A DNA stretch of 64,000 nucleotides. Origin: Fictibacillus arsenicus (GTDB lineage Bacteria; Bacillota; Bacilli; Bacillales; Fictibacillaceae). The number at the start of each line of letters is the position of its first letter. Within the stretch, counting starts at the first letter, position 1. Under the pieces are notes generated by a model that was not told the origin of the DNA, searched no databases, and saw only the letters and a list, made by a program, of their open reading frames with translations. Position numbers and translations under genes: made by a program. Below, in pieces: positions 1 to 64,000 of this stretch. The stretch lies in contig NZ_CP016761.1 in assembly GCF_001642935.1 (NCBI RefSeq), forward strand, positions 1,674,001-1,738,000, in the 5' to 3' direction.

Positions 1-353
1 CCGTTAAAATGGCAGGAAAGTCTTTCAAGGATAAAATAGATTTATTGACAAATTTAAGATCTGAAAACCATATTAATGGCTGTACTGTTATGATGAAGAG
101 GCAGGTGTTCTCGAGTATTGGATTTTTTAATGAAAAATTAAAGTGTACACAAGATTACGATTTTTGGTTACGTGCAGTACAAAATTATGAATTGTATTAT
201 TTGCATGAACCGCTGGTGAAATATAGAGTTCACGACCAAATGGGTACACGCAGGTTTACTGATTTATTACTTAAAGAAGTTCGATTTTTACAACAAAAAT
301 ACAACCATAAACTAATCCAATTAATTAATCAGGAAAGAAAAGGGCAGATATAA
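1..353 (+). CDS. Partial family 2 glycosyltransferase, C-terminal part
   Basis: The reading frame is open to the left edge of the window, so the true start and the catalytic N-terminus lie outside. The visible 114+ residues contain the C-terminal half typical of GT2 (GT-A fold) enzymes: an NGCTVMMKRQVF segment, then GFFNEKLKCTQDYDFWLRA, in which QDYDFW matches the usual acidic catalytic-base region, then LVKYRVHDQMGT. Such enzymes transfer a sugar from a nucleotide donor to a glycan, often for exopolysaccharide or surface glycans, at the cytoplasmic membrane. Two GT4-type genes follow on the same strand, which suggests a surface polysaccharide or protein glycosylation cluster. Substrate cannot be inferred. 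Confidence 0.75.
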   Translation, partial: VKMAGKSFKDKIDLLTNLRSENHINGCTVMMKRQVFSSIGFFNEKLKCTQDYDFWLRAVQNYELYYLHEPLVKYRVHDQMGTRRFTDLLLKEVRFLQQKYNHKLIQLINQERKGQI

Positions 354-665
354 AATATTTTGATAATCGGAAGAATTAAATAAAAATTTCTACTTTTAAG
401 TTTCCTCTCCACACCAAATTTATATTTTCCCATGAAATCATTAAAGCTTAAATTTTGTTGCACAAAATTTAAGGTATTGTGGGTAAATTAACATGGGTTC
501 CCCGAAAATACTCTGCACGTTAGTTTATTCAGAGGATTAACCTATCCGACGTACCAGTCTCTCCCTTATTTAATAAACGCAATAAAAATTACTAAAACAC
601 TTGGTTACTTGAATGAAAAAAATTGAACTCATAAACGGTATCCTTTTATCGATACCAACAAGAGG
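354..665. other. Intergenic gap in glycosyltransferase cluster
   Basis: About 310 bp of AT-rich sequence with no convincing ORF. The one clear structure is the perfect inverted repeat at 447-473, listed separately. No strong sigma-A promoter was recognised. Confidence 0.5.
447..473. repeat. Perfect 11 bp inverted repeat (hairpin)
   Basis: CTTAAATTTTG at 447-457 is matched exactly by its reverse complement at 463-473, with a 5 nt spacer (TTGCA). Neither strand has a following T-run, so this is not a typical terminator. It could be an operator for a dimeric regulator or an attenuating hairpin in the leader of the next glycosyltransferase. Confidence 0.6.
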
Positions 666-701
666 ATGTTAAACAAAGTTAAAAGATTTGGAGAGATTTT
701 C

Positions 702-1760
702 GTGAAAGATAAGAAGATTAAATTTACCTTCCCTATTTTATCCCTAAATAAGGGTGGAGCACAACGAATGCTTGTGGATATTACTAATTACCTTGTGGAT
801 AGAGGTCATGATGTAACGATTATTATGTTGAAAAACAGTATCAATGAATATAATGTACGAGCTAGAATCATCCATGGAAAAAGTGCAGAAAGACTATCAG
901 CAAGCGATTATCCAAAGAGTGATATTATTGTTTCTAATTTCTTTACAACAGTTGAATCAGCTCATCAAGCCAGTCTAAATGGAAAAGGACTTCATATCCG
1001 TTTTAGTTTATGTTATGAACCTATATTCTTGCCTGATCAAAACCTTTCTTTTCATTCCTACTACAAGGCACCTTATCTTGTTATATTATCTAAATATCAA
1101 CAAAAGTTAATCTCATTATTAACCGGATTAACCGGGCAAATTATTCCTATATATGTAAATCCGAATTTCAAGAATTTAAAAGTACGCCATCACAACCCTA
1201 CCCTCCAAATCTCTGCGATTGTCAGAATGCCTGAAGGTGGATGGACATGGCATAGAGACCAGGATTATTTACTTCAACAATTAAACCTCGTTAAGAACCG
1301 ATATCCTAACCTTCAATTTAATCTTATATGTCCACCTAATGAGTTCGCCAAATCTCAAATACTCCAAAATATAAAAAATGCAAAATCCTTTCGTTTTTTT
1401 ACTCCAGCAAATGATCAGGAATTGTGTCAGCTTTATAGTCAATCTGATATATTTGTCACTTCATCTATTTATGAGGCTGCTCCCCTGCCAGGTTTAGAAG
1501 CAATGAGATGCGGGGCTGCCCTTGCAACTGTTTATGCTGGGGGAAACACTGAATACTGTAACCATGAAAGTAATTGTTTAATGTCTTATCGACATCAAAA
1601 CAGGTTGGCTTCAGATATTATGCGGCTTATTGACAATCCAGCTTTAAGAATTAAATTAGCTTCACAAGGAGAACTGGACTCACAGCAATGGACATTACAA
1701 CGAACTGCTTCTGCATTTGAACAAATTTGTAAGGCAGCTATTTGTGATATAAGCATATAA
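702..1760 (+). CDS. Family 4-type glycosyltransferase
   Basis: A cytoplasmic GT-B fold sugar transferase of about 352 residues. The N-terminus has the glycine-rich acceptor-side loop LSLNKGGAQRML. The C-terminal donor-binding domain has the EX7E-like motif YEAAPLPGLEAMRCG followed by a GGNTEYC loop. I prefer the GTG at 702 because GGAGAG lies 6 nt upstream; an in-frame ATG at 666 has no properly spaced site. The gene stands about 350 bp after a GT2 gene and 200 bp before another GT4 gene, which suggests a glycan biosynthesis group. AT-rich coding and the lack of match to the conserved chromosomal order to the right suggest an accessory region. Donor and acceptor are unknown. Confidence 0.8.
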   Translation: MKDKKIKFTFPILSLNKGGAQRMLVDITNYLVDRGHDVTIIMLKNSINEYNVRARIIHGKSAERLSASDYPKSDIIVSNFFTTVESAHQASLNGKGLHIRFSLCYEPIFLPDQNLSFHSYYKAPYLVILSKYQQKLISLLTGLTGQIIPIYVNPNFKNLKVRHHNPTLQISAIVRMPEGGWTWHRDQDYLLQQLNLVKNRYPNLQFNLICPPNEFAKSQILQNIKNAKSFRFFTPANDQELCQLYSQSDIFVTSSIYEAAPLPGLEAMRCGAALATVYAGGNTEYCNHESNCLMSYRHQNRLASDIMRLIDNPALRIKLASQGELDSQQWTLQRTASAFEQICKAAICDISI

Positions 1761-1957
1761 AGGATTAAATTATTTTATTAAAATTACCGCTGTGGACTTA
1801 GACCATATTCCAATTTGTAAGAATAGATTAATTTTTTATTATTAGCAGAAAAGTAATTTTGTAATTTGCTGAAAAAAACTTTATTTAAGATTATATATGC
1901 ATGCTTTATTATAAGGTCGATGCATTTAGGAGGGTTTAATCCTTTTTAGGAGATAGA

Positions 1958-3034
1958 ATGAATATATTATTTGTCTTTTATATACCTAGTGGCGGAGTTG
2001 AAACTTTGAACCGTCAAAGATGTGCTGCACTGAAAAAATTCAATATAAACTGTCATTGCCTTTATTATGAAGCGCGAAGAGAACTAGTTAATCATTTTGA
2101 TGGTCCTTGTTTTATAGGTAAAGATCCAAAAATGATAAAAAATATTTTAGATCAAGGACAATATAGCGCCATTGTAATAGTGTCCGATTATAAGATACTT
2201 CCTTTATTCAGAAGGTTAGGATATAAAGGAAAACTGATCATTGAAATTCAAGGATTAGGCGCCAAAGATAAGGCGAGAGAATTCATTTTGGCTGGTCGAT
2301 CAGAAATAAAACAACATGCTGATGCATTACTAAATCCAAAAACACCGCATATTGTTCAATTGCTTGATAACATATTTCCTGAAATACCGAAATTCAGCTT
2401 TAATAATTGTTTTGATACAAATCAGTTTGGTTATCAAGATGTTGCGAAATCTTCTCATCCCATTGTGGCTTGGATCGGACGTATTGAAGATAATAAAAAC
2501 TGGAAAGAGTTTCTTTATATTGGCCAACGACTTATACAACAATTTAATCCAAATATACAACTATATATGTTTGAAGACCCGACACTTGCAGTTTATAAAG
2601 AAAGAATTGAATTTGAAAGATTAATTGTTAAGCTCGGACTAACTAAGAACTTATCAATATTACAGAATATACCGAATACTAAAATGGCTGAAATTTTTTC
2701 AAGAATAGGGGACTCAGGCGGGTTTCTGTGTTCCACTTCTAAAGTAGAAGGGGCTCCATATTCTATACTAGAAGCTTTAAGCTGTAAATGCCCTGTTCTA
2801 ACTACCGATTCTGACGGAGTCAAAAGTTCTGTTATCCATAACCAAACCGGAAAATATTATGTATTAGGAAACATAGATCACGCAGTAACAGAAGCGAAAG
2901 AATTACTTAACAATCTTCAATTAAGAGAATATATCCGAGCAAACGGGTTAATTCATGTAAAATCAAAATTTAATCCTGAAACTTACAGTCAGAATTTCAT
3001 TGGCATGCTTCGATCGTTAGGTATAGGCGTATGA
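1958..3034 (+). CDS. Family 4 glycosyltransferase
   Basis: A 358-residue GT-B glycosyltransferase. The N-terminus carries the YIPSGGVETL loop that binds acceptor or phosphate. The C-terminal Rossmann domain begins near PIVAWIGRIEDNKNW and contains the EX7E motif in KVEGAPYSILEALSCKCPVL. The start ATG is preceded by AGGAGATAGA. The gene ends at a simple Rho-independent terminator (3082-3109). Its position after two other transferases and just before a CotD-like coat gene makes a role in a surface or spore-surface glycan possible, but this is inference from position only. Confidence 0.85.
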   Translation: MNILFVFYIPSGGVETLNRQRCAALKKFNINCHCLYYEARRELVNHFDGPCFIGKDPKMIKNILDQGQYSAIVIVSDYKILPLFRRLGYKGKLIIEIQGLGAKDKAREFILAGRSEIKQHADALLNPKTPHIVQLLDNIFPEIPKFSFNNCFDTNQFGYQDVAKSSHPIVAWIGRIEDNKNWKEFLYIGQRLIQQFNPNIQLYMFEDPTLAVYKERIEFERLIVKLGLTKNLSILQNIPNTKMAEIFSRIGDSGGFLCSTSKVEGAPYSILEALSCKCPVLTTDSDGVKSSVIHNQTGKYYVLGNIDHAVTEAKELLNNLQLREYIRANGLIHVKSKFNPETYSQNFIGMLRSLGIGV

Positions 3035-3081
3035 GATATATTAATTTCGTTATGATTGTCATAGAAAAGTATATGAAAACC

Positions 3082-3109
3082 AAAACACCTTATAAATTAG
3101 GGTGTTTTT
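3082..3109 (+). terminator. Terminator after glycosyltransferase genes
   Basis: AAAACACC (3082-3089) pairs with GGTGTTTT (3101-3108) around a short AT loop and runs into T residues. Confidence 0.7.
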
Positions 3110-3125
3110 ATATGGAATTGGACGA

Positions 3126-3152
3126 ACTTTTTAAGTCGTCCTACATAAAATA
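3126..3152 (+). promoter_or_regulatory. Putative sigma-K promoter for cotD-like gene
   Basis: An AC dinucleotide at 3126-3127 is followed after 16 nt by CATAAAATA (3144-3152), which fits the sigma-K pattern AC-16/17-CATAnnnTA. The gene downstream encodes a coat protein of a family that is made in the mother cell under sigma-K in B. subtilis. The predicted start of transcription would leave a leader of about 35 nt including the ribosome-binding site. Confidence 0.55.
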
Positions 3153-3193
3153 AAGAGAAATATGATTAAAGATTTTGAAAGGAGAAGTCTTTT

Positions 3194-3655
3194 TTGTTTA
3201 AACGCCCTCGAATTTTCCCTAAAAAGGGAATGGGACCAATGGGACCAATGGGACCAACATTGGGAGCAATGGCACAAGCACCTCAGATGGGGAAGGGACC
3301 TACTTTGGGTGCAATGGCACAAATGCCTCAAATGGGTGGTTGCGGATATCCTCCAGTTTCACCATCGCAATATTACCCTCCGCAAGTTTTGCCTGCACAA
3401 TATAGTCCTACTAACCAACAGATGCAATATAATCAGCAAGATGTATATGTACCAATGATTCATCCTACTCAAACAACACAGGTTAATCAGACAAACTATA
3501 AATATGTTCATTATTTCCCGCAGAACACGAATGTTGTTAACCAAGCAACTCAGCAGAACCTTTGCGGAACTACTTCACCGATAATGGCTAACCCTTGTCC
3601 GCCTCCATGTGTTCCATGTCCTCCGCGTCCGCCATGCGGCTGGAGAAAGAAGTAA
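3194..3655 (+). CDS. CotD-family spore coat protein
   Basis: A 153-residue inner spore coat protein. The central part (about residues 87-125), with VPMIHPTQTTQVNQTNYKYV and a following HYFPQNTNVVN stretch, matches the CotD family core. The N-terminus is low complexity: a basic FKRPRIFPKK segment, then MGP repeated three times and two copies of GPTLGAMAQ-PQMG, encoded by 9 bp tandem repeats near 3230-3258. The C-terminus is Pro/Cys rich (PCPPPCVPCPPRPPCGW), likely for disulfide or zinc cross-linking in the coat. The start is TTG at 3194, 8 nt after AAAGGAG. A sigma-K-like promoter precedes it. It is about twice the length of B. subtilis CotD because of the extra N-terminal repeats. Confidence 0.8.
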   Translation: MFKRPRIFPKKGMGPMGPMGPTLGAMAQAPQMGKGPTLGAMAQMPQMGGCGYPPVSPSQYYPPQVLPAQYSPTNQQMQYNQQDVYVPMIHPTQTTQVNQTNYKYVHYFPQNTNVVNQATQQNLCGTTSPIMANPCPPPCVPCPPRPPCGWRKK

Positions 3656-3660
3656 TTTAG

Positions 3661-3695
3661 AAGCTGCCGGCACCGTCGGCGGCTTTCTTTTTTTT
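3661..3695 (+). terminator. Terminator of cotD-like gene
   Basis: AGCTGCCG pairs with CGGCGGCT (one wobble), followed by TTTCTTTTTTTT. Confidence 0.85.
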
Positions 3696-3757
3696 GATTC
3701 TGTTGACGTAAAATAGGGAAAGAATAGTAGTGAAAAAATACGAGCGGAGGGTTAGCT

Positions 3758-4504
3758 ATGAATTCTACTAAAAGTATTGTACTTATTACTGGAGCGGCTC
3801 AAGGCATTGGAAAACAAATCGCGGTCGATTTTGCAAAAGCGGGATGGATTCCTTCTCTGATAGATTTCGACCAGCAAGAGCTGGAGAAAACTTTAACCGA
3901 AGTCCGTCATATCGAACCGAAAAGTAATTCCATTACTTGCGATGTAAAAAAACCTGAAGAGATTATAAAAGCTGTGTCTGAAACAAATGATAAATTAGGC
4001 GGTCTCAATTGTGTCATAAATAACGCAGGAATTTCAATATGGAAATCTCCATATGAATTATCTGTAGATGAATGGGATGAAATCATACAGACCAATTTAA
4101 GGAGCGTTTTTCTATTTTCTAGAGAAGCAGCAAGATATATGGCAATAGCAGGCGGCGGTTCGATTATTAACATGGCATCAACGCGTGCATTCATGTCAGA
4201 ACCGCATTCTGAAGCTTATGCTGCAACAAAAGGAGGCATAGTTGCGCTGACACATGCCCTTGCATCTTCTTTTGCAGAAGACCGTATTACGGTGAATTCA
4301 ATTAGTCCCGGCTGGATCCATACGGGAAATTATTCTGAGCTAAGAAAAATCGATCATGAACAGCATCTTTCAAAAAGAGTAGGGAAACCATCTGATATTT
4401 CACGAGCCTGCTTGTTTCTTGCAGACCCTGAGAATAATTTTATCACCGGTGAAAACATGACGATCGATGGCGGGATGACGCGGAAAATGATTTACGAACA
4501 CTAA
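3758..4504 (+). CDS. Short-chain dehydrogenase/reductase (SDR)
   Basis: A 248-residue classical SDR that uses NAD(P)H to oxidise or reduce a carbonyl/hydroxyl substrate in the cytoplasm. It has the Rossmann motif TGAAQGIG (11-18), NNAG (88-91), a catalytic Ser near 141 (NMAST), and Tyr154/Lys158 in the YAATK motif, followed by the usual SPGWI segment. The ATG has GGAGGG upstream. Length and motifs are full and intact. It is monocistronic or loosely linked to the cation exporter downstream. The substrate cannot be assigned: related sequences are annotated both as 3-oxoacyl-ACP reductases and as sugar dehydrogenases. Confidence 0.85.
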   Translation: MNSTKSIVLITGAAQGIGKQIAVDFAKAGWIPSLIDFDQQELEKTLTEVRHIEPKSNSITCDVKKPEEIIKAVSETNDKLGGLNCVINNAGISIWKSPYELSVDEWDEIIQTNLRSVFLFSREAARYMAIAGGGSIINMASTRAFMSEPHSEAYAATKGGIVALTHALASSFAEDRITVNSISPGWIHTGNYSELRKIDHEQHLSKRVGKPSDISRACLFLADPENNFITGENMTIDGGMTRKMIYEH

Positions 4505-4595
4505 TTGTTTCCTATAGGGAAAAAGATTGCTCTAGACCCACCCGGAAACCATTCTTTATGATTAAAAAGGTATTACATATGAAGGAGAAGAGAGA

Positions 4596-5471
4596 ATGCA
4601 AGCTGATCAGCAAAAAAGAGTGGAACGCGGTGTTTACTACAGTTTAGGAGCATATATATTTCTATCAATCGTTAAGCTTGTCTCAGGATTCGTTTACAAT
4701 TCTGATGCACTTATTGCTGATGGATTGAATAACGCCACTGATATTATCGCATCTATCGCGGTTTTAATCGGTTTAAAAATTTCAAGAAAACCGGCAGACG
4801 AAGATCATCCCTATGGTCATCTTCGTGCAGAAACCATTGCCTCGATGGTAGCGTCATTCATAATGGTTGTAATTGGAATAGAAGTATTGATTTCTTCCAT
4901 TAAAAAGATGTTTAAAGGTGTTGAAACAGAGCCCTCTTTAACAGCTGCTATTATCGCCTTATTTGGTGCAGCTGTTATGCTTGGAGTTTACTTTTACAAT
5001 ATGAAAGTTGCCAGAGAAACGGATAGCCAAGGATTAAAGGCAGCAGCACTAGATAACCGTTCTGACGCATTTGTAAGTATTGGAGCTGCAGTAGGTATTT
5101 TAGGCGCGCAGATCGGAATGGCTTGGCTTGATCCTGCCGCAGCTGTTTTAGTAGGCTTAATTATTATTAAAACTGGTTGGGAAATTTTCACCGAAACTTC
5201 CCATAACCTTTCAGACGGATTTGATTACGAAGAAGGCAAAGAGATGGAGCATAAGATTTTAGATGTCGATGGTGTTGAAAACGTAGGTGATTTAAAGGCA
5301 AGAAAGCATGGTAACCGTGCAATCATTGATGTAACGATTAAAGTCGATCCTTCTCTGAATGTAGTGGAAAGCCATGAGATTACAGAGAAAATAGAGGATA
5401 CGATTAAAGAAGCTTATAATGTTGAAAGTATACAAGTTCATGTTGAACCCGAAGATGGAAAGAATAAATAA
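4596..5471 (+). CDS. Cation diffusion facilitator (likely Mn2+ or Zn2+/Fe2+ efflux)
   Basis: A 291-residue membrane antiporter of the CDF family that exports divalent metal in exchange for protons. Helix II carries DALIADGLNNATD with metal-binding Asp residues near 42 and 49; HPYGH is at 71-75; helix V carries ALDNRSD at 151-157. About six membrane spans are followed by a cytoplasmic ferredoxin-like dimerisation domain (residues about 210-290) ending in VHVEPE. The organisation resembles the B. subtilis YeaB/MneS and YdfM/MneP manganese exporters, so Mn2+ is the best guess. The start has AAGGAGAAG upstream. The gene is convergent with the VOC gene, with only 6 bp between stops. Confidence 0.85.
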   Translation: MQADQQKRVERGVYYSLGAYIFLSIVKLVSGFVYNSDALIADGLNNATDIIASIAVLIGLKISRKPADEDHPYGHLRAETIASMVASFIMVVIGIEVLISSIKKMFKGVETEPSLTAAIIALFGAAVMLGVYFYNMKVARETDSQGLKAAALDNRSDAFVSIGAAVGILGAQIGMAWLDPAAAVLVGLIIIKTGWEIFTETSHNLSDGFDYEEGKEMEHKILDVDGVENVGDLKARKHGNRAIIDVTIKVDPSLNVVESHEITEKIEDTIKEAYNVESIQVHVEPEDGKNK

Positions 5472-5477
5472 ACCGTT

Positions 5478-5837
5478 TTATTCTGGTTCAATAAACTCAA
5501 TTCGGTTGCCAAAAGGATCACGAATAGAAAAGCGGTTAAAACCCGGAATTGGTAACTCTTTTTGAATCGTGATTTCTTGAGCTGTTAAGTGATCTTTTAA
5601 TTCACTCAGCCCCATCACTAAAAAGGCTGGATGATGTTTTCCTTTGAACACTTGATCCTCTACACCAATATGTAGTTCTTGGCTGCCGATCTGGAACCAC
5701 ATACCTCCGTTTTTCTTAAGAGCTTCCGGTTTAGGAATTTCTTTTAGTCCAAGGACATCTTTATAGAATATTTTTGCTTCTGATTCTTTGTCTGCAGGAA
5801 TACATAGCTGCACATGATGGATACCCGAAATTTTCAT
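5478..5837 (-). CDS. VOC (glyoxalase/bleomycin resistance) family protein
   Basis: A roughly 119-residue single-domain vicinal oxygen chelate protein. It opens with MKISGIHHVQLCIP, in which the His pair region supplies a metal ligand, and ends with the family signature FGNRIEFIEPE with the metal-binding Glu. The internal ATG at 5837 is chosen because GGGGG lies just upstream, inside the end of the upstream gene; the longer ORF would overlap that gene. It is probably translated together with the TauE-like gene (5 nt gap). The substrate is unknown. Confidence 0.75.
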   Translation of the reverse strand: MKISGIHHVQLCIPADKESEAKIFYKDVLGLKEIPKPEALKKNGGMWFQIGSQELHIGVEDQVFKGKHHPAFLVMGLSELKDHLTAQEITIQKELPIPGFNRFSIRDPFGNRIEFIEPE

Positions 5838-5842
5838 TGAAA

Positions 5843-6574
5843 CTACCCCCATTGAATGATTAATTGAAGAATAAGCATAACGGTTACAGTCCTCATCAGG
5901 ATTGTAACTTGTTTTGTTTTTAGCTTAGGTGCGAGTTTAACGGCAACCTGTGCACCGCAAATACTACCGATTGTAAGAGGTATTGCAATATCCCACATAT
6001 AATGACCCGCCAAAAAGTAAGTAACAACTGCACCCGTACAGCTTAAGAAAGTATTGAACCTGGTAAATGAAACGGTGCGGATGTAAGAAAAGCCATTTCT
6101 TAAGAAAAGCTGCATCTGCATGGTGCCCTGTCCAGGACCGAACATGCCGTCATACGCTCCGATTCCAAAGAGGAACGGATATTTTCGTGCAGGAAGCTGT
6201 TTTGCTTCGTTTTCGGGGCTGATATCTTTTTTTGTTTTAATAAAAGTTAAGAATAATGCTCCGCTTAATAATAGTAAAGCGATAATCGTTAAGTTTTCTC
6301 TCGAGATCGCTGATGCGATTAAGCCTCCGCTGATTCCGCCAATTAAACTTACTGCACCTGATAAAAAGTAAGGTTTAAGTTTCGCGTCATTTTTTCTTAA
6401 TAGCACAAAAAAGCTTGAAAACGAGCTGAACATATTGGCAAACTTATTAGCAGCAATAGCAGAATGAACAGGTATTCCTAATAAAAGCATAATAGGAAAG
6501 TTGATCATACCGCCGCTGCCAGACAGTGTACCGATAAAAGTGGCAAAAAAGCCGACTACTATGAGGATATACAT
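5843..6574 (-). CDS. TauE/SafE family membrane exporter (sulfite/anion permease)
   Basis: A 243-residue integral membrane protein with about eight hydrophobic segments and the TauE/SafE signature GFFATFIGTLSGSGGMINFP near the N-terminus and a second related GIGAYDGMFGPGQGT half in the middle. The family exports sulfite, sulfoacetate or similar small organic anions. The ATG at 6574 has AAAGGATG upstream at good distance; the upstream in-frame ATG at 6592 has no ribosome-binding site. It forms a two-gene unit with the VOC protein and is divergent from ccpC, sharing a 120 bp promoter region. Confidence 0.8.
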   Translation of the reverse strand: MYILIVVGFFATFIGTLSGSGGMINFPIMLLLGIPVHSAIAANKFANMFSSFSSFFVLLRKNDAKLKPYFLSGAVSLIGGISGGLIASAISRENLTIIALLLLSGALFLTFIKTKKDISPENEAKQLPARKYPFLFGIGAYDGMFGPGQGTMQMQLFLRNGFSYIRTVSFTRFNTFLSCTGAVVTYFLAGHYMWDIAIPLTIGSICGAQVAVKLAPKLKTKQVTILMRTVTVMLILQLIIQWG

Positions 6575-6695
6575 GGCGACACATCCTTTCATTTCTGTTT
6601 ACATATATATCCTATGTTACGGTATACTTAAAATAAATTACATAAATTGGACGAAGGTATATAAGTAAAACTTATTGATTGAAAGAAGGCACACT

Positions 6696-7565
6696 ATGCA
6701 ATTATCCGAGTTTCGAATTTTACACGTACTGGCAGAAGAACTGAATATGAGAAAAGCATCAGAAAGACTGTATGTATCTCAGCCGGCCTTAAGCCAGCGG
6801 CTGCAATCCATCGAAAACAATTGGGGCACCATTATATTTATCAGATCGCAAAAAGGCTTGACGCTTACTCCAGCGGGTGAAAAAATAATTTCATATGTGA
6901 ATGAAGTGCTGCAAAAAGAGGAAGCGGTTAAAGAAGAACTGCAATCTCTCTCAGAGCACGTTCATGGAACACTAAAATTAGCAGTAGCTTCAATCATCGG
7001 CCAGTATTGGCTGCCGCATGTTTTAAAGGAATATGTGAACCTTTATCCTCACGTTAATATTTCTCTTATTACCGGCTGGAGTTCTGAGATCATCAAGCAT
7101 TTATATGAAGACCGCATCCACTTAGGGATTGTCCGCGGAAATCCCGAGTGGCGCGGCAGTAAAGAGCACATTTTATCTGATCATCTCTACTTGGTTGATA
7201 CTGCGATTTCTTCCGTTGAAGAGTTGTCAGAGACATCCAAGCCTTTTATCCAATTTAAAAGCCATTCCACTTATTATCAAGAGATTCAGGATTGGTGGCA
7301 CAGTCACTTTAAGACAACTCCGCAGAAGACGATCGTAGTGGACCAGATTGAAACTTGCAAACAGATGGCATTGAACGGAATCGGCTATGCTATTTTGCCA
7401 TCGATCAGCCTGCGGCCAGAGGATGAGGTATTCAAAATACCCCTCACAGATAAAAGGGGAAATGTTCTTAAAAGAGATACATGGCTGATTCACCATGGTA
7501 TGGGTTCTGAACTGAAACAGGTAAACGTGTTTATGGAATTGATTCAAAAATTAACAAGAGAATAA
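6696..7565 (+). CDS. ccpC: LysR-type regulator CcpC (YkuM)
   Basis: A 289-residue LysR regulator. The winged helix-turn-helix lies at about residues 3-60 (ELNMRKASERLYVSQPALSQ), and the remainder is the periplasmic-binding-like effector domain. Close resemblance in sequence (for example VASIIGQYWLPHVLKEY and IETCKQMALNGIGYAILPS) and position next to dapH-dapL-ykuS identify it as CcpC, which in B. subtilis senses citrate and represses citB, citZ and itself. I start at ATG 6696, which is preceded by GAAAGAAGG; the TTG at 6675 is less likely. It is divergent from the TauE/VOC pair. Confidence 0.88.
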   Translation: MQLSEFRILHVLAEELNMRKASERLYVSQPALSQRLQSIENNWGTIIFIRSQKGLTLTPAGEKIISYVNEVLQKEEAVKEELQSLSEHVHGTLKLAVASIIGQYWLPHVLKEYVNLYPHVNISLITGWSSEIIKHLYEDRIHLGIVRGNPEWRGSKEHILSDHLYLVDTAISSVEELSETSKPFIQFKSHSTYYQEIQDWWHSHFKTTPQKTIVVDQIETCKQMALNGIGYAILPSISLRPEDEVFKIPLTDKRGNVLKRDTWLIHHGMGSELKQVNVFMELIQKLTRE

Positions 7566-7634
7566 CGTTTGAATGTTTCGATATTTAGTGGTTTAATACA
7601 ATACAGAATGACTTTTAAGGAGGACATAACAATT

Positions 7635-8351
7635 ATGAAAATGATGGATGCAAACGAGATTATTTCATTTATTCAAAACAGCACAAAATCTACACCTGTA
7701 AAAGTTTATGTAAAAGGAAATCTTGACAATATAGATTTCGGAAATGAAACGAAAGTATTCCCTTCTGGCAATACAGCAGTATTATTTGGAGAGTGGAAGG
7801 AAATCGAAGCTGCGATTCGCGCAAACGAAAGCAGTATCGAAGACTATGTAGTAGAAAATGACCGCCGCAATTCTGCGATTCCTTTATTGGATATGAAGAA
7901 CATTAAGGCGCGTATCGAACCAGGTGCGATAATCCGTGATCAAGTTGAGATCGGAGACAACGCAGTTATCATGATGGGTGCTTCTATTAACATCGGTTCA
8001 GTAATCGGCGAAGGCACAATGATCGATATGAACGTTGTCCTAGGCGGACGTGCAACTGTAGGGAAGAACTGCCACATTGGTGCAGGAACTGTCCTTGCGG
8101 GAGTAATTGAGCCACCATCAGCAAAGCCGGTCGTTGTTGAAGACGACGTTGTAATCGGAGCAAACGCAGTTGTACTTGAAGGCGTTACAGTTGGTAAAGG
8201 TGCAGTTGTTGCCGCAGGTGCTATTGTTATCGAAGATGTAGAACCTTACACAGTTGTTGGTGGAACACCAGCTCGCGTTCTTAAGAAGATTGATGAAAAA
8301 ACAAAATCAAAAACAGAAATCAGACAAGAACTACGTCAATTAAACGACTAA
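7635..8351 (+). CDS. dapH: Tetrahydrodipicolinate N-acetyltransferase
   Basis: A 238-residue cytoplasmic enzyme that acetylates 2,3,4,5-tetrahydrodipicolinate with acetyl-CoA in the acetylase branch of lysine/meso-diaminopimelate synthesis, supplying cell wall and dipicolinate precursors. It contains a left-handed beta-helix of hexapeptide repeats from about residue 90 to 205 (for example [16 protein letters not shown] and [16 protein letters not shown]) after a DapH N-terminal domain. The start ATG at 7635 is 11 nt after AAGGAGG (7617-7623). The dapL gene follows after 22 nt, forming a dapHL operon. Length agrees with the B. subtilis protein. Confidence 0.95.
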
Positions 8352-8373
8352 TAAATTTAGGGGATGAGAGAAG

Positions 8374-9498
8374 ATGAAACCATTAATTGAGATCAGAAAA
8401 GACCTGCACCGTATACCGGAGCTTGGCTTTCAGGAATTTAAGACTCAAAGGTATCTGCTTGAACTCATCTCCACTTTTCATCAGGGCAATCTTGAAGTGC
8501 ACACGTGGGAAACAGGTATCTTTGTAAAAGTAAAAGGTAAAAATCCCGAAAAAACGATTGCTTATCGTACAGACATGGATGGACTTCCGATTACTGAAGA
8601 AACAGGCTATGAATTTACGTCAATGCACGATGGACTGATGCATGCTTGCGGACACGATCTTCATATGACGATCGCCCTTGGTCTTTTATCCCGCTTTGCA
8701 GAAAATCCGCTTGATGATAATTTGTTATTTATTTTTCAGCCAGCAGAAGAAGGGCCGGGCGGAGCGTTGCCGATGCGTGAGAGTGAGCTTTTTCAAAAGC
8801 TTAAGCCGGATCAGATAACTGCGCTTCATATCGCCCCGGAGTATCCAGTTGGAACCATTGCAGTAAAAGAAGGATTGCTGTTTGCGAACACGTCAGAACT
8901 TTTTATAGATTTAGTGGGAAAAGGCGGTCATGCTGCCTACCCGCATTTTAGTAATGACATGGTAGTCGCAGCAAGCCATCTTGTTACACAGATGCAGTCG
9001 ATCGTTTCTCGTAATATCGATCCGCTGGATTCAGCAGTTGTTACCATCGGCAAGATCACCGGTGGAACTAAACAAAATATCATTGCCGAGAAAGCAAGAC
9101 TCGAAGGTACAATTCGAACTTTATCTCCTGAAGCGATGGTTAAGGTGAAAAAGCGGATTGAAGCACTCGTTGAAGGAATTTCTCACGGTTTTGACTGTGA
9201 AACGATGATCGATTATGGTTCAAACTATCGTCAAGTAGATAATGAACCGGATCTGACTAGAGAATTCATGGAATTTGCAAAACAGCAAGAAACTGTAAAT
9301 GTTATTGAATGCAAAGAGGCTATGACAGGAGAAGATTATGGATATTTTTTAGAAAAAATTCCTGGTTTCATGTTCTGGCTTGGGGTTGATACTCCATTTG
9401 GTCTGCATCATTCAAAATTAAAGCCGCAAGAAGAAGCAATTCAGCATGCGGTAGATCTTTTAATCCAATATTTCACCTTTAAAGGAAATAGAAATTAG
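8374..9498 (+). CDS. dapL: N-acetyldiaminopimelate deacetylase
   Basis: A 374-residue M20-family metalloamidohydrolase that removes acetate from N-acetyl-LL-diaminopimelate, following DapH in the pathway (with an aminotransferase in between). It has the [16 protein letters not shown]-terminal motif, the metal-binding HACGHD motif near residue 90, and PAEEGPGGA with the catalytic Glu. The C-terminus has [13 protein letters not shown] and LHHSKL metal ligand segments. The start is ATG with GGGGATGAGAG upstream. It is the last gene of the dapHL unit and is followed directly by a strong terminator. Confidence 0.95.
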
Positions 9499-9499
9499 A

Positions 9500-9526
9500 A
9501 AAACGGCCACTGCGGCCGTTTTTTTG
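9500..9526 (+). terminator. Terminator of dapHL
   Basis: AAACGGCC pairs with GGCCGTTT around CACTGC, followed by a T-run. Confidence 0.9.
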
Positions 9527-9554
9527 TTTCACATCAGAGCGAAAAAGCTATCTC

Positions 9555-9659
9555 ATTCCAAAAATAATAGCTGCCAATCCATATATTTTTGCCCTCAATC
9601 CAAAAGTTTTAGCCTTTAATCCAAAAGTTTTTGTGAATTATCCACGAGTCGACACACCC
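9555..9659. repeat. Intergenic tandem repeat, 21 bp period (locus A)
   Basis: Five imperfect units begin at 9555, 9576, 9597, 9618 and 9639, each exactly 21 bp apart. Each starts with ATTCC, AATCC or TATCC; the two central units share AATCCAAAAGTTTT. Conservation is strongest in the first 14 bases of the unit. It lies between the dapHL terminator and ykuS. No start codon or ribosome-binding site points to coding, although a frame is open. Two other loci in the window have the same period with different sequence (35975 and 44227). Confidence 0.8.
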
Positions 9660-9762
9660 ACCCATAAACCTACACACCCGCACCTGTTGCAATCACTTGA
9701 TATGTACATTACATATTCCCTCTCAGAGTTGGAAACATTAACAAAAGTAAGGAGGTGGGAAT

Positions 9763-10008
9763 ATGGCTAGAATTGGTGTTGAACAATCATTAACGAATGT
9801 TTCTGAAGCTCTGAGAGCTGCAGGGCATGATGTAGTAGAACTTCGTCAGGAACAAGATGCAAATGGCTGTGATTGCTGTGTAATTTCCGGACAGGATGAG
9901 AATGTTATGGGCATGCAAGACGTGGTGACTCAAGGCTCTGTCTTGAACGCTCATGGTATGTCAGCAGAGGAAGTATGTCAGGCTGTTGAAAGCAGATTAC
10001 AATCATAG
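9763..10008 (+). CDS. ykuS: UPF0180 family protein YkuS
   Basis: An 81-residue small protein of the UPF0180 (YkuS) family with no established function. It starts [18 protein letters not shown], followed by a VVELRQ strand and a Cys cluster (GCDCCVISG) that might bind a metal, and ends in an amphipathic helix. The ATG has AAGGAGGTGGG upstream. It occupies the same position as in B. subtilis, downstream of dapL. A hairpin terminator follows at 10016. Confidence 0.9.
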
Positions 10009-10015
10009 CATTCCC

Positions 10016-10041
10016 GGGGACAGCCATGCTGCCCCTTTATT
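10016..10041 (+). terminator. Terminator of ykuS
   Basis: GGGG-CAGC pairs with GCTGCCCC with a one-base bulge, followed by TTTATTT. Confidence 0.7.
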
Positions 10042-10122
10042 TCTGTTTAACGTATGTTTGAAAAGGGAAATAGTTGAGCAATCTTAATAAAATCTTGTGT
10101 AAATAAAGATGGGGAGGATCTT

Positions 10123-11445
10123 ATGCCAATCTTCAACGTACTCATGATCATTTTACTCATCATTCTAACGGCGTTTTTCGTTGTAACTGAATTTGCAATC
10201 GTAAAAGTCCGCAAAACGAGAATTGACCATTTGGCTTCAGAAGGAAACAGCAAGGCATTAGCCGCTCAAAAAGTGCTGGGAAACCTGGATGGATATCTTT
10301 CAGCCTGTCAGCTTGGCATAACAATTACTGCATTAGGTCTAGGCTGGTTAGGGGAGCCAACGGTTGAAATATTTCTGAGACCTCTTTTTGAGCATGCAGG
10401 CTTATCTGAAGGGCTAACTCACACTTTATCATTTTCAATTGCATTTTTTCTTATCACATTTCTTCATGTTGTTTTAGGAGAGCTCGCACCAAAGACAGTG
10501 GCGATTCAAAAGGCTGAAGCCATGAGTCTTGCAACAGCTAAGCCGATTATCATGTTTTACAAAGTTATGTATCCGTTTATTTTTTTATTGAATGGATCTG
10601 CCAATTTGCTGACGCGGATTTTTGGAATCAGTCCAGCTAGTGAGCATGAGGTTGTACATACGGAAGAAGAACTAAGGCTAATCCTTTCTGAAAGCCTTCA
10701 AGGCGGAGAGATCAATCAGTCTGAATATAGGTATGTGAACCGGATCTTTGAGTTTGATGATCGAATAGCAAAAGAAATTATGATACCCAGAACGGAAATG
10801 GTCTGTTTGTTTATAGAAAATACATGTGAAGAAAACTTGGCTATTATGCGTGAAGAAAAATTCACAAGGTACCCTGTTGGGAAAGAAGACAAAGATCACA
10901 TTGTAGGTCTCGTTAATATTAAGGAATTCTTTAATGAACATTTCAGTAATCAAGAGTTTGAACTTAAAGATTATATTCGACCTATCATCACTGTACATGA
11001 AACGATACCCATTCAAAAATTACTTGTGAAAATGCAAAAAGATCAAACGCATATGGCTGTTTTAGTTGATGAATACGGTGGTACAGCTGGTATCGTAACG
11101 GTAGAAGACATTTTAGAAGAAATTGTCGGGGAGATCAGAGATGAGTTTGATGTTGATGAAGAACCTGAAATACAGCAAATTTCAAAAACCAAAACGGTAG
11201 TAGATGGGAAAGTATTGCTATCACAAATTAACGACATGTTTGCACTTGATATTGATAACAGAGAAATTGATACAATCGGCGGGTGGGTTTTAACAAGATC
11301 CATCGATTTAGAAAAAGAGCACTCATTTAATTATGAAAGCTACCGTTTCACGATTATTGATCTAGAAGGCAGGCAAATTAAGAAAATAGGCATTGAAAAG
11401 TTACCTGATACAGAATTTGATGAAGCACAAAATAAAGACTCCTGA
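10123..11445 (+). CDS. Hemolysin C/CNNM-type transporter with CBS domains (MpfA-like)
   Basis: A 440-residue membrane protein. Residues about 1-190 form a DUF21/CNNM transmembrane domain with three to four spans; about 205-330 hold a CBS pair (MIPRTEMVCLF and MAVLVDEYGGTAGIVTVEDI); the C-terminal 80 residues are a CorC/HlyC domain. The family includes B. subtilis MpfA (YhdP), a Mg2+ efflux factor, and several paralogues (YhdT, YqhB, YugS, YrkA), so divalent cation efflux is likely although the paralogue identity is not settled. Older annotations as hemolysin are misleading. GGGGAGGA precedes the ATG. The stop codon lies in a shared bidirectional terminator. Confidence 0.85.
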   Translation: MPIFNVLMIILLIILTAFFVVTEFAIVKVRKTRIDHLASEGNSKALAAQKVLGNLDGYLSACQLGITITALGLGWLGEPTVEIFLRPLFEHAGLSEGLTHTLSFSIAFFLITFLHVVLGELAPKTVAIQKAEAMSLATAKPIIMFYKVMYPFIFLLNGSANLLTRIFGISPASEHEVVHTEEELRLILSESLQGGEINQSEYRYVNRIFEFDDRIAKEIMIPRTEMVCLFIENTCEENLAIMREEKFTRYPVGKEDKDHIVGLVNIKEFFNEHFSNQEFELKDYIRPIITVHETIPIQKLLVKMQKDQTHMAVLVDEYGGTAGIVTVEDILEEIVGEIRDEFDVDEEPEIQQISKTKTVVDGKVLLSQINDMFALDIDNREIDTIGGWVLTRSIDLEKEHSFNYESYRFTIIDLEGRQIKKIGIEKLPDTEFDEAQNKDS

Positions 11446-11465
11446 ACAGATCAGGAGTCTTTACT
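11434..11465. terminator. Bidirectional terminator containing both stop codons
   Basis: AAAGACTCCTGA (11434-11445) pairs perfectly with TCAGGAGTCTTT (11451-11462) across a 5 nt loop. The TGA of the upstream gene and the TGA of the convergent chaB gene form the loop-proximal ends of the two stem arms. Confidence 0.9.
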
Positions 11466-11654
11466 TTTCCATTTGCCATCATCGTCTTTTTCATATTTGT
11501 TCTTTACAGCACTCCAGGCAACTTTATGAGCTGTTTCTTCTTCTTTATATTCTTCAAGTGCAGAGTTGAATGCTTCTTTGTAGATTTCCTGACCATGGTG
11601 AGGGAGGTTATCCCTGACTCTTTCAGGTAAATCTTTTAATGAATCATAAGGCAT
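11451..11654 (-). CDS. ChaB family protein
   Basis: A 67-residue ChaB-like small protein. It shows the family pattern LPERVRDNLPHHGQEIYKEA, then YKEEETAHKVAWSAVKNKYEK and a polar C-terminus. In E. coli ChaB is linked to the ChaA cation antiporter, but the biochemical role is not established. GGAGGTGC precedes the ATG on the minus strand. It is convergent with the CBS-domain transporter and shares its terminator. Confidence 0.85.
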   Translation of the reverse strand: MPYDSLKDLPERVRDNLPHHGQEIYKEAFNSALEEYKEEETAHKVAWSAVKNKYEKDDDGKWKSKDS

Positions 11655-11836
11655 TTAAAAATGCACCTCCTTAATGTATGATTTCCCAAGCAATCCTCAA
11701 TTTAAACGTTGTTATTGAGAATATAAACATGTTAATTTGAGCGGATGATTTCACATTTTACGTTTAACTTGCTATGATTAAGGAGAAATTAAGAAGTGGG
11801 GATAAAAGTCTTGTTTAAATTAATTATTATTTAATA

Positions 11837-11865
11837 TTGACTAAAAATAAGGCTTGTACTATAAT
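11837..11865 (+). promoter_or_regulatory. Sigma-A promoter of ykuU
   Basis: TTGACT (11837-11842) and TATAAT (11860-11865) are separated by exactly 17 nt. The ykuU start lies about 40 nt downstream. Confidence 0.85.
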
Positions 11866-11906
11866 GAACCATGTAAAAAAATTAGTTTTTGGAGGGATTT
11901 TTACCT

Positions 11907-12455
11907 ATGGCAGAACGTATGGTAGCAAAACAAGCACCTCGATTTGAAATGGATGCAGTATTACCAAATAAAGAATTTGGAAAAGTAAGTCTTGAAGAGA
12001 ACATGAAGAACGACAAGTGGACTGTTCTTTTCTTCTATCCAATGGACTTCACATTTGTATGCCCTACAGAAATTACATCTTTAAGCGATCGTTTTGATGA
12101 GTTTGAAGATCTTGATGCTGAAGTTATCGGTGTTTCTACTGATACAATTCACACACACAAGGCTTGGATCAACACTCCTCGTGATATGAACGGTCTTGGA
12201 GAGTTAAAATATGCTTTGGCAGCTGATACTAACCACACAGTAGCTCGTGACTATGGTGTACTTATTGAAGAAGAAGGAATTGCACTTCGTGGTCTATTCA
12301 TCATTTCTCCTGAGGGTGAATTGATGTACTCTGTTGTTAACCACAACAACATTGGCCGTGACGTTGAAGAAACATTGCGTGTACTTCAAGCACTTCAAAC
12401 TGGCGGACTTTGCCCAGCAAACTGGAAGCCAGGTCAAAAAACTTTAGAAGTTTAA
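11907..12455 (+). CDS. ykuU: 2-Cys peroxiredoxin YkuU
   Basis: A 182-residue thiol peroxidase of the AhpC/Prx1 group that reduces H2O2 and organic peroxides in the cytoplasm. The peroxidatic Cys is Cys52 in FYPMDFTFVCPTE; the resolving Cys is near 169 in GGLCPANWKPGQ. The ATG at 11907 is chosen (10 nt after GGAGGG); the longer ORF starts at a TTG inside the ribosome-binding site. It has its own strong sigma-A promoter and a terminator, so it is monocistronic. In B. subtilis the thioredoxin-like YkuV follows; that gene is absent here, so the reductant partner is elsewhere. Confidence 0.93.
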   Translation: MAERMVAKQAPRFEMDAVLPNKEFGKVSLEENMKNDKWTVLFFYPMDFTFVCPTEITSLSDRFDEFEDLDAEVIGVSTDTIHTHKAWINTPRDMNGLGELKYALAADTNHTVARDYGVLIEEEGIALRGLFIISPEGELMYSVVNHNNIGRDVEETLRVLQALQTGGLCPANWKPGQKTLEV

Positions 12456-12472
12456 TAATTAAATGTTATTAG

Positions 12473-12505
12473 AATAACCCAGGACTATGTTCTTGGGTTA
12501 TTTTT
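12473..12505 (+). terminator. Terminator of ykuU
   Basis: AATAACCCA pairs with TGGGTTATT, then TTT. Confidence 0.85.
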
Positions 12506-12653
12506 CTATAGATAAATTTTTTCAAGCAGGGTTATAGGAAATGTTTATAGAAGTTTCCTTTATAAATGAAATACATATGATGCTTTTAAGCTGTGTTTTG
12601 AAATGAATATTATATGGTAAAATAAGGCTAGTACGGGAAACGGAGTGAATTCA

Positions 12654-13319
12654 TTGAAAAAACAATTTGCTGTTATTGGTCTGGGACGTTTCGGGGGAAG
12701 TATGTGCAAGGCTTTGTCAGATCAAGGAATGGAAGTTTTAGCCATTGATATTGATGAGGACCGAGTAAACGAATTTTCAAATATCGTAACACATGCTGTA
12801 ATTGCTGATTCGACAGATGAAGGTGTATTAAAAAGTCTTGGGATCCGTAACTTTCAGCATGTTGTTGTAGCGATAGGTGATAATCTTCAATCCAGCATAC
12901 TGACTACACTGATTTTAAAAGAGATTGGTGTTGAAAAAATCACAGTAAAAGCCCAAAATGATTACCACGAAAAAGTGCTGCGAAAAATTGGAGCAGATAA
13001 GATCATTCATCCGGAGAGAGACATGGGTGTTCGTATTGCTCACCAGATTGTTTCTAACAATGTATTGGATTACTTGGAGTTATCAGATGAACATAGTATT
13101 GTGGAGCTGGTAGCAACACAAAAGATGGATGGAAAAACCCTAATTGAACTTGATATACGTGCAAGGTTTGGATGTAACGTCGTAGCTGTGAAAAGAGGTA
13201 AAGATATCTATGTATCCCCGCAAGCAGACCAGTCAATCAGGCAGGGCGATGTTTTAATTGTAATTGGCGGAGATAAGGATATTAACCGGTTAGAAAAACA
13301 AATGGCAAATGAAGAATAA
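12654..13319 (+). CDS. ktrC: K+ uptake regulator KtrC (RCK domain protein)
   Basis: A 221-residue peripheral regulator of a Ktr potassium channel. The RCK-N domain starts with KKQFAVIGLGRFGGSM, a Rossmann nucleotide-binding loop for ADP/ATP, and has DSTDEG at the expected position; the RCK-C domain begins near residue 135 and may bind c-di-AMP, as known for B. subtilis KtrC. I start at TTG 12654, which is 8 nt after CGGAG and gives the expected MKKQFAV; GTG 12645 overlaps that site. The membrane partner KtrD is not in the window. Position before rnjA-rpoY matches B. subtilis. Confidence 0.9.
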   Translation: MKKQFAVIGLGRFGGSMCKALSDQGMEVLAIDIDEDRVNEFSNIVTHAVIADSTDEGVLKSLGIRNFQHVVVAIGDNLQSSILTTLILKEIGVEKITVKAQNDYHEKVLRKIGADKIIHPERDMGVRIAHQIVSNNVLDYLELSDEHSIVELVATQKMDGKTLIELDIRARFGCNVVAVKRGKDIYVSPQADQSIRQGDVLIVIGGDKDINRLEKQMANEE

Positions 13320-13357
13320 AAAAACCGTTTCCCTATAAAAGGGGTAACGGTTTTTTG
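13320..13357. terminator. Bidirectional terminator between ktrC and rnjA
   Basis: AAAACCGTT pairs with AACGGTTTT, with inner CCCT/AGGGG pairing; both strands end in T-runs. Confidence 0.9.
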
Positions 13358-13365
13358 TTTGTTTA

Positions 13366-15036
13366 TTAGATTTCCATAATGATCGGCAGGATCATAGGGC
13401 GTCTTTTTGTTTTCTCATATAGGAATGGTGCTAATGTATCTGTAATTTCATTTTTGATTTCAGACCATTGAGTCGTTCGTTTTTCGCTCATGATGTTCTG
13501 TAGATGCTTGCTTAATAAGCTTTGTGCATCATGGATAAGATCACCGGATTCACGCATATATACAAATCCGCGAGAGATGATGTCTGGACCTGCTTCTATC
13601 GTGAATTCCTTCATATCCATACTTACAACGACAACTACAAGACCTTCTTCTGAAAGAATCTTACGGTCGCGGAGTACGATGTTTCCAATATCGCCAATAC
13701 CGCTTCCGTCTACATATACAGAGCCAGACGGGATTTTTCCTGCGATCATAGCATCGTTTTGAGAAAGAGCTAATACTTCGCCGTTATCCATAATAAATGA
13801 ATTTTGCAGCGGTACGTCACAATCAGCAGCAAGTTTAGTATGCATTTTCAGCATTCTGTACTCGCCATGGATCGGAAGGAAGTATTTAGGCTTCATTAAA
13901 CGAAGCATCAATTTTTGTTCTTGCTGGCCGCCATGACCTGAAGTGTGAATATCATTTAGCGAGCCATGAATAACTTCAGCACCCGCGCGATATAATTGAT
14001 TGATTGTCTTACTTACACTAAGAGCGTTCCCTGGAATAGGTGAAGATGAAAACACAACTGTATCTCCAGGAATGATTTGAATCTGGCGGTGAGTACCGTT
14101 AGCAATTCTTGAAAGTGCCGCCATTGGCTCTCCCTGGCTTCCTGTACAAAGAATCGTTACCTGATTGTCAGGAAGACGGTTTATCTGGTTTGCGTCAACG
14201 AATGTGTTCTTAGGTGCTTTTATGAAACCAAGTTCTTGCCCAACTGTAATCGCTGAGTCCATGCTTCGTCCAAAAACTGCGATTTTACGGTTGTTGGCTA
14301 CTGAAGCTTCCACAACTTGCTGAAGTCTATGAATATTAGAAGCGAACGTAGCGAAAATAACTCGTCCTTCCATTTTTCTGAAGATATCTTGGATGCTCTC
14401 ACCAACACGTCTTTCAGATAATGTAAAACCAGGAACTTCGCTGTTAGTGCTGTCGGAAAGCAAGCAAAGCACGCCTTCTTTACCGATCTCAGCCATTTTC
14501 GTAATGTTCGCAGGTTCACCAACTGGTGTAAAATCGAATTTGAAGTCACCCGTATGCACGATATTTCCTGGAGGTGTCTTAACTACGATTCCGTAAGCGT
14601 CAGGTATACTGTGAGTTGTTCTGAAAAAGCTGAGAGACGTTTTTCTGAACTTAATCACATCATCTTCTGTGATCTCATGCAGCTGTGCACTGCGGAGCAG
14701 ACCATGTTCTTCTAATTTGTTTTTAATAAGAGCAAGTGCAAGTTTACCGCCGTAGATCGGTATATTGACTTGTCTTAATAAATAGGGAATTCCGCCAATA
14801 TGATCTTCATGTCCGTGAGTGATGAAGAGTCCTTTGATTTTTTCCTCATTTTTTACAAGATAGGTGTAATCAGGGATTACGTAATCAATCCCCAGCAATT
14901 CATCTTCAGGAAATTTAATTCCTGCATCGATAAGGATGATTTCATCCTGAAATTGAACGGCATACGTATTTTTGCCGATTTCCCCTAAACCACCGAGGGC
15001 GAAAACGGCGGCTTGATGATTTTTTACAAATTTCAT
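13366..15036 (-). CDS. rnjA: Ribonuclease J1
   Basis: A 556-residue 5'-3' exoribonuclease and endoribonuclease central to mRNA turnover and 16S rRNA maturation. The metallo-beta-lactamase core has the zinc motif HGHEDH at residues 74-79, followed by the beta-CASP domain with [12 protein letters not shown] and [16 protein letters not shown]; the C-terminal domain follows. Full family length. It lies 3 nt downstream of rpoY, with which it is co-transcribed, as in B. subtilis. Confidence 0.97.
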
Positions 15037-15039
15037 ATG

Positions 15040-15249
15040 TTACACATTCTCCAATTCCAATGAGTTCGTTTCTTTTTCATACTCAAGAAATTTACCGTTA
15101 ATTTCTTGTATGTATTCAATATTGTACTTGCGGTCAGCTAGTTTTATACGAACATCATTTATAGTTTCTGCTTCTACGTAAACCGTTTGTGTATGTTCAC
15201 GGATAGGTACTTCATTTAAGCTTGTTTGAAAAAATACTTTGAAAATCAT
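15040..15249 (-). CDS. rpoY: RNA polymerase epsilon subunit
   Basis: A 69-residue protein (YkzG/RpoY family) that associates with RNA polymerase in Firmicutes. It opens with MIFKVFFQTSLNEVPIREHTQ and has the conserved YVEAETINDVRIKLADR segment. GGAGAC precedes the ATG on the minus strand. First gene of the rpoY-rnjA operon. Confidence 0.95.
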   Translation of the reverse strand: MIFKVFFQTSLNEVPIREHTQTVYVEAETINDVRIKLADRKYNIEYIQEINGKFLEYEKETNSLELENV

Positions 15250-15608
15250 GTTTCATGTCTCCTTACCGGTCTATAGTATTTGAGTATCTTCGTTCTATTA
15301 TAAAGGAAAGTGACATGTTTTTCATGTGTTTTTCATTACTCTTCGTTTTTAACGGTGAAAAGTGAAAAATAATTACTGTTCGGGATGAGACTTTTACCCT
15401 TATAATGACATTAAAATTGTTTATTAGTTAAGGATGAGTTTTCCGTTATTATTTTGCAGTTTTACCCACTTTTTAAACTTTTTTAATAAACGTAATTTCT
15501 TTTTCATTTATTACCCTCCGTTCCATTTTTTATTACTTAGTATGTGTAAAATGGAAAATATTCAGAGAGGGAAATTGTGTCATTTATTTTTATCCGTAGG
15601 AGGATATC
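15250..15608. other. Divergent promoter region rpoY / DMT transporter
   Basis: About 360 bp without a convincing gene. On the minus strand a TATAAT-like element near 15295 is suitably placed for rpoY-rnjA, with a weak -35. On the plus strand GTAGGAGGATATC provides the ribosome-binding site of the next gene. Overlapping short ORFs have no ribosome-binding sites. Confidence 0.4.
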
Positions 15609-16517
15609 ATGAAACTTTATTCAGCACTTTTTATTTTAAGTTTGATTTGGGGAATGTCTTTTCTATTTATTAAATTACTGCTGGATGTGTTCGACCCCTG
15701 GCAGATCGTATTCATAAGATGTGTGCTTGGCATCATTACGATTATCCCACTTTTTCTTATTAGTAAACAAAAAGTTAATTGGAAAGAACTGCCTCTTAAA
15801 TCTTTAATAATTGTAGGATTGTTAAATGCTGGTCTTCCGTGGGGTCTGATCGCTTGGAGTGAAACTTTTTTAGACAGCGGCTATACTGCGATATTAAATG
15901 CAACTACTCCAATTTGGACAGCGATGATGGGGGTTTTATTTTTTTCTGTTAAAATGCAGTGGAAGCAATGGATTGGAGTCATGGTCGGTTTTATAGGAAT
16001 TATCTTCTTAATGGATGCGGATGCACCAGGCTTAACTCAAGAACAGCTACTTTTAGGAATCGTGCTCATGCTCAGTGCTACTTGCTGTTATGGGTACAGT
16101 TCACAATATGCTAAAAAACATCTTCAAGAAACGACAGTCTGGATTACAGCTTCAACAACACTATTAACAGGTTCGGTTTTAAGCGGAATAGTCATGAGCT
16201 TTACTGGAGGGTGGCATCTGCCTGATAATGCTTTAGAAGGAAACGTGATTTTATCTTTGATAGGTCTCGGGATGTTTGGTTCGGGGTTAGCTTACTTATT
16301 GTATTATTATATGATCTCCGCAGGCTCAGCCGAATTCGCTACTCTCGTAACTTATCTAGTTCCTGTTTCCGCTGTAGTATGGGGGAGCGTTCTCTTAAAT
16401 GAGAAGATACCGCCGATTGCTTATTTTGGTTTATTTTTAATCTTTTTCGGTGTTTATCTGACAGGAAGAAAAAAACGTAAGGCTACAATAAAAATAAAAC
16501 AGAACCGAACGGCGTAA
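15609..16517 (+). CDS. EamA/DMT family transporter
   Basis: A 302-residue drug/metabolite exporter with ten predicted membrane spans in two EamA repeats (residues about 5-135 and 150-290). It has the typical SLIWGMSFLFIKLLLD start, an NAGLPWGLIAWSE segment and the SAVVWGSVLLNEKI signature near the C-terminus, then a basic tail. The substrate is unknown; amino-acid or metabolite export is usual for the family. The ATG has TAGGAGG upstream. Terminator at 16516. Confidence 0.85.
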   Translation: MKLYSALFILSLIWGMSFLFIKLLLDVFDPWQIVFIRCVLGIITIIPLFLISKQKVNWKELPLKSLIIVGLLNAGLPWGLIAWSETFLDSGYTAILNATTPIWTAMMGVLFFSVKMQWKQWIGVMVGFIGIIFLMDADAPGLTQEQLLLGIVLMLSATCCYGYSSQYAKKHLQETTVWITASTTLLTGSVLSGIVMSFTGGWHLPDNALEGNVILSLIGLGMFGSGLAYLLYYYMISAGSAEFATLVTYLVPVSAVVWGSVLLNEKIPPIAYFGLFLIFFGVYLTGRKKRKATIKIKQNRTA

Positions 16518-16548
16518 ACACTCAGTTTAAAATTGAGTGTTTTTTTCT
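16516..16548 (+). terminator. Terminator of DMT transporter
   Basis: AAACACTCA pairs with TGAGTGTTT, followed by TTTT. The right arm also supplies the TTGAGT used as a -35 element of the next promoter. Confidence 0.85.
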
Positions 16549-16575
16549 TTGTGTGATATAATGAAAACGCATTCA
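16533..16575 (+). promoter_or_regulatory. cstA promoter with cre (CcpA) site
   Basis: TTGAGT (16533-16538), an 18 nt spacer and TGATATAAT (extended -10, TATAAT at 16557-16562) form a promoter. ATGAAAACGCATTCA at 16561-16575 matches every constrained position of the cre consensus WTGNAANCGNWNNCW and overlaps the -10/start site, where CcpA binding would block initiation. Confidence 0.75.
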
Positions 16576-16613
16576 AAATATGCAGCTGTGTTTGAACAAA
16601 AGGAGGGAAAAGG

Positions 16614-18047
16614 TTGATTACATTCTTAATTTCAATTGTTTTATTAGTAGTAGGTTATTTTACGTATGGGAAATATGTTGAAAAAGTTTTTGGAATAAAG
16701 CAAGAAAGAAAAACGCCAGCTTATGCACAGGAAGACGGTATTGATTACGTTCCGATGGGAACTAAATCGAATTCCCTTATTCAGCTATTGAATATAGCAG
16801 GTGTTGGTCCAATCTTTGGCCCGATTATGGGGGCTTTGTATGGACCTGTGGCATTCCTTTGGATTGTACTAGGGGCAATTTTTGCAGGTGCCGTTCATGA
16901 TTATTTAACTGGTATGATTTCGATACGAAATCGTGGTGCGCATTTGCCTCAATTAGCAGGTAAATTCTTAGGAAATGCTATGAAGCATGTAGTTAATGGG
17001 TTTACTCTATTATTGCTTCTTTTAGTTGGTACGGTTTTTGTAAGTGCACCTGCTGCACTCATTCATAATCTCACGGGTAATTGGATGAGCTTGGGTATTA
17101 TTGTAGGTCTTATATTTGTTTATTACATTTTGGCAACGTTATTGCCGATCGATAAAATCATTGGACGCGTTTATCCGATTTTCGGTGCTCTTCTTGTAAT
17201 AAGTGCGATTGGAATTGGTGGAGGGCTTGTGATTACAGGGGCACCAATTCCAGAATTAACACTTGAAAATATGCACCCGGATAATGTTCCGATTTTCCCG
17301 TTATTATTCTTAACGATCTCTTGCGGTGCTCTTTCAGGCTTTCATGCTACACAGTCACCAATCATTTCAAGAACAACAAAAAATGAAAAGGCAGGAAGAA
17401 AAATATTTTATGGCATGATGATTGCTGAAGCGATTATTGCCATGATCTGGGCTGCTGCTGCAATGAGCTTGTTTGATGGGAAATCTTTATCAGCGATAAT
17501 TGCTAATGGAGGTCCTGCTGCTGTAGTTAGTGAAGTTTCAGTAACGATGCTTGGAGCTGTTGGAGGAACGCTAGCTGTGATAGGGGTAATCATTTTGCCT
17601 ATTACTTCAGGAGATACTTCGTTTAGAAGTGCGAGAATGATCTTAGCTGATTATTTTAATATTGGCCAGAAGAAATTCTCTTCAAGACTTTGGATTGCAA
17701 TTCCTATGTTTGTAGTTTCATTTTTACTAACAAAAATTGATTTCACTTTATTATGGCGTTACTTCTCCTGGGCCAACCAGTCTACGGCAATGCTGGCATT
17801 ATGGGTAGGAGCGGTGTATCTGAAGCGTTCTAGAAAAAATCATTGGATTGCTACAATTCCTGCAATCTTCATGACTGTCGTCACAACAACTTATATTTGC
17901 AATGCTCCAATTGGATTAGGATTGTCGATGAATGTGTCTTACCTTATTGCTGGTATTGTAACTGTATTAGCAACAGTGCTGTTCTTTAAAAGTAAGTTTG
18001 ATGAAAGAGAAGCATTAACAGTCGACGACGATCGTGAGGTTGCTTAA
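16614..18047 (+). CDS. cstA: CstA family peptide/pyruvate transporter (carbon starvation protein)
   Basis: A 477-residue integral membrane protein with about 13 spans. It starts MITFLISIVLLVVGYFTYGKYVEKVFG and has the CstA core motifs FGPIMGALYGPVAFLW, GAVHDYLTGMISIRN and SGFHATQSPIISRT. Family members import peptides or pyruvate during carbon limitation. It is of the shorter CstA type and lacks the C-terminal extension of proteins near 600-700 residues. The TTG at 16614 follows AGGAGGG by about 8 nt. A perfect cre site over the promoter suggests catabolite repression. Confidence 0.88.
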   Translation: MITFLISIVLLVVGYFTYGKYVEKVFGIKQERKTPAYAQEDGIDYVPMGTKSNSLIQLLNIAGVGPIFGPIMGALYGPVAFLWIVLGAIFAGAVHDYLTGMISIRNRGAHLPQLAGKFLGNAMKHVVNGFTLLLLLLVGTVFVSAPAALIHNLTGNWMSLGIIVGLIFVYYILATLLPIDKIIGRVYPIFGALLVISAIGIGGGLVITGAPIPELTLENMHPDNVPIFPLLFLTISCGALSGFHATQSPIISRTTKNEKAGRKIFYGMMIAEAIIAMIWAAAAMSLFDGKSLSAIIANGGPAAVVSEVSVTMLGAVGGTLAVIGVIILPITSGDTSFRSARMILADYFNIGQKKFSSRLWIAIPMFVVSFLLTKIDFTLLWRYFSWANQSTAMLALWVGAVYLKRSRKNHWIATIPAIFMTVVTTTYICNAPIGLGLSMNVSYLIAGIVTVLATVLFFKSKFDEREALTVDDDREVA

Positions 18048-18052
18048 TAAAA

Positions 18053-18103
18053 ACGAAAAAGCTGAATTCTGCCTTTTAAGGGGCAGAACTCAGCTTTTTT
18101 ATT
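18053..18103 (+). terminator. Terminator of cstA
   Basis: AAAAAGCTGA..TTCTGCC pairs with GGCAGAA.TCAGCTTTTT, ending in TTTTTTATTT. Confidence 0.9.
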
Positions 18104-18104
18104 T

Positions 18105-18316
18105 GGCTCTTTTTCTTTTAGATCATTTAGTTGATTATCTTCATTGACAAGTTGATTGGAGCGCAAGGTGCGAGACTCCTGCGGGACGAGCGGGACAGGT
18201 GAGACTCCTAATGGCCGCAAAGCGCCAAGGAGGCTCACCGCACGCCCCGCGGAAAGCGAGTACCTAGAGCGGCGGAAATCAACTACTTACATGAGCATTG
18301 TTTATAAAAACAAGAT
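18105..18316 (+). repeat. MITE-like dispersed repeat, copy 1 (decayed right end)
   Basis: It contains the common GC-rich core (GTGCGAGACTCCTGCGGG, CAGGTGAGACTCC, GAGGCTCACCGCACGCCCCG). The left end starts GGCTC and is preceded by TTTTATTT as in two other copies; the right terminal inverted repeat is lost. It lies between the convergent cstA and def genes. Confidence 0.8.
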
Positions 18317-18322
18317 TAAATT

Positions 18323-18874
18323 TTATCTGAAAGTTGCTGAATTTGAAGGAGGCTCAAACGGCTGTTTTTCATTGATTCGATCATAGAACATAATCCCATC
18401 CAGGTGATCTAGTTCATGTTGAAAACAGATACCTGGGAGACCTTTTAATTTCAGCTCTACTAGAGAACCATCAGGTGTAAAGCCTTTTACAGTTACTTTT
18501 GCATAACGAGGTACTAGACCTGGCACATCTCTGTCAACGGACAGACAACCTTCGCCTCCATCTAAATAAGTCATTTGCACCGAGTGACTGATGATTTTTG
18601 GATTTATAAGTGCATAACTGTACAGTTGTCCCTGTTCATCCGTCACATGCATTGCGAATATTCTTTTTGAAACTCCGATTTGAGGAGCAGCCAGACCAAT
18701 GCCAGGCCTTAAATTATATTTTCCTGCAATCTCGGGATCTTGGCTGTTTTTTACAAACTCCAAGAGCTTATTAGCTGTTTGAATATCTTCTTCTGAGAAG
18801 GGTGAGGATACCTCCGCAGCCTTTTGTCTAAGAACGGGATTTCCTTCCCTCACAATATCTTTCATCGTTAACAC
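18323..18874 (-). CDS. defB: Peptide deformylase
   Basis: A 183-residue metallohydrolase that removes formyl from the N-terminal Met of new proteins at the ribosome. All three motifs are intact: GIGLAAPQ (58-65), EGCLS with the metal Cys, and HELDH with the metal His and catalytic Glu. The GTG at 18874 is preferred because GGAGG lies 8 nt upstream; it gives MLTMKDIVREGNPVLRQ, parallel to the MITMENIV start of B. subtilis DefB (YkrB). The ATG three codons later is too far from the site. The position before pdhA matches B. subtilis. Confidence 0.92.
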   Translation of the reverse strand: MLTMKDIVREGNPVLRQKAAEVSSPFSEEDIQTANKLLEFVKNSQDPEIAGKYNLRPGIGLAAPQIGVSKRIFAMHVTDEQGQLYSYALINPKIISHSVQMTYLDGGEGCLSVDRDVPGLVPRYAKVTVKGFTPDGSLVELKLKGLPGICFQHELDHLDGIMFYDRINEKQPFEPPSNSATFR

Positions 18875-20490
<1,616 letters not shown>

Positions 20491-20491
20491 T

Positions 20492-21469
20492 ATGGCTCAA
20501 ATGACTATGATTCAAGCAATTACAGACGCAATGCGCAATGAATTAAAAAACAATGAAAACGTACTTGTTTTCGGTGAAGATGTAGGTCAAAACGGCGGTG
20601 TATTCCGTGCGACTGAAGGTCTTCAAAAAGAATTCGGAGAAGATCGTGTTTTTGATACTCCGCTTGCCGAGTCTGGAATTGGGGGACTTGCAATAGGTCT
20701 TGGGCTTACAGGTTTCCGTCCAGTAATGGAGATTCAATTCTTTGGCTTCGTATTTGAAGTATTTGATTCAATTGCCGCTCAAATGGCTCGTATGCGCTAT
20801 CGTTCAGGAGGAGTATATAACTCTCCAGTAACAATCCGTTCTCCATTTGGTGGAGGGGTTAAAACACCAGAACTTCACGCCGACAGCTTGGAAGGATTAA
20901 TGTATCAAACTCCAGGGATTAAAGTGGTTATTCCTTCAACACCATACGACGCAAAAGGACTATTAATTTCTGCAATCCGTGACAACGATCCTGTTGTTTA
21001 CTTAGAGCACATGAAATTATACCGTTCATTCCGTGGTGAAGTTCCTGAAGAAGAGTACACGATTGAACTAGGTAAAGCGGATGTGAAACGTGAAGGCAAA
21101 GACGTTTCTATCATTACTTATGGTGCAATGGTTCACGCTTCATTAAAAGCTGCAGATGAGCTTGAGAAAGATGGCATTTCTGCTGAAGTTATCGACCTTC
21201 GTACGATCAGCCCGCTTGATATTGACACAATTATTGCATCTGTTGAAAAAACAGGACGAGCAATCGTTGTTCAAGAAGCACAAAAACAAGCTGGAATCGG
21301 TGCGTTTGTTGTTGCAGAGATTAATGACCGTGCTATTTTGAACCTGGAAGCTCCTGTACTGCGTGTAACAGCACCAGATACTACGTTCCCATATGCCTCT
21401 GCTGAGGATGTTTGGATTCCGGATCATCGTGATATTGTAGACAAAGCAAAGAAAGTCTACAATTTTTAA
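20492..21469 (+). CDS. pdhB: Pyruvate dehydrogenase E1 beta subunit
   Basis: A 325-residue subunit that completes the alpha2beta2 E1. Typical segments include [18 protein letters not shown] with the ThDP-interacting Glu, the [10 protein letters not shown] loop, and [15 protein letters not shown] in the C-terminal transketolase domain. It starts 1 nt after the pdhA stop with AAGGAG inside the end of pdhA. A hairpin follows before pdhC. Confidence 0.97.
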
Positions 21470-21486
21470 AATATAATTGAATGTCA

Positions 21487-21530
21487 GCTGAAAGGGTAGT
21501 TCATTTATGACTGCTTCTTTCAGCCTTTTC
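21487..21530 (+). terminator. Intercistronic hairpin between pdhB and pdhC
   Basis: GCTGAAAG (21487-21494) pairs exactly with CTTTCAGC (21517-21524), with further internal pairing (AGT-CAT/ATGACT). CTTTTC follows. The T-run is weak, so partial termination or an RNA processing/stability element separating pdhAB from pdhCD is possible. Confidence 0.6.
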
Positions 21531-21573
21531 ACATAAACGAGAAAAATAGATTGAAAAATTGGAGGCGTTAATC

Positions 21574-22905
21574 GTGGCATATGAATTTAAGCTTCCCGAT
21601 ATTGGTGAAGGAATTCACGAAGGTGAAATTGTAAAGTGGTTTGTAAAAGCAGGGGACGCTATTAAAGAAGACGACATCCTGCTTGAAGTCCAAAATGACA
21701 AAGCCGTTGTTGAAATTCCCTCTCCTGTAGACGGTAAAGTTTTAGAGTTGAAAGTAGATGAAGGTACTGTATCTGTTGTAGGTGATGTCCTTTTAACGAT
21801 CGAGGCAGAAGGTGAGATTCCTGCAGATGCACATGGCGGAAGCGATGAAGCACCAGAGCAGCCGAAAGCTGAAGAAGAAAAAGAAGTTACAGCTGATCAG
21901 GCAAAAGGAAATGACAAACCTGAAGCTAAAACAGATAAGACCGAAGACACTGCTAAAGAAGAGCCTGCTGATGATACGAAACGTGTAATCGCTATGCCTT
22001 CTGTTCGTAAATATGCTCGTGAGAAGGAAGTAGATATCCGTAAAGTACAAGGGTCTGGAGATAATGGACGTGTACTTAAAGAAGATATCGATAAGTTTGT
22101 AAGCGGCGGAGGGGAAGCTGCAGCAGAAGCGCCAGCGGCTGACAAAGAAGCACCTAAGGCTGATGCAGCTAAGAAAGAAGCTCCTAAAGCTATTCCTGCT
22201 GGAGAAATGGAAACACGCGAGAAGATCAAAGGCATCAGAAAAGCGATCTCTAAAGCGATGGTTAACTCCAAACATACAGCTCCGCATGTTACACTTATGG
22301 ATGAAGTGGACGTTACTGATCTTGTTGCACACCGTAAGAAGTTCAAACAAGTAGCGATGGATAAAGGCATTAAGCTTACTTATCTTCCATATGTGGTGAA
22401 AGCATTAACTTCTGCACTTCGTGAGTTCCCAGTGCTTAACGCATCAATCGATGATGCAAACGAAGAAATCGTATACAAGCACTATTACAATATCGGAATC
22501 GCTGCAGATACAGATAACGGATTGATGGTTCCAGTTGTAAAAGAAGCAGATCGCAAGTCTATCTTCAAGATCTCTTCTGAAATCAACGAATTGGCTACAA
22601 AAGCACGTGATGGAAAACTTTCTGGTGAAGAAATGAAGGGCGGATCTTGTACGATTACAAACATCGGATCTGCTGGTGGACAATGGTTCACTCCAGTAAT
22701 TAATCACCCTGAAGTAGCTATCCTTGGAATCGGCCGTATCGCTGAAAAAGCAGTTGTTAAAAATGGAGAGGTAGTTGTAGCTCCAGTATTGGCACTTTCT
22801 CTAAGCTTTGACCACCGTCTGATCGATGGTGCAACTGCACAAAATGCATTGAATCACATTAAGCGTTTGTTGAACGATCCACAACTATTAGTAATGGAGG
22901 CGTAA
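21574..22905 (+). CDS. pdhC: Pyruvate dehydrogenase E2, dihydrolipoamide acetyltransferase
   Basis: A 443-residue core protein of the complex. The lipoyl domain occupies residues 1-80 with the lipoylated Lys43 in [10 protein letters not shown]. An acidic, then Ala/Pro/Lys-rich linker follows; the peripheral subunit-binding domain is near 135-170 ([20 protein letters not shown]); the second Ala-rich linker leads to the catalytic domain (from about 215), with the active-site motif [10 protein letters not shown] near the end. A single lipoyl domain is present. The GTG at 21574 is used, 8 nt after GGAGG; the TTG at 21559 overlaps that site. Confidence 0.96.
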
Positions 22906-22909
22906 TTCG

Positions 22910-24322
22910 ATGGTAGTAGGAGATTTTCCAATTGAGTTAGACACACTTGTAATTGGTTCAGGTCCTGGGGGATATGTAGCGGCAATTCGCGCTGCACAAT
23001 TAGGACAAAAAGTGGCTATTGCGGAAAAGGCAGAAATGGGAGGCGTTTGCTTAAACGTCGGATGTATTCCATCTAAAGCTCTTATCAATGCAGGTCACCG
23101 TGTTGAACATGCGAAGCACTCTGAAGACATGGGGATTAAAGCTGAAAACGTAACAGTTGATTTCAGCAAAGTTCAAGAATGGAAAGCTGGCATCGTTAAG
23201 AAGCTTACTGGCGGTGTTGAAGGGCTTTTAAAAGGGAATAAAGTTGAAATCATCCGTGGTGAAGCTTATTTCGTAAATGAAAACACAGTTCGTATCATGG
23301 ACGAGAAGAACTCTCAGACATATACGTTTAAAAACGCGATTATTGCAACAGGCTCCCGTCCGATTGAAATTCCAGGCTTCAAATGGAGCGACCGTGTAAT
23401 TTCTTCCACTGGTGCGCTGGCTCTTAAAGAAGTTCCTAAGAAGCTTGTTGTTATCGGCGGAGGATATATTGGAATGGAGCTTGGAACGGCTTATGCAAAC
23501 TTCGGTACTGAAGTAACAATCCTTGAAGGCGGAAAACAAATCCTTCCAGGTTTCGAAAAGCAAATGAGTCAAGTAGTTTCTAAGCGCTTAAAGAAAAAAG
23601 GCAATGTGGAAGTATTTACTGAAGCAATGGCAAAAGGCGTAGAAGAATCGAAAGACGGTGTTAAAGTTACTGCTGAAATCAAAGGGGAGTCAAAAACTTT
23701 TGAAGCAGATTATGTTCTTGTAACAGTTGGACGCCGTCCAAACACTGAAGAACTTGGTCTTGAGCAAGTTGGTGTTGAAATGACTGAACGCGGTCTTATC
23801 AAAATCAACAAGAAAGCTCAAACAAGCGTTAACGGGATCTACGCAATCGGTGATGTTGTAGAAGGTCCAGCACTTGCACATAAAGCTTCTTATGAAGGTA
23901 AAGTAGCAGCTGAAGTAATCAGCGGACATGCGGCAGAAATTGATTACTTGGCAATTCCGGCTGTAGTATTCACAGACCCAGAACTAGCTTCTGTAGGTTA
24001 TGATGAAAAATCAGCTAAAGAAGCAGGCTATGAAGTGAAAGCTTCTAAATTCCCATTTGCAGCAAATGGACGAGCTTTATCTATGAACGAAACAGATGGC
24101 TTCATGAAGCTTATCACTCGTAAAGAAGATGGACTTGTTTTAGGAGCTCAAATTGCTGGCGGAAACGCATCTGATATGATCGCAGAACTAGGATTAGCTA
24201 TTGAAGCAGGGATGACTGCAGAAGATATCGCTATGACAATTCATGCGCATCCAACTTTCGGAGAGATTTCCATGGAAGCAGCTGAAGTTGCAATCGGACT
24301 TCCTGTTCACATCGTAAAATAA
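22910..24322 (+). CDS. pdhD: Dihydrolipoamide dehydrogenase E3
   Basis: A 470-residue FAD-dependent disulfide oxidoreductase that reoxidises the lipoyl group and reduces NAD+. It has the FAD loop [17 protein letters not shown], the redox-active disulfide in [16 protein letters not shown], the NAD-binding [17 protein letters not shown], and the C-terminal [14 protein letters not shown] with the catalytic His. Its ribosome-binding site (GGAGG) lies in the last codons of pdhC. E3 is often shared with other 2-oxoacid dehydrogenases. Confidence 0.97.
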
Positions 24323-24329
24323 AACATTT

Positions 24330-24377
24330 AAACCCCCTTGTATACCGCGAAAGCGGCTTACAAGGGGGTTTTTTTTG
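24330..24377 (+). terminator. Terminator of pdhABCD
   Basis: AACCCCCTTGTA pairs with TACAAGGGGGTT, with an internal CCGC/GCGG stem; followed by T8. Confidence 0.95.
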
Positions 24378-24440
24378 ATTTTCACATATAATATGAATCT
24401 CTTCATAACATTTAGTATAAAGATATACGTGGAGGATGCT

Positions 24441-24671
24441 ATGAATGTATTGATGTGTATTATCATTCAAATTCTGGTATGGTGCGGATATTCGTTAGTT
24501 CTTTATCTGTCGCATCATGATCATTCTTTTTATGAAACGGTGCTCTTGGTTATGTTTTCTTATTTTAATTTTCTTATCGCTGTGAGGTTTATTTCAAATA
24601 AAACGACTGGGATAAATTTAACGATTTTCTTTACTGTCATTTATGTTGGAGGCAGAATAGTGTTTTTATGA
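24441..24671 (+). CDS. Small hypothetical membrane protein
   Basis: A 76-residue protein that I do not recognise. It starts at ATG 24441, 5 nt after GTGGAGG, and has three hydrophobic segments (about residues 1-20, 30-48, 55-76) separated by short polar stretches such as YLSHHDHSFYE and RFISNKTTG. The His/Asp-rich loop may face outward. Its last bases overlap the end of the convergent BCCT gene by 6 bp. It sits where slp is found after pdhD in B. subtilis, but it has no lipobox. Confidence 0.55.
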   Translation: MNVLMCIIIQILVWCGYSLVLYLSHHDHSFYETVLLVMFSYFNFLIAVRFISNKTTGINLTIFFTVIYVGGRIVFL

Positions 24672-26159
24672 TTTTGGTTTTTCTTCTGACAAAGCTTTTT
24701 GCAGGGCAACCATCATAAATATCATGACAAAAGCAAAAGGAAAAGCTGCAATGATAGAAGCTGTCTGCAATGCTTCAAGTCCCCCTGAGTAAAGTAATAT
24801 AGCTGCCGCTGCTGCTATAACCATTCCCCAAATGAACTTCGTCTTTGAAGAAGGATCTAATCTTCCGTGACGTGTTTGCATTCCCAGTACAAAAGTTGCT
24901 GAATCTGCAGATGTAATGAAAAATGTACTGATTAAGAATATAGCGAGTAACGACATAATCATACCGAATGGCAGATTTTCAAACAAAGCAAATAATGCAA
25001 TTTCAGTACCTTTGTCTGTAATGATTTTATTTAAACCAACATTGTTGAAGATTTCTAGGTGCAGTGCTGCTCCTCCGAAGATCGAGAACCATAATGCCCC
25101 AAAAAGAGTAGGGACAAGCAATACGCCTAAAATAAATTCTCGGATCGTTCTTCCTTTTGATACCCGTGCTATAAAAGTACCGACAAAAGGTGCCCAAGCG
25201 ATCCACCAAGCCCAATAGAATACGGTCCAGCCTTGTATCCAGCCAGCTTCACTTGGTCGGAAAGGACTGAGTTTCAAACTCATACTCGGCAAATATTGAA
25301 GGTAATTACCTAGAGATTGTACAAAAACATCCATGATGAAATTAGTTGATGAAGCGAACAGCAGGAATAGCATTAATATAACAGCTAGAATAATATTCAG
25401 ATTGCTCAAATATTTGATTCCTTTATTAAGTCCAGTCTGTGCTGAAAGAGTAAATAATACGGTAACAACGGCGATGATGATTAATTGTGTGGTAAAGTTA
25501 TTTGCAATATCTGTTACATAAGAAAGTCCGCCGCTAATTTGCACGGCACCTAGACCTAGAGAAGTAGCAACACCGAATATCGTTGCAAATACGGCAATGA
25601 TATCAATAGTTTTTCCTATAGGTCCATTTACTTTATCTCCGATTAATGGAGTAAAGATTGCACTGATTAGACCCGGCGCACCTTTTCTAAATTTGAAATA
25701 AGCTAAAGACAATCCGATCAGCGTATAAATCCCCCAAGGGTGCAAGCCCCAGTGAAAAAAGCTGTAGCGCAAGGCTGCTTGTGCTGAGGCGGCGTTTCCT
25801 CCTTCGCCGCTAGGAGGGGTGTAAAAGTGGCTGATAGGCTCTGCTACACCCCAAAAGACGAGACCTATACCCATACCGGCACTAAATAACATTGCAAACC
25901 AGGTAATCGTGCTGTATTCTGGTTTATCATCCGGCTCACCCAGTTTAATTTTCCCGAATTTGCTGAATGCCAGATAAAGAACGAAAATTAAAAAGCTAGT
26001 TGCGGAAAGCAGATAGAACCATCCAAATTTTTCTTGCAGAAAATTTTGAACCGTCGTTGCTCTAGCCTGGAATTCTTCAGGAAATAAAAATCCTATGACA
26101 ATAAAAACAATTGAAATGAGTAATGAAACGATAAAAACAGTATTCGTTTGTTTTTTCAT
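24666..26159 (-). CDS. BCCT family glycine betaine/choline transporter
   Basis: A 497-residue secondary transporter with 12 spans that imports betaine or related trimethylammonium osmoprotectants with Na+. Signatures are GMGIGLVFWGVAEPISHF (span 3), the FFHWGLHPWGIYTLIG region, and the conserved WAWWIAWAPFVGTFIARVS with the aromatic box of span 8. It resembles B. subtilis OpuD. The ATG start has AAAGG about 10 nt upstream. It interrupts the usual pdhD-SR1 spacing and points against pdh. Confidence 0.9.
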   Translation of the reverse strand: MKKQTNTVFIVSLLISIVFIVIGFLFPEEFQARATTVQNFLQEKFGWFYLLSATSFLIFVLYLAFSKFGKIKLGEPDDKPEYSTITWFAMLFSAGMGIGLVFWGVAEPISHFYTPPSGEGGNAASAQAALRYSFFHWGLHPWGIYTLIGLSLAYFKFRKGAPGLISAIFTPLIGDKVNGPIGKTIDIIAVFATIFGVATSLGLGAVQISGGLSYVTDIANNFTTQLIIIAVVTVLFTLSAQTGLNKGIKYLSNLNIILAVILMLFLLFASSTNFIMDVFVQSLGNYLQYLPSMSLKLSPFRPSEAGWIQGWTVFYWAWWIAWAPFVGTFIARVSKGRTIREFILGVLLVPTLFGALWFSIFGGAALHLEIFNNVGLNKIITDKGTEIALFALFENLPFGMIMSLLAIFLISTFFITSADSATFVLGMQTRHGRLDPSSKTKFIWGMVIAAAAAILLYSGGLEALQTASIIAAFPFAFVMIFMMVALQKALSEEKPKS

Positions 26160-26241
26160 TCCTTCACCAACCTTTCTGAGTATGTATCTTTTTTATTTTT
26201 CCCTAAGGGGCCGAAAGTTTACATTGTAGTTGAAATAAAAT

Positions 26242-26271
26242 AGGAAGTCCAATCATATGATTGGACTTCCT
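26242..26271 (-). terminator. Perfect 30 bp palindrome, probable terminator
   Basis: The 15 bp half AGGAAGTCCAATCAT is followed directly by its exact reverse complement, giving a palindrome with no spacer. Read on the minus strand it is followed by ATTTTATTTC and lies 34 bp beyond the stop of the DUF1885 gene. Confidence 0.75.
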
Positions 26272-26305
26272 AATGAAATGTACGTTATTCGGAGAAAAGG
26301 CTAGC

Positions 26306-26743
26306 TTACTTTTTAGAATAATAATACATTACCCTGCCGTTAAAAAGATGAAGTTCACCTTTTAATTTTGTCGCTAAAAACTTACAGAATTCATTTGCTT
26401 TTCCTTTATCTCCATGAGTTGAGATATCTGTAAGAGATACTTGAATATAGCATTGCTGATTTTCTGTAGAGTCTGTTTGAACCTCTATTTGTTCAAAGCC
26501 TACTCCAATCAGAATATATCTGTTTTTTCTTGGATCTGTACCTTTTAAACAGAACCATTCGTTGTTTGCTTCTTTCTCCTCAATGGTATAAGGAAAAGCG
26601 GCTTCAGAGTATCCCCATGAAAGCTGTTCCCCTGTTTTAGAAGTGATTGATTTGTAATAAGTGAACATATCTTTAATTTCGTCTATCGTAACAACTTGTT
26701 TTTCAGATGCAGGAACAAGCTTTATGTATGCATTTTGGGACAT
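26306..26743 (-). CDS. DUF1885 family protein
   Basis: A 145-residue cytoplasmic protein that resembles the DUF1885 family of Bacillaceae (a member from Geobacillus has a known fold but no known function). Recognisable parts are NAYIKLVPASEKQVVTIDEI at the N-terminus, TSKTGEQLSWGYSEAAFPY, and the C-terminal ISTHGDKGKANEFCKFLATK with ELHLFNGRVMYY. GGAG lies upstream of the ATG. Monocistronic with a palindromic terminator. Family assignment is from memory of the motif pattern. Confidence 0.7.
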   Translation of the reverse strand: MSQNAYIKLVPASEKQVVTIDEIKDMFTYYKSITSKTGEQLSWGYSEAAFPYTIEEKEANNEWFCLKGTDPRKNRYILIGVGFEQIEVQTDSTENQQCYIQVSLTDISTHGDKGKANEFCKFLATKLKGELHLFNGRVMYYYSKK

Positions 26744-26957
26744 TCCAACTCACTCCAGTTAGTCATTTTTAACAATATTTGTTCATAGAATAGTTTATCA
26801 TATTTCAAGAAGATTTTGACAATATAAGTTTAAAGTACATTTAAAAAGGGAATTGCTCTTACATCAATTTTGAACTTAACAGGGTATTCAGTCATTAAAT
26901 ACCAGGTTTGAACAACCCGATCGATGAACAATGTTTTATCATACGAGGAGGGATAAC

Positions 26958-27257
26958 ATGGAATGGTTTGAAAAATTGTATGACGAGAGTGAGTCCGTTA
27001 AGGTTAGGTTTGTAGGTTTTACAACAGATACGGTTAGATATGATTTTGGTATTGTGTACACAAATATGTTTTTCGGAAAACCGCTGGTCGTGTGTATGCA
27101 GACTGGGAGATCAGCCTTGCTTGACTCGAATGATATGCGAAACCTTGAGTATATTAAACAGGTATTTCATATAAAGAGCTTAAAAGAAGCTGAAGATTTA
27201 GCGCTTTTCTTTGAAGAAGCTGTTCCTCATCTACCTGTTATCGAACAATATGATTAA
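26958..27257 (+). CDS. DUF3055 (SAV0927-like) family protein
   Basis: A 99-residue small protein resembling the DUF3055/SAV0927 family of Firmicutes. The conserved stretches are VKVRFVGFTTDTVRYDFGIV, YTNMFFGKPLVVCMQTGRSA and the C-terminal FFEEAVPHLPVIEQYD. The ATG at 26958 is preceded by GGAGGG at suitable distance; an earlier in-frame ATG at 26931 lacks a site. It lies just upstream of the SR1 promoter. Function unknown. Confidence 0.75.
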   Translation: MEWFEKLYDESESVKVRFVGFTTDTVRYDFGIVYTNMFFGKPLVVCMQTGRSALLDSNDMRNLEYIKQVFHIKSLKEAEDLALFFEEAVPHLPVIEQYD

Positions 27258-27292
27258 TGAGCATATTTTTTTAATGTGTTATACTAAAAGTG

Positions 27293-27321
27293 TTGACAAA
27301 CGAATTGTGACATAATATTAT
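27293..27321 (+). promoter_or_regulatory. Sigma-A promoter of SR1
   Basis: TTGACA (27293-27298) and TATTAT (27316-27321) are separated by 17 nt; transcription should begin near 27328. Confidence 0.85.
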
Positions 27322-27331
27322 ACAGATATAA

Positions 27332-27346
27332 ACGTAAGCGCTTTCA
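27332..27346 (+). promoter_or_regulatory. cre-like CcpA site in SR1 leader
   Basis: ACGTAAGCGCTTTCA fits the cre consensus WTGNAANCGNWNNCW at all constrained positions except the second base (C for T). It lies about 5-19 nt downstream of the predicted start, so bound CcpA could block transcription. In B. subtilis SR1 is repressed by sugars through CcpN and, to a lesser degree, CcpA. Confidence 0.65.
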
Positions 27347-27369
27347 AAATGCGAAGGGAGATGGAACGG

Positions 27370-27492
27370 ATGGGAGTAATCATTTGCCAAACGTGTGAGA
27401 CAACAATTGAACATTTTGAAGAGGAAAAGGTAACAACGTTGTATTCGAAAACATGTCCACATTGCCAAGAGCAAGCTAAATTACAAAAATAA
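27370..27492 (+). CDS. sr1P: GapA-binding peptide SR1P
   Basis: A 40-residue peptide beginning MGVIICQTCETTIEHFEEEK and continuing VTTLYSKTCPHC, with two CxxC pairs, as in the SR1P family. In B. subtilis SR1P binds the glyceraldehyde-3-phosphate dehydrogenase GapA, stabilises the gapA operon mRNA and promotes GapA-RNase J1 interaction. The ATG at 27370 gives the expected N-terminus; ATG 27361 three codons upstream sits too close to GGGAG. Too short for ordinary ORF thresholds. RNase J1 itself is encoded about 13 kb to the left. Confidence 0.88.
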   Translation: MGVIICQTCETTIEHFEEEKVTTLYSKTCPHCQEQAKLQK

Positions 27493-27493
27493 A

Positions 27494-27523
27494 AAGAAGA
27501 CCTGCCAAGGTCTTCTTTTTTTT
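27494..27523 (+). terminator. Terminator of SR1
   Basis: AAGAAGACCT pairs with AGGTCTTCTT around GCCA, followed by T-rich sequence; starts right after the SR1P stop codon. Confidence 0.95.
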
Positions 27524-27550
27524 GTAGTCTTACGCTAGAATGCTTCTTAA

Positions 27551-29026
27551 TTAGCGGATCGCTACTTGCTCTTGAATAACTTTTAAATAATTTAAATTGG
27601 CATCTTCTGGACCTTGAACAGGCAACCCTGCTTCAAGGTTCTCTTTTATATATGCGAGGTTTTCTTTTGTAATGATTTCTCCAGGGATGAAGATTGGAAT
27701 CCCTGGCGGATATACCATTACAAATTCTGCAATAATTCTTCCTGCTGATTCTTCAAATGGAACACTTTCTGTATTTGCATAAAAAGCATCACGCGGAGAG
27801 AGGGCAAGAACCGGAATGTCAGGGACGTGCACCGGCAAGGATTTAATCTCTTCCGTTTTTGAGGAGCTTTTTTCATTTGAAAGCTTAGTTAATGCTTCAA
27901 CCAGGATCATAGTGTCTTTTTCATGATCAGCAGTAGTAATCAGACACAAGATGTTATATAGATCCGACAATTCAACCTCGATGTTGTAATGATCTCGAAG
28001 CCAAGTTTCAGCTTCATAACCTGTAATTCCAAGATCTTTTACAGAAATAAGCAGTTTAGACGGGTCGTAATCGAAGGTCGCAGAAGTACCAAGCTTTTCT
28101 TCACCTACACAATACAGGTTTGGTATTTCGTTTATTTTCTCCCTCGTTTGGTTTGCAAGGCGTATTGTTTTTTCAATTAATGTATACCCTTCAGTTGCTA
28201 AACGTCTGCGTGCAGCATCCAAAGAAGCTAAAAGGATATAAGAAGTAGATGTTGTTGTCATCATACTTAATATAGTTTGAACACGTTCTGGCGAGACAAG
28301 TCCTTCTTTAACATTTAAAATAGAACTGCCGGTAAGTGACCCTCCAAGTTTATGAACACTTGTTGCGGCCATATCGGCACCAGCCTGCATAGCTGACAGC
28401 GGCATATGGTCATGAAAATGAATAAGGACGCCATGTGCTTCATCAACAAGGACTGGTACATTAAAACGGTGAGCAACATTAACAATACCTTTTAAATCTG
28501 CTGCAAACCCAAAATAAGTCGGGTTAATTACAAGAACCGCTTTTGTGTCAGGATGCTGGTTCAACGCTTTTTCAACACTGTCAGGTGTAATACCATGTGA
28601 AATCCCTAATTCAGGATCGATTTCCGGGTGGATAAATATAGGTGTTGCACCAGAAAATACGATGGCCGTCATTATAGATTTATGCACATTCCTCGGTACA
28701 AGAATCTTATCTCCAGGAGATACGACGGACATGATCATCGTCATAATCGCTCCGCTTGTACCTTGAACAGAGAAAAAGGTATGATCTGCACCAAATGCTT
28801 GTGCTGCAAGATCTTGAGCTTTTTTTATCATACCTTTCGGGTGATGAAGGTCATCGAGTGGTGTGATATTTATAAGATCGATTGAAAGAGCATTAGGTCC
28901 AATGAAATTCTTGAACTCTTCATCCATTCCTTGGCCCTTTTTATGACCGGGAATATGGAATTGCAATGGATTTTTGTTTGCATGTTCACGCAAGCCAGTA
29001 AATAAAGGAGTTTCTTGTTGAGACAA
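27551..29026 (-). CDS. speA: Arginine decarboxylase (Orn/Lys/Arg decarboxylase family)
   Basis: A 491-residue fold-type I PLP enzyme that makes agmatine from arginine, the first step of polyamine synthesis in Bacillus. It has FHIPGHKKGQGMD at the N-terminus, DEAHG (195-199) and the PLP-binding Lys226 in SVHKLGGSLTG, followed by the group's C-terminal domain with YPPGIPIFIPGE. The start is TTG after GAGGTG. Size and position identify SpeA rather than the shorter YaaO paralogue. It is convergent with SR1. Confidence 0.92.
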   Translation of the reverse strand: MSQQETPLFTGLREHANKNPLQFHIPGHKKGQGMDEEFKNFIGPNALSIDLINITPLDDLHHPKGMIKKAQDLAAQAFGADHTFFSVQGTSGAIMTMIMSVVSPGDKILVPRNVHKSIMTAIVFSGATPIFIHPEIDPELGISHGITPDSVEKALNQHPDTKAVLVINPTYFGFAADLKGIVNVAHRFNVPVLVDEAHGVLIHFHDHMPLSAMQAGADMAATSVHKLGGSLTGSSILNVKEGLVSPERVQTILSMMTTTSTSYILLASLDAARRRLATEGYTLIEKTIRLANQTREKINEIPNLYCVGEEKLGTSATFDYDPSKLLISVKDLGITGYEAETWLRDHYNIEVELSDLYNILCLITTADHEKDTMILVEALTKLSNEKSSSKTEEIKSLPVHVPDIPVLALSPRDAFYANTESVPFEESAGRIIAEFVMVYPPGIPIFIPGEIITKENLAYIKENLEAGLPVQGPEDANLNYLKVIQEQVAIR

Positions 29027-29151
29027 TTTTTACTACACCTCATCTATAATTAACTAAAATTAAAATCAATTATTTATAAAACAAAAGAAGTATAACAGAA
29101 AATGCATGAAGATGTAAGTAAATGATTTAATTTTCAAGGAGGAGAAGTCAT

Positions 29152-30114
29152 ATGTTTAAAACACGTGTAACAACTTTGTTAAATATTGATTTACCGATCA
29201 TCCAAGGGGGTCTGGCATATTTAGCATATTCTGAACTTGCTGCAGCCGTTTCTAATGCAGGAGGACTGGGACAAATTACAGCTATGTCGCTTCCAAATAG
29301 TGATGCATTAAGAACCGAAATCAGGAAAACGAAGCAGATGACTTCTCGGCCATTTGGCGTCAATTTTGCAATTGGCCAGCATGGAAGAACATATGAAGAA
29401 CAGCTGGAAACAGCTATTGAAGAAGGTGTAAAAGTTATCAGTATAACAGGCGGAAATCCTGCACCTGCTTTAAAAAGATTAGAAAATACTGGCATAAAAA
29501 CACTTGTACTGGTCTCTAGTAAACGCCAAGCGATAAAAGCTGAACAGCTTGGAGCTGATGCGGTAATGGCTGTTGGTCAGGAAGGCGGAGGACATATCGG
29601 AAAAGAGGATACGGGCACCTTTGTATTGATTCCCCAAATAGCAGAGAGCTTATCGATACCAGTTATCGGATCTGGCGGGATCGTTGATGGAAAAGGAATG
29701 ATGGCTGCACTGGCTCTTGGTGCAGAAGGAATAGAAATGGGGACAAGGTTCATTGCAGTGAAAGAATGCGTGCATGCTCATCCAGCGTATAAAAAATGGA
29801 TACTCGAAAGTTCCGAAAACGATACGGTTGTAATCAAAAGAAAGTTAGGTATGCCAGGCAGGACACTCAATACACCTTTTGCATTAAAGATTGTTGAAGA
29901 AGAAAATAAAAACGGAACTTATGATTATCTAAAAGATTTTATCAGCGGGGAAGCGAACCAAAAATTTATTTATGAAGGAAAGAGTGACGAAGGATTTGGA
30001 TGGGCAGGTCAAGGAGCTGGGAGGATTAAAGAGATTCTATCTGTTAGTGAATTGTTCCAGCAAATAAAAGAAGAAGCAAAAGCTGTCCATCAAAAATGGA
30101 ACAGCCTTTTCTAA
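29152..30114 (+). CDS. Nitronate monooxygenase / FabK-like FMN protein
   Basis: A 320-residue FMN-dependent TIM-barrel protein of the 2-nitropropane dioxygenase family. It has PIIQGGLAYLAYSELAAAVS at the N-terminus, the FMN phosphate loop GSGGIVDGKGM and the AVGQEGGGHIG motif with the catalytic His. Members oxidise nitronates or serve as enoyl-ACP reductase FabK; the short C-terminal region does not distinguish these clearly. AAGGAGGAG precedes the ATG. It is divergent from speA and ends at a bidirectional terminator. Confidence 0.85.
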   Translation: MFKTRVTTLLNIDLPIIQGGLAYLAYSELAAAVSNAGGLGQITAMSLPNSDALRTEIRKTKQMTSRPFGVNFAIGQHGRTYEEQLETAIEEGVKVISITGGNPAPALKRLENTGIKTLVLVSSKRQAIKAEQLGADAVMAVGQEGGGHIGKEDTGTFVLIPQIAESLSIPVIGSGGIVDGKGMMAALALGAEGIEMGTRFIAVKECVHAHPAYKKWILESSENDTVVIKRKLGMPGRTLNTPFALKIVEEENKNGTYDYLKDFISGEANQKFIYEGKSDEGFGWAGQGAGRIKEILSVSELFQQIKEEAKAVHQKWNSLF

Positions 30115-30172
30115 CACTTTTCTTACAATAGTGATACATACCCATACATTTATGTGGTACGGCAATATACTA

Positions 30173-30216
30173 GTGGTAAGAAGCAGCTGAACTTCTGCTT
30201 CCTGCCACTTTTTTTA
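30173..30216. terminator. Bidirectional terminator
   Basis: GTGG and AGAAGCAG arms pair with CTGCTTC and CCAC, followed by T7; located between convergent 29152-30114 and yktB. Confidence 0.8.
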
Positions 30217-30846
30217 TTACAGATGTTTCTTCAAGTTGTAAAGAGGTAAAAGGGTTTTAAATGTTTCAGAGATCCGTGTGTACCATTCGTCTTCCGACAT
30301 AGCAATCGCTTCATCTTTAGAGATATGGACACCGCAAAGCAATTCGGCTTTTTTAACAGAACTTAGACGTTCAGCCATTTCTTTTAATCTTTTCTTTTTT
30401 ACTTCGCTATGTTTATAGCTATCTGGCTTTGTATGATCGTCAGACCAAACAAAGGAATCGGGAATCTCCTTTTTTACCTTGTTAAGTTTCTTTAGAAAGG
30501 TTTTGCCATATGAATCCTTTATTGGTGATTCATATATAAGAGCAAACCAGATAAACACATGTGTTTCAAATAATCCAATCTGAAAATGTGGCAGCATTTT
30601 GTACCCTCTTTTATTTGGAGCAAAAGCTACCCATGTATCCTTTGGCGGATTTACAGTGCGTCTTGCATGTTTAGCTACATGATAGAACATTTCTTCTCCT
30701 GTTAACCCTGTAAGTTCATCAGCATACTTAGCGCCAAGCACCTCGAGTTTAGGTCGTATATGGGTAATGATTTGATCCATTCGCTGCTCAAGACCATCTG
30801 TCTTAAACACATTAAAATCCTGCTCATTAAATCCAGTGAATGTCAT
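30217..30846 (-). CDS. yktB: UPF0637/DUF1054 family protein YktB
   Basis: A 209-residue cytoplasmic protein of the YktB family, whose fold is known but whose function is not. Conserved parts are FTGFNEQDFNVFKTDGLEQR, HVAKHARRTVNPPKDTWVAF and QIGLFETHVFIWFALIYES. AGGAGG lies 8 nt before the ATG. It keeps the B. subtilis position after speA. Confidence 0.9.
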   Translation of the reverse strand: MTFTGFNEQDFNVFKTDGLEQRMDQIITHIRPKLEVLGAKYADELTGLTGEEMFYHVAKHARRTVNPPKDTWVAFAPNKRGYKMLPHFQIGLFETHVFIWFALIYESPIKDSYGKTFLKKLNKVKKEIPDSFVWSDDHTKPDSYKHSEVKKKRLKEMAERLSSVKKAELLCGVHISKDEAIAMSEDEWYTRISETFKTLLPLYNLKKHL

Positions 30847-31013
30847 GAATGTTTCCTCCTGATTATAAAACGATACAAAAAAAGTTTATCACAGAAGCTG
30901 TTTTATAAAAAAATGTTTGCATTAGATTCCGCAAAGTGCCGTTTCACTATACCTCAGTCCTTCATAAAATATATAAAACATGAAAACGAAAAAAGAAAGG
31001 ATGTGCCGGCGAT

Positions 31014-31202
31014 ATGAAACAAGTAATGAATACCTTAAAAAGAACGGATGCAGAAAGAAGAATTCCAGTATTAAAACTTGAGATTGATTATGAGTTAGCT
31101 ACCTTGTTTGATGCCTTAAAATCAAAAGATCAGAAACAAATCAATGATTCTAAACGTAAGCTCGAAAGATTAAGGCTGGAGCTCGTGAGACTTGAGGCAT
31201 GA
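31014..31202 (+). CDS. ykzI: Small conserved protein YkzI
   Basis: A 62-residue, highly charged helical protein (AERRIPVLKLEIDYELATLF, then KSKDQKQINDSKRKLERLRL) of unknown function. It occupies the place of B. subtilis ykzI between yktB and suhB. AAAGGATG is upstream with rather long spacing. A strong terminator follows, so it is transcribed alone. Confidence 0.7.
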   Translation: MKQVMNTLKRTDAERRIPVLKLEIDYELATLFDALKSKDQKQINDSKRKLERLRLELVRLEA

Positions 31203-31222
31203 TTCAAAAAAATAGCGGGTAG

Positions 31223-31262
31223 CAAAAACGAATCCATCATGAACGGATGGTTCGTTTTTTTG
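31223..31262 (+). terminator. Terminator of ykzI
   Basis: AAAAACGAA.CCATC pairs with GATGG.TTCGTTTTT, followed by T's. Confidence 0.9.
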
Positions 31263-31312
31263 TGAACAAGTAGGAATTGTCATATACTATAGGAAAGGCA
31301 AGGGGTGAAATG

Positions 31313-32107
31313 ATGGAAAAAGAAAAGTGGAGAAAGATTGAACAGTTAGCTAAAGCTTGGACGATTGAAGCCGCAGAGCTGTTACAGAAGTCATTTGAAA
31401 ATACATTAACGATTACATATAAATCACATATTGCTGACCTCGTCACAAATATGGATAAGAATATTGAAAAGTTTTTTATTGATAAAATACAAAATACATT
31501 CCCTGAACACAGAGTCCTAGGTGAAGAAGGGTATGGGGATGATATCCAAGATAAGTCTGGTATCATTTGGATCATTGACCCGATCGACGGGACTACAAAT
31601 TTTATTCATCAGCAATCGAATTTTGCTATTTCTATTGGCATCTATGAAAACGGATCAGGAAAAATGGGTTTGATATATGATGTTGGAAGCAAAAATCTTT
31701 ATTTTGCCAAAGATGGAGAAGGAGCTTATTTAAATGATTTAAAACTTTCTAAATTAGATAAGGCAGCACTTTCTGAAGCGGTTGTTGGAGTAAATGCAAC
31801 ATGGGTAGGTCCAAACAAAAGAATAAATCACGAGAACGTACAGGAAATCGTAAGAAAATCCAGAGGAACACGTTCGTACGGTTCTGCTGCAATTGAACTA
31901 GCTTATGTGGCATCAGGCAAACTGGATGCCTATATGACAATGAGATTGTCTCCATGGGATTTTGCTGCTGGTCTAATTCTTCTGAATGAAGTAGGAGGGA
32001 TCGCAACAAAAACAAATGGCAAACCAATACAGCTGCTTGAACAAAACAGCATATTAGCAGCTAAGCCTGGTTTGCATGAAGAGATGTTAAAACATTTAAT
32101 AAAGTAA
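31313..32107 (+). CDS. suhB: Inositol monophosphatase family protein
   Basis: A 264-residue Mg2+-dependent, Li+-sensitive phosphatase fold protein (YktC/SuhB). Metal ligands are seen in LGEEGYGDD, in WIIDPIDGTTNFIHQ, and in SPWDFAAGLILLNEVGG near the C-terminus. It removes phosphate from inositol or related sugar phosphates. Two adjacent ATGs (31310 and 31313) follow AAGGGGTG; the second has better spacing. A MITE-like repeat starts at the base after its stop codon. Confidence 0.9.
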   Translation: MEKEKWRKIEQLAKAWTIEAAELLQKSFENTLTITYKSHIADLVTNMDKNIEKFFIDKIQNTFPEHRVLGEEGYGDDIQDKSGIIWIIDPIDGTTNFIHQQSNFAISIGIYENGSGKMGLIYDVGSKNLYFAKDGEGAYLNDLKLSKLDKAALSEAVVGVNATWVGPNKRINHENVQEIVRKSRGTRSYGSAAIELAYVASGKLDAYMTMRLSPWDFAAGLILLNEVGGIATKTNGKPIQLLEQNSILAAKPGLHEEMLKHLIK

Positions 32108-32332
32108 TGCTGTTTTCTAAAAGATTGTTGCTTATGGATAGAATTTGTGAGTAGTCTTCCTTGATCTGTTGATTGTAAAGGAAGGAGCGAGACTCCTGCG
32201 GGAGCAGCGGTACAGGTGAGACCCCGCAGGCGCAAGGAGCGCCGAGGAGGCTCACCGCACGCCCCGCGGAAAGCGAGCTCCTGGAATGGAAATCAACCAC
32301 TTCATACATCAGCAAAGGTTACAAAACAGTCT
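32108..32332 (+). repeat. MITE-like dispersed repeat, copy 2
   Basis: Nearly full length, starting TGCTGTTTTCTAAAAG and ending ACAAAACAGTC, so both terminal repeats are present with mismatches. The inner core has GAGACTCCTGCGGGAGC and GGAGGCTCACCGCACGC. No perfect target duplication is visible, which suggests an older insertion directly at the suhB stop. Confidence 0.85.
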
Positions 32333-32341
32333 ATAATAAAA

Positions 32342-32376
32342 AGAAAGAGAGCCTTCTTTATGAACGCTCTCTTTGC
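32342..32376 (-). terminator. Terminator of ylaF
   Basis: On the minus strand AAAGAGAGC pairs with GCTCTCTTT, followed by CTTTTT. The ylaF stop codon is in the loop. Confidence 0.75.
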
Positions 32377-32528
32377 TTTTTCTTTAATGAAAATCCAAAT
32401 CCCATCAAAATGAAAATGGAAACGATGGATATGATAAAAATAAGTAAACTTTTTTCGCCGATAGCCACACCCACTCCGCATATGGCAAGAGCTGTAAGAA
32501 AGGCAATAATAAGGAAAACTCCGTTCAT
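32358..32528 (-). CDS. ylaF: Small membrane protein YlaF (DUF5325)
   Basis: A 56-residue protein with two membrane helices, a VGVAIGEKS turn between them and a basic C-terminus (FGFSLKKKQRERS). This matches the YlaF/DUF5325 pattern and the gene's position before typA. The ATG at 32528 follows GGAGG by 5 nt. Function unknown. Confidence 0.75.
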   Translation of the reverse strand: MNGVFLIIAFLTALAICGVGVAIGEKSLLIFIISIVSIFILMGFGFSLKKKQRERS

Positions 32529-32606
32529 GATGACCTCCAAATGTAAATATGCTGCATAATAAGTGTAACGAATTTACATAAAAAGAAAAAGCCTTTTATA
32601 AATTTG

Positions 32607-32615
32607 TGATATAAT
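32607..32615 (+). promoter_or_regulatory. Extended -10 promoter of typA
   Basis: TGATATAAT gives an extended -10 element (TG-n-TATAAT, TATAAT at 32610-32615) about 55 nt before the typA start; no clear -35 is seen. Confidence 0.5.
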
Positions 32616-32673
32616 AGTCAAGTTGAACAAAAAAAGATAAGAAAAAGAGATAGGATATAAGGAGAGAATAATT

Positions 32674-34509
32674 TTGAATAGAAGAGATGATTTACGCAAT
32701 ATAGCGATTATCGCCCACGTTGACCACGGAAAAACAACATTGGTTGACAAACTGCTTCACCAATCAGGAACATTCCGTGACAATGAACAGGTTAATGAAC
32801 GTGCAATGGATTCCAACGACTTGGAACGTGAGCGCGGGATTACGATCTTAGCTAAGAACACAGCGATTAACTATAACGAGAAACGCATTAACATTATGGA
32901 TACACCAGGACATGCCGACTTCGGTGGTGAAGTTGAACGTATCATGAAAATGGTTGATGGTGTACTACTTGTTGTCGATGCATATGAGGGATGTATGCCT
33001 CAAACTCGTTTCGTACTGAAAAAAGCATTAGAACAAAAATTAACACCAATCGTAGTTGTTAACAAAATCGATCGTGATTTTGCACGTCCAGAAGAAGTAG
33101 TAGACGAAGTGATCGATCTATTTATTGAACTGGGTGCTGAAGAAGATCAATTAGAATTCCCTGTAGTTTATGCATCTGCACTTAAAGGGACAGCAAGTAT
33201 GGACCCTAGCAAGCAAGATGAAAACATGACAGCATTGCTTGATACGATCATTGAAACAATTCCTGCACCAGAAGATAACAGTGATGAGGCGCTTCAGTTC
33301 CAAGTTACAATGCTTGATTACAACGACTATCTTGGCCGTATTGGTATTGGTCGTGTGTTCCGCGGTACAATTAAAGTTGGACAAGCAGTATCTTTAATGA
33401 AGCTTGATGGATCAGTGAAAAAGTTCCGTGTTACTAAATTGTTTGGTTTCCTTGGTTTGAAGCGAATTGAAATTCAAGAAGCAAAAGCCGGAGATCTTAT
33501 TGCAGTTTCTGGAATGGAAGAAATCAACGTTGGTGAAACAGTATGTCCAGAAGGCCAAGAAGAAGCACTTCCTGTACTTCGTATTGATGAGCCAACTTTA
33601 AAAATGACATTCTTAGTAAACAACTCACCATTTGCTGGTCGAGAAGGTAAATATGTAACGAGCCGTAAAATTGAAGAGCGTTTAATGTCAGAATTAGAAA
33701 CAGACGTGAGCTTACGTGTTGAAAATACTGATTCTCCAGATGTTTGGACAGTTTCTGGCCGTGGTGAGCTTCACCTTTCAATTTTAATTGAAAACTTACG
33801 TCGTGAAGGATTTGAGCTTCAAGTATCAAAGCCTGAAGTAATCGTTCGTGAAATTGATGGTGTGAAATGTGAACCTGTTGAACATGTTCAAATCGATATT
33901 CCTGAAGAATACACAGGTGCAATCATGGAATCATTAGGTGACCGTAAAGGTGAAATGAAAAACATGGTTAACAATGGTTCAGGCCAAGTACGTCTTGAAT
34001 TCATGGTACCAGCTCGCGGATTGATCGGTTATACAACAGAGTTCTTAACACAGACTCGCGGATATGGAATCTTGAACCATACGTTTGACAGCTATCAGCC
34101 AATGGTTGCTGGAAACGTTGGCGGACGTCGTCAAGGTGTTCTAGTTTCTATGGAGAATGGAAAAGCATCTCAATACGGAATCATGGGTGTTGAAGACCGC
34201 GGTACGATTTTTATTGAGCCAGGTACAGAAGTTTACATGGGAATGATCGTTGGGGAACATACTCGCGAAAACGATATCACTGTAAACATTGTAAAAGTGA
34301 AGCAGATGACAAACATGCGTTCAGCTAACAAAGACCAGACTGTAACAATGAAAAAGCCTCGTGTTATGTCGCTTGAAGAAGCATTAGAGTACTTGAACGA
34401 TGATGAGTATTGCGAAGTAACACCAGAGAGCATTCGTCTTCGTAAAAAGATTTTAGATAAGAACGAACGTGAAAGAGTAGAGAAGAAAAAGAAACTTGCT
34501 CAAGGCTAA
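32674..34509 (+). CDS. typA: Ribosome-associated GTPase TypA/BipA
   Basis: A 611-residue translational GTPase that binds the ribosome and supports 50S assembly and growth under stress. G-domain motifs are [10 protein letters not shown] (G1), RERGITI (G2), DTPGHADFG (G3) and NKIDR (G4), followed by beta-barrel, EF-G-like domains and the BipA-specific C-terminal domain ([17 protein letters not shown]). The start is TTG with AAGGAGAG upstream. It heads the yla group and has an extended -10 promoter. Confidence 0.96.
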
Positions 34510-34540
34510 ACTTAACTTTTAAGAAGCGGGAGTGGGAATC

Positions 34541-34867
34541 GTGAAAGAACAAGAAATTATGAAAGCGACAGGTGAAGATTCGTCCTCAATGGCTTTGCTG
34601 TTGGGTATTGAAAATGACCCTGTCAGAGCTTTCTTGCTGTTGTATTTAATCATTACAGTGCTAAGCATTATTGTTTTTAAATTAGGATTCGCAAAAAAAC
34701 TGCCGCCATTAAAATCAGCATTGATTTATTTGTTTTTAATCATCGGCTGTATGCCTTTAGCGTTCTTTGGAATCGGACTTCCCGTAGCTGAAGGATTGAT
34801 AGTGGCAGCTCTTATCCTGATTATTTACAAAGTAAGATTATATCAAAGCAAAAAAGAAACCAGCTAA
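34541..34867 (+). CDS. ylaH: YlaH-like membrane protein
   Basis: A 108-residue protein with three hydrophobic segments (LLLYLIITVLSIIVFKL, LIYLFLIIGCMPLAFFG, and PVAEGLIVAALILIIYKVR) matching the YlaH family, as does its position after typA. GTG at 34541 is favoured since GGGAGTGGG precedes it. Function unknown. Confidence 0.78.
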   Translation: MKEQEIMKATGEDSSSMALLLGIENDPVRAFLLLYLIITVLSIIVFKLGFAKKLPPLKSALIYLFLIIGCMPLAFFGIGLPVAEGLIVAALILIIYKVRLYQSKKETS

Positions 34868-34882
34868 AACAGGAGGTTCAAC

Positions 34883-35161
34883 ATGAAACTCGTCGATGCT
34901 CTTTCCAATTGGCTAAGCATAAAAAAAGTGCATGAAGAACGTCCTAACGATTTGGCTGCCGAGGATACCTTTGAATTTTTTAGTGAGATATTAAAAGAAG
35001 ATCACCAAGTAAAAATACAATCTGTTTCCATTCAAGGACCGTTTTACATCGTCTTATTCGAAGTGAACGGCGTTGAACGCACAGAACGATTTTTTGTTGA
35101 TGCAGTGGATGCTTTATACGAAGGAATTCAAAATGAACCAAGGTTTAACGAGGAGTGCTGA
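34883..35161 (+). CDS. Uncharacterised 92-residue protein
   Basis: I do not recognise this gene. It encodes an acidic soluble protein: an N-terminal amphipathic helix (KLVDALSNWLSIKKVHEERP), a second helix (AEDTFEFFSEILKED) and beta strands (VKIQSVSIQGPFYIVLFEVN). AGGAGG precedes the ATG, 15 nt after ylaH, so it is probably co-translated with ylaH. It has no counterpart between ylaH and ylaI in B. subtilis. It ends 1 nt from the stop of the convergent membrane-protein gene. Confidence 0.7.
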   Translation: MKLVDALSNWLSIKKVHEERPNDLAAEDTFEFFSEILKEDHQVKIQSVSIQGPFYIVLFEVNGVERTERFFVDAVDALYEGIQNEPRFNEEC

Positions 35162-35162
35162 A

Positions 35163-35603
35163 TTAGTAGCGCTCCTTTTTTTTATGCAGAATTGAAACAA
35201 AGTATCCGATTAGGACAGCAAATAAAAGGTGTCCGATAAACCAAAGTGTAAATGGCAAGATAAATGGAGGGTGGAAAGGCTTTGTAACGGCGATTTGATA
35301 AAGAGGAAAAAAGGTAAAGGACATAATTGTGTTAATGATTACAGAAATACCGATTGGATGATTAAATCTTGCAGACAGAATATCAATAACAGCGATCAAA
35401 ATCACTGTTATCACTAAATGCGATATGAACTGTATCAGGTATGAATAAATAATGTAATCAGGTAATGGCAAAAAGTCAATATTCACCAAAAAAGTATAAA
35501 GATTAATTTCAAATCCTTGTTCTATTGCATAAAAAAAACAAGCCAGCAAGGCGCCGGCAATTGTACCAAATAAAGTCCAATCCGATAAACGGTTACCAGT
35601 CAT
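35163..35603 (-). CDS. Uncharacterised four-span membrane protein
   Basis: A 146-residue integral membrane protein that I cannot assign. Four hydrophobic segments are evident (TLFGTIAGALLACFFYAI, YLIQFISHLVITVILIAVI, GISVIINTIMSFTFFPLY and WFIGHLLFAVLIGYFVSIL), and the end is basic (HKKKERY). The ATG at 35603 overlaps the end of ylaI by 11 nt, so translation is likely coupled; the longer ORF would run through ylaI. It is absent from this place in B. subtilis. Confidence 0.65.
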   Translation of the reverse strand: MTGNRLSDWTLFGTIAGALLACFFYAIEQGFEINLYTFLVNIDFLPLPDYIIYSYLIQFISHLVITVILIAVIDILSARFNHPIGISVIINTIMSFTFFPLYQIAVTKPFHPPFILPFTLWFIGHLLFAVLIGYFVSILHKKKERY

Positions 35604-35793
35604 TGTTCGTATCTGGACTTCTGTATAAAGTAAAATTACCTGTAGCTTCCCGCCGGGCTGTTTTTCTAGTGATTCGCTCTTTGCATGGTTCGCACATAAA
35701 GGTGTGTATCGGTCTATTTCGTAACTTCTTTGCAAGTGAACATTCATTTTCAATAACTTCAATATTATCGCATAATACGCATTTTACACGCAT
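35593..35793 (-). CDS. ylaI: YlaI family zinc-ribbon protein (DUF2197)
   Basis: A 66-residue protein with two CxxC pairs (VKCVLCDN and FMCEPCKERI) that should form a zinc ribbon. It matches the YlaI/DUF2197 pattern, including KLRNRPIHTF and the C-terminal RREATGNFTLYR. GAGGTG lies upstream of the ATG. Function unknown. Confidence 0.85.
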   Translation of the reverse strand: MRVKCVLCDNIEVIENECSLAKKLRNRPIHTFMCEPCKERITRKTARREATGNFTLYRSPDTNNDW

Positions 35794-35974
35794 CGTATTT
35801 CACCTCTTTCAAACAGTATACCATAAAGAAAATTGTAAATTAAGTAAAGGAATCGAAGCACTATAGAGGAGCAAGGTGGTCATCGTATTTTTCAAGAGGA
35901 CTTTTATTAAGGATGTGCGTCTGAAACGAACAAAATATAAGAAATCCTCGTTTTATTAGATGGGAAAAACTCAA

Positions 35975-36058
35975 ATCACATAAAAAATAGTGTTCATCAC
36001 ATAAAAAAGGTAGAACATCACACAAAAATGACCCCTCATCATATAATTTTACAATTTA
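35975..36058. repeat. Intergenic tandem repeat, 21 bp period (locus C)
   Basis: Four units begin at 35975, 35996, 36017 and 36038, each 21 bp apart. The first three start ATCACATAAAAA or ATCACACAAAAA and the fourth ATCATATAA; the second half of each unit varies. A weak fifth unit may lie before the first. Confidence 0.8.
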
Positions 36059-36144
36059 AGGGAGTTGTTTCCGCATGAAAAAACGCTTTGCTACTTTCTG
36101 ACAGTACCTTCGTAAAGCGAGCATCAGTCAAAAAAACCTTCCAT

Positions 36145-36192
36145 AAAAAAGACTGACAAAGGAAGTTATCGAATTCATCCCTCATCAGTCTT
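36145..36192 (-). terminator. Terminator of ylaJ
   Basis: On the minus strand AAGACTGA pairs exactly with TCAGTCTT across a loop of about 28 nt, followed by a T-run. Confidence 0.65.
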
Positions 36193-36199
36193 CATAATT

Positions 36200-36835
36200 T
36201 CAGCTTTCTTTTAAACGCTGCGGCTGATTTTTATCTGCTTTTTCTTGCTTTTGTTGGTTATTTTTCAGCTGACGTTCCTCTTTTTCAGAAAGCTGGCTGT
36301 TATTTGTTTCTGTTGGAGAAGGCTTTTCCGTTTGAAGGCTGTGTGGAACTTGCGGCATTAATCGGCCAACAATTCCAGCTAATTCATTAGCGATTCCTCC
36401 GATAGGATGCCCTTGGCGTATCTGTCTGCCCATTTGCCGCAGTCTTTCAACGACATCAGGATCTGCAGTTACAACTGCATTTTTGCCGTTAGGATCATTT
36501 TTAAGAGCTTCTGCAACGGAATATTTAATCGAACCAACTCGTGAATTATCAAGCTTCCGGTCTACATCTATACCAACAACGGCATATGGGCCTAATACTA
36601 CAGCTGTAGCATCTTCAACACCAGGAATTCCTGTAGCCAGTCCGACAAGATGCCGTGATACTTCCTGAGAGCCTTTTGGCTGATCTGGTTTTTTGCTTTC
36701 TGCAGTTTGATTTACCTTAGTAAGACGTGGAGTATTTTTATCAGCTTGCTGTGCATTATCGTTATTATTTTCGTTCATGCAGCCAAATAGAACAAAGATT
36801 GCGCTTAAGACTGCAGCTATTCGTAGTGTTTTCAA
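36200..36835 (-). CDS. ylaJ: YhcN/YlaJ family sporulation lipoprotein
   Basis: A 211-residue lipoprotein. The signal peptide LRIAAVLSAIFVLFGC ends in a lipobox Cys at residue 19. The folded part has VSRHLVGLATGIPGVEDATA and VLGPYAVVGIDVD, the YhcN/YlaJ domain, followed by a Gln/Lys/Glu-rich tail. Family members are made in the forespore and associate with the spore membrane, where they affect germination or outgrowth. The TTG start follows GGAAGGA. It is divergent from phoH. Confidence 0.88.
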   Translation of the reverse strand: MKTLRIAAVLSAIFVLFGCMNENNNDNAQQADKNTPRLTKVNQTAESKKPDQPKGSQEVSRHLVGLATGIPGVEDATAVVLGPYAVVGIDVDRKLDNSRVGSIKYSVAEALKNDPNGKNAVVTADPDVVERLRQMGRQIRQGHPIGGIANELAGIVGRLMPQVPHSLQTEKPSPTETNNSQLSEKEERQLKNNQQKQEKADKNQPQRLKES

Positions 36836-36973
36836 TGAATATCAGTCCTTCCAAGTCATTTCCGTTATTTTTTGTTCATTCTTCTAACTTTATTCCTTCA
36901 TACATACATTTTTAGTAGGCAGTCCATAAAAATGCACTTAATAGATAGGATTACATTTAAGTCAGGAGGCTGA

Positions 36974-38308
36974 ATGTTGAATAAACGATACGTCCTAGAT
37001 ACAAACGTGCTTTTGCAGGATCCTTATTCCATACAATCATTTGGAGACAGTGAAGTGATCATACCAGCTGTAGTTTTAGAAGAAGTGGATTCCAAGAAAC
37101 GTTATATGGACGAAATTGGGAGGAATGCAAGAGAAGTTTCCCGATTAATTGACCGTGTAAGACAGAATGGCAAACTGCATCAAGGTGTTCCACTTGAAAA
37201 TGGAGGCAAACTTCGTGTTGAGCTTAACCATAAATCTTTTCAAAGGCTTCAGGAAACGTTTGTTGAACCTTCAAACGATAATCGGATATTAGCTGTTACT
37301 TTGAATTTAAAACAAGAAGAAGAGGCAAAAAAGAGCGGTGTGAAAGTGATATTAGTTTCAAAAGATGTATTGGTCCGTGTAAAGGCAGATGCTTTAGGTA
37401 TAGAAGCAGAAGATTTTTTAAGTGACAGGGTTATCGATAAGAATGACCAGACATATACGGGCTATAAAGAAATTTATGTACAAGGGGAACTTCTGAGTAA
37501 ATTTTATGAGAAGAATGAACTTCAGCTCATCGAACTTACAGGGCACTCATTTTACCCCCATCAATTTGTCATCTTGAAAGATGTATTCAGGTCATCCGTT
37601 TCGGCTCTTGGGAAAGTAGACGAGTTCGGTAAAACCCTTAAGCACTTGCGTTATGATTCAGAGCACATCTGGGGAATCCGTGCTAGAAATGTACAGCAAA
37701 AGATGGCATTTGAACTTTTGCTTCGAAAAGACCTTCCGCTTGTTACACTGATTGGAAAAGCAGGAACAGGAAAGACCTTGATAACACTGGCTGCAGCACT
37801 GCTTCAGACAGAAGACTTGAAGGATTATATCAAATTGTTCATCGCACGCCCAATTGTACCCGTTGGAAAGGATATCGGCTATTTGCCAGGAGAAAAAGAA
37901 GAAAAACTTAAACCTTGGATGCAGCCTGTCTATGATAATCTCGAATACCTTTTCAATACAAAAAAGCAAGGGGAACTTGAAAAAATCCTAGCTGGCATTG
38001 GTTCCATACATGTTGAAGCACTCACTTACATCAGGGGAAGAAGTCTTCCGGATCAGTTTATTATTATAGATGAAGCCCAAAACCTTACTAAGCATGAAGT
38101 AAAAACGATTCTTACAAGGGTAGGGGAAGGAAGTAAAATTGTTTTGCTCGGTGACCCTCAGCAAATTGATCATCCTTATTTGGACGAATTTACAAACGGA
38201 CTAACGTATGTGGTGGAAAAATTTAAAGACCAAGCAGTAAGCGGACATGTGCGGCTGGAAAAAGGTGAACGTTCTTCGTTGGCACAAATTGCAGCAGATC
38301 TGCTGTAA
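36974..38308 (+). CDS. phoH: PIN-PhoH family protein (YlaK)
   Basis: A 444-residue fusion. The N-terminal PIN nuclease domain (residues 4-130) has YVLDTNVLLQDP with the catalytic Asp and VVLEEVDSKK. The C-terminal PhoH ATPase has the Walker A motif GKAGTGKTLI and Walker B FIIIDEAQN, then LLGDPQQID. PhoH2-type proteins act as RNA helicase/RNases in other bacteria; the role here is inferred. ATG 36974 and TTG 36977 are both usable after AGGAGG. Confidence 0.9.
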   Translation: MLNKRYVLDTNVLLQDPYSIQSFGDSEVIIPAVVLEEVDSKKRYMDEIGRNAREVSRLIDRVRQNGKLHQGVPLENGGKLRVELNHKSFQRLQETFVEPSNDNRILAVTLNLKQEEEAKKSGVKVILVSKDVLVRVKADALGIEAEDFLSDRVIDKNDQTYTGYKEIYVQGELLSKFYEKNELQLIELTGHSFYPHQFVILKDVFRSSVSALGKVDEFGKTLKHLRYDSEHIWGIRARNVQQKMAFELLLRKDLPLVTLIGKAGTGKTLITLAAALLQTEDLKDYIKLFIARPIVPVGKDIGYLPGEKEEKLKPWMQPVYDNLEYLFNTKKQGELEKILAGIGSIHVEALTYIRGRSLPDQFIIIDEAQNLTKHEVKTILTRVGEGSKIVLLGDPQQIDHPYLDEFTNGLTYVVEKFKDQAVSGHVRLEKGERSSLAQIAADLL

Positions 38309-38314
38309 ACAAAA

Positions 38315-38341
38315 AACAGCTCCAGAAAGAGCTGCCTTTTA
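38315..38341 (+). terminator. Terminator of phoH
   Basis: ACAGCTC pairs with GAGCTG(C), followed by CTTTT. Confidence 0.75.
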
Positions 38342-38358
38342 TCATTCCTGACTATTTT

Positions 38359-38862
38359 TTAAAAAAGTGTGATAGCTGTAATGCGCTTAATTGGGTTTTC
38401 TTTGTTACGTCCGTCACCAAAATAAAAGTGAACCGGCCCATCCGTTTTTAATGGTTTTCCGTTTTCGGAAAAAGCTAAGTAACCATCTTGAGCTTCTTTA
38501 ATTGTGATTTCTACATTTCCGTCCCCTGATTCAATGAGTACTTTTTCTGCGTCAGGGTGCGGTTGTGCATTATAGATAAAATAAGATAAAGATATAGCAA
38601 AGGAACTTGTAAGAAGCGTTTCTTTTAAAGTTGTCTTCGGTTTTTGCTTATCTTTTTCAGAAGGAGGGATTGCACCTTCCTGCAATTCTCTGTCCCAGTG
38701 AGCAGAGACATCCTTTAAATATTTCTCTTGCTCGCTTTCTTTGTCTCCCTGCTTATCGAACAACGTGCTCAGATCCTCTTTTCTATCATCAAAAATCCAG
38801 ACACCTGGATCTAAAGTAAGCGGGTAGTTAACCTTCCCATTAAGTGCAACTATAAATTCCAT
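38359..38862 (-). CDS. ylaL: YlaL-like protein
   Basis: A 167-residue soluble protein matching the YlaL pattern: VALNGKVNYPLTLDPGVWIF near the N-terminus and FSENGKPLKTDGPVHFYFGD near the C-terminus. Databases sometimes call the family peptidyl-prolyl isomerase without good evidence. AAGGAGG lies 5 nt before the ATG. Convergent with phoH. Confidence 0.75.
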   Translation of the reverse strand: MEFIVALNGKVNYPLTLDPGVWIFDDRKEDLSTLFDKQGDKESEQEKYLKDVSAHWDRELQEGAIPPSEKDKQKPKTTLKETLLTSSFAISLSYFIYNAQPHPDAEKVLIESGDGNVEITIKEAQDGYLAFSENGKPLKTDGPVHFYFGDGRNKENPIKRITAITLF

Positions 38863-38992
38863 ATGTACCTCCTTGATTTGAAAACGCTATTAAAAGCATA
38901 GCATGATTATGTGAATACTGTAATATGTTGATTTTTTTTAGACAAACCTTTATATTTAAAGGTAGAAATTCGTGCGAACGGAGGGATGATCA

Positions 38993-39274
38993 TTGTCAGC
39001 TGAGATGGCAACTGGACATCGGGAAAGGGCATTTGAACTCTTAAAAGCAGATGCAGACAAAATCCTGAAATTGATTGAAGTTCAAATGGAAAACTTAACA
39101 ATGCCACAATGTCCCCTCTATGAGGAAGTATTGGATACGCAAATGTTTGGTTTATCCCGTGAAATAGATTTTGCAGTCCGCTTAAATCTTGTAGAAGAAG
39201 ATGCGGGGAAACAATTATTAGAATCGCTCGAAAAGCAGCTTACTGCATTGCATGATGCATCTATGAAAAAATGA
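38993..39274 (+). CDS. ylaN: UPF0358 protein YlaN
   Basis: A 93-residue helical protein with the very conserved [20 protein letters not shown] and [13 protein letters not shown] segments. YlaN is reported to bind iron(II) and to interact with the Fur repressor in B. subtilis and Staphylococcus aureus, easing Fur control when iron is low. The TTG at 38993 follows GGAGGG by 7 nt. Monocistronic with its own terminator. Confidence 0.92.
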
Positions 39275-39279
39275 TACAC

Positions 39280-39315
39280 AGCCAGTCCGAAAAACATTTG
39301 GACTGGATTTTTTTA
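39280..39315 (+). terminator. Terminator of ylaN
   Basis: CCAGTCC (39282-39288) pairs with GGACTGG (39300-39306), followed by ATTTTTTTA. Confidence 0.9.
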
Positions 39316-39472
39316 TATTTATGAAGAAGTAATATTTTTAATCAAAAACTGAAAAAACGTTACGAAATAATATATTTATAGAGATTGTCGCCGGGTTGAA
39401 TCAATAAGAAAAAGATTTTATGTGTTACAATATCTAATAATTATGAATTTAGAGAGGAGAAAGGTGGACAAC

Positions 39473-40633
39473 GTGAAAAAAGCAGTAAGACCCTATGACT
39501 ATTCTCTTTTAGTGGCCGTACTATTATTGTGCAGTACTGGTTTAGTCATGATATACAGCGCGAGTATAGGGGTAACGATCAATAAATACGACTATAGCAG
39601 CAGTTTTTTCTTCACCAGACAGCTTATCTTTTTAATAGCAGGAATACTTCTCATGTACTTTACAATGAGATTCAACGTACAAATCTATAAAAAATTAATG
39701 CTGCCCATCGTACTGATATCCATAGGAGTACTTGTTGCCGTATTACTATTTGGCCGGGAAGTAAATAATGCAAAAAGCTGGTTATACATAGGACCTGTCG
39801 GAATTCAGCCTGCAGAGTTCATTAAATTAACTCTAGCCATCTACTTGGCCGCAATCTATTCAAAAAAACAAGGTAAAATGCATGACTTTAAAAAAGGAGT
39901 CATTCCTCCTCTTAGTATCTTTGCCATAATGTTTATATTGATTATTTTGCAGCCGGATCTAGGTACAGCACTGATTGTCGCGGGTGTTGCAGGAATTATC
40001 CTTTTTTGCTCAGGGATTAAATTTAAACATATTTTTTCAATGGCAGCATTAGCCGGAATTGTGGGACTCGGAATTTACTTTAAGCTAAGTGATGAACAGC
40101 TTTCACGATTTGATGCAGCTTATGCCCCCTTTAAAAATCCGGCGGGTGATGGATATCAGCTAGTTAACGGATATATTTCTATCGCCGCAGGCGGGTTAAC
40201 TGGAAGCGGTCTAGGACAAAGCATTCAAAAGTACGGCTTCTTGCCTGAACCCCATACTGATTTCATTATAGCGATCATCGCTGAGGAATTAGGTTTCATA
40301 GGAGTGTTTTTAATTATTGCTCTTTTAGGGTATATCGTATTGAAGGGATTCTGGATCGGTATGCAGAGCGATGACACTTACACGAGCCTCCTTGCTTTTG
40401 GAATATCTGGGATGATTGGTATTCAGACAGTTGTTAACTTAGGAGCAGCAGTAGGTTTATTGCCTATTACTGGTGTACCGCTTCCTTTTATATCTTATGG
40501 TGGATCTTCCCTTCTCTTGTTTCTGACATCGATGGGGATTCTAATAAATATTTCTGCAAAAGTAAAACTGAATAAGAAAGTGCCTGACAAACAACCGAAT
40601 GTAAAAAACAAAAGCTTAAAAGCGATTATGTAA
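39473..40633 (+). CDS. ftsW: Septal peptidoglycan glycosyltransferase FtsW
   Basis: A 386-residue SEDS-family polymerase with ten spans that polymerises lipid II at the division septum. It has GLVMIYSAS in the first span, IQPAEFIKLTLAIYLA, ILQPDLGTALIV, the LPEPHTDFIIAIIAEELG loop with the catalytic Asp, and GVPLPFISYGGSSLL near the C-terminus. I start at GTG 39473, 5 nt after AAGGTGG, which gives MKKAVRPYDYSLL; GTG 39464 is an alternative. SEDS paralogues RodA and SpoVE are similar, but the position before pyc identifies FtsW. Confidence 0.93.
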   Translation: MKKAVRPYDYSLLVAVLLLCSTGLVMIYSASIGVTINKYDYSSSFFFTRQLIFLIAGILLMYFTMRFNVQIYKKLMLPIVLISIGVLVAVLLFGREVNNAKSWLYIGPVGIQPAEFIKLTLAIYLAAIYSKKQGKMHDFKKGVIPPLSIFAIMFILIILQPDLGTALIVAGVAGIILFCSGIKFKHIFSMAALAGIVGLGIYFKLSDEQLSRFDAAYAPFKNPAGDGYQLVNGYISIAAGGLTGSGLGQSIQKYGFLPEPHTDFIIAIIAEELGFIGVFLIIALLGYIVLKGFWIGMQSDDTYTSLLAFGISGMIGIQTVVNLGAAVGLLPITGVPLPFISYGGSSLLLFLTSMGILINISAKVKLNKKVPDKQPNVKNKSLKAIM

Positions 40634-40655
40634 CGGTAAAAGGAGAGGAACTTGT

Positions 40656-43600
40656 ATGAGCAGAAAAATCAGCAAAGTTTTAGTAGCAAACCGAGGAGAA
40701 ATTGCAATCCGAATTTTCAGAGCATGTACAGAACTGGATATTCGAACTGTAGCAATATATTCAAAGGAAGATACTGGTTCCTATCATCGTTATAAGGCAG
40801 ATGAAGCTTACCTGGTCGGAGAAGGAAAAAAACCGATTGATGCTTATCTCGATATTGAAGGTATTATTGAAATAGCAAAAGCAAACGGAATAGATGGGAT
40901 TCATCCAGGCTATGGTTTCTTGTCAGAAAATAAAGAGTTTGCAGAGCGATGCCGTGAAGAAGGAATTATCTTTATCGGACCGGAAGAAAAACATCTTGAT
41001 GTTTTCGGAGATAAAGTAAAAGCGAGACAAGCAGCTATCGACGCCAACATTCCGGTTATCCCAGGAAGTGATGGTCCTGTTAACTCTTTAGAAGAAGTTA
41101 AAACATTTGCAGAAGAAAATGGATTTCCGATTATTATTAAAGCTTCCATGGGCGGCGGCGGCCGAGGTATGCGAATCGTGAGAAGTGAAAATTCATTAGC
41201 TGAAAGCTTTGAAAGAGCCAAGTCTGAAGCTAAGGCGGCTTTTGGTAAGGATGAAGTTTATGTTGAAAAATTCTTAGATAAACCTAAACATATCGAAGTA
41301 CAGATCCTTGGAGACTATGAAGGAAATCTCGTACATTTATATGAGCGTGACTGTTCTGTTCAAAGAAGACATCAAAAAGTAGTTGAGGTAGCACCAAGCG
41401 TTTCATTAACTGAGGAATTGCGTCATGAAATTTGTGAATCTGCGGTTTCTTTAATGGAGCATGTAGGATATGTAAATGCAGGTACAGTAGAATATCTTGT
41501 TACTCCGTCCGGAGAGTTTTATTTTATTGAAGTCAATCCTCGAGTTCAGGTTGAACATACAATTACAGAAATGGTAACCGGCATCGACATAGTTCAATCA
41601 CAAATCCTTATCGCTCAGGGCTTCTCATTGCATAGTAAGCAATTAGGAATTCCTAAGCAACAAGATATTTATTGTCATGGGTATGCCATTCAATCACGTG
41701 TTACGACTGAAGATCCAGCAAACCAGTTTATGCCTGATACAGGAAAGATCATGGCATATCGTTCAGGCGGCGGATTTGGAGTTCGTTTGGACGCTGGTAA
41801 TGGCTACCAGGGTGCAGTCATCACGCCATTTTATGATTCCTTGCTTGTGAAAGTATCAACATGGGCGTTGTCCTATGAACAAGCTGCATCTAAAATGTTA
41901 AGAAATTTAAAAGAATTCCGAATTCGCGGGATTAAAACAAATATAGCTTTCCTAGAGAACGTTGTTACACACCAAAAATTCTTATCAGGAGACTATGATA
42001 CTTCTTTTATTGATACGAGCAGTGAATTGTTTGTGTTCCCTAAACGCAAGGATAGAGGAACGAAGATGCTCTCATATATCGGAGCGACTACTATTAACGG
42101 CTTTCCTGGCCTTCAAAAGCAAGAGAAGCCATTGTTTGATAACCCTCGCATACCTAAAGTGAAACACTATGAACCAATTCCTAATGGCACAAAACAATTG
42201 TTGGACAGTGAAGGTCCGGAAGCAGTTGCTCAGTGGGTTAAGGATCAAAAGAAACTATTGCTTACTGATACAACATTCCGTGATGGTCATCAGTCGCTGC
42301 TTGCAACACGTGTCAGAACGAACGATCTCCTTCATATCGCAGAGCCGACTGCAAGACTTTGGCCAGATATGTTTTCCATGGAAATGTGGGGTGGAGCAAC
42401 GTTTGATGTAGCATACCGCTTCTTAAATGAAGATCCGTGGGACAGGCTTTTAAAGCTTAGAGAAAAAGCTCCAAATGTATTGTTCCAAATGCTTTTAAGG
42501 GCATCGAATGCTGTCGGATACAAAAATTATCCAGACAATGTCATTGAAGAATTTGTTAAAAAATCAGCAATGGCTGGAATAGATGTCTTTAGAATCTTTG
42601 ATAGCTTAAACTGGGTTGAAGGCATGAAAGTTGCTATTCATGCAGTTCGTGAAACAGGAAAAATTGCTGAAGCTGCTATTTGCTATACAGGTGATATTCT
42701 AGACTCTAGCCGTACAAAATACGATTTGAACTATTATGTGAACCTTGCCAAGGAACTTGAACAAGAAGGTGCTCATATTCTTGCAATTAAAGATATGGCA
42801 GGTCTTTTAAAACCACAGGCTGCTTATGATCTTGTGTCAGCCCTGAAGGATTCAATTGATATCCCGATCCATCTCCATACACACGATACTAGCGGGAATG
42901 GTATTTATACCTATGCGAAAGCTGCAGAAGCCGGTGTAGATATTGTGGATGTTGCATTGAGTTCAATGGCTGGTCAAACATCACAGCCAAGCGCTAACTC
43001 ATTATATTATGCGTTAACTGGAAACGAAAGACAGCCTGATTTAAACATTCAAAATGCAAATCAGCTGTCCGCGTATTGGGAAGATATTAGAAAGTATTAT
43101 GCTGGCTTTGAAAACGACATGACTGCTCCAGATCCTGAGGTATATGAACATGAAATGCCTGGCGGCCAGTTCAGTAATCTCCAGCAGCAAGCAAAAGCAG
43201 TCGGATTAGGAGAACGCTGGGATGAAGTGAAACAGATGTACAGAAGAGTTAATGACATGTTCGGGGATGTTGTTAAAGTTACGCCATCTTCTAAAGTAGT
43301 TGGGGACATGGCACTTTATATGGTTCAAAACAACTTAACTGAGGATGAAGTATACGAAAGAGGAGAATCACTCGACTTCCCAGATTCAGTAGTGGAATTC
43401 TTCCAAGGTTACCTTGGACAGCCGTATCAAGGTTTCCCTCGAGAACTTCAGCAGATCATCTTAAAAGGCAGAGAGCCATTAACTGTAAGACCTGGTGAAA
43501 CACTTGAAGCTGCAGATTTTAATGATATTAAAGAAACGTTATTCCATAAGATCAACCGTCAAGTGACAAGCTTTGATGTTCTCGCTTATGCATTGTATCC

Positions 43601-44099
43601 TAAGGTGTTCTTAGACCGTGAGAAAATGTATGCTCAATTTGGAGATGTATCTGTGCTTGATACGCCTACATTTTTCTATGGCATGACATTAGGCGAAGAA
43701 ATTGAAGTTGAAATCGAACAAGGAAAAACGCTTATCGTAAAACTAGTTTCAATCGGTGAAGCTCAAAATGATGGATCTAGAGTTCTCTATTTTGAGCTAA
43801 ACGGACAGTCACGTGAGATTGTAGTAATTGACGAAAGTGCAAAAGTAACGGTTACAGCTAAACAAAAGGTAGATCCTTCAAATCCTTCCCAAATCGGTGC
43901 GAGTATGCCAGGAACGGTAATTAAAGTACTGGTTGAGCAAGGTGAAAAAGTGAAGAAGGGTGATCACTTGATGATTACTGAAGCTATGAAGATGGAAACA
44001 ACCGTTCAAGCACCATTTGACGGACGCGTTAAATCCATTTCTGTTCAAAACGGAGAAGGCATCAGCGCTGGTGATCTATTGATTGAATTGGAAAAATAA
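40656..44099 (+). CDS. pyc: Pyruvate carboxylase
   Basis: A 1147-residue biotin enzyme that makes oxaloacetate from pyruvate, HCO3- and ATP, replenishing the TCA cycle. The biotin carboxylase domain occupies about residues 1-455 (with MGGGGRGMRIV as the ATP Gly-rich loop and FIEVNPRVQVEHT); the carboxyltransferase domain about 530-800 starts TDTTFRDGHQSLLATRVR and contains the metal ligands HLHTHDTSGNG; the biotin carrier domain ends the protein with Lys1112 in EAMKMET. It starts 22 nt after ftsW with AAAGGAGAGG. Confidence 0.97.
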   Translation: MSRKISKVLVANRGEIAIRIFRACTELDIRTVAIYSKEDTGSYHRYKADEAYLVGEGKKPIDAYLDIEGIIEIAKANGIDGIHPGYGFLSENKEFAERCREEGIIFIGPEEKHLDVFGDKVKARQAAIDANIPVIPGSDGPVNSLEEVKTFAEENGFPIIIKASMGGGGRGMRIVRSENSLAESFERAKSEAKAAFGKDEVYVEKFLDKPKHIEVQILGDYEGNLVHLYERDCSVQRRHQKVVEVAPSVSLTEELRHEICESAVSLMEHVGYVNAGTVEYLVTPSGEFYFIEVNPRVQVEHTITEMVTGIDIVQSQILIAQGFSLHSKQLGIPKQQDIYCHGYAIQSRVTTEDPANQFMPDTGKIMAYRSGGGFGVRLDAGNGYQGAVITPFYDSLLVKVSTWALSYEQAASKMLRNLKEFRIRGIKTNIAFLENVVTHQKFLSGDYDTSFIDTSSELFVFPKRKDRGTKMLSYIGATTINGFPGLQKQEKPLFDNPRIPKVKHYEPIPNGTKQLLDSEGPEAVAQWVKDQKKLLLTDTTFRDGHQSLLATRVRTNDLLHIAEPTARLWPDMFSMEMWGGATFDVAYRFLNEDPWDRLLKLREKAPNVLFQMLLRASNAVGYKNYPDNVIEEFVKKSAMAGIDVFRIFDSLNWVEGMKVAIHAVRETGKIAEAAICYTGDILDSSRTKYDLNYYVNLAKELEQEGAHILAIKDMAGLLKPQAAYDLVSALKDSIDIPIHLHTHDTSGNGIYTYAKAAEAGVDIVDVALSSMAGQTSQPSANSLYYALTGNERQPDLNIQNANQLSAYWEDIRKYYAGFENDMTAPDPEVYEHEMPGGQFSNLQQQAKAVGLGERWDEVKQMYRRVNDMFGDVVKVTPSSKVVGDMALYMVQNNLTEDEVYERGESLDFPDSVVEFFQGYLGQPYQGFPRELQQIILKGREPLTVRPGETLEAADFNDIKETLFHKINRQVTSFDVLAYALYPKVFLDREKMYAQFGDVSVLDTPTFFYGMTLGEEIEVEIEQGKTLIVKLVSIGEAQNDGSRVLYFELNGQSREIVVIDESAKVTVTAKQKVDPSNPSQIGASMPGTVIKVLVEQGEKVKKGDHLMITEAMKMETTVQAPFDGRVKSISVQNGEGISAGDLLIELEK

Positions 44100-44104
44100 C
44101 TACA

Positions 44105-44136
44105 AAAAAGGCGTCTCAATAAGAGACGTCTTTTTG
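44105..44136 (+). terminator. Terminator of pyc
   Basis: AAAGGCGTCTC pairs with GAGACGTCTTT around AATAA, ending in T5. Confidence 0.9.
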
Positions 44137-44226
44137 TTGGTAAAGTTATGTTTCCGCATGTATACATGGTGATTTGTTAATGGGGGATGTTGTGAAGTTT
44201 CCGGTTCGCAATATATCTTGTGAAAA

Positions 44227-44331
44227 GGTGAAATTATAGACCAGATAGGTGAAATTGTAGGCCGGATAGGTGAAATTGTAGCCATTAAAGGTGAAATAAT
44301 TGCATTATTTGGTGAATATATTATTGGATTT
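44227..44331. repeat. Intergenic tandem repeat, 21 bp period (locus B)
   Basis: Five units begin at 44227, 44248, 44269, 44290 and 44311, each exactly 21 bp apart. All begin GGTGAA; the first three share GGTGAAATT-TAG. The second half of the unit varies more. The frame through the array is open (GEIVGRI-like heptads) but a TGA stands just before it and no start codon or ribosome-binding site is present. It lies between the pyc terminator and MITE-like copy 3. Confidence 0.85.
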
Positions 44332-44399
44332 CGTCAAATTAAGTTAAAAATACCTCTGACTGTAAGGATTAATCATTTCTACGAGCTCTTCTCGCAAGG

Positions 44400-44634
44400 T
44401 GATTGTAGTGCAAGGTGCGTGCCAGCCACCTGATTATGCCTCTTGCAAGGCATGCAACGAGGAACACACTTAGTAAAGATTTACCTTGTAGACGCAGGAG
44501 CACACAAACTTCCTTAAATGTGAGACTCCTAATGGTGCAAAGCGCCGTGGAGGCTCACCGCACGCCCCGCGGAAAGTGAGCATCTGTAACGGAAATCAAC
44601 TACTTTCAAGAGCAACAAAGTTTAAGATAACAGC
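44400..44634 (+). repeat. MITE-like dispersed repeat, copy 3 (rearranged)
   Basis: The right half (44513-44634: GAGACTCCTAATGG, GAGGCTCACCGCACGCCCCG, then AAGAGCAACAAAG) follows the family, but the left half is replaced or scrambled. About 100 bp with several AAGGTG/CTTGCAAGG segments and a partial inverted repeat (CCTCTTGCA/TGCAACGAGG) separate GTGCAAGGTGCG from the core. It lies between convergent pyc and ctaA. Confidence 0.65.
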
Positions 44635-44648
44635 GTTTTAAAAAAAAT

Positions 44649-44694
44649 AGCTGACAGAAAAGTTCTATAGAAGAACCTCTGTCAGCCTTTTAAT
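44649..44694 (-). terminator. Terminator of ctaA
   Basis: GCTGACAGA pairs with TCTGTCAGC around an inner hairpin (GTTCT/AGAAC); the minus strand continues into TATTTTTTT. Confidence 0.85.
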
Positions 44695-44697
44695 GAA

Positions 44698-45582
44698 CTA
44701 TTTTCGATAAACAATTAAGGCTACAAAACTAAGTGTTCCGAATAAGAAAGAAATAATTAATCCGTGTGATAAAGCAACAAATAAGTTTAAGTTTGATAAG
44801 ACGATCATTGCGCCAGATATACCTTGAAGTAAAACAAATAACGCAGCAAACTGTAACCCCTTATTTAGTGCTTTTTGTTCTTTATAATGCTTTCTAGCGT
44901 GGTACCAGGAATAAATAATCCAAATTAATAGAACAATAGCTGCAATCCGATGGAGCAGATGTATGCTCGCTTGAGAACCTAAATCAGCTATCGTACCGCT
45001 GCACGACGGGAACTCTGGCCCGCATCCCATGCTTGAGCCTGTATGCCTTACAAGAGCACCTGTGTAAACAACTGCATATAGGTAAGCAAAGAGCCAATAG
45101 AGGTTCTTTTTAAATGCTTCGGAAACTCTAGCAACAAATGGATCTTCACGCTTTTCAAAAGATAGCAGTGCAAGAAGCAGCACACTGGCAAATGATACGA
45201 GTGAGAAACCAAAATGTGAAGCGAGTACAGCTGATGATTGGCTCCATATAACAGCAGCGGCTCCTAAAAGACCTTGAAGAACAATGAAAAATACAGCAGA
45301 TCCTGCTAGTATTTTAACTTCTTTTCTATGAGGATCTCTTTTCCACGCCCATATTGCTAAAATAATTACTAGAATACCAAGCCATGCAGATACATAGCGG
45401 TGACTGACTTCAATGATCGTTTCCAGCTTTGGCTGAGTCGGCAGCAATTCTCCATAGCAAAGGGGCCAAGAATTACCGCAGCCGTCGCCTGAATCTGTTT
45501 TTGTAACAACTGCCCCCATAAGTAGAACGAGCAGCATGCCGAATGATGTAATAATAGAATAAATTTGATAAGCTCTTTTCAA
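44698..45582 (-). CDS. ctaA: Haem A synthase
   Basis: A 294-residue membrane enzyme with eight spans that oxidises the C8 methyl of haem O to the formyl of haem A for cytochrome oxidase. It has the GAVVTKTDSGDGCGNSWPLC N-terminal motif with the paired Cys, EVSHRYVS with His ligands, and the second-half HTGSSMGCGPEFPSCSG and HLLHRIAA motifs. The start is TTG after AGGTGAAAG. It is divergent from ctaBCDEFG, as in B. subtilis. Confidence 0.95.
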   Translation of the reverse strand: MKRAYQIYSIITSFGMLLVLLMGAVVTKTDSGDGCGNSWPLCYGELLPTQPKLETIIEVSHRYVSAWLGILVIILAIWAWKRDPHRKEVKILAGSAVFFIVLQGLLGAAAVIWSQSSAVLASHFGFSLVSFASVLLLALLSFEKREDPFVARVSEAFKKNLYWLFAYLYAVVYTGALVRHTGSSMGCGPEFPSCSGTIADLGSQASIHLLHRIAAIVLLIWIIYSWYHARKHYKEQKALNKGLQFAALFVLLQGISGAMIVLSNLNLFVALSHGLIISFLFGTLSFVALIVYRK

Positions 45583-45929
45583 TTTCTTTCACCTGCTTTA
45601 AAGTTCAATAAACTTCACAAAATTGTAAAAAAATTTGCTAGTATTAAGGTCGGCCTGATAGTACAAATAATATAAGGTACTGTCAGTATTAGTCGAAGTA
45701 TACAAAGTACATGTTTTGTTTTATAATGTTAAAGGACATTTTCTTTACTTTCTTTGTATAATCTTATCCTATCATATGGGAAAATCAATCTACTTTACAT
45801 ATTGTGAACAGATAAAGACAATTTTTAACCGTTGATTTTACTTACAAGCCCATATAGAATGAATGAGGGCTTATCTTACACTTGAAGAAAGAATTGGAAC
45901 TGAATTTTTCCTTAGAAGGAGGTGTATCT
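45583..45929. promoter_or_regulatory. Divergent ctaA/ctaB regulatory region
   Basis: About 350 bp between the two start sites. TATAAT occurs at 45722-45727 and again near 45752. TATTGTGAAC near 45800 and, on the minus strand, TTTGTGAAG at 45613-45621 resemble the ResD-binding pattern TTTGTGAAT; in B. subtilis ResDE control ctaA. Exact promoters are not assigned. Confidence 0.4.
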
Positions 45930-46868
45930 GTGTTGAGCAAAACACCAACTGCATATGAAGCCGCTAACAAGGTTATGGAACCAGGACCTCTTTCAGAAGC
46001 AAATCCAACGGGTACTTGGAAAGACTTTTTAACCATCGCTAAACTTGGTATTGTAATGAGCAACCTGATTACAACTTTTGCAGGATTTTTCCTGGCTCTC
46101 AAGTATAACAGTTATTTGTTTACTGACAACATCCTTACATTAGTATTGTGTATACTAGGTGCTGCTCTAGTTATTGCCGGAGGATGCTGTTTAAATAACT
46201 ATATTGACAGAGATATCGATCAGCTTATGGAAAGAACAATTGAAAGACCAACTGCTACAGGCCGTATTTCTGCCAGTCAAGTCCTTTGGGTAGGAATTAT
46301 TCTATCTGCACTAGGAACAGTAATGCTTGCTATGACAACACCGACAGCAGCAGTAATTGGATTGATAGGACTCTTTGTATATGTTTTCGTTTATACATTG
46401 TGGCTAAAGCGCACTCATTCAATTAACACGGTTGTTGGAGGAATATCTGGAGCAGTGCCTCCGTTAATCGGCTGGGCTGCAGTAGATGCTAACCTTCATT
46501 GGGTAGCATGGATCTTATTCCTTATCATGTTCTTATGGCAGCCGCCGCACTTTCTGGCACTGGCTATGAAACGCTGTGAAGATTATCGAAAAGCAGGCAT
46601 ACCAATGCTTCCAGTTGTATCCGGTTTCGGAATTACTAAGCGTCAGATGATCTGGTATGTGGCTGCATTGCTTCCAGTATCACTTTACTTATTTGATTTT
46701 GGAATGTTGTATTTAATTCTAGCAGCTGTATTAGGTACAGGATGGCTGATCTTGGCTCTTTCAGGATTAAAAACGAAAGATGATATGAAATGGGCCCGTA
46801 TGATGTTTGTTTATTCATTGAATTACATGACAATCATGTTTGTTGCCATGATTCTAGTTAATATATAA
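45930..46868 (+). CDS. ctaB: Protoheme IX farnesyltransferase (haem O synthase)
   Basis: A 312-residue UbiA-type membrane prenyltransferase that adds a farnesyl chain to haem B, giving haem O. The first Asp motif is [15 protein letters not shown]; the second region is [27 protein letters not shown] lies between. Nine spans. GTG at 45930 is chosen, 7 nt after AAGGAGG (45916-45922); the longer TTG start at 45882 has no site. A hairpin separates it from ctaC. Confidence 0.94.
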
Positions 46869-46885
46869 AAAGTATTGTTTACTCT

Positions 46886-46911
46886 GGAACAGCGTAATTT
46901 TGCGCTGTTCC
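46886..46911 (+). other. Hairpin between ctaB and ctaC
   Basis: GGAACAGCG (46886-46894) pairs exactly with CGCTGTTCC (46903-46911). No T-run follows, so processing, mRNA stabilisation or partial attenuation is more likely than full termination. Confidence 0.6.
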
Positions 46912-47039
46912 TGTAATTGCCTTTACATAAAAGGGCTTTCACAAGCTATTTAGCTATTTCCATTCAAATATAATTATTTGAATTGAATAGAAAGAAGATC
47001 AGTCAAGACAGACTACAACGAGAAAGTGGGGTATATGTA

Positions 47040-48062
47040 GTGATGAAAAAATGGCTACAAAAAGGACGTCTGGTTTCCTTATTTGCCATGTTGGCACTCT
47101 TATTGATGGGGTGCGGAGATCCGACTCTATCGGCGTTAATTCCGCAAGGTGAAGTTGCTGACAAACAGTTCCAGCTAATGCTGATTTCAATTAGTATTAT
47201 GATTCTGGTTCTAGTGGTAGTTTTCGTTCTTTATGCATTTGTATTATTAAAGTTTAGAAAGAAAAAAGGAGATACTTCAACACCTAAGCAAGTGGAAGGT
47301 AACCACATGCTTGAGTTGTTATGGACAGTGATCCCTATTCTTTTGCTAATCATTTTAGCGGTGCCAACTGTTATGAGAACGTTTGAATTTTCTGCAGATG
47401 CGAAACCAGCTTCAAAAAATGAATTGAGCATTAAAGTAACTGGACACCAATATTGGTGGGAATTTGAGTATCCAAAAGAAGAGTTAATTACTTCACAGGA
47501 ATTAGTACTTCCTGCAGATACAAAAGTTCACGTGGAACTATCTTCAGCTGATGTTATCCACTCATTCTGGATTCCGTCATTAGCTGGTAAAACAGATACA
47601 AACCCTGGGGATAAAAACAAGAACTATATGTGGTTTGATACTGGAAGCAAGACAGATGTTGTTTACAAAGGCAAGTGTGCCGAGCTTTGTGGTGCATCAC
47701 ATGCTTTAATGGATTTCAAAGTAAGAGTTGTTTCTAAAGAAGACTATAAGAACTGGGTTGCAAGCTATAAGGCTGCAGACGGTAAATCTTCTGCTAATGC
47801 TAATGGACAACAAGTCTTTGAAAAGAACTGCTTATCTTGCCACGCTGTTGGACAAGAAGGCGGTAACACAGGACCAAGCTTAACTGGTTTTGGTGATAAA
47901 GACCGTGTAGCAGGTATCTTAGAACATAACAAAGAAAATCTGAAAGCATGGATAAAAGATCCTCAAGAAGTGAAACCAGGCAACAACATGCCAAAAGTGA
48001 ATCTTTCTGATGAGGAAATTGATGCTGTTTCAGATTACTTGTTAGGTCTTAAATTGAAATAG
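47040..48062 (+). CDS. ctaC: Cytochrome caa3 oxidase subunit II
   Basis: A 340-residue lipoprotein of the caa3 oxidase. A signal with lipobox LLLMGC (Cys25) is followed by two spans, the CuA domain (HSFWIPSLAGK and CAELCGASHALMDF with the two Cys, His and Met ligands) and a fused cytochrome c domain (CLSCH haem motif, axial Met in NNMPKV). It takes electrons from membrane cytochrome c and passes them to subunit I. GTG 47040 or ATG 47043 are both possible after GTGGGG. Confidence 0.95.
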   Translation: MMKKWLQKGRLVSLFAMLALLLMGCGDPTLSALIPQGEVADKQFQLMLISISIMILVLVVVFVLYAFVLLKFRKKKGDTSTPKQVEGNHMLELLWTVIPILLLIILAVPTVMRTFEFSADAKPASKNELSIKVTGHQYWWEFEYPKEELITSQELVLPADTKVHVELSSADVIHSFWIPSLAGKTDTNPGDKNKNYMWFDTGSKTDVVYKGKCAELCGASHALMDFKVRVVSKEDYKNWVASYKAADGKSSANANGQQVFEKNCLSCHAVGQEGGNTGPSLTGFGDKDRVAGILEHNKENLKAWIKDPQEVKPGNNMPKVNLSDEEIDAVSDYLLGLKLK

Positions 48063-48092
48063 TCTTAAGCATTGAAAAAAGGAGGTTACACC

Positions 48093-49937
48093 GTGGCAAC
48101 TCACGAAAGTCACAAAAAGAGAAGTGGGCTAATGGATTGGCTCACTACCGTTGACCATAAAAAAATCGGTATTTTGTATCTTTTGGCTGGCGGGTTCTTC
48201 TTCTTAATCGGAGGACTTGAAGCCATCTTAATGCGTATTCAGTTAATGGAACCAGACAGCAAAATCTTCACTGGTGAACTTTACAATCAATTATTAACGA
48301 TGCACGGAACAACGATGATCTTCTTGGCAGCGATGCCGATTATCTTTGGTTTTATGAACGCGATCCTTCCACTGCAGATCGGAGCGCGTGACGTAGCATT
48401 CCCATTTGTGAATGCAGTAGGTTTTTGGTTATTTTTCTTTGGCGGTCTATTGCTGAACCTGAGCTGGTTCTTAGGCGGAGCACCTGAAGCTGGATGGACA
48501 GCTTACGCACCATTGTCAACTGTTGCGGAAGATACTGGAGTGGATTTCTACGTACTGGGTCTTCAGATTGCAGGGGCAGGGACACTTGCTGGGGGTATTA
48601 ACTTCCTGGTAACTGTTATTAATATGCGGGCACCTGGTATGACATTTATGCGTATGCCGTTGTTTACATGGGCTTCATTCGTAACCTCTGGACTTATTTT
48701 GTTCGCATTCCCTGCTTTGACAGTAGGTATTTTCCTACTCATGTTTGAACGTGTTTTTGAGGCTAATTTCTTTAATGCGGACATGGGCGGAAACGTATTA
48801 ATCTGGGAGCATATTTTCTGGATATTTGGACACCCAGAAGTATATATTTTGATCTTACCTGCATTTGGTATTATCTCTGAAATCGTATCTACATTCTCTA
48901 GCAAGCGTTTGTTTGGTTACAGTGCAATGGTATTTGCGACAGTACTTATCGGTTTCTTAGGATTTATGGTATGGGTCCACCACATGTTTACTGTTGGTCT
49001 TGGACCGGTTGCGAACTCAATCTTTGCAGTAGCAACAATGGCAATTGCGATTCCTACAGGTGTTAAGATCTTCAACTGGATCTTCACAATGTGGGGGGGA
49101 CAAATCCGTTTTACAACAGCCATGCTGTTCGCAGTTGGTTTTATTCCTACGTTCGTTATGGGTGGAGTTACAGGGGTTATGCTGTCTGTTCCCGCAGCAG
49201 ACTATCAGTACCATGACAGTTATTTCGTAGTAGCTCACTTCCATTATGTTATCGTTGGAGGTTTGATTTTAGGATTGTTCGCCGGGTTATACTACTGGTA
49301 TCCAAGAATGTTTAACCGTGTACTGAATGAAACTCTTGGAAAATGGAACTTCTGGTTGTTCTTTATCGGATTCCACCTAACGTTCTTTCCACAGCACTGG
49401 TTAGGATTGATGGGTATGCCTAGACGTGTATATACATATATGTCTGGTCAGGACCTAGATGGAGCAAACTTCGTTAGTACGATCGGTGCTATTCTTATGG
49501 GTGCCGGAACAATTGTACTTTTAATTAATATCGTTATTTCTGCTTCATCTAAATATGCAACAACTAAAGATCCTTGGGATGGGCGTACTCTTGAATGGGC
49601 AATGCCAGTTCCAACACCTGAATACAACTTTGCACAAACGCCGCTTGTACGCGGTCTAGATGCACTGTATGTAGAAAAAACAGCTGGTAATGGAGAAATG
49701 ACACCAGCAGAACCTGTAGGGGAAATTCACATGCCAAATGGCTCGATTCTTCCGTTTATTATGTCATTAGGTTTGTTTATTTCGGGTTTTGGATTTATTT
49801 ATGCGAATTGGATTGTTGCCGGGGCTGGTTTAGGAGTAGTATTAATCACAATGTTCCTTCGCTCTGTTATAGACGACCACGGATATCATATCCATAAAGA
49901 AGAAGTAGAAGCAGACATTAAAGGGGGTAGAGCTTAA
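48093..49937 (+). CDS. ctaD: Cytochrome caa3 oxidase subunit I
   Basis: A 614-residue haem-copper oxidase core with 12 to 14 spans. It has TMHGTTMIFLAAMP with a haem a ligand, WIFGHPEVYILILPAFG with the CuB His and cross-linked Tyr of the D/K-channel type A family, MVWVHHMF with two CuB His ligands and VVAHFHYVIVGG with haem ligands. The GTG at 48093 follows AAGGAGG by 6-7 nt. ctaE overlaps its stop by one base. Confidence 0.96.
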   Translation: MATHESHKKRSGLMDWLTTVDHKKIGILYLLAGGFFFLIGGLEAILMRIQLMEPDSKIFTGELYNQLLTMHGTTMIFLAAMPIIFGFMNAILPLQIGARDVAFPFVNAVGFWLFFFGGLLLNLSWFLGGAPEAGWTAYAPLSTVAEDTGVDFYVLGLQIAGAGTLAGGINFLVTVINMRAPGMTFMRMPLFTWASFVTSGLILFAFPALTVGIFLLMFERVFEANFFNADMGGNVLIWEHIFWIFGHPEVYILILPAFGIISEIVSTFSSKRLFGYSAMVFATVLIGFLGFMVWVHHMFTVGLGPVANSIFAVATMAIAIPTGVKIFNWIFTMWGGQIRFTTAMLFAVGFIPTFVMGGVTGVMLSVPAADYQYHDSYFVVAHFHYVIVGGLILGLFAGLYYWYPRMFNRVLNETLGKWNFWLFFIGFHLTFFPQHWLGLMGMPRRVYTYMSGQDLDGANFVSTIGAILMGAGTIVLLINIVISASSKYATTKDPWDGRTLEWAMPVPTPEYNFAQTPLVRGLDALYVEKTAGNGEMTPAEPVGEIHMPNGSILPFIMSLGLFISGFGFIYANWIVAGAGLGVVLITMFLRSVIDDHGYHIHKEEVEADIKGGRA

Positions 49938-50557
49938 TGAATGCTGGAGAACGTTTAACAGATGATAATTTTCCTGCTCACCCTGAAAAAGCTACTCTTG
50001 AGGGTAAAAATAAATTTTTAGGGTTCTGGCTTTTCCTAGGTGGTGAGACTGTTCTATTTGCTACTCTTTTTGGAACGTATCTTGGTCTTAGAAATATGCA
50101 TTTAGATGGTCCGTCTGGTGAAGAATTATTTTCACTGCCATTAGTATTTCTTGCAACCATGCTGCTTTTAACAAGCTCACTTACGAGTGTATATGCAGTT
50201 CTTTCATTAAAACAAAACAAAGTACGTTCTTTGCAAGGATGGTTTATCGTAACATTACTATTAGGACTTGGATTCTTGGGCCTTGAAATTTACGAGTTCA
50301 TCCACTATGTTCACGAAGGACATACATTTACCAGCTCCGCATTTGGTTCTGCTTTCTATACACTAGTTGGGTTCCACGGAGGTCACGTACTATTCGGGAT
50401 CTTATGGATTTCTACATTATTAGCTAGAAACTGGAACAGAGGCATCACATTAGCTAACGCACCTAAGTATTATTTGTTTGCACTATACTGGCACTTTGTC
50501 GATGTTGTATGGGTATTCATTTTTACAGTTGTTTATCTAATGGGAAAGGTGGGGTAA
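49937..50557 (+). CDS. ctaE: Cytochrome caa3 oxidase subunit III
   Basis: A 206-residue membrane subunit with five spans. Signatures include KNKFLGFWLFLGGETVLFAT, SAFYTLVGFHGGHVLFGILW and the final YWHFVDVVWVFIFTVVYL. The start ATG overlaps the ctaD stop (TAATG), so the two are translationally coupled; GGGGG in the end of ctaD is the ribosome-binding site. Confidence 0.96.
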   Translation: MNAGERLTDDNFPAHPEKATLEGKNKFLGFWLFLGGETVLFATLFGTYLGLRNMHLDGPSGEELFSLPLVFLATMLLLTSSLTSVYAVLSLKQNKVRSLQGWFIVTLLLGLGFLGLEIYEFIHYVHEGHTFTSSAFGSAFYTLVGFHGGHVLFGILWISTLLARNWNRGITLANAPKYYLFALYWHFVDVVWVFIFTVVYLMGKVG

Positions 50558-50560
50558 GCA

Positions 50561-50905
50561 ATGGCTGATCACCATAAAACTACTGAACCAACCGTACATC
50601 GTCATGAGGAGATTCAGCGTAAACTTGCCTTAAAAGAGGAACGAAAGCACCATAACGTTTCCTTTGTTATGATGATTCTTCTTACGATCGTTGCGTTTTT
50701 CGCGATTTGGAGTGACAAGATCAGTGATTCATTCGCTGTCATCTTTATCCTTACTTTGGCTGTTGTGCAAGTGTTCTTCCAGCTGTATATCTGGATGCAC
50801 TTAAGCCACAAAGGCCATGACTTCCCAATTTGGGGAATGGCAAGCGGTGTTTTAGTTGCAGCTATTACAGTAGCTTCCTTAATGGGAATGATCTGGACAT
50901 CGTAA
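50561..50905 (+). CDS. ctaF: Cytochrome caa3 oxidase subunit IV
   Basis: A 114-residue subunit with three spans (MMILLTIVAFFAIW, FAVIFILTLAVVQVFFQLYIWMHL in two stretches, and VLVAAITVASLMGMIW). The His-rich N-terminus and the FQLYIWMHLSHKGHDFP loop fit the COX4 pro family. It starts 3 nt after ctaE and ends the structural operon at a terminator. Confidence 0.93.
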   Translation: MADHHKTTEPTVHRHEEIQRKLALKEERKHHNVSFVMMILLTIVAFFAIWSDKISDSFAVIFILTLAVVQVFFQLYIWMHLSHKGHDFPIWGMASGVLVAAITVASLMGMIWTS

Positions 50906-50913
50906 TAATGTGA

Positions 50914-50943
50914 AGGGCTGCATCTCATGCAGCCCTTTTTTAT
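50914..50943 (+). terminator. Terminator of ctaCDEF
   Basis: AGGGCTGCA pairs with TGCAGCCCT around TCTCA, followed by T6. Confidence 0.95.
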
Positions 50944-51041
50944 ATGTTACAAAATTAAGAATTGTCTCAGTTTTGCCATTACAAGACTTCCAAAGACTGT
51001 TATAGTAGAAACGGGTACTATCGATAAAGGAGATGACAAAA

Positions 51042-51911
51042 TTGCATCATAATCATCATATGCCTACGAGTTTAAGTGAGTTTAGCTGGAGTGAGCTTTA
51101 TCCGCCATCTGTATATATCATTTCAATCCTGCTTGCCATACTTTATTTCCGATGGATCATAAAAGGAAAAGACGGAAGTAATATCGCGACTAAGTGGAAT
51201 ATAGCTGCAATGATATCATCTATTGTTCTCTATATAGCTATAAAAGGAACGCCTATTCAGATATTAGGGCACCATTATCTCTTTAGTGTTCATATGGCAC
51301 AAATGGCTGTATTATACCTGATGATAGCACCTTTGGTCATATTGGCTGTTCCAGAACAAAAATGGAAAAACTGGCTAGATAGAAGCCCTTTGATTTTAAG
51401 TGTTTTTAAAGCACTCACAAAACCTTTAATAGCATTGTTAGTATTTAATACTCTTTTTTCTTTTTATCATATACCGATAGTATTTGATGCTGCTGTATCA
51501 AATGTATTCCTGCATTATACTTATCACTTTGTTCTTATCGTGACTGCTTTCACGATGTGGTGGCCGGTTCTTTGTCCTGTAAAGGAGCTTGATACGCTTT
51601 CGGATATAAAGAAGGTAGGATATGTTTTTGCGAATGGAGTTTTGATGACACCAGCCTGTGCATTGATCATGTTTGCTGATTATCAGCTATATGAAGCTTA
51701 TAGGAATGTTCCGCAGCTGTATGCTGCAATGACTCCATCCGAGGATCAGCACGTTGGCGGTGTTACCATGAAGATTTTCCAAGAAGTCATTTATGCATTT
51801 GTATTAGGCTTAATATTCTTCAGATGGGTGAAAAAAGAACGAGCCCGTGATAAAGCCGATTTAGAAATGATAAAAAGTCAAAATAACAGACTTAATCCCG
51901 AGATGAAATAA
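51042..51911 (+). CDS. ctaG: Cytochrome oxidase assembly factor CtaG
   Basis: A 289-residue membrane protein of the bacterial CtaG family (seven spans) needed for caa3 oxidase activity, probably in copper delivery to CuB. The His-rich N-terminus (HHNHHM), the GHHYLFSVHMAQMAVLYLM span and the HYTYHFVLIVTAFTMWWPV span supply candidate Cu ligands. TTG 51042 is preferred, about 9 nt after AAAGGAG; ATG 51033 is too close. It has a separate transcription start downstream of the ctaF terminator. Confidence 0.92.
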   Translation: MHHNHHMPTSLSEFSWSELYPPSVYIISILLAILYFRWIIKGKDGSNIATKWNIAAMISSIVLYIAIKGTPIQILGHHYLFSVHMAQMAVLYLMIAPLVILAVPEQKWKNWLDRSPLILSVFKALTKPLIALLVFNTLFSFYHIPIVFDAAVSNVFLHYTYHFVLIVTAFTMWWPVLCPVKELDTLSDIKKVGYVFANGVLMTPACALIMFADYQLYEAYRNVPQLYAAMTPSEDQHVGGVTMKIFQEVIYAFVLGLIFFRWVKKERARDKADLEMIKSQNNRLNPEMK

Positions 51912-51938
51912 CCAGCCTATGTTCTGGTTATTTTTTTG
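51909..51938 (+). terminator. Terminator of ctaG
   Basis: AACCAG pairs with CTGGTT, followed by ATTTTTTT; it begins at the stop codon. Confidence 0.85.
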
Positions 51939-52008
51939 TCAAAAAAAATGGACGGCATGCTTTATGTAGAATGATATATAGAAGCCAATTGTGAAGGAGA
52001 AGAAAATT

Positions 52009-52731
52009 ATGAGAATCAGCGCAAGACAGGCAGCAAGCAAATTTATAGAATCTTATTTTCCAAACTGTGAAATAGCATATTTGGCTGGCAGTGTCGTCAG
52101 AGGAGAAGAAACGGAAAGTTCCGATCTGGATATCATTATTATCGACAGCACTGTTGGAGAATCGTATCGCCAATCTTTGACTGAATTCGGTTGGCCAATA
52201 GAAGTATTCGTCCATAATATGTTTACTTACAAAAACTTTTTCAAAGAAAATATTGATAGAGCAAGACCGTCTCTTCCGCAAATGTGTGCAGAAGGCATCA
52301 TTCTTCGTGATACCGGACATGCTTCCCGTATAAAAAATGAAGCACTTCAACTTTTAAAGGCAGGACCTACACCATGGAGATCTAATGAAATTGAGAAAGC
52401 GAGATATCATATAACAGACCTTTTAAATGATTTAGAAGGATCAATCAATGAGATTGAGGATTTGTTTATTGTGTCAAAGCTAGCCGACTTAACGCATGAA
52501 TTTGTGCTTAGAGTCAACGGTCATTGGATTGGAGAAGGTAAGTGGATCATTAGGGCATTAAAGGAGTTCAATGAATCATTTGCAGATGATTTTGCTGAGG
52601 TGTTTAACCTTTACTATAGCAGCCGTGAAAAAGCAGGTGTGATTCATTTTGTTGATGAAACTATCGCTCCATACGGAGGCAGGCTTTTTGAAGGTTATTC
52701 TTCACAAGCACCTGAAAGTGCAGCTGAATAG
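52009..52731 (+). CDS. Nucleotidyltransferase-domain protein
   Basis: A 240-residue protein. Residues about 20-75 form a minimal Pol-beta-like nucleotidyltransferase domain with LAGSVVRGEETESSDLDIII (GSxxRG and DxD metal motif) and the third acidic position in WPIEVFVHN. A helical C-terminal domain (KARYHITDLLNDLEGSINEI, LRVNGHWIGEGKWIIR) resembles HEPN/kanamycin-nucleotidyltransferase-type partners. The ATG at 52009 follows GAAGGAG. It stands between ctaG and a YugN-like gene where B. subtilis has no such gene, so it may be an acquired function; its target is unknown. Confidence 0.75.
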   Translation: MRISARQAASKFIESYFPNCEIAYLAGSVVRGEETESSDLDIIIIDSTVGESYRQSLTEFGWPIEVFVHNMFTYKNFFKENIDRARPSLPQMCAEGIILRDTGHASRIKNEALQLLKAGPTPWRSNEIEKARYHITDLLNDLEGSINEIEDLFIVSKLADLTHEFVLRVNGHWIGEGKWIIRALKEFNESFADDFAEVFNLYYSSREKAGVIHFVDETIAPYGGRLFEGYSSQAPESAAE

Positions 52732-52734
52732 AAA

Positions 52735-52775
52735 AAAAATCCCTCATGATCATGATCTGAGGGATTTTTTTTATT
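52735..52775. terminator. Bidirectional terminator
   Basis: AAATCCCTCA pairs with TGAGGGATTT, with A-run before and T-run after; between the nucleotidyltransferase gene and the convergent YugN-like gene. Confidence 0.95.
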
Positions 52776-53126
52776 TTATACATGGAGTTCATTATGAAGT
52801 GCTTCAATCAACTTGTTGCATTGGTTAACGACATGTTTTGGAAACTCTTCATCATATTCGACACCGTGCGGATAATAATGCTTGCCTAAATATGGAGTGC
52901 CAAGTTCAATCTTAGCATGCGGTGTTTCAGTTTCTCCCTCAATCACGTGGCAAGGAAAACGGAAATAATAAACATCGCCGTTTGTCATGTCTTCAAATTT
53001 GTAATCGTATGTAATACGGTCATAGTCCCATTGCCCTGCGCGGATCATTCCGTGGCTGTCCATGACATGTTCTAAAAGTGAGAATTCAATTACCTTCCCG
53101 TTTAAGCCGCTTTCTTCAAATTTCAT
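52776..53126 (-). CDS. YugN-like family protein
   Basis: A 116-residue cytoplasmic protein with the pattern of the YugN family: MIRAGQWDYDRITYDYKFED followed by YYFRFPCHVIEGE and LGTPYLGKHYYPHGVEYD. Function unknown. TAGGAGGTT precedes the ATG. It sits near the ylbA position of B. subtilis, but I cannot state orthology. Confidence 0.7.
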   Translation of the reverse strand: MKFEESGLNGKVIEFSLLEHVMDSHGMIRAGQWDYDRITYDYKFEDMTNGDVYYFRFPCHVIEGETETPHAKIELGTPYLGKHYYPHGVEYDEEFPKHVVNQCNKLIEALHNELHV

Positions 53127-53286
53127 TGTGAAACCTCCTAGGAAAATTCAATAAAAAATAACAATCACTTCTTAATGATATTATGAAAGCGCTAAAGATG
53201 CAATCATTGTCAAAAACATGCATATTTGTTCTTTTAACGCAAAAGATAAAAGGTATCAAAATGAATATTTAAGGAGGTATTTTTTT

Positions 53287-53715
53287 ATGAAAAAGATAAG
53301 TGATATTATGACGAGAGATGTAGACTTTGTAACGCCATTGGATAATGTCTACGAAGTAGCTGTAAAAATGAAACAAGATAATGTAGGTGTTATACCAGTT
53401 TGTGAAAACGAACAGATAATAGGGGTAATTACAGACCGCGATATCGTAGTAAGAGGCGTAGCAGAGAAACGCCCGGGCTCTACTCAAGTTTCTGATATCA
53501 TGAGTGAAGATTTGTATACGGGAACACCTGAAATGACCGTGAAGGAAGCTGCTGAACTTATGGCTGATAAACAAATCAGAAGACTTCCGATTGTTGAGAA
53601 CAATAAAATAGTAGGAATTATTTCCTTAGGTGATATTTCTCTTAATAAAGAAAGTGATAATGCGGCAGGACATACTTTAAGTGAAGTTTCAGAACAGAGA
53701 GATCAATTGCAATAA
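53287..53715 (+). CDS. ylbB: CBS-domain protein YlbB
   Basis: A 142-residue protein made of two CBS repeats (ISDIMTRDVDFVTPLDNVYE to IGVITDRDIVVRGVA, and VSDIMSEDLYTGTPEMTVKE to VGIISLGDIS), expected to bind adenine nucleotides. The ATG at 53287 follows AAGGAGG by 9 nt; an upstream in-frame ATG has no such site. Position and architecture match YlbB. Function unknown. Confidence 0.88.
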   Translation: MKKISDIMTRDVDFVTPLDNVYEVAVKMKQDNVGVIPVCENEQIIGVITDRDIVVRGVAEKRPGSTQVSDIMSEDLYTGTPEMTVKEAAELMADKQIRRLPIVENNKIVGIISLGDISLNKESDNAAGHTLSEVSEQRDQLQ

Positions 53716-53723
53716 GTACTTAA

Positions 53724-53759
53724 ACAGTATCATCATTTATTGATGATGCTGTTTTTTTA
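53724..53759 (+). terminator. Terminator of ylbB
   Basis: CAGTATCATCA pairs with TGATGATGCTG (one G-T pair) around TTTAT, followed by T7. Confidence 0.9.
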
Positions 53760-53823
53760 TTAACCCTGTAAATCGCACTATATGCTAAACTATAAGAAGA
53801 TGAAAGACACAGGGGGAACCATT

Positions 53824-54855
53824 ATGCGTGGATTGGTTACTTTTTTTCTATCTGTAGTGATCTTGATTGGTTTGTTTTTTTATGACGTACTGCCAGAATT
53901 TTCATTGGAAAAAGAACCATCTGAAACAAAATTAAAGTACATAGAAGAACCATTAAAAATTCCAGAAGGCGCTTTATCTTATTGGCTGGGCAAAGATATA
54001 GATACTTTTAAAAAGCAGTGGGGAGAACCCGAGAGAATTGATCCATCAGCTTATGATTATGAATGGCTGATTTATGGCAGCAGAAGTCCTAAAGGATACA
54101 TGCAGGCTGGTGTTCAAAATGGTAAAGTCGTTACCATTTTTGCGATTGGTTCTGAGTTGAATACGAAACCTTTTACCATTGGTGATTCATCAAACAGCAT
54201 CATTAAGCAATATCCGATTGAAAGTGATGTTACCATTAACGATGGTGAGAATTTTTTCAGATTTGAACTTTCTGAACAAGAAGTAATGCTTAGACCGCTA
54301 ATTAATGTTGGTAAAGATAAATGGGTACAATTGTACTTTGATAAATTTACAAATAAATTATCAAGTGTTAGATACACCACATCGAATATTTTATTAAAAC
54401 AGAGACCTTATTCTATTGTTTACAGGGGAGACCTTCCGGAAACTGATGAAATATCGGAAGAACAACAAATTAACATTGATCAATCAGAGGAACAGCAAAT
54501 TTTTGAACTGACGAATATTATCAGATTGAAATACAGTAAGAACCCGCTGCTATGGGATGAGAGTACATCAGATGTTTCCTTCTTACATTCTAAGGACATG
54601 CTCGAACAGCAATATTTTTCACATGAGAGCAAAGACGGAAGAACACTTTCAGACCGGCTGCAGGAAGGAAATGTAGAATTTATGCAAGCGGGTGAAAACA
54701 TTGCTGCAAACTACACTGATGGAATCGCAGCAGTTGAGGGCTGGATGAACAGTGAAGGACATCGAAATACAATGCTAAACGATGAATATACCCATTTAGG
54801 GGTAGGTGCTTATAAGAAGTACTATACACAAAACTTTCTTATTCCTGCTGAATGA
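53824..54855 (+). CDS. ylbC: YlbC, membrane-anchored CAP-domain protein
   Basis: A 343-residue protein. Residues 2-22 form an N-terminal membrane anchor (LVTFFLSVVILIGLFFYDVL). The middle part (about 60-190, WLGKDIDTFKKQWGEPERID onward) is a CAP-associated N-domain. The C-terminal 125 residues are a CAP/SCP domain with HSKDMLEQQYFSHESKDGRT, AGENIAANY and NSEGHRNTMLNDEYTHLGVG. The domain faces outside the membrane; its substrate is unknown. ATG 53824 follows AGGGGG. Confidence 0.88.
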   Translation: MRGLVTFFLSVVILIGLFFYDVLPEFSLEKEPSETKLKYIEEPLKIPEGALSYWLGKDIDTFKKQWGEPERIDPSAYDYEWLIYGSRSPKGYMQAGVQNGKVVTIFAIGSELNTKPFTIGDSSNSIIKQYPIESDVTINDGENFFRFELSEQEVMLRPLINVGKDKWVQLYFDKFTNKLSSVRYTTSNILLKQRPYSIVYRGDLPETDEISEEQQINIDQSEEQQIFELTNIIRLKYSKNPLLWDESTSDVSFLHSKDMLEQQYFSHESKDGRTLSDRLQEGNVEFMQAGENIAANYTDGIAAVEGWMNSEGHRNTMLNDEYTHLGVGAYKKYYTQNFLIPAE

Positions 54856-54857
54856 AG

Positions 54858-54893
54858 TAAAGAGCTGACTTGATAAGTCAGCTCTTCTTTATT
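54858..54893 (+). terminator. Terminator of ylbC
   Basis: AAGAGCTGACTT pairs with AAGTCAGCTCTT around GATA; T-rich end on both strands. Confidence 0.9.
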
Positions 54894-54902
54894 TACCAGC
54901 TT

Positions 54903-55382
54903 TCATTCTGGAAGCTTAAAGAATGTTCCAGTAGCTGAAGCAATTAGGTTTCCTTTTTCATTTCTTACTTTACCTTCCATTCGTACTAATTGACGGCCAT
55001 TATGAACAACTTCAGCTCTGCAAATGAATTTTTCACCAATACCAGGTGATAGGAAATCCACTTTTAACTCTACGGTCACTGCTCCCTTTTTATTTCCAGG
55101 GACATGGCTTGCCAAAGTACCTAAAGCGGTATCAAGTAGTGTTGCAGTAAGTCCTCCGTGAACAATTCCTAGGGAGTTATCAAGCAGAGGTGAATTTGGC
55201 ATTTCCATTTCCAAAAGGTTCTCATCTAAAAGGGTAGTTTTGAATTGCAATAAGGATGCGATATAAGTAAGGTTTGTGTTTTCTCGTTTAGCCTTCAGGC
55301 TGTTTAATAATAATTTCATAGCCTCTTTTTCTTGTTCGCTGCTTTCATCAATAAAATGGTTAAATTCTTCTATAATATCCAC
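54903..55382 (-). CDS. PaaI-type hotdog thioesterase
   Basis: A 159-residue acyl-CoA thioesterase-like protein. The hotdog domain starts near residue 60; SLGIVHGGLTATLLDTALG carries the HGG motif and catalytic Asp region, and KKGAVTVELKVDFLSPG forms the central strands. An extra N-terminal helical part (SSEQEKEAMKLLLNSLKAKR) precedes it. GTG start after GAGGGA. The substrate is unknown. A MITE-like element lies 27 bp upstream of its start. Confidence 0.82.
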   Translation of the reverse strand: MDIIEEFNHFIDESSEQEKEAMKLLLNSLKAKRENTNLTYIASLLQFKTTLLDENLLEMEMPNSPLLDNSLGIVHGGLTATLLDTALGTLASHVPGNKKGAVTVELKVDFLSPGIGEKFICRAEVVHNGRQLVRMEGKVRNEKGNLIASATGTFFKLPE

Positions 55383-55783
55383 AGATGCATTCCCTCAATC
55401 TTTTTATTTGGCTGTTTTCTAAAAGATTGTTGCTTTCGAGTAATTTTTTCATTCTCTTCATTGACAGTTGATTGGAGCGCAAGGTGCGAGACTCCTGCGG
55501 GATTAGCGGGACAGGTGAGACTACCAAGGGCGCAAAGCGCCGAGGAGGCTCACCGCACGCCCCGCGGAAAGCGAGCAACCTGAAGCGGAAATCAACCACT
55601 TACAAGAGCAACAAAGATTACGAAAACAGCCTTTTATTTTTATTGTACCTTTTTAGACACAGTGGAATAAAGTAAACAGAATCATCTTAGAAATTTTACG
55701 AAAAATGGGCGCACCAAATACTGGGCATTTATGTATCATGTAGTAAAACATGATTCGTCAGTGGACGGCTGGGGGTGGATTCT
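55383..55783. other. Divergent intergenic region thioesterase / ylbD
   Basis: About 400 bp, more than half of it the MITE-like copy 4 (55410-55631). The remaining 150 bp to ylbD should hold its promoter; I could not define it with confidence. Confidence 0.6.
55410..55631 (+). mobile_element. MITE-like element, copy 4 (222 bp, intact)
   Basis: It starts GGCTGTTTTC and ends GAAAACAGCC, a perfect 10 bp terminal inverted repeat that extends with mismatches to about 25 bp (TTGTTGC against GCAACAA). TTTTATTT flanks both sides (55402-55409 and 55632-55639) as an 8 bp target duplication. The interior has a strong hairpin (GGCGCAAAGCGCC within AGGTGAG/CTCACC). No transposase gene. It is the best reference copy in the window. 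Confidence 0.9.
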
Positions 55784-56185
55784 GTGGTAAAGACTGATAT
55801 CGAAAGCTTCAAGGAATTTGTGCAAAAACATCCTGAATTAATAAAAGAAGTAAAGAAAAATAAACGGCCCTGGAAAGAAGTTTACCAGGATTGGATTGTG
55901 TTAGGAGAAGAGCATGAAAGCTGGAATCAATATTCCAAAGAGAAGAAAAAGCAGCAAGATAAACGGTCATCATCTGCACAAAATACGAAATCAGAACTAA
56001 CGATAGGCGATATTATCGCTGGGCTGAGCAAACTTCAAATCAACGATGTCCAGAAATACTTATCGCAATTTGGCAGTTTAATGGACGCAGTTCAAGAACT
56101 TTTACAGCAATTTAATAATCAGTCTGACAGACCAAGCCAGCTGCCGGAAAATAAAATGAATGATTATCCTTCTTACAAAGATTAA
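55784..56185 (+). CDS. ylbD: Spore coat protein YlbD
   Basis: A 133-residue protein of the YlbD coat family. The N-terminal part FKEFVQKHPELIKEVKKNKR and WKEVYQDWIVLGEEHESW is the family signature; a Lys/Gln-rich linker and an amphipathic C-terminal helix region (IGDIIAGLSKLQINDVQKYL) follow. GTG 55784 lies 5 nt after GGGGGTGG. It precedes ylbE by 14 nt and they form one unit. Confidence 0.85.
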   Translation: MVKTDIESFKEFVQKHPELIKEVKKNKRPWKEVYQDWIVLGEEHESWNQYSKEKKKQQDKRSSSAQNTKSELTIGDIIAGLSKLQINDVQKYLSQFGSLMDAVQELLQQFNNQSDRPSQLPENKMNDYPSYKD

Positions 56186-56199
56186 AGGATGTGAGTGGA

Positions 56200-56487
56200 G
56201 TGCGCAGAGAAATCCAGGATTACTTAAATACAAGACCTGACCTCAAGTACTATATAAGAGAAAAGCCTGAATGGTATAGAAAGTTATGCCGCAATCCTTT
56301 TTCAGTGGCAGAACTTGAAGAAAGCGCAAAAGTATTTTATGGACGTACATTTGGCCAGAGAGTAGACCGGTTTCACCAGCAGCTTCAAAACTTTGGACTA
56401 TTAATGGAATTAATCTCAGTTATGGGGGAGACATCAAATGATTCCATGCCTCCTGAAGGATTTAATCCTCAGATGCCTGATGCGTAA
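56200..56487 (+). CDS. ylbE: YlbE-like protein
   Basis: A 95-residue protein of the YlbE family: RREIQDYLNTRPDLKYYIRE, PEWYRKLCRNPFSVAELEES and a helical C-terminus (RVDRFHQQLQNFGLLMELIS). The GTG at 56200 gives the expected MRREI; the GTG at 56191 is an alternative. Function unknown; it is co-transcribed with the coat gene ylbD. Confidence 0.82.
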   Translation: MRREIQDYLNTRPDLKYYIREKPEWYRKLCRNPFSVAELEESAKVFYGRTFGQRVDRFHQQLQNFGLLMELISVMGETSNDSMPPEGFNPQMPDA

Positions 56488-56553
56488 TTAAACATCAGGC
56501 GGATAATATAATAAAATTTGGAAAAAACTATTCCTATAAGGAGTGGTTTTTTT

Positions 56554-56985
56554 ATGAATAAAAAGAAGGCAATGTTACTAGCCGCCGGATTTATAATGAT
56601 CGTTTCTCTAGTTACATTCGGGTTTAACTACACTGATACTGCCAAGCAAAATGAGTCTGATAATAATAAAGCGATAGAAGCATCAAGTGTATATCCGTTA
56701 ATGGAAAAAGATTGGGCCATAAACTACCGTGTAAAAAAACAGCGCATCTATGTAGAAAACATTATCCCTAGATTTTCTTTTCAAGGGAATGCTTCAGAAG
56801 GTATGAATCGATTAGATGGGTATATAGCTGTTTTTATAAATGGGAAATGGACAATGAATGCGAATAAATCTATCTTTATATTGAAAAATATGAGCCAGGG
56901 AAAACATAAGATTACACTTCAGCTTAAGAAAACTGACGGATCAGATTACGGGATTAAAAAAAATATATATGTTCATATTCGCTGA
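56554..56985 (+). CDS. Hypothetical membrane-anchored extracellular protein
   Basis: A 143-residue protein I do not recognise. An N-terminal anchor or signal (KKKAMLLAAGFIMIVSLVTFGF) is followed by a polar linker and a beta-rich domain (WAINYRVKKQRIYVENIIPR, LDGYIAVFINGKWTMN, HKITLQLKKTDGSDYG) that looks Ig/FN-like. ATG 56554 follows AAGGAGTGG. It is not found between ylbE and ylbF in B. subtilis. Confidence 0.65.
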   Translation: MNKKKAMLLAAGFIMIVSLVTFGFNYTDTAKQNESDNNKAIEASSVYPLMEKDWAINYRVKKQRIYVENIIPRFSFQGNASEGMNRLDGYIAVFINGKWTMNANKSIFILKNMSQGKHKITLQLKKTDGSDYGIKKNIYVHIR

Positions 56986-57312
56986 CTCTTCTAACCGAAG
57001 GGTTTTTTTATTTGGTCTTGTAAGTAGTTGATTTCCGCTCCAGGATGCTCGCTTTCCGCGGGGCGTGCGGTGAGCCTCCTCGGCGTATAGCGCCTGCGGG
57101 GTCTCACCTGTCCCGCTGCTCCCGCAGGAGTCTCGCACCTTACGCCCCAATCAACTTGTCAATGAAGTGAGGTAAAAAAATACTCAAAAGCAACAATTTT
57201 TTTAGAAAAGAACAGCCTTTTATTTACTGCTAACAGACGGCTGTGCTTTTAACTAGAATCATTATCCGCTATAATAAAAAGGAAACCTCATACCTAAAGG
57301 GAGGTGTGTCGT
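56986..57312. other. Intergenic region before ylbF
   Basis: About 330 bp, mainly MITE-like copy 5. A short hairpin (ACTCTTCTAACCGAAGGGTTT) just after 56985 acts as a likely weak terminator for the upstream gene, and AAAGGGAGG at the right end serves ylbF. Confidence 0.5.
57014..57217 (-). mobile_element. MITE-like element, copy 5 (reverse orientation)
   Basis: Same core in reverse (CTCGCTTTCCGCGGGGCGTG, GGAGTCTCGCACC). TTTTATTT flanks both ends (57006-57013 and 57218-57225). The left terminus keeps GG but lacks about 22 bp of the terminal repeat; the right end ends AACAGCC. It lies between a hypothetical gene and ylbF. Confidence 0.85.
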
Positions 57313-57747
57313 ATGAGTTTAGATCAAGTTGTATTGCTGGAAGAGTCTTTAACATTAGCTGAAATGGTTTCAAGTTCCAGCATTGCGTTTGAATATAAAA
57401 AATCCAAATACATTTTGGAACAAGATAAACAAGCTCAGGAGATGATCTCACGCTTTGCAGATATGAAAGAGAAGTATGAAGAAGTGCAAAGGTTTGGTAA
57501 ATATCATCCTGACTTTCATACAGTTTCTGCACAAGTTCGTACGCTTAAAAGGGAACTGGATTTTCATGAGAACATAGCAAACTTTAAGAAGGCTGAGAAA
57601 GAGCTTGAAACGCTTCTTATTGAGTGCAGCAGAATCATTGCCCACAGTGTTTCGGAGCAGATTAAAGTACCGACAGGCAATCCGTTTTTTGATGAGAGTT
57701 CTTGCAGCGGAGGCTGTGGATCTGGAGGATCTTGCGGGTGTGCATAG
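57313..57747 (+). CDS. ricF: RicF (YlbF), subunit of the RicAFT complex
   Basis: A 144-residue helical protein of the YlbF/YmcA family that forms the RicAFT (YmcA-YlbF-YaaT) complex, which in B. subtilis carries Fe-S clusters and guides RNase Y mRNA maturation and development (competence, biofilm, sporulation). The body is MSLDQVVLLEESLTLAEMVS and further helices; the C-terminal tail CSGGCGSGGSCGC has four Cys likely for cluster binding. ATG 57313 follows GGGAGG. Confidence 0.92.
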   Translation: MSLDQVVLLEESLTLAEMVSSSSIAFEYKKSKYILEQDKQAQEMISRFADMKEKYEEVQRFGKYHPDFHTVSAQVRTLKRELDFHENIANFKKAEKELETLLIECSRIIAHSVSEQIKVPTGNPFFDESSCSGGCGSGGSCGCA

Positions 57748-57750
57748 AAT

Positions 57751-58074
57751 CTAATTATTCCTTAGTCTGATACAATCAAAACATAAGTTGCCGCAGCAGA
57801 ACATTTTTTCCTGGGGAACCAGGAAACGCATACGGAAAACAAAAAGGTTTTCTTCTGATCTGACAAAGTTTATTTCCAATGTTAGACGTTTTCCTTTCAT
57901 TGATTTTACCGCATGTTTTTTCAAAATGTCTGTTGTGGCATCAAGTGATGTATTTGGGACAACTAATACATATACAAAAGGAATGCCTGCCATTATTTTT
58001 TTTTCGATATTTATCACTTCAGGGGCTGGTTTGGTACGATTAAAAAAATCTTCCCATATGATATTTAAGTCCAT
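57751..58074 (-). CDS. Uncharacterised protein with C-terminal Cys cluster
   Basis: A 107-residue protein that I do not recognise. It has a mixed alpha/beta body (FVYVLVVPNTSLDATTDILK, RLTLEINFVRSEENLFVFRM) and ends with CCGNLCFDCIRLRNN, a candidate metal or Fe-S binding site with four Cys. AAGGATG lies 9 nt before the ATG on the minus strand, and the frame is free of breaks, so I prefer it to the opposing ORF. Its stop is 3 bp from the ricF stop, so the transcripts are convergent and probably overlap. Confidence 0.65.
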   Translation of the reverse strand: MDLNIIWEDFFNRTKPAPEVINIEKKIMAGIPFVYVLVVPNTSLDATTDILKKHAVKSMKGKRLTLEINFVRSEENLFVFRMRFLVPQEKMFCCGNLCFDCIRLRNN

Positions 58075-58186
58075 ACAGCATCACATCCTTATCAAACAAA
58101 TAGTATGGGTAAAATATATTATCGAAGCTTTGCAATGTGTGTGTATTATAGAGGTATGAAAATTTTTAATTAAAGGGGCTTATGTT

Positions 58187-58462
58187 ATGATTGGTAACCG
58201 TCGTGGACTCTCTGTCTTTCTCCATTCCTTAAAGTTCTCTAAGCAGCTGCGGCGCTATGGAAATGTTCATTACGTTTCCAGAAGACTGAAATATGCTGTG
58301 TTATATTGTGATGGAAACAAAGCAGACGAGATTGCAGCAAAGCTAGAGTCACTGCACTTCGTAAAAGAAGTAAAGAAATCCCACAAACAGGAAATTAAAA
58401 CCGAATACGAAAGTAAAATTGCTGATAAAGCAAAAGAATATGATTATAAAATGGGTATTTAA
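58187..58462 (+). CDS. ylbG: UPF0298 protein YlbG
   Basis: A 91-residue small protein with [39 protein letters not shown] and a charged C-terminus ending KEYDYKMGI, matching YlbG. AAAGGGGC precedes the ATG. Function unknown; the fold is ferredoxin-like in family members. Confidence 0.9.
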
Positions 58463-58463
58463 A

Positions 58464-58504
58464 AACAGGCGAGCAAAGCTGAATAGCTGCTGCCTGTTTT
58501 TTTA
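58464..58504. terminator. Bidirectional terminator ylbG / DUF7147 gene
   Basis: AACAGGC pairs with GCCTGTT with an inner AGC/GCT stem, followed by T7. The stop codon of the convergent gene lies in the T-run. Confidence 0.85.
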
Positions 58505-58879
58505 CGTTAACGGCGGGATTAAATAGTTAAGCCTTAAGATGCCGGTAAGGTAATGGAAATAGAGCTCAGTTTCGGCAAAATCTGTTGACGGTTTAACGTG
58601 AAAAGAAATAATTTCCTTATTGATCTCAGCGGCTTTTGCTTCAAACAAGCTGTAGCGTTTCGAAGGTATAGGTATTCCTTCACGGCATATGTATAAAGGC
58701 TGAAATTTACCCTCTGATGCAGGATTAAGAACTGCTGCAACAGATGCATATTCTTTGTCTTCTTTTTTTACCCTCAAACACAAAAGCTGTGAAACTCTAT
58801 TTTGGTTTGTTTCCATAATTTCGAAAAGCTCATATAAATCAGAATACCCTTCACCAAGCTCAATAAATCGTTGAATCAT
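58502..58879 (-). CDS. DUF7147 family protein
   Basis: A 125-residue protein starting MIQRFIELGEGYSDLYELFE, with LCLRVKKEDKEYASVAAVLN, FQPLYICREGIPIP and a C-terminus ILRLNYLIPPL. This fits a Bacillaceae family now called DUF7147 that was formerly mislabelled methylthioribose kinase; nothing in it looks like a kinase. ATG 58879 follows GAAAGGAG; the longer ORF has no site. Confidence 0.75.
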   Translation of the reverse strand: MIQRFIELGEGYSDLYELFEIMETNQNRVSQLLCLRVKKEDKEYASVAAVLNPASEGKFQPLYICREGIPIPSKRYSLFEAKAAEINKEIISFHVKPSTDFAETELYFHYLTGILRLNYLIPPLT

Positions 58880-58948
58880 ATCAGATGCTCCTTTCTCCTT
58901 CCTCAATGTAGCATAACAAAAAGCCGTTATAAAGGGTTTTACACATGA

Positions 58949-58976
58949 AAAAAACCTGCAGCATTTGCTGCAGGTT
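58949..58976 (-). terminator. Minus-strand terminator upstream of ylbH leader
   Basis: On the minus strand AACCTGCAGC pairs exactly with GCTGCAGGTT around a 4 nt loop and is followed by TTTTTC. Its orientation implies transcription entering from 59.0-59.2 kb on the minus strand. Confidence 0.75.
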
Positions 58977-59017
58977 GCCTTTAAAACAAAATCACTTCTG
59001 TTCAAAGGCGATGGGAG

Positions 59018-59095
59018 AGGAGAAACCGGATGAAGAACTTATGGGGAGTAAGTCTTCTCCGCGGTTGGCAACAACATCGTTCGTGATGTTGTTAT
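59018..59095 (+). ncRNA. ylbH leader-like structured RNA
   Basis: Two hairpins lie upstream of ylbH (rsmD). Hairpin 1: AACCG..GAAGAACTTA (59024-59041) pairs with TAAGTCTTC..CGGTT (59049-59066) around a TGGGGAG loop. Hairpin 2: AACAACATC (59070-59078) pairs exactly with GATGTTGTT (59085-59093). A conserved structured element called the ylbH leader is known at this position in Bacilli. The strand is not certain, because a terminator facing the opposite way lies 45 bp to the left. Confidence 0.55.
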
Positions 59096-59219
59096 ATGTA
59101 GTATGACCTCTTTTATTTTGCTCTATACTTACTAGTAAAAGATTTGACTGTTTGATTACGTGTTTACTTGTGATAGGATAGGTAATGGAAAAAAGGACAA
59201 AAGAATCAGGTGAAAAAAC

Positions 59220-59774
59220 GTGAGAGTAATAGCTGGAGAATGCAAAGGAAGACCACTTAAGGCTGTACCGGGAACAAATACGAGACCAACTACCGATAAG
59301 ATTAAAGAATCCATTTTTAACATGATCGGCCCTTTTTTTGAGGGGGGAACAGGTCTTGATCTTTATGGCGGAAGCGGAGGTCTTGGACTCGAAGCATTAA
59401 GCCGCGGTATGAATCATTTTATATTCATTGATAAAGACCAAAGAGCTATACATACGATTAAAGAAAATATAAAACAATGCAACTATGAAGAAAAAACGGA
59501 AGTTTTTAGAAATGATGCAAAACGCGCATTGAAAGCGCTTCATAAAAGAGAAGTTCGATTTGATATGATATTTCTCGATCCTCCTTATGCAAAACAGATG
59601 CTTATTAAAGATATGGAGGAGATTGATAAGCTCGAACTGCTTGCAGATGATGGAAGCATCGTAACGGAACATGGGGCAGACATTTCACTGCCTGAGCAGG
59701 TTGGCAACTTTCAACGCATAAGACAGGAAACCTACGGGAAAACGACGACGATTTCTATTTTTAAACGCATTTAA
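59220..59774 (+). CDS. rsmD: 16S rRNA (guanine966-N2)-methyltransferase RsmD
   Basis: A 184-residue SAM-dependent methyltransferase (YlbH). It has AGECKGRPLKAVPGTNTRPT at the N-terminus, the SAM loop LDLYGGSGGLGLEALSRG and the catalytic motif FLDPPYA. The start is GTG after AGGTGA. coaD follows after 20 nt. Its leader holds the structured element described above. Confidence 0.95.
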   Translation: MRVIAGECKGRPLKAVPGTNTRPTTDKIKESIFNMIGPFFEGGTGLDLYGGSGGLGLEALSRGMNHFIFIDKDQRAIHTIKENIKQCNYEEKTEVFRNDAKRALKALHKREVRFDMIFLDPPYAKQMLIKDMEEIDKLELLADDGSIVTEHGADISLPEQVGNFQRIRQETYGKTTTISIFKRI

Positions 59775-59782
59775 GAAAATAA

Positions 59783-61497
<1,715 letters not shown>

Positions 61498-61626
61498 AAA
61501 GGGGAGTGCTCCTCTCACCAATAAATTACGCAATGCTTACTTGTCCTCATCCTTATTTATACGTATAGCGAATCTCTTTAGACCATATGTTAAAAAAAGA
61601 CGATGCTTCCAAAGGAGGAGCAAAGG

Positions 61627-62424
61627 ATGACTGAACCCAAAATCGGACTTGCTCTAGGATCTGGCGGTGCCAGAGGCTTTGCGCATCTTGGAGTGGTAAA
61701 AGCGTTAAGAGAAGCTGGAATTCCAATCGATATGGTGGCTGGAAGCAGTATGGGAGCGCTTGTCGGTGCAATGGTTTGCATCGGACAAAATGACGAAAAC
61801 CTTTATAAAATGGCAAATCTTTTTAAACGGAAATATTATATGGACTATACAGTTCCAAAAATGGGCTTCATTACTGGCAAAAAAATAAAAGAATTAATAA
61901 AACTTCTTTCAAAGCAAAAACTTATTGAACAAACGGAGATTCCTTTGGCCATCGTTGCAACTGACTTGCTTCATGGAGAAAAAGTAGTATTTAGAACTGG
62001 ACCGATAGCTGACGCAGTAAGAGCGAGCATATCTATTCCAGGAATTATGGTTCCTGAAAAGATAGACGGCAAGCTATTAGTGGATGGCGGCGTAATTGAC
62101 CGTGTGCCTGTATCTGTAGTTCGAGAGATGGGGGCAGATTTGGTTATTGCAGTGGATATATCTCATTTTAAAGCCGAGCATGAGGTATCTTCTATTTTTG
62201 ATGTGATCATTCAAAGCATAGATATCATGCAGCGTGAAATGGTCAGGTGGCATGAAGTATCTGCCGACATTATGATCCGTCCAATGGTAGAGCAATTCAG
62301 TTCTACGGCGTTTAAAGATGTTAATGACATCATTGCTATAGGAGAGGAAGCTGGCAGAAAGCAGGTTCCAAAAATATTAGAAAAGATTAAGACGTGGAAG
62401 GAGTCATCGAATGACCATCAATAG
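61627..62424 (+). CDS. ylbK: Patatin-like phospholipase YlbK
   Basis: A 265-residue Ser-Asp hydrolase of the RssA type. It has the oxyanion loop GSGGARGFAHLG (11-22), the nucleophile Ser41 in GSSMG (39-43) and the catalytic Asp in VDGGVIDRVP. It probably deacylates lipids; the natural substrate is unknown. ATG 61627 follows AAAGGAGG by 8 nt. It overlaps ylbL by 14 nt. Confidence 0.92.
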   Translation: MTEPKIGLALGSGGARGFAHLGVVKALREAGIPIDMVAGSSMGALVGAMVCIGQNDENLYKMANLFKRKYYMDYTVPKMGFITGKKIKELIKLLSKQKLIEQTEIPLAIVATDLLHGEKVVFRTGPIADAVRASISIPGIMVPEKIDGKLLVDGGVIDRVPVSVVREMGADLVIAVDISHFKAEHEVSSIFDVIIQSIDIMQREMVRWHEVSADIMIRPMVEQFSSTAFKDVNDIIAIGEEAGRKQVPKILEKIKTWKESSNDHQ

Positions 62425-63451
62425 AGATGAGAAGAAAAATTTTTTCTCACAAAATAAATTTGTAATCTTGTTTTTAATCGCATTTGCATTCATCGCTTTT
62501 TATCCCCTTCCTTACTACATTACTTCTCCTGGAGATGCAAGGGAGCTGGATCCGATAATTCATGTAGAAGATGGTGATGAAGATGAAGGGGTCTTTATGC
62601 TGACAACCGTATCGATCGGTACAGCTAATATCCCGCAGTACATATGGGCAAAACTCAGCGATTATCGAGAAGTAATACCTGCAGATCAAATCAGAAGCGA
62701 AGATGAAACAGATGAGGAATATAACCAGCGACAGCTGCAAATGATGGAAGATTCTCAGCATGCGGCGACAATCGTTGCATATCAAGAAGCAGGAAAGAAA
62801 GTCGACATAGAATATCACGGTGTGTATGTGACGGGAATCATGTCTGGCATGCCGGCAGAAGAAAAATTAAAAGTTGGAGATAAGATCGTAGCAGTTGACC
62901 ATAAACCTGTTATGGAAACTAAAAAACTGCTTGAAGTGCTAAGTCCTAAAAAAGCAGGGGACAAAGTAGATTTGACTATTTTACGCGGTGATAAAAAGAT
63001 GAACGTCGCTTTAAACATTGAAGAGTTCCCAAAAAAGTATGTGCAAGATGAAGGTCCAAAAGCAGGACTAGGAATCACTTCACCTGTAGCAGATGTTTCA
63101 ATCGTAACGAATCCAAAAGTTAAGATTGACACTTCTCAAATCGGAGGACCGTCTGCTGGTCTTATGTTTACTCTTGAGATCTTAGATCAGCTTAATAAAG
63201 AAGACTTAACACACGGAAAAAAAATTGCAGGAACAGGCACGATGGATCTTCAGAAAAACGTGGGTCCGATCGGAGGGATTCAGCAGAAGATAGTAGCTGC
63301 GGATGATGCAGGTGCAGAAATATTCTTTGCGCCAGTTGAAGCCAACAACTATCGTGATGCTGTTAAAGTCCAAAAGGACATCGGTTCGAAGATGAAGATC
63401 GTGCCAGTAAAGACTTTAGATGACGCTTTGGAGTATTTGGAGAAGCTTTAA
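62411..63451 (+). CDS. ylbL: Membrane-anchored PDZ/Lon-like protease YlbL (SepM type)
   Basis: A 346-residue protease. One membrane anchor (residues 17-33) is followed by an extracellular PDZ domain (about 130-205, VTGIMSGMPAEEKLKVGDKI) and a C-terminal Lon-type catalytic domain with Ser248 in IGGPSAGLMF and Lys293 in GPIGGIQQKIVAA. In streptococci the SepM relative processes a pheromone; B. subtilis YlbL can degrade the cell-division inhibitor YneA. GGAAGGAG lies before the ATG, inside ylbK. A MITE-like element is inserted at its stop codon. Confidence 0.93.
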   Translation: MTINRDEKKNFFSQNKFVILFLIAFAFIAFYPLPYYITSPGDARELDPIIHVEDGDEDEGVFMLTTVSIGTANIPQYIWAKLSDYREVIPADQIRSEDETDEEYNQRQLQMMEDSQHAATIVAYQEAGKKVDIEYHGVYVTGIMSGMPAEEKLKVGDKIVAVDHKPVMETKKLLEVLSPKKAGDKVDLTILRGDKKMNVALNIEEFPKKYVQDEGPKAGLGITSPVADVSIVTNPKVKIDTSQIGGPSAGLMFTLEILDQLNKEDLTHGKKIAGTGTMDLQKNVGPIGGIQQKIVAADDAGAEIFFAPVEANNYRDAVKVQKDIGSKMKIVPVKTLDDALEYLEKL

Positions 63452-63685
63452 TTAAGGCTGTTTTCGCAATTTTTGTTGCTCTTTTAAGTGGTTAATTTCC
63501 GCTGCAGTATGCTCGCTTTCCTCGGGGCGTGCGGTGAGCCTTCTCAGCGCTCTGCGCTTACTGAGTCTCACCTGTCCCGCTGCTCCCGCAGGAGTCTCGC
63601 ACCTTCCGCTCCAATTAACTTGTCAATGAAGAGAGGTAACAAAAGACTCAAAAGCAACAATCTACTAGAAAAGAGCCTTAATTAA
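63448..63685 (-). mobile_element. MITE-like element, copy 6, with target duplication
   Basis: The element itself is 63456-63677 (222 bp, same length as copy 4), starting GGCTGTTTTC and ending GAAAAGAGCC (9 of 10 inverted-repeat positions). TTAATTAA occurs immediately on both sides (63448-63455 and 63678-63685). The left duplication contains the ylbL stop codon. The core is in reverse orientation compared with copy 4. Confidence 0.9.
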
Positions 63686-63689
63686 CAAA

Positions 63690-63731
63690 GAAAGGATGCA
63701 GATCTGTTTTAATGGGACCTGCATCCTTTTT
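63690..63731 (+). terminator. Terminator downstream of ylbL and MITE
   Basis: AAAGGATGCAG pairs with CTGCATCCTTT across a loop of about 18 nt, followed by TTCTTT. It is probably the original ylbL terminator, now pushed away by the insertion. Confidence 0.85.
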
Positions 63732-63768
63732 CTTTATGTATTTGCGGCATTTAAGAAAAGAATGAGTA

Positions 63769-63804
63769 GCTCGTTTAGCAGGATTTATCCTTGCTGAAAC
63801 GAGC
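63769..63804. other. Long hairpin between ylbL and ylbM
   Basis: GCTCGTTT (63769-63776) pairs with AAACGAGC, with inner AGCA-GGAT/ATCCTTGCT pairing and a 2 nt loop. It may terminate the convergent ylbM gene, but its T-run is weak on that strand. Confidence 0.55.
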
Positions 63805-63828
63805 GACATACGAAATTTATGAGCGCTC

Positions 63829-64000
63829 TTACTTCACCATCACCGGCGGAGTATTATACTCTTCCTTCTCAGCCTCTAGCCTGCTTAATGATGCTCCTTG
63901 CGCATACACTAGCGACGTTTTGGCCTCCATCTTCAAACCTTCAAAATCATGTTTTGAGACGGTCGTCACCAGAGGTAATTCTAATGATTTTTTTACAGAA
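63829..64000 (-). CDS. ylbM: C-terminus of YlbM/TmcAL (tRNA acetate ligase), partial
   Basis: A minus-strand frame runs from the right edge of the window to a TAA at 63829-63831, giving 56 residues that include LPLVTTVSKHDFEGLKMEAK and end EYNTPPVMVK. In B. subtilis the gene after ylbL on the opposite strand is ylbM (TmcAL, which makes acetylcytidine at the wobble base of elongator tRNA-Met), and the LPL-TKVS, DIKA-VY and PP pattern seems to fit the end of that family. The assignment rests mainly on position. Confidence 0.6.
   Translation of the reverse strand, partial: SVKKSLELPLVTTVSKHDFEGLKMEAKTSLVYAQGASLSRLEAEKEEYNTPPVMVK

Follow-up and report, generated by a model that had tools for sequence, protein, structure and literature searches.

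Why do short DNA words recur every two helical turns between the genes of a bacterium? The question is raised by a window of 64,000 nucleotides (G000:C1:1674001-1738000) of the 4.06-Mb Fictibacillus chromosome, in particular by the region between pyc, the pyruvate carboxylase gene (40656-44099, + strand), and a convergent, ctaA-like gene (COX15-CtaA; 44698-45582, - strand), both assigned by Pfam. An earlier inspection of the letters, here called the sequence-only reading, had noticed five GGTGAA units at this place and two more loci in the window with the same exact 21-bp period and other words. It considered tandem duplication in place, a DNA-binding or chromosome-organising factor that needs the phasing and, remotely, decayed heptad-coding repeats.

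The array between the two genes, array B, is real. It extends from 44227 to 44343 on the + strand. Its five GGTGAAATT-type units start at 44227, 44248, 44269, 44290 and 44311 without any shift, precisely as first read, and a sixth one, degenerate (CGTCAAATTAAG) but in phase, begins at 44332. At lag 21 the array scores 34 of 42 possible matches; 2000 Markov-simulated versions of its intergenic region, tried at all lags between 10 and 60, reached 27 at best, which places the array above all of them. Upstream of it, inspection by eye reveals a probable intrinsic terminator of pyc, GGCGTCTC-AATAA-GAGACGTC with a T tract (44110-44135, +), followed by a probable leader, GATGTTGTGAAGTTTCCGGTTCGCAATATATCTTGTG (44186-44222, +). 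To judge from its letters, the latter probably is akin to a drifted form of the leader that precedes a CGTGGGATT array at the same place in a genus mate (G009). Separate from the arrays is a dispersed repeat of about 250 bp containing GCGCCGTGGAGGCTCACCGCACGCCCCGCGGAAAGTGAGCATCTGTAACGGAAATCAACTAC, seen at 44394-44650, with at least 12 further matches in the same genome and many in genus mates.

The other two loci are also real, 21-periodic and different in wording from array B. Array A (9552-9650, - strand, step 21) consists of AATCC(AAAA) words, reading AAAACTTTTGGATT on the other strand, and belongs to what we call family II. A leader pattern search detected its leader, TGTCGACTCGTGGAT, at 9640-9654 on the - strand (G000:C1:1683640-1683654), in phase with the words. 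Array C (35975-36049, + strand, step 21) has four ATCACATAAAAA-type units, the last two being degenerate, and is a member of family III. Elsewhere in the window Rfam recognises the SR1 sRNA at 27323-27525 and a ylbH leader at 58945-59064. The claim of three loci with one period and different words thus holds within the window; genome-wide the period is 20-21 and not always 21.

The phenomenon is by no means restricted to the window. Chains of at least three 10-mers with at most two mismatches between neighbours were sought in 41 stretches comprising 864 kb, 121 kb of it intergenic. Steps 19, 20, 21 and 22 yielded 14, 36, 37 and 21 chains, respectively; all other steps from 10 to 60 yielded 0-6, except the doubled steps 40-43 with 10-19. 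The chains at steps 20 and 21 largely represent the same arrays. Markov simulation of the intergenic pieces predicts a mean of 1.89 chains at step 21, with a maximum of 7 in 100 runs. Two of the 37 are 16S rRNA genes (L039:19109 and L040:12170), which remain in this number and in the autocorrelation data below and were left out of the gene-context and leader-phasing counts. The remaining 35 array hits in 864 kb make the shared design with several words far larger than had been claimed. Extrapolation leads to an estimate of some 160 arrays per chromosome, and probably there are well over a hundred. The weak chains at L057:8028 and, at step 20, at L047:18864 and L093:9165 may be due to chance. 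A regular expression demanding three exact words misses most arrays, finding none in 17 × 20 kb of genus mates where the chain scan finds several.

Plain autocorrelation, which the sequence-only reading had recommended, gives a modest answer. For the intergenic DNA of the first 464 kb the value at lag 21 is 0.2884, compared with a median of 0.2728 (z 3.3); lag 4 does equally well. The signal is weak because the arrays occupy a small part of intergenic DNA. The second recommendation, to look at the orthologous regions of array B, gave a divided picture: an array is present in 5 of 17 genus mates, in two of them with the same word and in three with other words (GTGCATAGA, CGTGGGATT and GACTTAATT), and no array is seen in the other 12. 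The G009 array among them matches at only 23 of 42 positions at lag 21, its units having been read by eye. Orthologous arrays and a genome-wide enrichment of steps 20-21, the joint lack of which would have spoken against the idea, are thus both on record.

What recurs is a word of about 9-12 bp, found at many loci, followed by 9-10 bp that are free. Some fifteen words were met, at one or more loci, among them TTTCGCTCAAAA, TTTCACGCAAAA, TTTCRCCC, ATCACATAAAAA, AATCCAAAA, TCCCACGTTAATT, AATCTCACGAA, TTAGGTCTAATT, TCTATGAGTCAAA and GGTGAAATT. That the same words serve many loci argues against a purely local process. One leader type can precede arrays of different words. The family I leader, ACGGTACGTGTTCTTNNNTNNNTTACACGTT, is present in 55 copies in the home genome if up to two mismatches are allowed. 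A search of 41 genomes finds it in 17, which all belong to the 18 Fictibacillus genomes; none was found in the 23 searched genomes outside the genus or in the reversed control. The family II leader, TGTCGACTCGTGG, was found in 15 of these 41 genomes, again all Fictibacillus, with a single match of the reversed control, in G023. It is itself phased: in 42 family II leaders a further GTCG stands at -10 in 20 cases, at -20 in 10 and elsewhere in 3. The motif TTTGTCGA is about five times denser near arrays (12 in 20.0 kb, 0.60 per kb) than in other intergenic DNA (15 in 139.8 kb, 0.11 per kb); it was seen in leaders of families II and IV, e.g., at L097:10004 and L089:12685. The TGTCGAA of leaders presumably resembles a Spo0A box. 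Some family II elements (L054:15540-15800, L090:8400-8640, L145 and L156) appear by eye to be flanked by direct GGGGTATC-like repeats about 200 bp apart, and then by a hairpin of the TTTCGTTCACCGAAA type.

Family III lends itself best to dissection. A scan of the genome collection for ATCACATAAAAA-N9-ATCACATAA found at least 80 stretches, of which 75 among the matches listed are from Fictibacillus. The other five (two in a Dysgonamonadaceae MAG, two palindromic pairs and one single pair) were left out of the spacing and column counts, as were two-unit arrays from the latter. The spacing in the 75 listed Fictibacillus arrays, some of them mutual orthologues, is 21 in 257 of 272 cases, 20 in 13 and 22 in 2. 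Among 82 unique arrays of at least three units, 5 have three, 16 four, 54 five and 7 six. The word, columns 1-12, carries 1.0-2.4 bits per column, the spacer, columns 13-21, 0.01-0.45 bits. In this set, which was collected by the word, each position of ATCACAT is kept in at least 256 of 291 units. Spacers are no more alike within an array (0.319) than between arrays (0.310), nor are those of ten family III arrays of one genome alike (0.38 versus 0.42 for random draws). As a separate observation, the Dysgonamonadaceae MAG, an unrelated bacterium, contains tandem 21-bp arrays of the ATCACATAAAAACGTATTACT type with near-identical spacers (L202 and L254).

In 204 unit pairs from 57 family III pairs of equal copy number, 6.4% of the word positions and 52% of the spacer positions are mismatched; the set was collected by exact word, which inflates the conservation of the word, and the pairs overlap. 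A spacing of 21 in both partners was found for 204 of 229 unit pairs and a difference in 25. Units stay in register, and the 9-bp spacers are common to close orthologues and differ the more, the more distant these are. Copy number is equal in 57 of 99 orthologous pairs and unequal in 42, and at array B and two of its orthologues it is 5, 3 and 3. Five is therefore the mode, not the rule. Duplication in place, as first considered, can account for the addition of units: units 1 and 2 of array B have 7 of 9 spacer bases in common, and two orthologues have three units against five. It does not account for the ATCACATAAAAA family, where the equal likeness of spacers within and between arrays speaks against it. 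The alternative of a factor needing phasing fares better, since words are conserved, spacers drift, the spacing is mostly kept and the family II leaders are phased by 10 bp; to that extent the DNA pattern supports it.

One locus, chosen for its array in the home genome, was followed through the genus. The 1.5-kb region around it was located in all 18 Fictibacillus genomes without making use of the word, and 14 could be read, the remaining 4 not being joined at both flanks. In 9 of the 14 it contains ATCACATAAAAA-type arrays: five units in G000 and G014, three in G006, and five in G016, G013, G015, G005, G003 and G002, there with spacers that do not resemble the G000 ones. At the same place, G-type units (ATCACGG, once ATCAAGG) number five in both G001 and G011. 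In G009 a family I element takes the place of the array, in G004 there is one relic word, and G008 has nothing of the kind. The result agrees with that of the orthologous pairs.

In one species, F. barbaricus (G001), two dialects coexist without sharing an array. Twenty stretches contain 22 arrays, 8 of the pure AT type and 14 of the G type, with no mixing of real AT and G words among the 22. The stretches had been picked by pattern matches, and the pattern permitted mixed dialects; in one G-type array (L345) the outer units, added by permissive extension, are dubious. Purity of this kind points to a joint reading of all sites in an array.

Within the order, 299 genomes were searched for the triple family III word; it is present in 7, which are all among the 8 Fictibacillus genomes of this set. 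G024, from another genus of the same family, has arrays of its own with other words, four at step 21 and four at step 20, against a background at other steps of 0.15 on average and 1 at most. G019, a genus mate of G024, has two and two, a yield that its background (mean 0.37, maximum 3) might reach by itself; in one 20-bp array there (L368:7329) the spacers are nearly identical (GAAAATTATGAACCCAGA), and it may have been born recently. In samples of 80-160 kb each, steps 19-22 gave 0, 1, 2 and 2 chains in G023, 0, 0, 1 and 1 in G028, and 0, 0, 0 and 1 in G021; G020, G030 and G033 gave none.

The arrays sit near gene ends. With genes called throughout by a simple longest-ORF procedure, the share of intergenic regions of at least 150 bp that hold an array is 10/40 for convergent, 18/153 for tandem and 2/65 for divergent ones (convergent versus divergent, P = 0.001; any 3' end versus divergent, P = 0.013). 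Among the matches listed, none of the 72 family III arrays with both neighbours known lies in a divergent region. Between gene end and array, a terminator-like hairpin is seen by eye, uncounted, in many of the flanks listed. Six neighbours of arrays in the window were scanned: pyc, ctaA, an M20 peptidase, UPF0180, YhcN/YlaJ and one without match; none of the five that match is a replication or partition gene.

Family I has, in addition, a sense of direction. With the origin placed at dnaA (4.04 Mb) and the arms assumed to be split at mid-chromosome, 46 of its 55 leaders point against replication (right arm, 26 of 30; left arm, 20 of 25), as do 35 of the 42 elements with gene context. The bias is also seen between convergent genes, a setting with balanced gene direction (15 of 19, P = 0.02). 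Only 4 of the 55 leaders lie between 1.5 and 2.5 Mb (P = 0.0015). For family III, 13 listed loci of the home genome display no clear replication polarity.

In our opinion the arrays are best read as helically phased docking tracks for putative sequence-specific DNA-binding proteins at the ends of transcription units. Going by the sequence pattern, we would give this view about an even chance. The protein would line up along one face of the helix at every second turn, some five subunits or dimers in a row. Its binding site would be the 9-12-bp word, and the spacer of 9-10 bp would matter by its length alone. Several related specificities, or dialects, would each serve many loci, and an array would work only with sites of one dialect, which would keep arrays pure. 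The leader would probably start or anchor the row, be it by the 10-bp-phased TGTCG repeats of family II or by the ACGGTACGTGTTCTT..TTACACGTT of family I. The row, finally, might bound transcription units or chromosomal loops, either as a roadblock to read-through or antisense transcription or as an attachment site. This last proposal is made because the arrays lie near gene 3' ends, often past the terminator, and avoid divergent promoter regions. The observations themselves comprise the phasing, the words, the purity of dialects in one species, the conservation at loci, the placement at 3' ends and the orientation bias of family I. We infer the boundary role from position only; the protein and its cooperative loading are inferred as well.

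Free spacers of kept length, sharply delimited words, phasing at 10 and 20-21 bp and a modal number of five are the trace expected of selection on protein sites along one face of B-DNA. Several observations count against docking. The placement at 3' ends could reflect mere tolerance; family I partly behaves like a copied element, with spacers in common and an orientation that goes with replication, as insertion might bring about; the listed family III loci lack a clear polarity; copy number often differs between orthologues; the array is absent from 12 of the 17 orthologous regions of array B; and the 25 deviating spacings mentioned above do not please a strict phasing. Also, no large genus-specific family of DNA-binding paralogues showed up in 1162 proteins of the home genome, a sample of about 28%; the largest families in it look, by sequence, like ABC-type, LysR and LacI proteins.

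The main rival, which we consider unlikely but take seriously, holds that the arrays are non-autonomous mobile elements. An array would be a multi-site transposon end or a REP-like unit that is inserted after terminators, oriented to replication and moved by a transposase acting in trans; the words would be its sites and the dialects its transposase lineages. The case is strongest for family I. Its leader is common to 55 loci of the home genome and absent from the searched genomes outside the genus, several of its arrays in the home genome have, by eye, spacers in common, its polarity is pronounced, and at the followed locus one of its elements stands where the relatives have family III. Moreover, we take the TGTCGA leaders to resemble the ends of Tn7- or Mu-type elements. 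For family III the idea is less attractive, as its ten arrays from one genome bear no trace of spacer copying and arrays keep their places between species. In unsystematic inspection, neither a second inverted end nor a target duplication was noticed. One family I element compared with plasmids and one family III array compared with phages by blastn found no match. A candidate transposase does exist: a Y1_Tnp (RAYT-like) gene is present in all 16 Fictibacillus genomes searched, as a single copy in 14 of them, that of the home genome being at G000:C1:3685349-3685681 (L374). Yet this conserved gene has, within the surrounding 6.5-7 kb, no blastn match to an array, a leader or the 250-bp repeat in any of the ten genomes inspected; a single weak chain was seen, in G007.

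A bolder reading, which we regard as doubtful, makes the arrays a chromosome address system with multiple dialects. They would label gene ends, and arrays of the same dialect would be brought together; each dialect might have its own cognate protein for this, or double helices might be compared directly at every second turn. In evolution, dialects would be rewritten array by array, with place and phase being kept.

To return to docking proteins, it might be argued that none is needed, because the DNA may bend by itself: most words contain an A-tract, and an A-tract at every 21 bp would imply intrinsic curvature. Family III indeed presents AAAAA at this interval, and AAA, AAAA or AATT is found in many other words. 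Against this, ATCACAT is conserved as strictly as described and is replaced as a unit in two species, and the CACCC-type word has no A-tract. We judge this explanation improbable.

Still a little less probable is a function in RNA. The arrays would be transcribed past the terminators, and the words would be sites for an RNA-binding protein or a small RNA. The position near gene 3' ends, often beyond terminators, and an orientation that partly follows the gene are in line with this. Against it, six strands of three arrays fold no better than shuffled sequences (z from -1.13 to +1.01), and in five sources comprising 144 kb Rfam recognises T-box, ylbH leader and SR1 only, none of them at an array; membership in a known RNA family is thus not seen there. 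In tandem settings both orientations to the gene occur, 29 and 14 times among the family III matches listed, and the phasing by 10 and 20-21 bp fits B-DNA.

An ordinary minisatellite, that is, 21-bp tandem copies made by slippage and then decaying, has very little in its favour beyond the 18 of 21 bases shared by units 1 and 2 of array B and the varying copy numbers of orthologues. Decay should hit word and spacer alike, but the spacers erode far more and the boundary between the two is sharp; other periods are not enriched, and the same words are met at many loci. Because of this contrast between word and spacer and of the shuffle-like folding, both the plain minisatellite and RNA structure were rejected. 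Decayed heptad-coding repeats, with seven codons per 21 bp, may practically be forgotten, the open frames at loci A and B notwithstanding: several families jitter between 20 and 21, the spacer mismatches of orthologous family III arrays have no three-base rhythm, and one frame of the family III word reads TAA. For families I and III this reading is refuted.

If the sites are occupied, hundreds of exactly phased sites near the gene ends of a soil bacterium would serve a set of putative DNA-binding factors. This would raise the question of how bacteria bound their transcription units and loops. The genus would further offer a natural experiment in which a word changes across every unit while the spacers drift freely.

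A description of such phased arrays was not found in the openly licensed literature; one could exist in closed sources. Among the systems to compare are iterons and the centromere arrays of plasmids (parC, tubC), in which directly repeated sites, set whole helical turns apart, are loaded cooperatively with protein. These are single loci beside rep or par genes. The Fictibacillus arrays likewise are direct repeats at whole helical turns, but they are dispersed over the estimated 160 chromosomal loci and come in several dialects, and no replication or partition gene was recognised among the six neighbours scanned in the window. From CRISPR- or TIGR-like guide arrays they differ in that the 9-bp spacers of family III are common to close orthologues and diverge with distance, without a turnover of the acquisition type.

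Three further systems deserve comparison, of which the TAACTGA repeats and REP/BIME come nearest. In Neurospora RIP, interspersed matches at a helical period of 11-12 bp suffice for homology recognition (PMC4858203); this is a fungal mutation process and provides a formal analogy only. The TAACTGA intergenic direct repeats of Beggiatoaceae form 169 sets of 2-6 copies in one genome and have no assigned function (PMC4679880). They consist of one heptamer, mostly just upstream of start codons, whereas the Fictibacillus arrays use many words, keep a fixed helical phase and are found near 3' ends; the scarcity of arrays in divergent regions compared with convergent ones (2/65 versus 10/40) does not agree with start-codon placement. 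REP sequences and their BIME assemblies exceed 100 extragenic copies per genome, contain protein binding sites, have species-specific variants and have been suggested to function in chromosome organisation and termination (PMC2817692). According to the same source, REPs are palindromes that alternate in orientation within BIMEs and are linked to RAYT transposases. The array words, in contrast, are direct, non-palindromic and phased at two turns, neither strand of three arrays folds better than its shuffled versions, and the RAYT-like Y1_Tnp gene had no array beside it in ten out of ten genomes inspected. What the Fictibacillus arrays have in common with REP and BIME, as presented there, is their high copy number, their extragenic location and their frequent position at the 3' ends of genes.
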